This document shows, one piece after another, positions 1 to 30,202 of a DNA stretch of 30,202 nt. Numbering within the stretch: position 1 is the stretch's first letter; each line of letters begins with the position of its first letter. Source of the DNA: a virus; the IMG/VR virus record IMGVR_UViG_3300009509_000078, positions 1 through 30,202 of that record; one strand, 5' to 3'. The notes under the pieces are model-generated. The model searched no databases and was not told the DNA's origin. It was given only the letters and a program-made list of their open reading frames with translations. Made by a program: the position numbers and the translations under genes.

Positions 1-1407
1 TTGTCTGGGCTAACTGGTTCGGGTATCACGGACATGAATAAGCGCGTGCAGATGGGTATGGACACCGCGTATGGATTTTTGGAGGGACTGACTGACCAAG
101 ACCAAATGATGAAACAGTTGATGATCGATATGCCAGAATTAAGCGCTGAATTAGCCTCGTTCATAGTTCGAATGAAGGATGAAGGCAAAACAGTGGAGGA
201 AGTAACGGCTGCTTTTGCGGACAAGATTAATAAACAGAAGGCAGATGAAGAGCTTAATAAATCATATCAAGAGTCAATAAGTACGATAAAGCAAGAATTT
301 ATGAGGTTGCTCATACCACTTTTGGCCATAATTGCGGAAGCAATGCCTCCGTTTATTGAATTTATGAAAGATGTTATCAATTTTTCAAAACCAATTATAG
401 CAGTAATTGGGAAGATTTTCAAATTTCTTGATGCGATAGGGGCTATAAAAGCCACACTTATAGGGTTTGGTGCATTAATAGTCGCTATCGGAGCTATTAT
501 AGCCGTTGCCATGGCCCCTGCTATCATGGTTTTTGGCGCTATTATGGCTGGTATAATCGCAACTGGTTATATATTATATGGGCTTTATAAAGCATTTGCG
601 TGGGCTATAGGCGGCATAATAGATTGGGTGAAAAAAGCTTGGAAAGCCCTATTTGGCTCTGGGCTGTTTGGGCTTGATAAAGCGATAGCTGCTCTGAAGG
701 CTCCATTTGAATTTTTAGTCGGCCTGTTCGAGAAAGTATGGGGATGGATTAAAAAGGTAGCCGATATAGCCCAGAAGCCTTTTACGGCTTTGAAAGAAGG
801 AGCAAAAGCAGCGGCTGGTGGCGTTTTATCTGTAGTTGAAAAAATACCAATAATTGGTAAAGCGGCATCGTGGGTGAAAGGCAAGCTCTTTGGTTCTGGG
901 CTTTTTGGAATACCTGAGGGTGCGGTTGAGACGATGAAACCGCTCGCCGCAATGCGAGGTTCATTGACTGATGTTGGGGTTGCAGCAGAGACACAGATAC
1001 CAGCAGTCAACAGATTCTTTGATTCAGTGTCTAAAGTAGATGAAATATCGCCAGCTGCCAAAACAGCTATGGCTGTGGCGACAGCGCCTGGTTTTGATCC
1101 ATATAGCGCAGAATCAATTCTTTCTGGTATGGCTGGTTCTGGTGTTATGGGTGCGGCTGCGTACACGACGCCAGTCAAACCAGTTGCTACGGCTATCGAT
1201 CAGGAAATGGGAAGAGAAACTCGCGGTGAAAAAGAAATGAGGGAGATGAAAGAATCATTTGAGAAATCTATAGAACCGATAAAAATCATAATTGAGTTGT
1301 TAACCAATAATAAAGACGCAAAATCAATACTATCTGTGTTGGAGCGTTATCTCCCCAAAATGGCAGACCCTCCATCCGAGCTTGGGCCTACAGTTTCGAT
1401 GTGGTGA
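1..1407 (+). CDS. Tail tape measure protein, C-terminal part (5' truncated by window edge)
   Basis: The reading frame is open from the first base, so the true start lies outside the window; the TTG at base 1 is not taken as a start. The visible 468 residues are Ala/Gly/Ile/Lys rich. A helical, charged N-terminal stretch is followed by a long hydrophobic block at about residues 100-205, including runs of Ile, Ala and Gly typical of membrane-inserting segments. Then come amphipathic Trp/Lys-rich repeats: FGSGLFG occurs twice, near residues 218 and 299, each after a Lys-rich helix. This composition is usual for tape measure proteins, which set tail length inside the tube and may enter the host membrane on ejection. 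Its place directly upstream of baseplate genes fits the T4 order gp29-gp48-gp54. A membrane or other structural protein is the alternative, but context makes that less likely. Confidence 0.7.
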   Translation: MSGLTGSGITDMNKRVQMGMDTAYGFLEGLTDQDQMMKQLMIDMPELSAELASFIVRMKDEGKTVEEVTAAFADKINKQKADEELNKSYQESISTIKQEFMRLLIPLLAIIAEAMPPFIEFMKDVINFSKPIIAVIGKIFKFLDAIGAIKATLIGFGALIVAIGAIIAVAMAPAIMVFGAIMAGIIATGYILYGLYKAFAWAIGGIIDWVKKAWKALFGSGLFGLDKAIAALKAPFEFLVGLFEKVWGWIKKVADIAQKPFTALKEGAKAAAGGVLSVVEKIPIIGKAASWVKGKLFGSGLFGIPEGAVETMKPLAAMRGSLTDVGVAAETQIPAVNRFFDSVSKVDEISPAAKTAMAVATAPGFDPYSAESILSGMAGSGVMGAAAYTTPVKPVATAIDQEMGRETRGEKEMREMKESFEKSIEPIKIIIELLTNNKDAKSILSVLERYLPKMADPPSELGPTVSMW

Positions 1408-1412
1408 TAGCT

Positions 1413-2006
1413 ATGGCTTTCAGATTAATACAAGCAGATCAAAACATACTTGACAAAATTCAACTTTTTATGGAAGATCCAGAGCCCGTTGATGGCTGGA
1501 CTACTGGTAGCGGGAAAATAGAACTTCAATTTCCACCAAGGATAAAATCAAAAAGTAAATCCGCTCAATATAAGGTCGAGGAAAAAGGTTTTTATGAGCC
1601 GGTAGCCGTTTGGAAAGGTGCTACTGGCACCAAAATAGATGTTGAATTAAAATATGTAGTTACGGGTGGCAAGTGGAATATCAAGAAAATATCAGATATA
1701 GAGCATAATATTATGGGGTACTTTTATAGATCTGTGATAACGTTAAGGAGCCGCAGAGCATTGCCACCGCTTATAAGAGTGGCATTATACAAAGTCGTTC
1801 CAGATAGCCCAAACATTAGTAAGTGGCGGCTTGAAAATGCAAGCTCATCATACAGCGAGGAATTAATTATTGATGGAAATGATATATATCCACAGGTTGT
1901 GACGATCAGTTTAGCCATGGTTATGGTGACCAGGATCGTTGATGTTGATGGACGACCAAAAGTTCCAATAGATGCACCTGACAAACCGCTTAAGGAATGG
2001 TATTAA
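1413..2006 (+). CDS. Probable tail tube initiator/baseplate protein (gp48/XkdP-like architecture)
   Basis: A protein of 197 residues that I identify by position and pattern, not by a signature motif. It follows the tape measure gene and precedes gp53, the place of tube-cap proteins (gp48/gp54) in T4 and of the XkdP-type protein in simpler contractile tails. Its N-terminal half has the element FPPRIKSKSKS followed by a hydrophobic beta-rich stretch with the core WKGATGTKIDVEL. The middle has a helix and then a Pro-Pro-Leu-Ile strand (ALPPLIRVALYKVV), and the end has a beta-rich segment with PQVVTISLAMVMV. The order of strand, W-x-G, helix, PP-strand and C-terminal strands resembles the LysM-like baseplate initiator family. 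GTG codons at 1401 and 1404 are alternative starts overlapping the tape measure stop; I prefer ATG 1413. No strong ribosome binding site is visible. Confidence 0.45.
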   Translation: MAFRLIQADQNILDKIQLFMEDPEPVDGWTTGSGKIELQFPPRIKSKSKSAQYKVEEKGFYEPVAVWKGATGTKIDVELKYVVTGGKWNIKKISDIEHNIMGYFYRSVITLRSRRALPPLIRVALYKVVPDSPNISKWRLENASSSYSEELIIDGNDIYPQVVTISLAMVMVTRIVDVDGRPKVPIDAPDKPLKEWY

Positions 2007-2323
2007 TGACAGATTTATTTAAGTCAACGTCGCGATTCAAGAATACAGAATTAATATCGATCAATGGTAATATTATGCCAGCGATGATGAAAAAATTTGA
2101 TTTTCTACAAAAAGACAAACTAACAGACGATCAGATAGTTAAAATTGAAATCAATAATGATCGTGCAGGGAGACCTGATTTAATCTCGAACGATCTGTAC
2201 GGCACAGTTCTTTTCAAATGGATTTTGTATCTATTTAATAATGTGCAAAATCCTTTCGGGTGGCCGAAGGCTAGCACGGTGATAGAGGCACCGACTAGCG
2301 CTGCGGTCTGGAGAGAATTATGA
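2006..2323 (+). CDS. 53: Baseplate wedge protein gp53-like
   Basis: A protein of 105 residues from the ATG at 2006, which overlaps the previous stop as TAATG and has TAAGGA about 9 bases upstream; an in-frame ATG at 1997 is less likely. The central and C-terminal part carries the gp53/LysM-like signature: R-x-G-R-P-D-L-I, then a Tyr-Gly with a Trp in the following helix (YGTVLFKWILYLFNN), an N-P-F segment, and a final V-I-E-A-P strand. In T4, gp53 joins neighbouring wedges of the hexagonal baseplate. The gene overlaps the next gene by four bases (ATGA), so the two are probably translationally coupled. The family is usually longer in T4 (196 residues); this short form is like those of environmental T4-like phages. 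Confidence 0.7.
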   Translation: MTDLFKSTSRFKNTELISINGNIMPAMMKKFDFLQKDKLTDDQIVKIEINNDRAGRPDLISNDLYGTVLFKWILYLFNNVQNPFGWPKASTVIEAPTSAAVWREL

Positions 2324-4878
2324 GCAGCGGCGCTGTTTCTAAGATAGACAAAATATGGAATGATTTTTATAAAGAGCGCACGGAGAATCTATTTGATCGT
2401 TTTAATGGCTGGTATCGCGCTGAGGTAGTAGAAACAAACGATCCACTTCGGCTTCATCGCGTAAGATTTAAGTTGCCGGAACTTCATAACGATGACCTAA
2501 AGGCAGAGGAATGTCAATGGGCAAATCCAGACCCAGCGATGGGTGGGAAAAGAGCTGGTTTTTGGGCAAGCTTGTGTATTGGCGATTGGGTGTGGATTAA
2601 TTTTGAAAAAGGTCATCCATATGGCCCAATATGGAGCGGCGCAGCAGATCCGACACGCCGCAAGATGTATGCGTTAGAGCAGATATTTGGAAAAACACAA
2701 ATAGCGCTTAATGAGAAAGGAGAACCAGCAGAAGCACCAGACGACTATGACGAAGAATATATGCCAAAAGACGAAAGGCCCATGAGCACTGGGTTTAAAG
2801 ACCGTTATGGCAATCTGATTTATATGGGTGCAGTAGGCTTCTTTCCAAAGGAGCATAAAGAGAAACCGGCCCCAACGGGCGCAGATCCTGTAACGAAAGG
2901 AGAATTTAAAGCATCCAAGAAGCCGCCCGAGAAAAATAAACCCGATTTCAAGCTAATGGCCATGTTATCCAAATATGGCAATTGCATGGTTGTTGCTGAT
3001 ATGGGCTATGATTGGGAAGCTGAATTTAAGGGCGACTTTGAAGAGGATGAAGACTTTGAAATAAAAAGGTGGAAATATTGGCAGAAGCAACTTGCCGAAG
3101 GCGATCCAAAGGAGGTTGACCAGCGAAGGATAGAAATCAGAAGTAGATTTGGCCACAAGTTTGAGATACGAGACGTTGGTTGGAAAAAATCGAGACCAGA
3201 AGAATATGATAAGCAAGTAGATTTAACGCAAGTTGAAGGAAAGAACGAGAAAGAACAAGTATGGATTAAACTGGCAACCAAAGATGGTTCATATTTCAGA
3301 ATGTGGTCTAAGGGCGCTGATTTAGAGAAGAATCTATTCGTCAAGAGACTAAATAAATCAGATGTTGGCACCAAGCCATATGACGAAGATCAATTTGGCG
3401 ATGGGCAAAAAGATTGTCGAGGATTTTGGTTGTGTAGCCCTGGGCAAGTTGAGCTTGCTCTAGATGATGCTGGGGCAGATCCTGTAGATCCACAAAACAA
3501 AGAAAACCATGGCAATGGATGGAGGATGGCGGCCAGGAGAGATGGCCGTTATTTCGCTATTGAAGCCAATATCAAAGACGCGCTTCAGCGCATATTGATG
3601 CATTCATCGAATGGGGCTGGATTTGAGTTAAATCAACTGTGGGATTATCTGTGTATGACAACCAAGCCGCCCAAGACAATATCTGAGAAATGGAGTGGGC
3701 CATACAAAGAAATAGGGTGGGCGCTTCAGACTTATAAGGGGCTCAATGTAGAGAAGTATTGCTTCCATCTGATGCTCGATTTTCTCAACAAATATATTAG
3801 ACTCAAGACGCCAAAGGGGCAGGGCGTTGAAATGAGAGATGGGGGCGGAAAGGATCCGTGTGGCGGGACTTGGACTGAAATAAGAGACGCAGACGACAGA
3901 GGAATGTGGTTCTCAAAAGAGAACAACTTTGGCATCTGGAGAGACAAGAAAAAGAAGAAATATATTTGCATCAACGACGATACCGATTATATCATCATTA
4001 GGAATGAGCTTAAAACTGTTCAGATTTATGCGCAGAAAGATGTCGAAGTTATAGCAAAGGGTGACATTAAAATGAAAGCTGGCGGAAATTTCGATGTTTC
4101 CGCTGGTGGAGTCGTCAATATTAGAGGTAGCGATTGCAAAGTTGGGCCAAATCTGAAAACTATGGACTTCAAATGCAATTTGATGTGCGGAACACATACC
4201 GAACTCAAAATCCCGTTGCACCCGAATGGAGACGCCGGACCGTGCGGTTCACCACCATCTCCTTCGACTCCATCGCCCATGCAATGTACGATATTAAAAC
4301 CAGAAGATTTTGACAAAGAGAGAGGCTGTGACCCAACTAAACCTAAAAAAGGACCCGTCGATCGTCAAGTCGTCCACTGTGGACCTGGACAGGGTGCTGG
4401 AAATAACAATCCGCCATCAATGAATAGCGATGGTGATAACCCAGATGTTCATGATCCATCTGGTGGTCCACCAGACATTGTGACTGATCCTTCGGCTGGG
4501 CCGCCGCCTCCAGCGCCACCTGTAGTAGATCCGCTAGACCAATTCTCCAGTAGCGCCTCGCCTGGCGTACTGTGGTTTGGCACATCGACAACCTTCGATG
4601 ATGATATTTCAGCAAGTGGGCTAAAGAAGTTGTCGCTTTCCAATCCGTTGTTCGATCCAGACAATCCGATCGACTATCTTCCGCTTGCAATTACAGCTGA
4701 CATTGCGATAAAAAAATACGCTGAGCTTGGCGTCCAAAAATATGGTGGTGACGTGTCGATTTATAGGGTCGTGGCCGTTGATGATGGGAACCTATTGTCG
4801 GTGGACCCAGACGACAACGAGATCGTCCGATACTCAGGAGACAGCATAAAAGAAATGTATACGGAGAAGTTTGAGTGA
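2320..4878 (+). CDS. 5: Baseplate central spike/hub protein, gp5-like, without visible lysozyme domain
   Basis: A protein of 852 residues. Residues about 25-110 form a gp5/VgrG-type OB domain: G-W-Y-R-A-E-V-V, then R-L-H-R-V-R-F-K-L-P, W-A-N-P, and a G-D-W-V-W-I-N-F-E strand before HPYGPIWSG. Near residues 555-620 short repeated strands (VQIYAQKDVEVIAKGDIKMK, then DVSAGGVVNIRGSDCKVG) are the start of the intertwined beta-helix that forms the membrane-puncturing spike. The T4 lysozyme catalytic motif is not seen between them; instead there is a ~440-residue charged, Trp-rich stretch. The last ~220 residues carry a Cys-containing Pro/Gly-rich linker (PPSPSTPSP, PPPPAPP) and a C-terminal module of about 100 residues I do not recognise. 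Start ATG 2320 overlaps the gp53 stop. Role: central spike or hub of the baseplate. Confidence 0.7.
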   Translation: MSSGAVSKIDKIWNDFYKERTENLFDRFNGWYRAEVVETNDPLRLHRVRFKLPELHNDDLKAEECQWANPDPAMGGKRAGFWASLCIGDWVWINFEKGHPYGPIWSGAADPTRRKMYALEQIFGKTQIALNEKGEPAEAPDDYDEEYMPKDERPMSTGFKDRYGNLIYMGAVGFFPKEHKEKPAPTGADPVTKGEFKASKKPPEKNKPDFKLMAMLSKYGNCMVVADMGYDWEAEFKGDFEEDEDFEIKRWKYWQKQLAEGDPKEVDQRRIEIRSRFGHKFEIRDVGWKKSRPEEYDKQVDLTQVEGKNEKEQVWIKLATKDGSYFRMWSKGADLEKNLFVKRLNKSDVGTKPYDEDQFGDGQKDCRGFWLCSPGQVELALDDAGADPVDPQNKENHGNGWRMAARRDGRYFAIEANIKDALQRILMHSSNGAGFELNQLWDYLCMTTKPPKTISEKWSGPYKEIGWALQTYKGLNVEKYCFHLMLDFLNKYIRLKTPKGQGVEMRDGGGKDPCGGTWTEIRDADDRGMWFSKENNFGIWRDKKKKKYICINDDTDYIIIRNELKTVQIYAQKDVEVIAKGDIKMKAGGNFDVSAGGVVNIRGSDCKVGPNLKTMDFKCNLMCGTHTELKIPLHPNGDAGPCGSPPSPSTPSPMQCTILKPEDFDKERGCDPTKPKKGPVDRQVVHCGPGQGAGNNNPPSMNSDGDNPDVHDPSGGPPDIVTDPSAGPPPPAPPVVDPLDQFSSSASPGVLWFGTSTTFDDDISASGLKKLSLSNPLFDPDNPIDYLPLAITADIAIKKYAELGVQKYGGDVSIYRVVAVDDGNLLSVDPDDNEIVRYSGDSIKEMYTEKFE

Positions 4879-5585
4879 TCATCAGATATCCAACTGGTCT
4901 GTATAGTAAGCAAATACCACAGGACCCAGAAGATGCTGGGAATGTGACATTTACTATATCAAACGAAGAGCCGGATATTGCCGCTGGCAACTTTATCATA
5001 TATCCTATTGCTGAGAAGCTGCGAAAGCGATCGTCTAGATCTTACACAGATGAACAGAGAAGAAAGAATTTGGGAGATTTAGTTTATACAGTATCAACCG
5101 GCGGAAACACGATAGAAGGAAGATCAACTAAGCTATTTGAAATAGGGCAGATCTTGGAATTTACTGATATAGAGCAAGAGAGTAGCGATCTTAATGCTGT
5201 ATCAGATAAACTCGAAATACAACATAATACCAATGTTCTTGATTTATCTGGATTGGGGCTTTCTGAAGCTGAGATCGCCATAATATCTACTAATTCTGCG
5301 GCAGTAGAGAAAGAATTAGAGAACCAGTTAACGGCTCTGCTAGATCAAATAGCAGATACCAACGCTATGATAACGGATACTCAGAAAACAATTAATGAAG
5401 CCAATAAGGCGATTTCTGCATTAAGCGTGCTTGGTAATAGTGATGATATAATTAAGAAAATTGAAGATAAACGCAACGCAGCTATCGTTGAGCAAAGCAC
5501 ACTTATGAACGAAAAGGACAGCTTGAACCAACAATTAACTCAAGTAAGAGATCAAATTTACGCCATATCACAATTGGTGAGATAG
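4875..5585 (+). CDS. Coiled-coil baseplate-operon protein of unknown function
   Basis: A protein of 236 residues starting at a GTG that overlaps the previous stop (GTGA), with GGAGAAG five to six bases upstream. Residues 1-75 look like a small beta-rich domain (IIRYPTGLYSKQIPQ, then TISNEEPDIAAGNFIIYPI). Residues about 135-236 are a long helical coiled coil rich in Ala, Asn, Gln, Glu and Leu. It lies between the spike gene and gp25, so it is very likely a structural baseplate part. The N-terminal domain could dock to the spike or wedge while the coiled coil extends from it. No enzyme motif is visible and I do not recognise the family. Confidence 0.6.
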   Translation: MIIRYPTGLYSKQIPQDPEDAGNVTFTISNEEPDIAAGNFIIYPIAEKLRKRSSRSYTDEQRRKNLGDLVYTVSTGGNTIEGRSTKLFEIGQILEFTDIEQESSDLNAVSDKLEIQHNTNVLDLSGLGLSEAEIAIISTNSAAVEKELENQLTALLDQIADTNAMITDTQKTINEANKAISALSVLGNSDDIIKKIEDKRNAAIVEQSTLMNEKDSLNQQLTQVRDQIYAISQLVR

Positions 5586-5586
5586 C

Positions 5587-5985
5587 ATGGCTATTTGGTA
5601 TGGATATAATCCGCCGTTTCTTTCTGCAAGCAGTGTCTTGCCAGTTCAGCAAGATGCTCGTCTCATCAAGAATGATCTAATTCAACTATTATTGACAAAT
5701 CCAGGCGAAAGGATAATGAAACCGGAGATAGGAAGTCCCATACCAACAATGCAATTTGAAAATCTCATAAGCAGCGATATCTCACGAGCCAAAACAGATA
5801 TCAAGAATAGCATCGCTAAATACGAACCAAGAGTTACTGTGGTCGATATATGGATAAAACAACAACCTGACGATAACCTTGTAACGATCACCATCTACGG
5901 CAAAGTGAATCTCAAGCCTAGTGAACAATTTAAAATTGAGGTTGGCATTTCTGATGGCGGCACGCAATTCCTGAGGGCTCAATAA
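5587..5985 (+). CDS. 25: Baseplate wedge protein gp25-like (gpW/gp25 family)
   Basis: A protein of 132 residues, the same length as T4 gp25. The family signature is clear: a first helix (LIKNDLIQLLLTNPGERIMKP), the I-G-S-P-I-P turn, then a helix ending in KYEPRV, where residues 80-82 are the conserved Glu-Pro-Arg. In contractile injection systems this EPR motif joins the core bundle of gp25 and two gp6/J copies that link wedge and sheath. A C-terminal beta-hairpin (VTITIYGKVN) matches the sheath-like handshake strand. The ATG follows the previous stop by one base with GGTGAG upstream, and the gp6/J gene follows with a TAATG overlap, the usual gp25-gp6 pairing. Confidence 0.88.
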   Translation: MAIWYGYNPPFLSASSVLPVQQDARLIKNDLIQLLLTNPGERIMKPEIGSPIPTMQFENLISSDISRAKTDIKNSIAKYEPRVTVVDIWIKQQPDDNLVTITIYGKVNLKPSEQFKIEVGISDGGTQFLRAQ

Positions 5986-7562
5986 TGGCTAATTTGCCAG
6001 AAACTATTTTTAAGCTTCCAACAGATCCTGAAGAATTTGGTGTTAAGCTACCAACTGCCAATCTTAGACGTATCAATTTTACTGCTCTCGAATTTGATAC
6101 GATCATAAGAGCCTGCGTCGAATATATCAAAACTTATTATCCAACGCAATTCAATGACTTTGTTGAAAATAATGGCATTGTTATGCTCATGGACGTACTA
6201 AGCTTTATGGGCTCAGCTATATCTGAGCGCGGCGATGTTTTAGTAAATGAATCGTTTTTACCAACTGCTTTTTCCGTTGAAGCAACAAATGCACATTTGA
6301 ATTTGATAGACGAATCATTACAAAGAGCTACCCCAGCAACAGTTGATATTGAAGTCAGTGTGTCAGTCGCATTGCCAACCGCGCTTAATATCCCTGCTGG
6401 GCTATCGTTTAATTTGACGGGAGCTGATGGCAGACCACTTACTTATGAGATCTACAAAGCGCCCGACAATTGGACCGACAGCATTCAAATCCCGCCTGGG
6501 AAGAGGGGAGTGATAGCCTTTGGAATTGAAGGCAAATTTGAGACACCATTTATCACAGTCTCGGCAGGAGGTCCGAATCAAGTTGTAGATATAATCAATG
6601 ATAATTATGTGTTGGCTAGCCCAATATTTGTTGATGTATCTAGTGGATCAGTTACCAATCGCTGGACAAGGGTCGATGTTATTGAACGATCTGATCCAAA
6701 TGATGAAGTCTATGAAATCGTACCAATAGAAGGAGGAGTTCGCGTTAGGTTCGGCGACGATGTGGCTGGAAAATCGCCATTATCAGGCGAGCAAATAACT
6801 ATTACATATAGAACTGGTGGCGGCTCTAGAGGGAAGATAGGATCGAACAGAATAAACGAAAATAGACCTTTCCAGCCAGATCCTCCGGCATCCGCTTCAG
6901 TTGAAGTTACATTCAGAAATCTAAATCCTTCTATTGGCGGCACGGATGAGGAATCCATCGATGCTGCTAAGAAAAGAGCCCCAAGACAGGCTGCCACGTT
7001 AAATGCAGCAGTTTCGGGACCAGACTACGCCGAATTGGCAACCGATTACTCACACCCAGTCTTTGGCACTGTGGCTAAAGCGGTAGCTGCTCTGAAGACA
7101 TCTCTCAATGCAAACATTGTTGAATTATATGTCCTAGCTGTTGGGGAGGATGAGCCAGTCAAGCCGAGTGTTGGCTTGAAGGAAGGCCTCAAAAACGATT
7201 TAGAGGAAAGGAATGTGATAACAGATGAGGTAAGGGTGCTTGATGGTGAACTGAAGAGAGTAGATGTTGATGCCAATATTGTTATAAGCAGAAATGCAGA
7301 TGCCGCGTTGGTAAAAGATAATGTAGATGATGCGATAACATCATTCTTTAGCTCATCAAATTTTAATATGGGACAAGAATTTTATCTATCAGATTTATAC
7401 GCCACTATTAAAAGCATAGACGGTGTGAAATTTGCCACAATCTTTGAGCCGAAGGACGACATTCTAGCAACCAACAGGCTGGCTTCAGACGATGAAGATG
7501 GAGTTGGTGTCAATGAATTAATTATCCTTGGCCAGACTAATCTAAGATTCTACTTTGAATAG
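5985..7562 (+). CDS. 6: Baseplate wedge protein gp6/J-like (Baseplate_J family)
   Basis: A protein of 525 residues starting at the ATG of a TAATG overlap with gp25. The N-terminus has the wedge-core helix region (RINFTALEFDTIIRACVEYI, then YPTQFNDFVENNGIVMLMDV), characteristic of gp6/J proteins. This is followed by beta-rich domains (about 110-270) and the motif YRTGGGSRGKIGSNRI, typical of the J family before its conserved ARK-type helical block (EESIDAAKKRAPRQAATLNA, near 325). Next come G-x-D-Y and a beta-alpha ferredoxin-like domain with PSVGLKEGLKNDLEERNVIT. Two copies per wedge form a ring around the hub and transmit the sheath contraction signal. T4 gp6 is 660 residues, so this is a compact version. 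Confidence 0.85.
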   Translation: MANLPETIFKLPTDPEEFGVKLPTANLRRINFTALEFDTIIRACVEYIKTYYPTQFNDFVENNGIVMLMDVLSFMGSAISERGDVLVNESFLPTAFSVEATNAHLNLIDESLQRATPATVDIEVSVSVALPTALNIPAGLSFNLTGADGRPLTYEIYKAPDNWTDSIQIPPGKRGVIAFGIEGKFETPFITVSAGGPNQVVDIINDNYVLASPIFVDVSSGSVTNRWTRVDVIERSDPNDEVYEIVPIEGGVRVRFGDDVAGKSPLSGEQITITYRTGGGSRGKIGSNRINENRPFQPDPPASASVEVTFRNLNPSIGGTDEESIDAAKKRAPRQAATLNAAVSGPDYAELATDYSHPVFGTVAKAVAALKTSLNANIVELYVLAVGEDEPVKPSVGLKEGLKNDLEERNVITDEVRVLDGELKRVDVDANIVISRNADAALVKDNVDDAITSFFSSSNFNMGQEFYLSDLYATIKSIDGVKFATIFEPKDDILATNRLASDDEDGVGVNELIILGQTNLRFYFE

Positions 7563-7579
7563 TATTTAAGGAGATAGCC

Positions 7580-7747
7580 ATGCCAGGCATGGATAAGACT
7601 GGCCCAGTTGGCAGAGGCCCTGGTATTGGGAAAGGGCGTGGAAAGAAAAAGGTGATCGGAGGTCAGGGTCGCAAGCGAGGCAAGGGCCGCAAATTTGGGC
7701 TTGGTGGCTTAATGGGAAAAGGATTCCTTAAAGGACCAAATCTGTAA
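7580..7747 (+). CDS. Small Gly/Lys/Arg-rich basic protein with DUF5320-like N-terminus
   Basis: A 55-residue protein with a strong ribosome binding site (TAAGGAGA) seven to eight bases before the ATG. It is almost entirely Gly, Lys, Arg, Pro and Leu. The N-terminus MPGMDKTGPVGRGPGIGKGR follows the pattern MPG-x-D-x-T-G-P-x-G-x-G-P of DUF5320, a family of short cellular proteins of unknown function found in anaerobic bacteria and archaea. The C-terminal half (GKGRKFGLGGLMGKGFLKGP) is a basic Gly-rich tail and lacks the aromatic/Cys residues many DUF5320 members have. The stop overlaps the next ATG (TAATG). It could bind DNA or RNA or be a minor virion protein. Recognition of the family rests on the first ~15 residues only. 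Confidence 0.7.
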   Translation: MPGMDKTGPVGRGPGIGKGRGKKKVIGGQGRKRGKGRKFGLGGLMGKGFLKGPNL

Positions 7748-7902
7748 TGCACGATGAAGAAGCATGCTCCGCTTGTGGCAAGCCAGCCAACGGATTTATA
7801 TTGGTCGACGGTTTATGGATATGTAATGAATGCGCCGAAAAAGCTGGGAAAACTATTCCACCCTTTAGGTCTGGCAAATCTGAAAGCAAGATCCCTCATT
7901 GA
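7747..7902 (+). CDS. 51-residue zinc-ribbon protein
   Basis: The ATG overlaps the previous stop (TAATG). The product has two Cys pairs, CSACG near residue 7 and CNECA near residue 26, separated by 15 residues with the pattern P-A-N-G-F-I-L-V-D-G-L-W-I. This is a standard zinc-ribbon spacing, close to the N-terminal ribbon of ClpX-type and small phage ribbon proteins. A short basic tail follows. Such peptides often contact nucleic acid or a protein partner, but no partner is named by the sequence. The stop (TGA 7900-7902) falls within another open frame, which may be a fused or separate downstream product (see next entry). Confidence 0.65.
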   Translation: MHDEEACSACGKPANGFILVDGLWICNECAEKAGKTIPPFRSGKSESKIPH

Positions 7903-8164
7903 TGTCTCGCCAGATGGAATAGACGTAAGAAATGTCACTGAAAAAGATGCGGCGAGGCCATTTCGTGGCGACTTATGGATTGGGTTCACGTTGCTTTGGG
8001 GGCACTTTAATGGCCCAAAGCAGAAGATTATGGTAATTACAGATGGCGAAGAGGTGTTACGCGTTGACTCCTCATATTATGAATCAATAAACAATCGCGA
8101 TAAATATCAAGTAGACCAAGTGTTGAAGAAATACGTACTGAATCAGCTTGAGGACATCTTTTGA
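7826..8164 (+). CDS. Hypothetical protein with unresolved start (possible +1 frameshift product)
   Basis: The part with convincing protein character runs from about 7901 to the stop at 8162-8164. It is a mixed alpha/beta protein of roughly 88 residues with GDLWIGFTLLWGHFNG, KIMVITDGEEVLRV and an ending KYVLNQLEDIF. No ATG, GTG or TTG lies in this frame near 7900. The nearest in-frame ATGs are at 7826 and 7754, both deep inside the zinc-ribbon gene in another frame. I list the 7826 start as the least overlapping one. Alternatives are a rare ATT start at 7898, or a +1 shift at the zinc-ribbon TGA that would fuse the ribbon to this domain. Function unknown. Confidence 0.4.
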   Translation: MNAPKKLGKLFHPLGLANLKARSLIDVSPDGIDVRNVTEKDAARPFRGDLWIGFTLLWGHFNGPKQKIMVITDGEEVLRVDSSYYESINNRDKYQVDQVLKKYVLNQLEDIF

Positions 8165-8165
8165 A

Positions 8166-8326
8166 GGTTCTGACGGGACGCTCTCTGGGATGGTCCAACG
8201 CAGCTGAGAAACGCTAAAGGAGACAACCTCACTGCGAGGTAACTCAAAAGTTGCGGATTGAGCCTGATGGCTCCTGGCTGCGTGGAAATACTGGAGAAGC
8301 GGCGGAGGGATTGACCTCCGAACCGT
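8166..8326 (+). ncRNA. Candidate structured non-coding RNA
   Basis: There is no credible reading frame here, but many helices can be paired by eye. A 7-bp stem ACGCAGC (8198-8204) with GCTGCGT (8277-8283) encloses AGGAG (8218-8222) with CTCCT (8271-8275), which in turn encloses two hairpins: ACCTC/GAGGT (8226-8230/8236-8240) and CTCAA/TTGAG (8243-8247/8258-8262). Downstream is the hairpin CGGAGG/CCTCCG (8303-8308/8315-8320). GGTTC (8166-8170) could pair with GAACC (8320-8324) to close the whole domain; this shares one base with the hairpin. The 5' bases GGTTCTGACGGG resemble the D-loop region of tmRNA, but no matching acceptor end or tag frame is seen. It could be an mRNA leader element or an independent RNA. 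Confidence 0.4.
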
Positions 8327-8346
8327 TATTCACCCCCCTTATACTT

Positions 8347-8389
8347 GCCAGGGCTGGTGCTTCGTGGAGTTCGATTCTCCACCCTGGCA
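8347..8389 (+). ncRNA. tRNA-like minihelix: acceptor stem plus T arm, no D or anticodon arm
   Basis: The geometry is exactly that of the top half of a tRNA. A 7-bp acceptor stem GCCAGGG (8347-8353) pairs with CCCTGGC (8382-8388), followed by a discriminator-like A. It is stacked directly on a 5-bp T stem TGGAG/CTCCA (8365-8369/8377-8381) with the canonical 7-base T loop TTCGATT, including the G53-C61 closing pair and R57-A58. Positions 8-48 of a tRNA are replaced by 11 bases (8354-8364). There is no CCA; TCA follows and then the ATG of the next gene. It may be a deleted tRNA gene, a functional tRNA mimic, or a leader hairpin controlling the downstream gene. Confidence 0.5.
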
Positions 8390-8392
8390 TCA

Positions 8393-8710
8393 ATGTGCGA
8401 CGTGTGTGACAAAAAAGAATGCCAAAATGAATTGAAGCACTTTGTCATCGATATGTTGTGGAAAGAACTTAAAGTTAAATATCCAAAGTTAGAAATAGAC
8501 GTGCACCCAAACTCATTGCATGTCATACGTGGCGACAACGTGAGCGATATGGTCTTGAAAATTTTGTTCGATGGCGATCGCATGGTGGTGTGGAGATGCA
8601 TCCCACGCTACAACAGTGACCCAGAAAAGATTTATGCAGCTGATCCAGAGTTTATAGCTAAGATATTTGATGTAATGGAAGGTAGGAGACCAGTCCCAAA
8701 ATGGAGCTAG
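8393..8710 (+). CDS. Hypothetical 105-residue protein with N-terminal Cys cluster
   Basis: I choose ATG 8393 because an upstream in-frame TTG would translate the tRNA-like helix. The product starts MCDVCDKKEC, a possible half metal site. An alpha/beta domain follows, with helix KHFVIDMLWKELKVKYP and strands LEIDVHPNSLHVIRG, MVLKILFDGDRMVVWRC, and ends with a helix and a Pro-Lys-Trp-Ser tail. The ATG lies three bases after the tRNA-like minihelix. There is no ribosome binding site at normal distance; the closest, TGGAG, is buried in the T stem 23 bases upstream. Translation may therefore depend on opening that structure. The stop overlaps the start of the next small gene. Family not recognised. 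Confidence 0.6.
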   Translation: MCDVCDKKECQNELKHFVIDMLWKELKVKYPKLEIDVHPNSLHVIRGDNVSDMVLKILFDGDRMVVWRCIPRYNSDPEKIYAADPEFIAKIFDVMEGRRPVPKWS

Positions 8711-8808
8711 AAATTGGTTGGAGACTGATGGTTGTATTGCTATGCGCAATAATTTGTTTTGCTTTTGTGATATTCGGCCATGCAGTTCAGAAATATAAGA
8801 AGCACTAG
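8701..8808 (+). CDS. 35-residue single-span membrane peptide
   Basis: The ATG is inside the end of the previous gene (10-base overlap), with AGGAG 12 bases upstream. The peptide has a short acidic N-terminus (MELEIGWR), one hydrophobic span of about 19 residues (LMVVLLCAIICFAFVIFG) and a basic tail (QKYKKH), predicting an N-out/C-in inner membrane peptide by the positive-inside rule. Its stop codon overlaps the stop of the convergent minus-strand gene. Small size and topology resemble phage membrane peptides such as holin-like, superinfection-exclusion or toxin-like peptides, but nothing in the sequence decides between them. Confidence 0.55.
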   Translation: MELEIGWRLMVVLLCAIICFAFVIFGHAVQKYKKH

Positions 8809-9059
8809 CAATCAAGTTCTGTCACTATTTTGCCTTTCATGAATCTGATTGCTTTTGCCATCAATCTCGCAGCATCATAATGATGATTATTGTTCTCATT
8901 AAGATGATATGAGTATGGCTCTTCTGTGCCATCCATTCTAAATATAAATACCAATTCTTTTATGTTATGCTCTGCTCTTATTTTATCTAGCGCATCAAAT
9001 ATAGCCGTCATTCTCTTCTCTTCTGGGGTCATCTGGTCTTCCTCTTTTGCCTTCTTCAT
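8805..9059 (-). CDS. Hypothetical 84-residue protein, the only minus-strand gene
   Basis: A textbook ribosome binding site (AGGAG, the complement of 9065-9069) sits five bases before the ATG, and the protein composition looks genuine. A charged N-terminal helix (MKKAKEEDQMTPEEKRMTAI) is followed by a helix, a strand LVFIFRMDG, a His/Asn-rich turn (NENNNHHYDAA) and a final helix. It converges on the membrane-peptide gene, and the two stops overlap by four bases. It is divergent from the gene that starts at 9086 or 9128, so a promoter for it must lie at about 9060-9130, within or before that gene. Being the sole gene on this strand, it is probably expressed on its own schedule (early or regulatory). 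Function not recognised. Confidence 0.7.
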   Translation of the reverse strand: MKKAKEEDQMTPEEKRMTAIFDALDKIRAEHNIKELVFIFRMDGTEEPYSYHLNENNNHHYDAARLMAKAIRFMKGKIVTELDC

Positions 9060-9085
9060 GTTGTCTCCTCTTGTATTTGAGCTGC

Positions 9086-9703
9086 ATGGACGACGTTTTA
9101 TTTATATACGGCTGGTTTAAAAAAGCAATGTCGTCTGTCGGCAGGAGAACAACTGATCCAAAGTGCGGCGATATTAAGAAAACGTACCAGTACCGAGCCG
9201 TCAGCAAATTTGTAGATAAAGCACGCGACTATGGCCTCACTAGAGATCAGATGCAAGCCCTGGTGAAAGAGATCATATTATACGCCAAGGATCGTAAGCT
9301 ATTGCATCGTGGATCGTCCATATTGAACATGGCTGATATTTTTTCTGTTTGCGCCAAGCGACTTGAACTTAGCGTTGAAGCCACCGATACAGCTATCGAA
9401 TTGGTAAAGCAAGCTGCTCAAGAGATAGAAAAGTACCAACCGCTTCATCTGCCGGAAAATCCCGGTGGATATCCGCGCATGATTGTCGCAATCAACAACG
9501 GATCATTGCCAGTTGAGTTGTTGTCGTTGTCGAAAAAGTGTGCTTTCGCGCTACAGCGATTGCACCAAAAAGATAGAGACTTGCTGCCATCAGAAGTTGA
9601 ACTGCTTAAATTGAGAGTGAAATTTTTGATGGATAAGTCAAACAGGGACAGATTAAAAGAGTCATTAGGTGACGATTTGTTAGACACAGGAGTGCCACTA
9701 TGA
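9086..9703 (+). CDS. Hypothetical helical protein upstream of the RNR gene
   Basis: From ATG 9086 the product has 205 residues; an alternative ATG at 9128 removes the first 14. The start is uncertain because neither has a strong ribosome binding site. The protein is mostly helical and basic in its first half (KKTYQYRAVSKFVDKARDYG, then MQALVKEIILYAKDRKLL) and has further helices with SVCAKRLELSVEATDTAIEL. A Pro/Gly-rich stretch (LPENPGGYPRM) separates a second helical domain ending in GDDLLDTGVPL. It overlaps the RNR start by four bases (ATGA), so it is probably co-translated with it. I do not recognise the family; no catalytic motif is visible. Confidence 0.6.
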   Translation: MDDVLFIYGWFKKAMSSVGRRTTDPKCGDIKKTYQYRAVSKFVDKARDYGLTRDQMQALVKEIILYAKDRKLLHRGSSILNMADIFSVCAKRLELSVEATDTAIELVKQAAQEIEKYQPLHLPENPGGYPRMIVAINNGSLPVELLSLSKKCAFALQRLHQKDRDLLPSEVELLKLRVKFLMDKSNRDRLKESLGDDLLDTGVPL

Positions 9704-12700
9704 AATTCAAGAGGCATTTTACCAACGGACGCAATCCATTTGAATACATCGAATGGGCAAAAGAAGATATCGAGATAAAGAACGCATCTACGAATGAAAT
9801 CATATTCAAGATTGAACAAGCAGAAGTGCCAGTTAGCTTCGGGCGCAATGCGCGGGAGATCTTGGCGTCCAAATACTTCAGAATGACTGAAGTACCTATT
9901 GAGCTAGTGCCAGTCAATGAAACGAATAAGTTTGGTGCGGCGGTTCCTGAATGGTTGAGAAGGAACGAACCAACCAATGAAGTGAAGAGCATAAGGGCTG
10001 AATTGAAAGTTTTGAAAGATGAGGAAGAATATCTCAGGCTAAGATGCGATAAGAGGGATGTCGCTGAAGAGCTACAAGATGTAAGGAAGAAAATAACAGC
10101 ATTGAGAGTGAAATCTGACAAATATTTTACGCACGAAATTAGTGCCAAGCAGGTGTTCCATAGGCTTGCCGGATTTTGGACATATTGGGGGTGGATGGGC
10201 GGTTATTTTGATGCTGAGAGCGATGCTAGAATATTTTATGATGAAACTGTTTATATGCTATCGAACCAGATAGCCGCACCGAACACGCCACAATGGTTCA
10301 ATTCCGGGCTTTATTGGGCCTACGGGATAGAAGGCGACCAAAAAGGATTCTGGAGATATAATCCGGAAACAAAAGAAGTTGAGATAACATCTAATTTCTA
10401 TCAATATCCAGGCATACACGCATGTCACATTCTAGGCGCAAGTGATTCGCTTTTCGATGAGAGCGGCATTTATGACAATCTTACAATCGAAGCTAAGGCA
10501 TTTGCTATAGGAGGCGGCGCTGGGAAGAATACCAGCAATATCAGATCGAAATACGAATACCTTAGAACTGGCAGTAAGGCAAGCGGCTCGCAAGAGTTTG
10601 CGATGATAGATGACAAGAGCGCTGGTGTCATAAAGTCAGGCTCTGGACAGCGCAGGGCGGCCAAAATGGTGATAAAGGACATGGATGATCCGGAGGTTAT
10701 AGAATTCATAAAATGGAAAGCGACTGAAGAAAAGAAAGTTGCAGCATTAGCCGCCGCAGGATTCAGCGCAGCATGGGAAGGTGAGGCATATAAGACAGTA
10801 TCTGGTCAGAATTCTAACAACTCGGTTAGAATACCAGATGAATTCGTGTCTTTGATATTGGATGAAGAAGCAGATTGGGATATGACCAGTCGAACCACCG
10901 GAGATGTGGTTAGAACTGTGAAAGCCAAAGACTTGTGGAAGCTAATAGTCAAATGCTGTTGGGAAAGCGGCGATCCTGGCATTCAGTATGATTCGACCAT
11001 TCAAGCGTGGGATACATGTCCAAGAGATGGCAGGATAAGAGCCACCAATCCCTGTTCTGAGTATGTCTTTAAAGACAATACGTCATGCAATCTGGCTAGC
11101 ATCAATCTGCAGACTCTATTTGACAATAAAGGCCTGGTAATAGATGATTTTAATTTCGCATGCGCGCACTGGCTCACGATACTTGACATATCAGTCGACG
11201 CCGCCCAGTTGCCATCGAAGCAATTAGCCGAAGGCACTGCTATGTACAGAACCACTGGCCTTGGCCACACTGGTCTCGGCGCAGTGCTTGAGAGGCTTGG
11301 TATACCATACGATAGCGATGCTGCGTGTCACCTAGCTGCTGCTGTGTCATCGCTGATGACTGCACAATGTTATATGATGAGCGCCAAGTTGGCTAGCAAG
11401 CTTGGCTCGTTCGAGAATTTCAAGAGCAATAAGAAAGACATGCTTCGTGTGTTGAATAATCATCGTGTGGCGTCGGTTGGAAGCATCAAAACAAGCCAGA
11501 TGCAATACGAAGGCATAACAATTAAGCCATGGGAAATAAACCATTCACTCATCCCGAAGGATCTTAGTAAAGCAATGGTTACATCGTGGGACAATGCGAT
11601 CACATCCGGTAAGCGCCATGGATTTAGAAATGCTTTCGTCACATTGATACAGCCATCTGGTACTGTTGGCTTGTTGATGGGATGTGATACCACCGCCATT
11701 GAACCAGACTATTCTGCAGTTAAAGTAAAGCGGTTATCGGGCGGCGGCTCGATGAAGATTGTGAATTTGTCAATTAGGCAAGCATTGATAAATCTTGGGT
11801 ATACCGAAAATCAGATAGACGACATCGAAATCCACGTAGCTGGCAATAACACCCTTGACGGCGCGCCCCATATTAATAGAACATCGTTGCTCGAAGCTGG
11901 CATAATTGAAAAAGACGTAGATGCCATAGAGGCCCACCTTGACTCTGCCATCCAATTGCGCGACGCATTCAATAAATTATCACCAGAATCTATTAGAAAC
12001 ATAGGGCTTGTTCCTAATAGAGATGCGGATGTCAATGTCTTTAAGCAGATGAATTTTACTAAAGACCAATATATTGATGCCACAAAATGGATATGTGGCC
12101 ACGGCACAATAGAGGGCGCTCCCCATATCAAGCGCGAGCATTTGCCAGTTTTTGATTGCGCTGTTAGATCTGGATTTGGCAGTCGATATTTGAGATGGCA
12201 AGCGCATGTTAGAATGATGTGCGCCGTCTCTCCATTCATCTCTGGCGGCATAAGCAAGACGCTGAACATGCCATTCGAGGCTACACAAAGAGACATAGAG
12301 CAAGCGATGCTGATGGCATATGATGGCAGAGGTAGCGGCAGCGAATATTGTCCAGGTGGAACTAAATGCCTTGCAGTTTATAGGGATGGATCAAAAAGAT
12401 CGCAACCATTGATCAATCCGTATGACGTCAGGTGGTGGGACCCAATCTTGGAAGATAAGGTTTATCTGAGGGGCGCTCGTAAAAGACCGCCCAAGAAGCG
12501 CAACATGCAATGCCACGAGGTGACCATTAGGAATCCATCGGGCTCCGATAACAAATTCATCGTTAAGTTTGGTGAGTATGAAGACAATTCGTTGGCCGAA
12601 ATATGGATAGAAGTTACGAAAGACAATCCGTCGTTCTATCTCGCCATGAAGTGGGCGTCGAGAGCAATATCGAATGCCATTCAATACGGCATGCCATTGG

Positions 12701-13053
12701 ACGACATACTAAAATCGTTTGCAAATGAGGAAGGAGGGCCTGGCGGCTCAACTGACCATAAATATATCACATACTGCAAAAGCATCATCGATTTTGCCGT
12801 CAAACTGGCCATGCTTGAGTATGAAGGAGATATCACATTTTGTCGCAGGAAGCCGCCTCTGCACGAGATACGATGTGGCCAGATTAAAAAGAACGGCGGC
12901 GAAGAAGATATGAAGTTGGAGGAGAAAACCGTCCACTTAAGGAAAGTTATTGATGAGAATTCGTGCCCGAAATGTGGCTCCACGCACATACAGCGTTATC
13001 CATGTGAAGTATGTCTTCGGTGTGGGTCCTCATTGGGTGGCTGCTCGCCATAA
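9700..13053 (+). CDS. nrdJ: Adenosylcobalamin-dependent (class II) ribonucleotide reductase
   Basis: A 1117-residue enzyme that reduces ribonucleotides to deoxyribonucleotides using vitamin B12 coenzyme to form the active-site thiyl radical. Long-form class II signatures are plain: FWTYWGWMGGYFDAESDA and APNTPQWFNSGLYWAYGI, the first redox Cys in I-H-A-C (C242), GKNTSNIRSKYEYL, SGSGQRRAAKMV, and the catalytic N-P-C-S-E at residues 450-454 (thiyl Cys 452). Also present are TGLGHTGLG, PSGTVGLLMGCDTTAIEPDY, SPFISGGISKTLNMP, and AVYRDGSKRSQPL. The last ~30 residues form a Cys-rich tail (C1089, C1092, then CEVCLRCG and GC), as in NrdJ proteins that re-reduce the active site. There is no obvious ATP cone at the N-terminus. 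The start overlaps the previous stop and has AGGAG nearby. No cobalamin riboswitch is seen upstream. Confidence 0.95.
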   Translation: MKFKRHFTNGRNPFEYIEWAKEDIEIKNASTNEIIFKIEQAEVPVSFGRNAREILASKYFRMTEVPIELVPVNETNKFGAAVPEWLRRNEPTNEVKSIRAELKVLKDEEEYLRLRCDKRDVAEELQDVRKKITALRVKSDKYFTHEISAKQVFHRLAGFWTYWGWMGGYFDAESDARIFYDETVYMLSNQIAAPNTPQWFNSGLYWAYGIEGDQKGFWRYNPETKEVEITSNFYQYPGIHACHILGASDSLFDESGIYDNLTIEAKAFAIGGGAGKNTSNIRSKYEYLRTGSKASGSQEFAMIDDKSAGVIKSGSGQRRAAKMVIKDMDDPEVIEFIKWKATEEKKVAALAAAGFSAAWEGEAYKTVSGQNSNNSVRIPDEFVSLILDEEADWDMTSRTTGDVVRTVKAKDLWKLIVKCCWESGDPGIQYDSTIQAWDTCPRDGRIRATNPCSEYVFKDNTSCNLASINLQTLFDNKGLVIDDFNFACAHWLTILDISVDAAQLPSKQLAEGTAMYRTTGLGHTGLGAVLERLGIPYDSDAACHLAAAVSSLMTAQCYMMSAKLASKLGSFENFKSNKKDMLRVLNNHRVASVGSIKTSQMQYEGITIKPWEINHSLIPKDLSKAMVTSWDNAITSGKRHGFRNAFVTLIQPSGTVGLLMGCDTTAIEPDYSAVKVKRLSGGGSMKIVNLSIRQALINLGYTENQIDDIEIHVAGNNTLDGAPHINRTSLLEAGIIEKDVDAIEAHLDSAIQLRDAFNKLSPESIRNIGLVPNRDADVNVFKQMNFTKDQYIDATKWICGHGTIEGAPHIKREHLPVFDCAVRSGFGSRYLRWQAHVRMMCAVSPFISGGISKTLNMPFEATQRDIEQAMLMAYDGRGSGSEYCPGGTKCLAVYRDGSKRSQPLINPYDVRWWDPILEDKVYLRGARKRPPKKRNMQCHEVTIRNPSGSDNKFIVKFGEYEDNSLAEIWIEVTKDNPSFYLAMKWASRAISNAIQYGMPLDDILKSFANEEGGPGGSTDHKYITYCKSIIDFAVKLAMLEYEGDITFCRRKPPLHEIRCGQIKKNGGEEDMKLEEKTVHLRKVIDENSCPKCGSTHIQRYPCEVCLRCGSSLGGCSP

Positions 13054-13247
13054 TCTCCTTGCAAATATATGATATGCAGGATTATATCATAGCCCATGCT
13101 AAAAGAATAGCCGATTTGTATGGTGAATGGGTACGCAAGGGTTACACCGATCGACACAAGAGACTTGAAAGAGTATTGAGAGACGTAAGGCCAGATAAAA
13201 TAAAGGAGAAAGCCAAGTCATTGATTAAATATAGGTACGACGAATGA
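13011..13247 (+). CDS. Small hypothetical protein, possibly membrane-anchored
   Basis: The frame can start at ATG 13011, inside the end of the RNR gene (43-base overlap), or at ATG 13074. From 13011 the 78-residue product has a hydrophobic N-terminus (VWVLIGWLLAIISLQI) that would anchor it in the membrane, followed by a basic helix (AKRIADLYGEWVRKGYTDRH and RLERVLRDVRP). From 13074 it is a 57-residue soluble basic protein. Neither start has a clear ribosome binding site, so the membrane anchor is uncertain. The stop overlaps the next ATG (ATGA). Function unknown. Confidence 0.5.
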   Translation: MSSVWVLIGWLLAIISLQIYDMQDYIIAHAKRIADLYGEWVRKGYTDRHKRLERVLRDVRPDKIKEKAKSLIKYRYDE

Positions 13248-13420
13248 AGTTATCATTGTTGTATGAAGGCAAGAAGAAGACACTTAATGACCCGTATGTG
13301 CGCGATCCGCGTGGACCCAGTGGAGAAGATGCAGAACGAGAGGGCCAGTCATCTAAGACTGTAAGACGACAACCAGGGCAATCTTCTCGTGGCCCATATC
13401 TAGGACCAATGAACCCATGA
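13244..13420 (+). CDS. 58-residue basic, disordered-looking peptide
   Basis: Both ends overlap neighbouring genes by four bases (ATGA at each junction), which is the main evidence that it is translated. The product begins MKLSLLYEGKKKTLNDPYV and continues with a Pro/Arg/Ser/Gly-rich, probably unstructured tail (RDPRGPSGEDAE, then RQPGQSSRGPYLGPMNP). No known domain is visible. The position in a tight chain of small genes downstream of RNR suggests an accessory or virion-associated role, but no function can be assigned. Confidence 0.5.
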   Translation: MKLSLLYEGKKKTLNDPYVRDPRGPSGEDAEREGQSSKTVRRQPGQSSRGPYLGPMNP

Positions 13421-13818
13421 TACAAGCACATAGAATCACAGTTGGCTGGGATCTCACATTCGAAAGGATCTCTATACTTGAGGCTGACGATAAAGCTAAG
13501 TATCCTAACTTTTTTGAGGACTCAAATTTCGTTTTTTCTGCGCCTGATGGCATCAGATCGCTGCCCTATTACAACATAACAATAATTGAGTTAGATAAAG
13601 TGTGTAGAACAGTCCAAGAAGGCGTAAAAGTTACGAGGATTTCTGTTGGCGGCGCTCTATCTTATGGGCCAGCAACTATTATACCATCTCAATATTATGC
13701 AAAATACGGAATTCCTGTTGTGTTGCCTTTGAGCGATCAATTTGTTTTCAGCACAAAGGAAGGCACGTATATAACATCGGACTACAACATCAATTGCGTA
13801 CATTTAGCCAGGAGTTAA
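13417..13818 (+). CDS. Hypothetical 133-residue beta-rich protein
   Basis: The ATG overlaps the previous stop (ATGA). The product is rich in alternating hydrophobic residues typical of beta strands (HRITVGWDLTFERISILEAD, YNITIIELDKV, VKVTRISVGGALSYGP). A Tyr/Pro-rich segment follows (SQYYAKYGIPVVLPL), and the C-terminal strand ends in NCVHLARS. There is no signal peptide and no catalytic motif that I recognise. It ends just before the lipoprotein gene. A small virion or host-interaction protein is possible; the family is unknown to me. Confidence 0.6.
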   Translation: MIQAHRITVGWDLTFERISILEADDKAKYPNFFEDSNFVFSAPDGIRSLPYYNITIIELDKVCRTVQEGVKVTRISVGGALSYGPATIIPSQYYAKYGIPVVLPLSDQFVFSTKEGTYITSDYNINCVHLARS

Positions 13819-13820
13819 CG

Positions 13821-14213
13821 ATGAAGAAGCTAACGCTATTGGTAGTGCTGGTTGCTGTCGTCGGATGTAAGAACTTCGAAGATCTCGAAGCGGGCAACGC
13901 GATTGCGCTAAAGAACCAAACCAACCTAGAATCAAATGCTGTCAGAGCTTTAGACAATTTCAAGAAAGCTGGCAAAGCATATGCGGAGGCGACGGGAAAA
14001 CAATGGACAGAAGATGACGAAAAGACATGGAACGATCAGAGAAATGAATTGATTCTACAGCTTGCTATCAATAAAGCTTGGTTGTTGGTGATCGAAGAAG
14101 CGATTAAGCATGATTCGCTAAACGCAGATCTTTTGGGTAGCATCATCACAGAAATTCCAGAATGGATTAAAGAAGGCAAAGACATCTACGATCTGATAAA
14201 GTCGAAGAAATAG
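13821..14213 (+). CDS. Small phage lipoprotein
   Basis: From the ATG at 13821 (AGGAG six bases upstream) the product has 130 residues. The N-terminus is a lipoprotein signal: MKKLTLLVVLVAVVGCKNFE, with the lipobox V-V-G-C, so cleavage before Cys 16 and lipid attachment are expected. The mature part is helical and charged (ALDNFKKAGKAYAEATGKQW and QLAINKAWLLVIEEAIKHD) with a Lys-rich end. Lys follows the Cys, so outer-membrane sorting is not excluded by an Asp at +2. Possible jobs are superinfection exclusion or a spanin-like role, but it is long for an Rz1 protein and lacks the Pro-rich character. An upstream in-frame start at 13794 would bury the signal and is unlikely. Confidence 0.7.
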   Translation: MKKLTLLVVLVAVVGCKNFEDLEAGNAIALKNQTNLESNAVRALDNFKKAGKAYAEATGKQWTEDDEKTWNDQRNELILQLAINKAWLLVIEEAIKHDSLNADLLGSIITEIPEWIKEGKDIYDLIKSKK

Positions 14214-14222
14214 GAGGCAACT

Positions 14223-14405
14223 GTGGGAATCTATGATGATTTAGGGCTCGACCCGAATATTGACAGGAATGACTTCACCGTAGACCATGCGGCTGAAGTA
14301 TTTAAGAAGGCAGCGGAGGGTGTCAAAAGCGGAGACGCAGAGATCGCCAAAAAGCTAATGGATGCTGGATTCACGTTGCTGAAAATTGTGGCAATGCTGG
14401 CTTAG
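14223..14405 (+). CDS. 60-residue hypothetical protein following the lipoprotein
   Basis: Translation starts at a GTG chosen because TAGGAGG lies five bases upstream. The product is acidic at its N-terminus (MGIYDDLGLDPNIDRNDF) and then helical (HAAEVFKKAAEGVKSGDA and AKKLMDAGFTLLKIVAMLA) with an amphipathic, fairly hydrophobic last helix. The last helix could associate with the membrane, which would fit a partner role with the lipoprotein nine bases upstream; this is inference. No known family is recognised. Confidence 0.6.
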   Translation: MGIYDDLGLDPNIDRNDFTVDHAAEVFKKAAEGVKSGDAEIAKKLMDAGFTLLKIVAMLA

Positions 14406-14426
14406 CAACCATGGTGGGTAGAGGTT

Positions 14427-14458
14427 GGAGATGGCGGGCGTAATTGCCCGCCATCTCC
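14427..14458 (+). terminator. Strong 13-bp perfect hairpin between operons (terminator candidate)
   Basis: GGAGATGGCGGGC (14427-14439) and GCCCGCCATCTCC (14446-14458) form a perfect 13-bp GC-rich stem with the 6-base loop GTAATT. It starts 21 bases after the stop of the preceding gene and ends 13 bases before the helicase ATG. The bases after the stem (GTATTTG) are only weakly T-rich, so intrinsic termination would be leaky; it could also be an mRNA-stabilising or processing hairpin. The stem's position at the boundary of two gene groups supports a terminator role. Confidence 0.5.
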
Positions 14459-14471
14459 GTATTTGAGGATT

Positions 14472-15986
14472 ATGTTAATACGGATAGCAGACAACCATAA
14501 AATATTCATAGAACAGATTGACACCAGCATAGATGTGTTCTTATTCGACCACTTTAGCGCAAGGCATCCAAGAATTAGATTTATTGATGTTGAACAGCAA
14601 GGATGGGATGGTTATTATAGAAAATACAATTCTAAAGAACAGAGCCTAGCGTTGCCGTTCCTATCTGAATTGATCAATATATGTGACCTCAAGAACATAC
14701 CATATCAAGTAATAGATGATCGAGAAGAACCAACAATCAAACCAAATGCCAATGATATTTCAGTATCAATGCTTAATGGCATCACTCTTGAACCCCATCA
14801 AGTTGACGCAATCAAAGCTGCCTGTAACAATGAGATAGGCATAATATCTGCGCCTACAGGTGCTGGCAAGACTGAAATTATGGCTGGTATTGCCAAGATG
14901 TGCCAATGCCCAACTGTCATAATAGCTGATCAACGGATTATCATCGAACAAATAAAGGAACGATTGGAGCTTAGAGATGTAATTGATGAGGTTGGTTTAT
15001 TCTACGGCGGTTCGACGCCGAATGGCCAATCCATTGTGGTTGGCTCTATACAATCGCTATCAACACCACCAGCATCGCTATCGAAGCATGATGCTTCGGC
15101 ATATGGCAAGAGGAAAAAGAGATCCAAGCAGTTTCAAGAGCTTGTAAAAAGAGCTGATTTATTGATGGTTGATGAGTGCGATAAAGCTGTAAGCAAGCAA
15201 TATTTGAATTTATTCAGGTTCTTCTATAAGGGCCGCAGAAGATATGGTTTTAGTGGCACTCCATTCGATAAGGCAAAGCCTGTGCAGAATTTGGTTTTGA
15301 GAGAGAATCTTGGCAGCATAATAAGCACTACGAATAGGCGCGATCTTGAAAAGATTGGGCGCATCATACCTGTTAGATTTTATATGTTCGCATATGGCGA
15401 GAAAGGTGACGCCCAAGATAAGACTGCTTTTGATATAGCAGAGAGAGAAATCATTATTGATAGCGTTGATTTCCATAAGAAAGTGCTGAAAATAGTAGAA
15501 TCATTCCCTGATGATGGAACTCTCATTTTGCTTGATACTAGCAATATAGAAGATTTGGGCGTTAATTTATCAGAAATGATACCTGGATCGGCATTCATCT
15601 ATGGCAAAACGCCGAAAACAGAGCGCAAGGACTTAATCAAAGCATTTGAAGAAAGAAGATTGAAATGCCTGATAGGTGGTAAGATTATCAAGAGGGGGTT
15701 AGATCTGGCTGGCGGCGTTGAAAATCTTATCATCATCGGCGGCGGCAAGCTCTGGTCTGAATTTGATCAGAAATTAGGTCGTGCAGTCAGAAACAATAAG
15801 CGTGGCTGGGCGCGAGTATTCAGCTTTTTGTTCCTCAATAACTTTTATCTATACAAACACAGCAGAGAACAGCTCAAAGCCCTAATATCTATGGGTTACC
15901 CGGCGAGCGTCGTATTCAGTAACTGCACCATAGACGGCGCTAAATATGTAGCTTCAAGATTCCGCCGACCCAAGCCAACCCGCTAA
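14472..15986 (+). CDS. uvsW: UvsW-like superfamily 2 DNA/RNA helicase
   Basis: The ATG at 14472 has TGAGG just upstream and gives 504 residues, essentially the length of T4 UvsW. Motifs in order: an N-terminal accessory domain (to about 100), Q-like/motif 0 LEPHQVDAI, motif I A-P-T-G-A-G-K-T (127-134), motif II D-E-C-D (234-237), motif III S-G-T-P (261-264), and motif VI Q-K-L-G-R-A-V-R (433-440). UvsW unwinds and anneals branched DNA, helps restart forks and drives the switch from origin- to recombination-dependent replication. A TTG at 14463 is a less likely start. It begins 13 bases after the hairpin at 14427-14458 and is probably the first gene of its transcription unit. Confidence 0.9.
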   Translation: MLIRIADNHKIFIEQIDTSIDVFLFDHFSARHPRIRFIDVEQQGWDGYYRKYNSKEQSLALPFLSELINICDLKNIPYQVIDDREEPTIKPNANDISVSMLNGITLEPHQVDAIKAACNNEIGIISAPTGAGKTEIMAGIAKMCQCPTVIIADQRIIIEQIKERLELRDVIDEVGLFYGGSTPNGQSIVVGSIQSLSTPPASLSKHDASAYGKRKKRSKQFQELVKRADLLMVDECDKAVSKQYLNLFRFFYKGRRRYGFSGTPFDKAKPVQNLVLRENLGSIISTTNRRDLEKIGRIIPVRFYMFAYGEKGDAQDKTAFDIAEREIIIDSVDFHKKVLKIVESFPDDGTLILLDTSNIEDLGVNLSEMIPGSAFIYGKTPKTERKDLIKAFEERRLKCLIGGKIIKRGLDLAGGVENLIIIGGGKLWSEFDQKLGRAVRNNKRGWARVFSFLFLNNFYLYKHSREQLKALISMGYPASVVFSNCTIDGAKYVASRFRRPKPTR

Positions 15987-16058
15987 TTCATTCCTAGCAA
16001 TCATGCAACGTAAATATCTAAGGAGTACATATATCGAACCCGTATAGAAGGAGCCACA

Positions 16059-16832
16059 TTGGCCGAACACAAAGACCTTCTGCCAGACCCAGGCGATGAT
16101 ATCCCTGAAATAGAGCTGGATGATGATCCGGCTACTGAAGCAGAACGCAAGGGATATTATTTTGACAATCATAAAGTTGAGCAATTGTTAATAAGATATG
16201 TTGATGATGGCTGCATAAATGTCAAGCTGCGCGACGAAATAATGGGGCACGCAGCTGAATTAATTAGGCAGATTATTAGAACACACAACTTTCATAACAT
16301 ATATCCAGGATCTGATGATGCTTCATTTAACGATCTATTTCAAGTGGCTTGGGTTCAAATAGAATCAACTCTATACAAATTTGACTCATCTCCTGGACAC
16401 ACCAAAGTCTTCAATATGTGGTCGCAAGTAGCCAAAACTGTGATGCTTGCCCACATCAAGAGGGAAACGCGAGACAAGAAGAACTACAAATCATATAAAA
16501 CGCACCTAGACACCAAGATGATTAGAAGAAGTATTATCTTCGAAAGATTTATAAATGAAGCAGGAGAAATATGCAAATATAATAAAGAGCATGTGCGCAT
16601 TCTCGATGCGTTGCGGGAGCTATACGACGAGGATGACAAACCACATGAGGGATTAATCGGAAAATTAGTCTCAAAGTCTGGTCTATCGAGACCTAAAATA
16701 TCGAATTTTTTAAGACAAATGAGGCTACGAAGTTTCGAATTCACAGATGCTCCGGCTAGTGAAGAAGCGGAGCATAAGGATGGCAGAATAAAAAGATCTC
16801 ACAAACAATTCGAAGAGGAAGACTATGACTGA
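16059..16832 (+). CDS. 55: Late-transcription sigma factor, gp55-like
   Basis: The start is a TTG, chosen because AAGGAG sits five bases upstream and no ATG is near. The product is 257 residues; T4 gp55 is 185. The central part matches sigma region 2 of the gp55 group: a helix LIRYVDDGCINVKLRDEIMG, then D-L-F-Q-V-A-W-V-Q-I-E near residue 93, a K-F-D-S turn, and the FNMWSQVAKTVMLAHIKRE helix that contacts -10-like DNA. The C-terminus has a helix-turn-helix-like segment (LIGKLVSKSGLSRPKISNFL) and a charged tail that in T4 binds the sliding clamp. It would direct host RNA polymerase to late promoters. It overlaps the next gene by eight bases and heads the packaging operon. Confidence 0.75.
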   Translation: MAEHKDLLPDPGDDIPEIELDDDPATEAERKGYYFDNHKVEQLLIRYVDDGCINVKLRDEIMGHAAELIRQIIRTHNFHNIYPGSDDASFNDLFQVAWVQIESTLYKFDSSPGHTKVFNMWSQVAKTVMLAHIKRETRDKKNYKSYKTHLDTKMIRRSIIFERFINEAGEICKYNKEHVRILDALRELYDEDDKPHEGLIGKLVSKSGLSRPKISNFLRQMRLRSFEFTDAPASEEAEHKDGRIKRSHKQFEEEDYD

Positions 16833-18150
16833 TGAAAAACAAGCAGATCAGTCTTTATCATACTTGGCTGGCTTTGCCAAAATGGTGAAGAAGCAGCTGA
16901 AAAAGGCCTACAATAAAGACGTGCGGCGTGTTGGTTCCAAAATGGATTTGCATGACCAGCCCAAGGCCATTCTTAAAATCGGTGGCAAAGATGGCTTTGA
17001 ACTATGGTTTAGGAAATCAAGCGACGACGCAATTGTCATAGACAAAATATCGGATGGGAAAGCTGCTGGAACACTGAAGATTAACACGCCCGTATGTCAT
17101 CTTAGGACGTCGGCGTTACTAGTCGATAAATTCGACATCCCAAATAGACCAGATGCAAACGGCGCTATTACGCCAGCAGATAGGACAGAAGGTGTTTCGG
17201 ACTGGAGCATCAAAGAGGGGGCAGTAAAACAAGCGTTGATGGAAATTGCTGATGCTATTGCGGAATTAACTGGAGAGGAGGTCGAAAGATTAGAAGATTT
17301 TCTCTTGAATGATCCGCTCGCATTCTATGAGGAGTATAAGGATAGGTTATCAGACGAATTGCGCCAGAAACTATCTCTTTTGACCAGAGGCATAAAGGAA
17401 GAGGAAGACAAACAAGATCTATTAGATGAGCCAGAAGAGCCTGAAGACTTTGAAGAGGAATTTATTGCGCCGAGCAATAAATTCGCGATTGTTGACGCGT
17501 CGTTGATAGAGGGATTGGATGATGAATTGGCCCAACAAGCCATTATTGTTCCAACGAAGCATCACGGGGCTGTTTTTGATGTAATTGGGACCTATGACGA
17601 CACCATTCTGCGTAGCCTTACCATCAAGCCATCTGAGTATGATGAGGGTGGCGTTGATGTGGTGAAGACCACCAAATATGCGGTTAAAGAGGGAGTGGCT
17701 CCTCTATCACATGATAGCACGCCTGAGCGCAAGATTAGGAAGCATACATCAATCAAGCAGAAGCATCACATGAAACATGCCAAGGACGTTCCATTGCGCG
17801 TGAAGGATGTGGGTCGCCAGGTTCAAGTTAAGAGAGATAAGAGTGAAAAAGATCGGCGTCGAAAAGAACGTCAGGCTGAGAGCCTGGAGTCCAAAAAGAA
17901 CATGATACAAATATTGTTGGAAGACGACAGTCGCGCTGACACAATGTCAATTGAGGAATTGAAATTCGCCAACGCTGTTATGGACAAATTATCACTCAGA
18001 GGATTTATGCCAGAACAAGTTATGGCGGCCAAAGTAAGCATAGAAGGAGCAATAAAAGAGAGGCGTGACGTAGAAGCGCAAGAATTATTAGGATTCGTAG
18101 AGTGGATACAAAAGAATCCAATAAAAAGCCAGATCAAGATCAACACGTAG
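16825..18150 (+). CDS. Hypothetical protein between late sigma and small terminase
   Basis: A 441-residue protein whose ATG lies inside the end of the sigma gene. It begins with a helix (LSYLAGFAKMVKKQLKKAYN) and a small beta-rich domain (AILKIGGKDGFELWFRKS, then DAIVIDKISDGKAAGTLKIN). A helical acidic block follows (about 135-215, with EEEDKQDLLDEPEEPEDFEE), then a beta domain (about 220-300). A strongly basic His/Lys/Arg segment (KIRKHTSIKQKHHMKHAKD) leads into a charged coiled coil and a final helical domain. It looks like a multidomain scaffold or nucleic-acid-binding protein. I do not recognise it. The next gene begins at a GTG 49 bases inside its end, so the two are probably coupled. 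Confidence 0.65.
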   Translation: MTDEKQADQSLSYLAGFAKMVKKQLKKAYNKDVRRVGSKMDLHDQPKAILKIGGKDGFELWFRKSSDDAIVIDKISDGKAAGTLKINTPVCHLRTSALLVDKFDIPNRPDANGAITPADRTEGVSDWSIKEGAVKQALMEIADAIAELTGEEVERLEDFLLNDPLAFYEEYKDRLSDELRQKLSLLTRGIKEEEDKQDLLDEPEEPEDFEEEFIAPSNKFAIVDASLIEGLDDELAQQAIIVPTKHHGAVFDVIGTYDDTILRSLTIKPSEYDEGGVDVVKTTKYAVKEGVAPLSHDSTPERKIRKHTSIKQKHHMKHAKDVPLRVKDVGRQVQVKRDKSEKDRRRKERQAESLESKKNMIQILLEDDSRADTMSIEELKFANAVMDKLSLRGFMPEQVMAAKVSIEGAIKERRDVEAQELLGFVEWIQKNPIKSQIKINT

Positions 18151-18638
18151 ATGAAGAGCTTGAGAATTTATTAAAAGAAGTGCAGGAACCTCTGCCGGGT
18201 GCCTCCCATACCCCTGCACCATTGACGGGGCCAGCACCACTAACAGAGCCAGCTCCCACAACTCCTGTTGAAATCGTTCCTACTGCTGCGATCCCAGGGC
18301 AAGAACCTGAACAAGAAGACATATCGAACGACATCAAGATAATATTAAAGAAATTCCACGATGTCACAGATAGGATACTGCATAATTTTGCATGTGATCG
18401 GGACGAGGTTGGCGATACAATAGAGCGGCTTAGGGACATGATGATTAACACTAGGAAGCCGCCAGAGTTCGTCGTGATGGGCCTTGTGTCTGCTTTAAAA
18501 ACGAAAGCAGACACAAATTCTAATATTATTAAATTACTTGATGCATTTGCTAAAATCATTTCATCCACCAAGAATACAAATATCATGCAACAAAATATGA
18601 CAGTTGATCTATCAGACCTTCTCAATGATGAACCATGA
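18102..18638 (+). CDS. 16: Terminase small subunit, gp16-like
   Basis: A 178-residue protein directly upstream of the large terminase. The GTG at 18102 is the only near start in frame and overlaps the previous gene by 49 bases; the previous stop falls inside. Residues 25-65 are a Pro/Thr/Ala-rich linker. The C-terminal half has the gp16 pattern: an acidic helix, then P-P-E-F-V-V-M-G-L-V-S-A-L, A-D-T-N-S-N-I-I-K-L-L-D-A-F, and an end N-I-M-Q-Q-N-M-T-V-D-L-S-D-L. This parallels T4 gp16 (164 residues), where this region is the coiled-coil ring core. The ring regulates the packaging motor and recognises DNA. Assignment combines pattern and gene order. Confidence 0.65.
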   Translation: MDTKESNKKPDQDQHVDEELENLLKEVQEPLPGASHTPAPLTGPAPLTEPAPTTPVEIVPTAAIPGQEPEQEDISNDIKIILKKFHDVTDRILHNFACDRDEVGDTIERLRDMMINTRKPPEFVVMGLVSALKTKADTNSNIIKLLDAFAKIISSTKNTNIMQQNMTVDLSDLLNDEP

Positions 18639-20557
18639 GCGTAAAACCAGCACAGCTCAAGAAATTGATCAAAAAATGTCAGAGGGATCCCGTATTCTTT
18701 ATCAACAATTTTTGTAAAATAGAACATCCAAAAGCTGGCATCATTCCGTTCAGGTTATTCAATTATCAAATCAAGAGCATCAATGCCTATCTCCAAAATA
18801 GATTAAACATTTACAAAAAATGCAGGCAGTGCGGGATCTCAACACTTACGGGAGCTTTCGCATTGTGGTATGCAATGTTTTTTAATAATAAGACTATATT
18901 AATCGTCTCCAAGCGCGATCTTGATGCAAAGGATTATCTGCGAAAGAATGTCAAACTAGCATATGACAATTTACCCGACTGGATGAAACAGGTATGGGTA
19001 GCAGAATCTAATGTACACGAACTCAGTTTCCCAAACGGCTCTAAAATAAAGAGCTTGACCTCAAGCAAAGAAACACTGAGATCACATGCCTCATCGTTGA
19101 ATATCATCGATGAGGCCGCTTTCATGCCGCACATGGATGACATGTGGGCCGGTGGGTGGCCGACGCTCCAGCATGGCGGCTCAGTTATTGTTATTTCTAC
19201 TACTAAAGGCGTTGGTAATTGGTATTGGCGCTTCTGGACTGATGCAGAATCCAACATGAATGATTTTAACCCCATCATAATAAACTGGTGGGATATGACA
19301 TGGGAGATACCGTACTGGGATGAGCTGGCAAGAGAGCACAGAATAATAGCCCCAACTAGGGGATTAAGGAAATGCAAGACTAGGGACGAGATGGAAAAGT
19401 ATGGTCCCTATTGGAGCCCCTGGCTTGAAAGAGAATATAGAAACTTAACCGAAAAAGGCGACGATAGCAAGTATAGGCAAGAGGTGCTGGCGGAATTCAT
19501 AGGCACTGGCCATACTGTTTTGTCGCGACAGACACTTTCTATCATAGGAAACTCTGTGGAGCAATATGGGAAGGAATATAAGACGGTTGGTGAAGTCCAA
19601 TATGTGAATCCGATCACTGGCGAAAGAGACATATTAGATTTTAGAGATGATTTATGGGTTTGGAAAGAGCCAGTACGACATCAGATTGAAATAGACGAAA
19701 GAGGCAACGAGAAAGCAGCTGAGACTGGCCATTTATATATTATGGGATGCGATACTGCCACTGGGGAAGGGAATGACTTCAGTGCAATAGAAGTTTTTGA
19801 CCTAAATGAGGGCGAACAAGTAGCAGAACTTCGAGCTAAAGTTAGACCCAAGATATTTGCCAAAATGATAGATTACATAGGCAGATGGTACAACAATGCT
19901 TGCGCTGTTGTTGAGAATACAGGGATTGGCAAAGCAACATGCCAAGAGCTATACGAAGATTTAGCATACCCAAACATGTACAGGAGTCGCCGCAAACGAG
20001 CCGATTTGAAATATAAAGCCGGACATCTTGGGTTTGCAACTGTGGGGAGCAGCAAGCTAATTTTAAATAAATCATTAATAGATGGGCTTGGGGAGGGTGG
20101 CTACGCCATTTATTCGAGCAGATTCCACAAAGAAGCGATGATATATGTCCAGCTAAATGAAAACAAAACGGGAGCGGAACCAGGGCCTGGTAACACAGAC
20201 GATCTGGTTATCTCAGCGGCATTAGCGCTGGTTGGGATATCTGATGTTATTAAAAAATCTAATCAAACATTGTTACCATTTCATAACATGGACGTGCCAC
20301 TGCGTGATCCGACTGCGGATAGTGCGCTTGATAAATATGATAAGCTTATTGAGAGCGGTGGTGCCAGGGATTTAATTGCGCCGATGGGCATTAGCAGCGA
20401 ATCACCGACAGGAAAAATTAATATTGACACTGAAATAAGGCGATTCCAACATCAGCTTGGCGGCATTGCTGTGAGTAGCCAGGCCAAAAATAATATTAAG
20501 ACAATACAATTTAAGAGGAATCAACTAGATTGGCCAAAGAAGGGCCAGCGGAGGTAG
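18635..20557 (+). CDS. 17: Terminase large subunit, gp17-like ATPase/nuclease
   Basis: A 640-residue DNA-packaging motor protein (T4 gp17 is 610). The ATPase domain has a Walker A variant C-R-Q-C-G-I-S-T (63-70), followed by a strand ILIVSKRD, and a Walker B N-I-I-D-E-A-A-F with D159 and the catalytic E160. A coupling motif VIVISTTKG follows (near 190). The nuclease domain has G-C-D-T-A-T-G-E-G-N-D-F with D373, an acidic V-V-E-N (E427) and the final N-T-D-D-L-V-I-S-A-A-L-A-L (D522/D523), the usual three RNase H-like acidic positions. The ATG overlaps the gp16 stop (ATGA). It translocates and cuts concatemeric DNA at the portal, the product of the next gene. Confidence 0.95.
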   Translation: MSVKPAQLKKLIKKCQRDPVFFINNFCKIEHPKAGIIPFRLFNYQIKSINAYLQNRLNIYKKCRQCGISTLTGAFALWYAMFFNNKTILIVSKRDLDAKDYLRKNVKLAYDNLPDWMKQVWVAESNVHELSFPNGSKIKSLTSSKETLRSHASSLNIIDEAAFMPHMDDMWAGGWPTLQHGGSVIVISTTKGVGNWYWRFWTDAESNMNDFNPIIINWWDMTWEIPYWDELAREHRIIAPTRGLRKCKTRDEMEKYGPYWSPWLEREYRNLTEKGDDSKYRQEVLAEFIGTGHTVLSRQTLSIIGNSVEQYGKEYKTVGEVQYVNPITGERDILDFRDDLWVWKEPVRHQIEIDERGNEKAAETGHLYIMGCDTATGEGNDFSAIEVFDLNEGEQVAELRAKVRPKIFAKMIDYIGRWYNNACAVVENTGIGKATCQELYEDLAYPNMYRSRRKRADLKYKAGHLGFATVGSSKLILNKSLIDGLGEGGYAIYSSRFHKEAMIYVQLNENKTGAEPGPGNTDDLVISAALALVGISDVIKKSNQTLLPFHNMDVPLRDPTADSALDKYDKLIESGGARDLIAPMGISSESPTGKINIDTEIRRFQHQLGGIAVSSQAKNNIKTIQFKRNQLDWPKKGQRR

Positions 20558-20558
20558 G

Positions 20559-22298
20559 ATGAGCTGGCAATTATTTGATAGAATTGCAGCGTTTACTAAG
20601 AGAATCAATGTATTTAGAGCGGACAATTTATTCACAGACCAGTCGTCCATCAACAGGCTGCTAGCTTCAGGAGATTTTCTTAATCTATCCACGCAGCACC
20701 AACTGCTTGAGCAAACTAACTTACACATCAACAGGCTCGAAAGATATAAAGATTACGATCAGATGGATGAAGTTGGGGAGATGTCTCTCGCGCTCGATTT
20801 ATACGCAGACGAAGCATCGCTGATCGACCCAGAAATTAAACACAATGTAATGGTCAGGGCTGATACCAAGGCCGTTAAGGACGAGATCGAAGAATTATTC
20901 TACGACATTCTGTTGCTGGATAATACGATAAGGCCAATAATTAGATATCTATGCAAGTATGGGGATTTTCCAGCGGAAATAGTCACTACCAAGAACCGCG
21001 ATGGCGTAGCAAGCCTCAGGTTCATGAATGTCTATAATTTCACAAGAGTTCAGACAAAATTTGGTGATCTAATCGGCTTTTTCTATCAAGACGAACTTGC
21101 CGCAAGACCGGAATTCTTTCATCCGTGGCAAGTTGTCCACATGAGGCTCACATCGTTTGAAAATATATTCCACCCATATGGCAAATCCATACTAAATGGA
21201 TCGCGCAAGCATTTCAAACAATTGAGATTGATGGAAGATGCCGCCATCATCTATCGCCTCACGAGAGCCCCGGAAAAACGCATCTTCACAATTCCAGTTG
21301 GTCAAATCCCAACCCACGAAGTGCCAAATTATATTGAACGCATCGCCAGCAGATTCAAAAAGAAAAGATTCTTTGATCCTGCTACCGGCGATGTGAATGA
21401 AAGATGGCATCCTCTCATTCAAGAAGACGATTTCTGGCTCCCACAGCGCCCAGATGGAACCGGCCCAAAAGTAGACACTTTGCCTGGCGCTGAAAATCTT
21501 GATCAGATTGCCGACATAGAATATTTCAAGAAGAAGATGGTAGCCGGGCTTAAAATTCCATTTAGCCGTGTCGGAATTGGAGAGCCAGGCGAAAACGAAA
21601 CTAAATCATTATCTCAAGTAGCCCCAGAATTTGCAAAGGCAGTGCAATGGATCCAGAGAGAGGTGGTGATGGGTCTAAAGAAAGTAGCCATCATCCATCT
21701 TGCTTTGAAGGGCTACTCAGAGCGTGAGATAAAAGCATTTTCATTGAATATGACAGCTAGCTCAGCGATCGATGAGCTTTACAGAATTGAAACGTGGTCT
21801 TCCAGGGCCGATGTTATCGATGCGTTGAAGGGCACTGAACTATTCCCGGATGAGTGGATTCTAAAAAGATTCACTGACATGACAGATGAAGAAATTAGGC
21901 AGATGCAAGAAGAAAAGATGGCTGCTGCCATGGCAGCGCCAGAGGGCGAAGGCCCAGGAGGCCCCGAAGGCGGCGGCCCCGAAGGCGGCGGCCCCGAAGG
22001 CGGCCCACCTGGACTTCCTAAGCTCGAAGGCTATAAATATGACTTAGAGCGAGCATTATTCGAATCCAAGAATGGCAAATCGCTGAGCGAGCCAGTTAAA
22101 TATGATTCAGGTTTTGGGTATTTATTGAATAATGGTGAGTTGGATATGTTGCCTGCCGGTGGTGATCAACAAGAAAAGATTATAGTCGAGAGCACCATTC
22201 CATCAGATGAAGTCGATGAAGTAAAGAAATCTGTAGAATTGCTATTAATTTCTACGCAGCCAGATACAGACGAATCAATTCCAGCAAATATAGACTAG
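20559..22298 (+). CDS. 20: Portal protein, gp20-like
   Basis: A 579-residue portal protein (T4 gp20 is 524). The ATG has CGGAGG directly upstream, one base after the terminase stop. The N-terminal two thirds contain portal-family features: RYKDYDQMDEVGEMSLALDL near residue 62, a wing domain, LIGFFYQDELAARPEFFHPW near 170 with the HMRL strand, GKSILNGSRKHFKQLRLMED near 208, APEKRIFTIPVG near 236, and GLKIPFSRVGIG with the F-S-R-V turn. The extra length is at the C-terminus, where a Gly/Pro/Glu tandem stretch (about 465-485) links to an unrecognised acidic tail. Twelve copies form the DNA entry vertex and nucleate prohead assembly. Confidence 0.92.
   Translation: MSWQLFDRIAAFTKRINVFRADNLFTDQSSINRLLASGDFLNLSTQHQLLEQTNLHINRLERYKDYDQMDEVGEMSLALDLYADEASLIDPEIKHNVMVRADTKAVKDEIEELFYDILLLDNTIRPIIRYLCKYGDFPAEIVTTKNRDGVASLRFMNVYNFTRVQTKFGDLIGFFYQDELAARPEFFHPWQVVHMRLTSFENIFHPYGKSILNGSRKHFKQLRLMEDAAIIYRLTRAPEKRIFTIPVGQIPTHEVPNYIERIASRFKKKRFFDPATGDVNERWHPLIQEDDFWLPQRPDGTGPKVDTLPGAENLDQIADIEYFKKKMVAGLKIPFSRVGIGEPGENETKSLSQVAPEFAKAVQWIQREVVMGLKKVAIIHLALKGYSEREIKAFSLNMTASSAIDELYRIETWSSRADVIDALKGTELFPDEWILKRFTDMTDEEIRQMQEEKMAAAMAAPEGEGPGGPEGGGPEGGGPEGGPPGLPKLEGYKYDLERALFESKNGKSLSEPVKYDSGFGYLLNNGELDMLPAGGDQQEKIIVESTIPSDEVDEVKKSVELLLISTQPDTDESIPANID
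21962..22003 (+). repeat. 15-bp tandem repeat in the portal gene tail
   Basis: The unit CCCCGAAGGCGGCGG occurs at 21962-21976 and 21977-21991 with a 12-base partial copy at 21992-22003. It codes a Gly-Gly-Pro-Glu-Gly linker in the portal protein and is far more GC-rich than the surrounding portal gene, which suggests recent expansion by slippage. Confidence 0.8.
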
Positions 22299-22374
22299 GT
22301 TAACAAAACTCTCAAATATTTGACCACAAGGTGTGGATAATTCAATTCTACCCAAAAGATTAGGAGAAAGAAGC

Positions 22375-25300
22375 ATGGCAGGCACAGATCAGAACACAAA
22401 TCCGGCATCCCTTACTATGGATGCACGGAAGTTTCTGCGTGCAATCAACACTTCAGCTCAAGCTAGAATAGTCTTCTTCGAAGATTCGATCAAGGCTATC
22501 GGGCAGAAAGTGAACAAGAATTTTCGTCTGACATCGTTGGACGTCAATTCTTTGATATTCGAAGATGTCGATCAGAACCATTACTACCATGCTGATCTCA
22601 GCAGGAAGAGTGGCGGCAAGATCGAAATCTCCAATATCAGACCAATCACGATTGTTGATGAGCAGAAATCAGAGTCTTTCGAAAAGCATTGCCACGATCT
22701 CGTTGAATGCTTGTCGCGAGATGATTTCAAAGGAGCAGATAAGGCATTCAGAACCATCGAAGTGCAGAGATTCAGGCCATCTGTGATCCCCAATAATGGT
22801 TGGGTCACAACCAGAGATGGCGCAGCGCACTATATTGCTGTGGAATCAAACAGTGGTAAGGTGAATATTCCGGCTATTACAGAGGCATTCTGTGAAGCGA
22901 TTTCGGAATTCGTTGAATTAGACGAAGATGGTAAAGTCCTACGCTGCGAGTTCCCAGAAAGTGGCGAGAAATTCGACATTCCAATCAACGAGATGACAAG
23001 GCGCAGGCTAGTCGCTCACCACATGAAATCCGTCGCTGAGAGCGCCTGGCGCTCGGATTCCTATAAGAAGCTTATCGAGAACATTGCAGGAAACGTGTCA
23101 GTCGGTAACGTCCAGAGATCTGTACAGCTGGCAGCCAAGTTCCTCAAAGAGAACCAGGAATTCAGCCTATTGACTGCCGATGAGACCAAGCGGCTGGTTG
23201 ATAATGCGTTGGCATCAACAGGACAATTTAGTTCGATTCTTGCGGAAGATGTGGCGACGCTGTTATACCGCACGAATCTGAAGGTCAACAAGGACGACAT
23301 ATGCGAATCGTGGGAAAAGACGGCGCTGAAGGCAGAGAACGCCGAACTACTCCACAGTGCTAAGCTATTAGAATCATCCAATAATTTCGCTGCAGATTAT
23401 GATGCCTTCCTTGGCAAGATCCTCAATGAGGGGCTGGACGTACAGTCTGCCAGAGCCAAGGCCTATCTGACCACCTTGAAAGTGATCAATTCCATCATCG
23501 CAAAGATGGAAGGCAAAGAAGATCTGGCCAACCAGGTCGAGAGCATGATTGCAGAATTGGAAGAGCCAGAACCGAGCACAGAGATTATCCTTGAGGCTGA
23601 GCAGCTGCTGTGCAGCATTCCGGATACTCTGGTGGATAGAATCGTCACTCTTGAGAATTACACCGAAATTCCTGGGCTCGATGAGGGGCCAGCAGCTGGC
23701 GGCCCCGCCGAACCGGCTGGTGCGGCAGTAAGCTTGCCGTCTAAGGGCGGGGGCGGAGGCGGGTTGGGTGGCGGCGGCCTTGGTGGATTGGGCGGCCCTG
23801 GAGGCCCAGGTGGAGGCCCTGGAGGCCCCGGTGGCGGCCCTGCCGGAGCTCCTGGAGCACCTGGTCTTGAGGGCGGTGAAGAAGAGGAAGAGGAAGGCAA
23901 GAAGCCTCCAGGAGAGGAGGAAGAAGGCCTTCCTGAGTCCAAGAAGATAAAGGCTGCTGTCATCGAAGAGATGACCTTACAGCAGCTGTCCAGCGAGCTG
24001 GATCATTGGAAGACGGATGGGCACATCTATCTCGCAGAAGATGGGTTCGATGACTGCAACAGGCAGTTTGCTCGCTACATCAAGCGCTGCGAAGAGCTGG
24101 ATGCTTCACAGCTACGAGAGCAATTCGAATCGCTGCGCAACGTCATGATCGAGACCGGCGAGGATGTCATTGACGATTCCGTTGACAGTTCCGACCCCTA
24201 CGCCGGTATCGAGTATGGAGAGGATGTGAAGATCGATGAGGCATATGGTGCCTCTATGGGGAAACCCAGCGGTCATGGCGTTCCTACCAGTGGGAAGGCC
24301 CCATCCTCTCCACCATCAGCCAAGCCAGCCTCAGGCGACCACAAGATGGGCAAGCCTCAGGGGAAAGGTGTGGCTTCTAAGGATGGCGGCGAAGCCGATT
24401 ACTCCAGCGGGACTGGGCAGAAAATGGATCACATGGGTGGAAAGGGCGTCCAAGGCAAAAAGCTCAGCGATGCTGGATTGCCAGCCGAAAACGAAGATGA
24501 CCCCGACGCCGGTAAGCCAAAGACTGGCGGAGCGCAGATGGGCAGGCCACAAGGCAAGGGCGTGGCCGAGAGCGTCGGCGACCCGGAGAAGGTGAAACCT
24601 GGGACTGGCAAGCAATACAAAAGCGGCGGGAAATTCTATGGCAAACTTGATGCCGCCATTGCTTCCGAGCTGAAGTCTGGTGACCAGGACGACAAATTAA
24701 CGCCAGCCAAGCACAAAGCCCAGAAGGGTGGAGTGGCTGAAGGCAAGGGTGAGGTACCGGAAGCATTCAAGGCGCAATGGAAGAAGGGCGGCAAAAAAGA
24801 AGAGGGTGAAAAAGAAGAAAGTACCAAGTGCGAAAAGTGCAGCTGCGATCCGTGCGAGTGCGACAAGAAGCCCACCACGGAGGATGTGGCAGCGATCCTG
24901 CATCCATACATGGAAGGCAAAAAGATGTCCGCTGCATCGATTGCAGAGGCCATCATAAAGCTCAAGGAAGACGCCAAATCCAATCCGAAGCTAAAGAACG
25001 CTCTCAAGATCGTTGAGGCGTATGAATGGGATTGGGAGCCAAGACCAAGGAAGAGGCTGAGGTGTGACTTCTGCGATGCAGTTGGTGTTGGTGAAGAGGG
25101 AGATGTTTGCACCTCCTGCGACCAGGGCACTTTAACCTCGCCTGACAGCCCCGGTTTGACGGCGGATCTTCCGGCGCAGCCGACCATTCGCGACGTGCTG
25201 ATGAGGATCTCAGACGACACTGGAGAAGATGTCGCCGACCTGCACATGCGGCTGAAAGAAGATCCGTGGCAGTTCGTGAGCATCCACTCTGATTATATGG

Positions 25301-26205
25301 ATGAGGTGGAGAGAGACGAACTCTTGAACTATGGCGAGGAAGGATTCGCCCAGGTAGAGTCCCAATACAAAGGCCCAACGGTGGGCATGAGGCCGATGGG
25401 GTACAAGAAGTCTGCCATCAATGAATGGCTGACAAAAGAAGATGTGGCCACCATTCTCACAATTCTTAAAGAAACCGAGGAGAGTGAGGTACAGAAGCTG
25501 ATGGCGATAAAGGATCCAGTGCAAAGGGCTGCGGCCATCAGAAAGGCAAAAGAGAAATTAGATCTCGAAAATCCGTTCCAGAAGACGATCGGCCAAGGCG
25601 CGCCAAGGGCTGGCGAAGAAAAAGAATTGGAAAATGTATTCGCCAGCCTCGGATCTGGTGCGGACTACAAGAAAAAGAGAGCGGCTGCTGGGTTGTGCAC
25701 GTGCCCAGGCCGCGTGGTGAAAAACGATAGAGGCCAGTGTATCAAGTGCAAAAAGCCTGTAGAGGCCGGAGAGGAAGAGGCCTGGGAAGAGGCGGTCGAA
25801 ATCCTGAGGAAGGCCATCTTCGAGGGTAATGATCCTCAGGCGCAATTACACAAGCAGTACATCTCCACGTTGCTGGAGATGACCTACAACGAAAAGAAGG
25901 CCTCATTGCAAGAGAGCATGCTGGCAGTCTTCGCCGACGACGAGAGCATTGACAAGGTAATCGACGCAATCGTCACCACCATGGACAAGAAGGGGGAACT
26001 CTCGCCAGCAGCGGCGGTCGAACCGATGATGGGCGCGTCAATGGGCGCGGAAGCCCCTCCACTTTTTGGTGGTCCAGAGGAAGAAGCTGAGGAGGCAGAA
26101 GAGGCCGCCGGAGGGGCAGAGGAGGAAGCTGAGGAGGCAGAAGAGGCCGCCGAGGAAGCCGAAGAAGAAGCCGGGGAAGCCGAGGAAGCCGCTGAAGAGG
26201 ACTAA
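22375..26205 (+). CDS. Very large portal-adjacent protein with zinc-ribbon clusters, probable prohead core/structural protein
   Basis: ATG 22375 is preceded by AGGAG at normal spacing; an upstream GTG at 22333 is unlikely. The product is 1276 residues. Residues 1-430 are mixed alpha/beta and helical with no family I recognise. A Gly/Pro-rich stretch with collagen-like triplets follows (about 455-505), then an acidic patch. Residues 620-760 carry repeated M-G-[KR]-P-[QS]-G-[KH]-G-V elements. Three Cys clusters follow: C-x2-C-x-C-x2-C-x-C from residue 819, a four-Cys ribbon at 897-915 and one at 1108-1125. The last 60 residues are Glu/Ala repeats. It lies between portal and protease, where T4 has short core proteins (gp67, gp68), and its acidic E/A tail resembles theirs. 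Prohead-core function is inferred from position and composition. Its base composition is more GC-rich than the genes upstream. Confidence 0.6.
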   Translation: MAGTDQNTNPASLTMDARKFLRAINTSAQARIVFFEDSIKAIGQKVNKNFRLTSLDVNSLIFEDVDQNHYYHADLSRKSGGKIEISNIRPITIVDEQKSESFEKHCHDLVECLSRDDFKGADKAFRTIEVQRFRPSVIPNNGWVTTRDGAAHYIAVESNSGKVNIPAITEAFCEAISEFVELDEDGKVLRCEFPESGEKFDIPINEMTRRRLVAHHMKSVAESAWRSDSYKKLIENIAGNVSVGNVQRSVQLAAKFLKENQEFSLLTADETKRLVDNALASTGQFSSILAEDVATLLYRTNLKVNKDDICESWEKTALKAENAELLHSAKLLESSNNFAADYDAFLGKILNEGLDVQSARAKAYLTTLKVINSIIAKMEGKEDLANQVESMIAELEEPEPSTEIILEAEQLLCSIPDTLVDRIVTLENYTEIPGLDEGPAAGGPAEPAGAAVSLPSKGGGGGGLGGGGLGGLGGPGGPGGGPGGPGGGPAGAPGAPGLEGGEEEEEEGKKPPGEEEEGLPESKKIKAAVIEEMTLQQLSSELDHWKTDGHIYLAEDGFDDCNRQFARYIKRCEELDASQLREQFESLRNVMIETGEDVIDDSVDSSDPYAGIEYGEDVKIDEAYGASMGKPSGHGVPTSGKAPSSPPSAKPASGDHKMGKPQGKGVASKDGGEADYSSGTGQKMDHMGGKGVQGKKLSDAGLPAENEDDPDAGKPKTGGAQMGRPQGKGVAESVGDPEKVKPGTGKQYKSGGKFYGKLDAAIASELKSGDQDDKLTPAKHKAQKGGVAEGKGEVPEAFKAQWKKGGKKEEGEKEESTKCEKCSCDPCECDKKPTTEDVAAILHPYMEGKKMSAASIAEAIIKLKEDAKSNPKLKNALKIVEAYEWDWEPRPRKRLRCDFCDAVGVGEEGDVCTSCDQGTLTSPDSPGLTADLPAQPTIRDVLMRISDDTGEDVADLHMRLKEDPWQFVSIHSDYMDEVERDELLNYGEEGFAQVESQYKGPTVGMRPMGYKKSAINEWLTKEDVATILTILKETEESEVQKLMAIKDPVQRAAAIRKAKEKLDLENPFQKTIGQGAPRAGEEKELENVFASLGSGADYKKKRAAAGLCTCPGRVVKNDRGQCIKCKKPVEAGEEEAWEEAVEILRKAIFEGNDPQAQLHKQYISTLLEMTYNEKKASLQESMLAVFADDESIDKVIDAIVTTMDKKGELSPAAAVEPMMGASMGAEAPPLFGGPEEEAEEAEEAAGGAEEEAEEAEEAAEEAEEEAGEAEEAAEED
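26083..26152 (+). repeat. 28-bp direct repeat in the Glu/Ala tail
   Basis: An identical 28-base segment occurs at 26083-26110 and 26125-26152, a 42-base (14-codon) period. It codes the E-A-E-E-A-E-E-A-A repeats of the C-terminus. Perfect identity at DNA level points to recent duplication rather than selection on protein only. Confidence 0.85.
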
Positions 26206-26924
26206 TGATGGCATGCAGGCAATGCGAAGGAGGGTGTGTCAGCCGTCTAGTTGCCTCTCAAACGGGCAATATCGGTTGCCATACCCTCCTTCAAGATACA
26301 ATGCCCTTAAAACTTATCGATGCCCCAATCACTGAGAGTCGCAAGGGGCTTGGGATAGTGATGAAATTGGGCGGTCAGTTCCAGTACGCTGACCGCCCAA
26401 ACGCTAATGGTAGAGTATATCCTTTTGATATCTTGAAGCACGCTGTCACTGAGATTCAAGAGGATATCAAATCACGCCGCGTCATGGGCGAATTCGATCA
26501 CCCGCCAGATGCTAAGATCCATTTGGATAGGGTGTCGCACCTTCTCACCAGGTTATGGATGGAAAATGCCGTCGTCTTTGGTGAGATGGAAATTCTAGAA
26601 AAGACGCCGATGGGCGCTATCGCCAAGGCGCTTATAGAAAGCAAGGTACAGCTTGGAATTTCGTCTCGCGGCGTTGGGGATATGGAGACGACATTCCATG
26701 AGGGGAAAGAACTATACCAGGTGCTGCCGGGTTTCACTTTTGTAACATTCGATATTGTTGCTGAACCCAGCGTCCAAGGCTCTTATCTCTCTATCAGGGA
26801 AAACCGGGACCGCTTATTGAAAAAGATCAGGCGCAACGCGCCAAAGAATATCAGAGAAGAATCCGAGCGGCTGCTAGTTGAGACATTCAAAGCGCACTTG
26901 CTTGGTGAATTCTATGCCAGCTAA
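26205..26924 (+). CDS. 21: Prohead core protease, gp21-like
   Basis: A 239-residue serine protease of the T4 prohead protease family that cleaves scaffold and capsid proteins after assembly. The core reads R-P-N-A-N-G-R-V-Y-P, then G-E-F-D-H-P-P with His 99, and L-G-I-S-S-R-G-V-G with Ser 153/154. The His-Ser spacing (about 55) equals that between GELNHPP and GVSSRG in T4 gp21. The start is uncertain. ATG 26205 (TAATG overlap, GAAGAGG upstream) adds 32 residues with a Cys-rich knuckle (CRQCEGGC, later GCH). ATG 26301 would give 207 residues beginning MPLKLIDAP, closer to usual family N-termini, but has no ribosome binding site. Its likely substrates are the flanking core-like proteins and the capsid protein. 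Confidence 0.88.
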   Translation: MMACRQCEGGCVSRLVASQTGNIGCHTLLQDTMPLKLIDAPITESRKGLGIVMKLGGQFQYADRPNANGRVYPFDILKHAVTEIQEDIKSRRVMGEFDHPPDAKIHLDRVSHLLTRLWMENAVVFGEMEILEKTPMGAIAKALIESKVQLGISSRGVGDMETTFHEGKELYQVLPGFTFVTFDIVAEPSVQGSYLSIRENRDRLLKKIRRNAPKNIREESERLLVETFKAHLLGEFYAS

Positions 26925-29127
26925 AAGCAAAGCACAGCAGAAATTTATGGGGATGGTTTACGCCGCAAAGAAGGGCGGAAAGCCAGCATCTCCGGCGGTG
27001 GCCAAGGCTGCCAAAGGGATGTCGAAGAAATCTGCGCGTGATTTTGCAAAGACGAAACATAAAGGGCTTCCTGGTCACGTTAAGAAAAAGAAGACTAAGA
27101 AGGAAGATATTCAGCGCGAATTAGTCAACATTCTAGACAAATTTCTCGACCCGCGTGCTATTGATATCCTATTCGAGGCAGCAGAAAAATATGATGATCT
27201 ATTCGGAATCTACCCATCTCTGAGGAAAGGCGAAAAGACTACGGTCGATCAGCCTGAGCTTGGGACAACTGAGATAATAGATGAGCCAAGAAAGAGCGTT
27301 GGTGAAATAGTTAATATTATAATGAAGAGCCTTGATCAAGAAGAGATCGACAGGGTAATCAAGATGTTATCGGTTCTGAAAAAGCATCCTTGGGCTCCGA
27401 AAGAGAATCAAGACATCTACGATATAGCCGATATTATCAGCGAGGATCCTGGTGTTACTGGGCGCGGCTCTTACGGCAGGAATTTACCTGAACCTTCCCA
27501 GATAGAAAAAGATGTGGCTGGCGGTCGGAAAATGCGCTGGAAGGAATACTACAAAGGTACTCCAGATGAGCCAGCTGTTGGATATTGGGAAGCAGAACCC
27601 GAAAAGAGAAAAGCGCCTGAGAGATTAAAGAGCAGGGAAGCGGAAATTCAGCGCAAGATCTCCAAGGGAGAGGTGAATCCGGAGATACAAGCGATGCTCA
27701 CTGGCAAAAAGAACGAGGACATTGAGAAAATAGCGGGTCTTGTGTCTGAGGATCCCGATACCACCGAAGATTGGAGCGAAAAGGGTGGCGTTTGGGATTG
27801 GCGCAAAGAGCGGGCTGCTGCCAAGAAGACCGGCGAAAAAGAAAAGACAGCTGCGGGCGGCGAAGCTATCACAGACGACGCGCCAATGACCGAGGAAGGC
27901 AAAGAGGGCAAGCATAAGTGCAAGTTATGCGGCGGTGAGTGCGGTCCGGATAAGTCTTGCGGCACGGATGGCTGCCCAAACAAAGCAACTGTCAACGAGG
28001 ATTTCTATTGGGATCCGCGCACAAAACAAATCAGACGTTCCGCCAGGCGCGTTGGCAAATGCATGCAATGTGGCGGCCAGACAGTCTGGAACCCTAAGAA
28101 ATCTGAATGGTATTGCAAAGGTTGCGGGCTGCGAGAGCCAGAAGAGATAGAGCACGAGACTGGCCCTCCAGAAGAGCCACACCCCATGCATACCAAGAAA
28201 TATCTTCCTCCTCGCGAGCATGAGGAATTAGAAGAAAATATATCAAGGGAACATAAAGGAGAGCGCGTACTTTTCGTGCGCTCCCCAGCGGATCGTCCAA
28301 AAAAGGCTAACCAAATGGAGAGCAAAAACATGAAGGCTTATAAGCTGATCAAGGAATCTGCTAGAGGCCGACTGACCAGGCGCACCCACAGAATGATGGA
28401 TGTGGCATCTGGCGGGCGGGTCCTTACCGAGAGCCAGTGGAAGGATAAGGTCGGTGACGAGAATTTCCTTCTGGCTCTGCAGACAGGTCTGCTTCAGCCA
28501 ATTTCCGGCCAGATGCTTGGTGAAGCAGACGAGGAGAAAGAGAAGGAAAAGAAAGAGAAGAAGCCAGAAAAGGCTGCCAAGGGCGGTGAGACTGTGAAGG
28601 AACAGCCGCCGATGATCGGCGGCGAGGAAGGCCCTCCTCCATTCGGCGGCGAGGAAGGACCTGGTGAGGAAGAAGGCCCCGGCGAAGAGGAGGAAGGTCT
28701 ACCTCCTGGGCTTGGTGGTGAAGAAGGCGAAGAGGAGGAGATGGAAGAGGAAGAGCCCATCACCAAACACGAACTCGCCAAATTCCTCGAAGCACTGAAA
28801 GAGCGTGTGGATGAAGAAGCCCTCGCCATGATCGAGAAGGCCATCGCTTCCGAGGAAGAGATGGAGGGTGAGTTCGGCGAGGCCGAGGAAGCCGAAGAGG
28901 CTGGTGAAGAGCTAGAAGAGACAGCTGAAGGCGAAGGCGAAGAGGAAGAAGCCGTTGGTGAATCGATAATAAGGGAAGATGATCTAGATGAATTGGGTGG
29001 ATGGACAGTGGATCCCAAGACCAATGAGTGGTATTGGGAAGGCGAGGGTGAGCCCGATATGGCGAGGCTTAAAAGATATTTAGCCAAACATCCCGAAGGA
29101 CCAAGGAAGTGGAGAAAGGCATACTAA
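26914..29127 (+). CDS. Prohead core/scaffold-like protein with DUF3008 N-terminus and two zinc clusters
   Basis: From ATG 26914 (11-base overlap with gp21) the product has 737 residues. Residues 1-58 match DUF3008: MPAKSKAQQKFMGMVYAAKK at the start and SARDFAKTKHKGLPGHV near the end. Helical segments follow, with two copies of I-A-x2-[IV]-S-E-D-P (from residues 171 and 273). Two Cys-rich clusters lie at about 336-356 (CKLCGGEC, then CGTDGC) and 383-404 (CMQCGG and CKGCG). A helical block (about 473-540) precedes a long Glu/Gly/Pro acidic stretch and a short Trp-rich end. The acidic, helical composition and the place just after gp21 fit a prohead core (gp22-like) role. An in-frame ATG at 28330 has GGAGA eight bases upstream and might give a shorter second product. 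Confidence 0.6.
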   Translation: MPAKSKAQQKFMGMVYAAKKGGKPASPAVAKAAKGMSKKSARDFAKTKHKGLPGHVKKKKTKKEDIQRELVNILDKFLDPRAIDILFEAAEKYDDLFGIYPSLRKGEKTTVDQPELGTTEIIDEPRKSVGEIVNIIMKSLDQEEIDRVIKMLSVLKKHPWAPKENQDIYDIADIISEDPGVTGRGSYGRNLPEPSQIEKDVAGGRKMRWKEYYKGTPDEPAVGYWEAEPEKRKAPERLKSREAEIQRKISKGEVNPEIQAMLTGKKNEDIEKIAGLVSEDPDTTEDWSEKGGVWDWRKERAAAKKTGEKEKTAAGGEAITDDAPMTEEGKEGKHKCKLCGGECGPDKSCGTDGCPNKATVNEDFYWDPRTKQIRRSARRVGKCMQCGGQTVWNPKKSEWYCKGCGLREPEEIEHETGPPEEPHPMHTKKYLPPREHEELEENISREHKGERVLFVRSPADRPKKANQMESKNMKAYKLIKESARGRLTRRTHRMMDVASGGRVLTESQWKDKVGDENFLLALQTGLLQPISGQMLGEADEEKEKEKKEKKPEKAAKGGETVKEQPPMIGGEEGPPPFGGEEGPGEEEGPGEEEEGLPPGLGGEEGEEEEMEEEEPITKHELAKFLEALKERVDEEALAMIEKAIASEEEMEGEFGEAEEAEEAGEELEETAEGEGEEEEAVGESIIREDDLDELGGWTVDPKTNEWYWEGEGEPDMARLKRYLAKHPEGPRKWRKAY

Positions 29128-30202
29128 TTGTACGATATACGTAAAATAGCACCGTTCATGGAAAACTCTCAGGACGCCATTTCTGATGGTGTCCTGCGGG
29201 ATATTGGGTCTAAAATGGAAAAAGGGGCGCAGAAAGCCGTACAAAAAGCGAGAGAAGCGGCACCTGGGGTTGCGCAGTCATTAGCTCAAGGTGCAAGGGA
29301 AGCTGGGTCTGAATTGGCATCTGATATTGAAAAAGGTGTCGAGAAGGGCGCGGAGCTTCTTGGCAAGGCTGGGGTGAAGGGTGCCAAATTGGCCGGTAAG
29401 GCTGGGCTTGGCGCTGCCAAATTGGCTGGTAGAGCTGGAATGGGAGCCGCCAAAAAGGGCTGGGAATTCATGAAGAAAAAGGTAGGCGGCTCTGGAGAGA
29501 AATCAGAAGACGTAGAATTCATCGCCAATCAGATTACAGAAGACCCAGATGTAGTCAATGAATTATTTGGATTTGGTAGGAAAAAGAAAGAGCCATCACA
29601 GGAAGAAAGACGTGAGTTAATGAAAAGAGCCTCCGAGAAGTTGGGCATGAAATATCCTGACGTCGGCGGCAAAGAGGGCACTATCCAGAAAATAATTGAT
29701 AGGGAAAACGCGATCATCAACAATCCAGAATCGACTCAAGAACAAATTGAAGCTGCAAAGAGAAGGCTAAAGCACATCGAGCTCATTAAATCTCGCACTC
29801 AATCAGAAGACATAAGCGAAGCAGTTAGGTTATCATTCAAGCCTTCCAATCCGCACGAACTTGAACAGCAAATGCGTGGAGTTGAAAAGGGCTTATTGGA
29901 TGAGCTGGAAGATCCCAGTTTGACGGACGCCGATAGGCAGCGCAAGCGGGAAATGCTGGCAGCTCTTAGAGAATTATATGATATGGTTGGCGATCCTCGC
30001 GAGACTTTGAGAGCCGCCAAAGAATTCAGAGAGATAGCTGACGATTATGGTAAATTCCATAGAGAGCGCGGAAGAACTGAACGCGGAAAATTTTGGAATA
30101 AAGTTGGGGAAATAGGTGCAGCGGAGCCAGAAACCCCAGCATATATTAGGCGTCATGAAGAAGAGAGAGAAGCCCTACATCAAGCTAAATTGAAAAAGAT
30201 CA
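29128..30202 (+). CDS. Core/scaffold-like protein with 11-residue amphipathic repeats (3' truncated)
   Basis: The frame is open from TTG 29128, immediately after the previous stop, to the end of the window; GGAGAAAGG lies eight bases before the TTG. ATG 29158 is an alternative start. The visible 358 residues are almost all helical. Residues 30-78 are Ala/Gly/Lys rich, and residues 79-111 are three 11-residue repeats of the form G-[KR]-A-G-x-x-[GA]-A-K-[LK]-[AG]. A copy of I-A-x2-I-T-E-D-P-D (from residue 132) is shared with the previous protein. A charged coiled-coil-like region follows (QSEDISEAVRL, RQRKREMLAALRELYDMVGD). The major capsid gene is not reached. Scaffold or internal head protein is inferred from position. 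Confidence 0.6.
   Translation, partial: MYDIRKIAPFMENSQDAISDGVLRDIGSKMEKGAQKAVQKAREAAPGVAQSLAQGAREAGSELASDIEKGVEKGAELLGKAGVKGAKLAGKAGLGAAKLAGRAGMGAAKKGWEFMKKKVGGSGEKSEDVEFIANQITEDPDVVNELFGFGRKKKEPSQEERRELMKRASEKLGMKYPDVGGKEGTIQKIIDRENAIINNPESTQEQIEAAKRRLKHIELIKSRTQSEDISEAVRLSFKPSNPHELEQQMRGVEKGLLDELEDPSLTDADRQRKREMLAALRELYDMVGDPRETLRAAKEFREIADDYGKFHRERGRTERGKFWNKVGEIGAAEPETPAYIRRHEEEREALHQAKLKKI
29362..29460 (+). repeat. Three tandem 33-bp repeats coding 11-residue amphipathic units
   Basis: Units at 29362-29394, 29395-29427 and 29428-29460 code GKAGVKGAKLA, GKAGLGAAKLA and GRAGMGAAKKG. The DNA copies are diverged while the protein pattern is kept, so the repeat is old and under selection for an amphipathic helix. 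Confidence 0.85.

Follow-up and report, generated by a model that had tools for sequence, protein, structure and literature searches.

A candidate small structured RNA with a tRNA-like minihelix in a gene-free gap of a phage tail region

The question raised by this locus is what a gene-packed phage sequence keeps in a long stretch that holds no gene. The window, by which we mean the whole stretch of DNA analysed, is a linear virus sequence of 30,202 bases that appears from its gene content to be a myovirus-like fragment, with tail/baseplate, ribonucleotide reductase, helicase, terminase, portal and head protease genes. In this sequence, a 136-aa gene that stops at 8164 and a 105-aa gene whose ATG is at 8393 lie 228 bases apart. 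According to the ORF lists, plus-strand genes elsewhere in the window are spaced by about 0-75 bases, and the next-biggest gap, of about 95 bases (8711-8804), has a short frame inside. Positions 8165-8346 carry stop codons in all six frames and form the largest gene-free gap seen in the window, in line with the non-coding stretch of the original prediction.

To compare this interval between genomes, we searched for relatives of the baseplate wedge protein, which returned the loci L002 (74% identity) and L003/L004 (66%) with a common gene order. The L003 and L004 sequences stem from two samples and are identical over 8005 bases. The L004 sequence recurred as L003, L005 (100% over 8005 bases), L007, L074 and L076, which were dropped as duplicates; those other than L005 come from the same two contigs. 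The L002 contig recurred as L010 and L075, and each distinct sequence was counted once. The family thus consists of three distinct members, the window, L002 and L004, with the RNA at the same place in all. Protein coding was rejected, since all frames carry stops in all three members' intervals: homologs with an intact coding sequence would have spoken against an RNA, and none of the three members codes across the interval. Cross-genome tblastn matches over the intervals were short and lay mostly on one hairpin, P5 (Table 1). In L004 the upstream ORF enters the 5' end of the RNA by about 11 codons (7534-7578, stop near 7576) and the remainder is non-coding; this run-in is absent from the window and L002.

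The genes around the RNA differ between members. The 136-aa upstream protein had no Pfam or PHROG match. The 105-aa downstream gene had no match in the searched stretches of L004, L005 and L007, and a zinc-ribbon gene stands downstream of the RNA in L004. In the window, a zinc-ribbon-like ORF (7747-7902) overlaps the 136-aa ORF (7754-8164) in another frame, and both match in L004; positions 7580-7747 encode a basic, glycine-rich 55-aa protein with a weak DUF5320 match, which occurs in L002 too. Directly upstream of the RNA in L002, and in this one of the three genomes only, lies a small ART-like gene (7466-7903) with weak PARP, KptA (RNA 2'-phosphotransferase) and ART-PolyVal matches, all under cut-off.

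Table 1 Predicted features of the RNA locus and its flanking genes (window coordinates)
Feature	Position	Strand	Remark
Upstream gene, 136 aa	7754..8164	+	homologue in 3/3 genomes
Structured RNA core	8166..8330	+	conserved in L002 7918-8085, L004 7542-7695
P1a 5' strand GGTTC	8166..8170	+	pairs 8320-8324 GAACC
P1b 5' strand TGACGG, within conserved CTGANGGGA	8171..8176	+	pairs 8323-8328 CCGTTA
P2 5' strand	8179..8188	+	window fold; 5/8 consensus pairs changed on both sides
P3 5' strand	8194..8204	+	window fold; similar helices in every member's own fold
P4: GAG/CTC flanking hairpin 8226-8240, loop AYTGC, then CTCAAA	8220..8245	+	
P4b hairpin GAGCC-TGAT-GGCTC	8260..8273	+	details not conserved
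P3 3' strand	8277..8286	+	window fold and members' own folds
P2 3' strand	8291..8301	+	window fold and three-member alignment
P5 hairpin GGAGG-RATKGA-CCTCC	8303..8320	+	
P1a 3' strand GAACC	8320..8324	+	partner of 8166-8170
P1b 3' strand CCGTTA	8323..8328	+	overlaps P1a 3' strand
Linker	8331..8346	+	CCWTATASTT common to window and L004
tRNA-like element	8347..8392	+	ends at next ATG
Downstream gene, 105 aa	8393..8710	+	present in L002

The segment 8165-8392 folds with an energy of -93.9 kcal/mol (z -3.71, 0 of 200 shuffles), and the core by itself reaches z -4.86 (0 of 200 shuffles). When 602 sliding 165-nt windows were each compared with 25 shuffles, some few within coding sequence scored z -4.6 to -5.4. 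Folding energy alone therefore does not set the core apart, and it is the comparison between genomes that lifts the core above chance. The L002 core alone folded barely better than its shuffles (z -1.47, 16 of 200 as good), and the long 3' region of L002 no better than shuffles (z +0.2). Folding energy does not fix the strand either: in L004 it is the reverse complement that gives the better fold (-6.0, against -4.7 for the forward strand).

For the comparison, the three members were aligned by sequence only with MAFFT. RNAalifold gave -29.4 against a column-shuffled mean of -13.6 (sd 3.3; z -4.8, 0 of 300), and member pairs taken singly gave z -3.1 to -4.2 (0, 1 and 0 of 300). P1a, P2, P4 and P5 together comprise 22 pairs, and 90.9% of the resulting 66 cells are paired. 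Changes on both sides occur in 9 of the 22 pairs across the three members against a shuffled mean of 3.8 (0 of 500), three sequences being too few for a formal covariation test. Sliding the partners lowered pairing from 90.9% to 33-51%, a control that somewhat favours the structure because the structure came from the same alignment. Conserved letters outside helices or at their tips are CTGANGGGA, TAAA, AYTGCG, CTCAAA and RATKGACC, and the strictly conserved loops include AYTGC, RATKGA, CTCAAA and TGANGGGA. In L002 the window RNA's 5' motif, TCTGACGGGAC, occurs once more between core and T-arm (8209-8219, 11 identical bases). The compensating changes bear out the earlier proposal of a structured RNA, and the core is almost certainly a conserved one.

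Within the core, the predicted helix 8198-8204/8277-8283 is present in the minimum-energy fold as part of P3. Another proposed helix, 8218-8222/8271-8275, is complementary but finds no support, as the fold pairs 8220-8222 with 8243-8245 and places 8271-8273 in a different hairpin. The consensus register of P2 is slightly off from the window's own fold. The P4 loop and CTCAAA are kept in all three members while the stem sequence varies; in P5 the inner five pairs are invariant in all three and the outer pair is C-G or U-A. We also considered whether the P5 loop might pair with CTCAAA, an idea dropped because the pairing is broken in L004.

The core can be closed in two ways. P1a, which the original prediction had listed as a possible closing helix, is supported by compensating changes: it has 5/5, 5/5 and 4/5 pairs in the three members, with differing sequences. 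P1b forms at least six pairs with none broken in all three, its fourth pair being C-G, U-A or G-C. The two share bases and are mutually exclusive as full helices, and both occur in every member. Judged by shuffled tails, the probability of chance occurrence is 4e-7 for P1a and 3.5e-4 for P1b, figures that assume independence and helix lengths picked after inspection. P1b is more stable than P1a by 4.4 (window), 10.7 (L004) and 7.4 (L002) kcal/mol. The pair of helices may represent a switch or stepwise folding in transcription.

A short way 3' of the core, the window carries an acceptor-like stem (8347-8353/8382-8388, 7/7 pairs), an 11-nt joint and a T-arm (8365-8381), followed by A8389 and TCA. 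The T-arm sequence, TGGAG TTCGATT CTCCA, is canonical and fits a TTCRANN loop; there is no D or anticodon arm in the 8347-8389 minihelix. A descriptor of this minihelix matched once in the window, and any match on either strand was found in 3 of 300 shuffled windows. We therefore consider the tRNA-like element that had been predicted here to be real, and the minihelix is probably a genuine tRNA-like element. A lone T-arm may arise by chance, and L002 has another within its reductase gene. Over the T-arm of its RNA locus, L002 has 19 bases identical to the window. In the two genomes these bases lie at unequal distances from the next ATG, and this speaks against protein coding as the reason for the identity. 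In L002 the element begins at 8295, some 200 nt past the core, and its best nearby acceptor has 6/7 pairs; several other acceptor strands fit equally well, and one directly behind the core, which would have meant a long insertion, was given up in favour of the closer 6/7 strand. L004 has at 7708-7741 a 13-bp hairpin with a GAAA cap, ending in ACCA (z -8.1); it lacks a T-loop, its length equals that of a stacked acceptor and T stem, and it shows one compensated change, G-C to A-U, relative to the window acceptor. Against RCCA, the 3' ends read ATCA (window), ACCA (L004) and TGCCA (L002). Core and element are separated by 16 nt in the window and 12 nt in L004. The suggestion that both form one RNA of about 225 nt agrees with their adjacency in these two members; in L002 the T-arm element comes some 200 nt later.

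We then compared the RNA with known families. At the gathering score the window had no match in Rfam 15, and permissive E-values returned matches at chance level only. ARAGORN found no tRNA or tmRNA in the window or in any of the six loci scanned. The original prediction had reported no match to GOLLD and ROOL, and their Rfam 15 covariance models likewise matched none of the three members up to E-values of 10 or 5. According to PMC12286853, GOLLD and ROOL are phage-encoded, tRNA-associated structured RNAs of unknown function. The present RNA resembles them as a structured phage RNA beside tRNA-like sequence, but GOLLD often exceeds 800 nt, compared with about 165-225 nt here (core 165), and GOLLD and ROOL lie near tRNA islands, whereas this RNA lies by tail genes in a window where ARAGORN finds no tRNA. 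A tRNA has four arms (acceptor, D, anticodon and T), of which the element has the acceptor and T only; a tmRNA has a tRNA-like domain around a tag ORF plus pseudoknots, and neither ARAGORN nor Rfam detected one here. The phi29 packaging RNA is a small structured phage RNA. The present RNA is similar to it in size, but no terminase gene lies in its neighbourhood and Rfam gives no match. A literature search that covered few subscription journals found no paper describing the present RNA. We class it as a small structured RNA of phages that is new and belongs to no named family.

PMC11143913 describes minihelices made up of an acceptor stem with T-stem and T-loop as established RNase P substrates, and the phage M3 and C4 RNAs as RNase P substrates as well. 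The model substrate likewise has the acceptor stem stacked on the T-arm without D and anticodon arms. In contrast to it, the present minihelix is natural and joined to a separate folded core, its cleavage being predicted, and compared with the 3' RCCA of the RNase P substrate a complete ACCA is found in L004 only. The window element does show the 7-bp acceptor on a T-stem with TTCRANN loop that is expected of such a substrate.

We favour, with a probability of roughly one half, a self-standing phage noncoding RNA in which a folded core is combined with a tRNA-mimic minihelix as a 3' processing or stability handle. The core of about 165 nt would comprise a closing helix, a long P2/P3 arm, a two-tier P4 (loop AYTGC) and a 3' P5 (loop RATKGA), with the acceptor-T minihelix shortly 3' of it. 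We searched 7900-8800 for a sigma-70 promoter and found no match. The RNA may therefore be made as part of the late operon transcript, and it would most likely be transcribed together with the late tail genes. The arrangement TTGACC...TATACT was dropped as a promoter, its spacer being 21-23 by eye and the search giving no promoter match. RNase P may cut before G8347, and host tRNA-processing enzymes may mature the 3' end near A8389; use of the minihelix by host enzymes would free the RNA or keep its 3' end protected. The conserved loops of the core could serve to bind a partner. The data show a conserved, covarying structure, the lack of a coding sequence and tRNA-like geometry; transcription, cleavage and action in trans are what we infer. 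The simplest role for the minihelix is that host tRNA enzymes use it to release the RNA or to protect the 3' end, because RNase P cuts such minihelices (PMC11143913), and a processing role is plausible though held tentatively.

Several other explanations were weighed against this one. The RNA could act in cis as a leader or riboswitch for the downstream gene that changes between a P1a and a P1b state, which would fit the mutually exclusive closing helices of all three members and the window element stopping at the next ATG. However, the downstream gene is not constant (the 105-aa gene in two of three members, the zinc-ribbon gene in L004), no intrinsic terminator (GC hairpin plus T run) was found on the plus strand of 7900-8800, a conserved expression platform was not seen, and no Rfam riboswitch matched; we regard such a leader as unlikely. 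The self-standing RNA is favoured over a one-gene leader because the neighbours change on both sides, with the ART-like gene upstream in L002 and the 105-aa match missing downstream in L004, while the RNA stays. A structured intergenic spacer with a minihelix between messages, acting only in mRNA processing or stability, is in keeping with a position between co-oriented genes and a tRNA-like part that adjoins the next start codon, but a spacer would need neither strictly conserved loops nor covarying helices, and we find this reading about as improbable as the leader.

The acceptor stem and T-arm, together with the extra sequence ahead of the L002 T-arm, might also be what is left, flanks included, of a tRNA or tmRNA gene that has decayed; the empty ARAGORN results for the window and all six loci, the lack of an Rfam match and a conserved, covarying core, which decay would not be expected to leave, make this very unlikely. 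We give just as little credence to a role in anti-defence or as a tRNA decoy, in which the RNA would occupy a host factor that targets tRNAs: the tRNA-like element is present and an ART/KptA-like gene (weak Pfam, under cut-off) adjoins the RNA in L002, but that gene is found in one genome of three, and the element lacks the anticodon arm, the usual target of tRNA-targeting nucleases. The boldest reading would be a new class of phage RNA switch with two exclusive closing helices and a minimal tRNA mimic, in which the fold adopted by the core determines what host tRNA enzymes do with the 3' end, be it to process, protect or load it; this we consider doubtful, more so than the leader.

To our knowledge, structured phage noncoding RNAs are few, and the large ones lack an assigned function. 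A small RNA with covariation support and a natural tRNA minihelix mimic would offer a compact system for test-tube experiments on its processing, its binding of a partner and its switching.

Searches for further members returned known sequences or matches judged to be chance. Pattern scans of 2.9 million viral contigs yielded no further member. One scan gave six matches, three of which (L006, L008 and L009) were read by eye as coding and rejected; L006 had E 0.0066 with the RNA model and was given no weight, because its set was picked by the same motif. In a second scan four of six matches were judged chance by eye, in a further one 8 of 11 were rejected as lying in frames of 166-1355 codons without a P4 stem, and in another all three were known contigs. 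Across 84,980 genome species, all 19 matches were judged chance with the P1 motif missing, and the three read fully were coding. The 105-aa protein search found no relatives, the ribonucleotide reductase alignment search found known contigs only, and GenBank phages showed no DNA match. The baseplate alignment gave 66 loci, and a descriptor run over 73 loci and the window found the RNA only in known ones; this descriptor misses L002, with its irregular P4 stem, and gave one weak match, L045, without CTCAAA. A covariance model was run on 45 sources, where it found no RNA in the remoter baseplate relatives searched, and on 34 more; L046-L073 were left out of this search. The best of these remoter relatives have wedge identities of 43-54%. 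Downstream sequence was read for the 11 nearest of them (L011-L016, L019, L036 and L043-L045), and in nine of these a minus-strand frame begins almost directly at the wedge stop. Two of the baseplate relatives, L019 and L021, lie on contigs of 185 and 341 kb, and the wider baseplate group thus includes very large phages.

Follow-up and report, generated by a model that had tools for sequence, protein, structure and literature searches.

The window analyzed here is a complete IMG/VR virus record (30,202 bases) that carries T4-like genes, among them those for a baseplate wedge protein (phrog_219), a T4-type terminase, and a class II ribonucleotide reductase. Among annotated phages, the nearest relative of the terminase is that of Microcystis phage Mel-JY01, at 30% identity. 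Adjoining the structural genes is a 1290-aa open reading frame (22333 to 26205) that contains long low-complexity runs, either Gly/Pro/Ala or Glu rich. An accessory island (7563 to 9085) of small, poorly known genes, including those for a zinc-ribbon-like protein, a GHFNGPK protein, and a small basic protein, is situated between the baseplate gene and those preceding the reductase. The 180 bases upstream of the tRNA-like element described below are noncoding, the preceding gene ending at 8164; the gene that follows the element (8393 to 8710) encodes a protein of 105 aa with CxxC motifs and no assigned function. An ATAAATA motif at 8100 was considered as a T4-type late promoter and set aside, the motif being no commoner than chance.

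Immediately before the start codon at 8393, a sequence-only reading had recognized the top half of a tRNA, consisting of an acceptor stem and a T arm, and this is confirmed by direct reading. On the plus strand, where all of the features given here are located, the acceptor-like 5′ strand GCCAGGG (8347 to 8353) pairs with CCCUGGC (8382 to 8388), with U8346 and A8389 as a possible eighth pair. An 11-nt stretch, CTGGTGCTTCG (8354 to 8364), replaces the D and anticodon arms and leads into the T arm UGGAG-UUCGAUU-CUCCA (8365 to 8381; stem strands at 8365 to 8369 and 8377 to 8381, loop TTCGATT at 8370 to 8376). The 7-bp acceptor stem is directly stacked on a 5-bp T stem with a TTCRANY loop, as in tRNA (RF00005), although the predicted minimum-energy fold lacks the T arm, and the 3′ strand continues into a discriminator-like A8389 and a CCA-like UCA (8390 to 8392), followed by the ATG. 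Unlike a cloverleaf, the element has no D or anticodon arm and no RF00005 match over the cutoff; neither ARAGORN nor Rfam at curated cutoffs gave a match on it. A descriptor of the half-tRNA (7-bp acceptor, gap of 3 to 60, 5-bp T stem with G53-C61, and loop TTCRANY), written after the element had been seen, matched once in the window versus 0 times in 400 dinucleotide shuffles, consistent with the earlier view that the arrangement is more than chance. In 1.26 Mb of other loci, its matches had gaps of 37 to 59 nt, as in whole tRNAs, and one further match with a 12-nt gap was an alternative reading of a whole tRNA. Three phage records (G004, G007, and G008, corresponding to L005, L048, and L050) have about 47 to 49 tRNA matches each; none were found in G001 to G003 or in the window.

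The half-tRNA was originally treated as an element on its own. Comparison with related phages indicates instead that it forms the 3′ part of a structured RNA of ~230 nt (about 8166 to 8392), whose conserved upstream structure (8166 to 8334) had been missed. Two related phages came from a search with the baseplate gene, whose protein is 74% identical in L001 and 66% identical in L003; L002 is a 100% identical copy of L003, and the two were counted as one. Both have a stretch homologous to the accessory island, and the RNA is found at the same genomic place in all three of these uncultured phages. All comparisons of the RNA rest on these three metagenome phages, two of which are close.

The 5′ domain (8166 to 8334) is predicted to be multibranched, with a three-way junction closed by helix Pa (UGACGG at 8171 to 8176, CCGUUA at 8323 to 8328). 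Helix Pa covaries, reading UGAGGG/CCCUCA in L001 and UGAUGG/CUAUCA in L003, such that one pair is C-G, G-C, and U-A in the three phages. Helix Pb (8179 to 8188 with 8291 to 8301) has 8 alignment pairs, 5 of them with changes on both sides. Helix Pc (UCCA(A)CGCAGCU at 8194 to 8205 with 8276 to 8286) differs in sequence among the phages and, in a hand alignment, is paired in all three, with a tandem G.A step in L001. A hairpin at 8220 to 8245 (GAG..ACCUC-ACUGC-GAGGU..CUC) is likewise paired in each phage, and its loop, (A)YUGC, and the CUCAAA that follows it are kept. A second hairpin (CGGAGG-GAUUGA-CCUCCG, 8303 to 8320) is nearly identical in the three phages apart from an outer pair that changes from C-G to U-A. 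The motifs CUGANGGGAYG, UAAAK, (A)YUGCG, CUCAAA, and GGAGG-RAUKGA-CCUCC occur in this order in all three. Between the 5′ domain and the tail is an unpaired, AU-containing linker (8335 to 8346) ending in U8346, the −1 position; its sequence is CUUAUACUU in the window, AAUAAAAUU in L001, and CAUAUAGUU in L003, with GCY next in each.

Several measures point to a conserved structure in the 5′ domain. A cmsearch with model R1 gave a full-length match at 8170 to 8334 (115 bits), alongside those in L001 and L003, all three sequences having been used to build R1. The fold z scores of the domain relative to shuffles are −4.4 in the window and −2.3 and −5.7 in the other two phages, versus −1.1 and +0.9 for the flanking stretches of the window. 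The core alignment (A3) has 28 pairs, of which 9 show changes on both sides, and 92% of its cells are paired; these counts lean towards structure, as the structure was set by hand and optional hairpins were excluded. Shuffles of A3 gave 3.9 such pairs and 82% paired, with 0 of 500 as high as observed, and sliding the partner strand gave at most 3 changed pairs and 55% paired. Among the 4,227 Rfam families, none matched over its cutoff, and none matched at an E value of 10 within 8000 to 8500 of the window; in L001 and L003, Rfam matches were at chance level. The comparison thus shows a previously undescribed structured RNA that is conserved in three phages. A short sequence in L001 (CTCTGACGGGACT, 11205 to 11215), within an insert described below, resembles the start of the 5′ domain of the window (TTCTGACGGGACG); R1 did not detect a second copy of the domain in L001.

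The tail follows the 5′ domain at a constant offset of 22 to 28 nt, and past the linker each RNA continues with U-G-C-Y and then a local helix. The homologues of the acceptor 5′ strand, GCCGGGA in L001 and GCUAGAG in L003, are both paired, their 3′ counterparts being UC(G)CCGGU-G-CCA and CUCUGGC-A-CCA, respectively. Across the eight pairs of this helix, 24 of 24 cells pair and 3 of 8 pairs are changed on both sides, a level of covariation reached in 23 of 500 shuffles (three sequences, with the bulged G of L001 left out). Taken alone, the covariation of the tail is moderate evidence for a conserved helix. Also kept in all three are U−1, G+1, a purine at 73, and a (C/U)CA end, which is CCA in L001 and L003 and UCA in the window. 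Compensatory changes in both stems, together with a kept T loop, had been proposed as a sign of function. The acceptor stem shows them among the three phages and the T arm does not; its covariation between the window and L001 is impossible because the arm is identical in the two, and L003 has a GAAA-capped extension of the hairpin in its place.

The three tails differ in their apical parts. In L001, the middle of the tail is about 205 nt instead of 11 nt, the acceptor helix contains one bulged G, and a 19-nt sequence that includes the T arm, CGTGGAGTTCGATTCTCCA, is identical to that of the window despite divergence elsewhere. An unconstrained fold of the L001 tail alone recovers both the acceptor helix and the T arm. 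Its last 76 bases score 12.5 bits against RF00005 (cutoff, 29) and resemble a degenerate tRNA body with two acceptor mismatches, a 14-nt anticodon loop, and a retained but degenerate D arm. Because this degenerate body precedes an identical T arm, the form found in the window is probably derived from a tRNA. The presence of a complete tRNA in related phages had been named as an outcome that would reduce the window copy to a random deletion. The L001 tail goes partway toward this; however, random deletion is insufficient, because it leaves the acceptor compensatory changes, the CCA-like end, and the conserved upstream domain unexplained. In L003, the tail is a plain 13- to 14-bp hairpin with a tetraloop, GCUAGAGCCACGC-GAAA-GUGUGGCUCUGGC-A-CCA. 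The T loop is found only in the window and L001; because L003 has a GAAA loop, no T-loop function can be common to all three.

Thermodynamic prediction also bears on the T arm. The ViennaRNA minimum for the window tail (−22.6 kcal/mol) lacks it, and UGG at 8355 to 8357 instead pairs with CCA at 8379 to 8381, lengthening the acceptor helix. The predicted energy is −19.1 kcal/mol for the tRNA-like form and −20.4 kcal/mol for the best suboptimal fold that includes the T arm, so that the rival pairing is favored by 2 to 3.5 kcal/mol. The probability of the T stem is about 0.03 under nearest-neighbor energies, which do not include the tertiary stability of the T loop. The acceptor helix is present in both folds. 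This prediction, the 14-bp GAAA hairpin of L003, and the degeneracy of the L001 tRNA body (12.5 bits) would suit a tail that is a mere terminal hairpin, its T arm having once been captured from a tRNA in the lineage of the window and L001 and now having no tRNA-related role. We consider this unlikely, at roughly one in five, since it does not account for a YCA end and U−1/G+1 kept in all three phages or for a T arm that is identical in two of them amid changed surroundings. An intrinsic terminator was ruled out, as there is no U-tract, and so was an attP site within a tRNA 3′ end, as the 5′ acceptor strand is also present.

The gene at 8393 starts directly after the UCA and has no Shine-Dalgarno sequence. 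Its homologue in L001, whose protein is 50% identical, has the same start position relative to the RNA, and a different gene follows the RNA in L003. As the next gene is homologous in only two of the three phages, the RNA is not tied to it. These observations weigh on the proposal that the tail is a translational switch whose T stem holds the only Shine-Dalgarno-like bases available to the gene at 8393. The absence of a Shine-Dalgarno sequence in both the window and L001, and starts only 3 to 4 nt past the acceptor strand, would fit such a switch. However, 23 nt separate the GGAG from the ATG downstream, too great a distance for a Shine-Dalgarno sequence, and L003 keeps the RNA ahead of another gene, which makes the switch very improbable. 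The starts at 8393 in the window and 11342 in L001, 3 to 4 nt after the acceptor strand and with no Shine-Dalgarno sequence, are unlike those of many genes in the window; a leaderless start after processing is possible for both.

Bacterial RNase P recognizes a U at −1, a G at +1, a purine at 73, and YCA (PMC4919922), and its substrates have a coaxial acceptor/T-like helix of ~12 bp, G+1, a preferred U−1, and a 3′ RCCA (PMC4919922, PMC11143913). The helix, U−1, G+1, and R73 are found in the window, L001, and L003, with UCA rather than CCA in the window, and by these features all three tails fit an RNase P substrate. We place a probability of roughly 45% on the tail being a tRNA-mimicking processing or 3′-end signal, most simply a substrate of RNase P. 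A role as minihelix substrate or processing signal was among those raised in the sequence-only reading, and it fits best. The stretch from 8166 to 8392 would then be one RNA, in which a short AU-rich linker joins the multibranched 5′ domain to a 3′ minihelix that mimics tRNA and has an acceptor stem, a T arm, and a CCA-like end. We infer that it is transcribed and that its tail would be recognized by host enzymes of tRNA maturation; the simplest candidate is RNase P, with a cut between U8346 and G8347. Such a cut would fix the 3′ end of the upstream RNA and detach that RNA from the message downstream; with 3′ trimming after A8389, the mRNA of the gene at 8393 would be almost leaderless, and the mature RNA may itself have a role. 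Processing is favored by the descriptor result, the acceptor helix paired in all three phages, the T arm shared by the window and L001, the unaided fold of the L001 tail, and the constant position of the tail after the 5′ domain while the following gene differs in L003. Against it are the small number of phages, the UCA of the window, the apical pairing preferred in its predicted fold, the GAAA loop of L003, and the ability of U−1 to pair with A73 in the window and L003; RNase P can be slowed by pairing between leader and RCCA, for which two pairs is the reported threshold (PMC9433436). Tetraloop versions of substrates are cut by RNase P more poorly and at a shifted position (PMC4919922; PMC11143913).

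Known RNAs offer partial parallels to the proposed processing. The best Rfam match of 8347 to 8388 is mascRNA-menRNA (RF01684), at 19.2 bits and an E value of 0.032, below the threshold of 42.5. As in the phage RNA, a longer noncoding RNA is followed there by a reduced tRNA-like element with an acceptor stem and T arm, mascRNA and menRNA being found at the 3′ ends of MALAT1 and NEAT1; in MALAT1, the element is flanked by cuts of RNase P and RNase Z (PMC12941219; PMC4919922), and this processing gives MALAT1 its 3′ end (PMC12941219). Unlike the phage RNA, whose middle is only 11 nt in the window, these are made by polymerase II in mammals and contain a triple helix, and we would draw the comparison as one of layout, not of descent, and claim no relationship. 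Among phage RNAs other than tRNAs that are cut by RNase P, the C4 antisense RNA precursor of phages P1 and P7 is described, in the citing passages of PMC4919922 and PMC11143913, as being processed via a tRNA-like structure by the bacterial enzyme. The C4 family is in Rfam and has no match here; the likeness is a general one.

The tail could alternatively be left uncut and kept as the mature 3′ end, its CCA and tRNA fold protecting the RNA or recruiting the CCA-adding enzyme or EF-Tu, as in tmRNA or the tRNA-like domains of plant virus RNAs. Consistent with this, R-YCA is encoded in all three phages, and the tail is at the extreme 3′ end, immediately ahead of the next gene in the window and L001. 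However, EF-Tu or a synthetase would probably bind the GAAA hairpin of L003 poorly, and the RNA 5′ end lies outside the tRNA-like fold, unlike that of tmRNA, so we regard a retained tail as unlikely. The resemblance to tmRNA, including the permuted two-piece form (RF01850), lies in a T arm, acceptor strand, and CCA that end a structured RNA. In the window, the 5′ acceptor strand stands directly before the T arm and not at the RNA 5′ end; a tmRNA is marked by an acceptor stem formed from its two ends, the D loop GGNUUCGAC, and a tag reading frame, and the acceptor here closes locally over 11 nt. The T arm matched beta_tmRNA (86 to 121) weakly, at 6 bits; no tmRNA was found by ARAGORN, and none exceeded the Rfam cutoff. 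The conserved motifs had also suggested a tmRNA, a group I intron, or a permuted tRNA, and these candidates were rejected for lack of matches and wrong strand order.

The tail might also serve as a decoy or substrate for enzymes of acceptor stems and T arms, such as tRNA-targeting defense toxins or tRNA modification enzymes. Its geometry suits minihelix readers, and the accessory island is absent from more distant relatives, as may often be so for counterdefense genes. The window gives no hint of such a target, the conserved 5′ domain would be superfluous in a decoy, and L003 has no T loop; we hold this role to be quite improbable, if less so than the translational switch.

Processing of the proposed kind would make the tail a natural counterpart of the acceptor-T-arm minihelices constructed in RNase P research, joined to a phage RNA. 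The three phages form a natural series (a T-loop minihelix, a T arm with a long insert, and a tetraloop hairpin) that would allow one to test which tRNA parts a phage needs for host tRNA machinery, and the 5′ domain is a new structured RNA on an accessory island of T4-like phages. That the RNA represents a new class of phage noncoding RNA, confined to one clade of uncultured T4-like phages, with a 3′ acceptor-T-arm minihelix read by host tRNA enzymes and acting in trans, is a tentative proposal to which we give about one chance in four.

The baseplate search described above, made with the baseplate J protein, gave three phages (L001 to L003), and a scan with the alignment of this protein gave some 35 relatives at about 43 to 54% identity. 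R1 did not find the RNA in the loci or larger records of these relatives and yielded no convincing match in the further loci and records covered; the island is missing from the distant relatives inspected (about 43 to 54% baseplate identity). The exact element had no match in IMG/VR, and scans with island proteins found only the same phages. Annotated phages contain no related DNA, chance matches aside, and no relatives of the proteins flanking the RNA; the tRNA-like tail of L001 has no relatives among annotated phages or plasmids. DNA-pattern scans with the motifs of the 5′ domain, which included GTDB genomes and were judged by reading and by covariance model, returned the same three phages and chance matches. 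One of these scans also gave L005, which was judged weak. Its hairpin GGTTGGAGG-AATGGA-CCTCCAACC (117 to 134, minus strand, record G004) resembles the GGAGG-RAUKGA-CCUCC hairpin of the RNA and scores 15.5 bits against R1 (E value of 0.066), which may be chance; the phage is 154 kb long and has 48 tRNA matches, and one tRNA lies ~33 nt downstream of the hairpin. We also found, directly upstream of the RNA and in L001 only, an open reading frame of 145 aa (10466 to 10903) with weak PARP or KptA-like ADP-ribosyl matches (PF00644, E value of 6e-4, below the cutoff).
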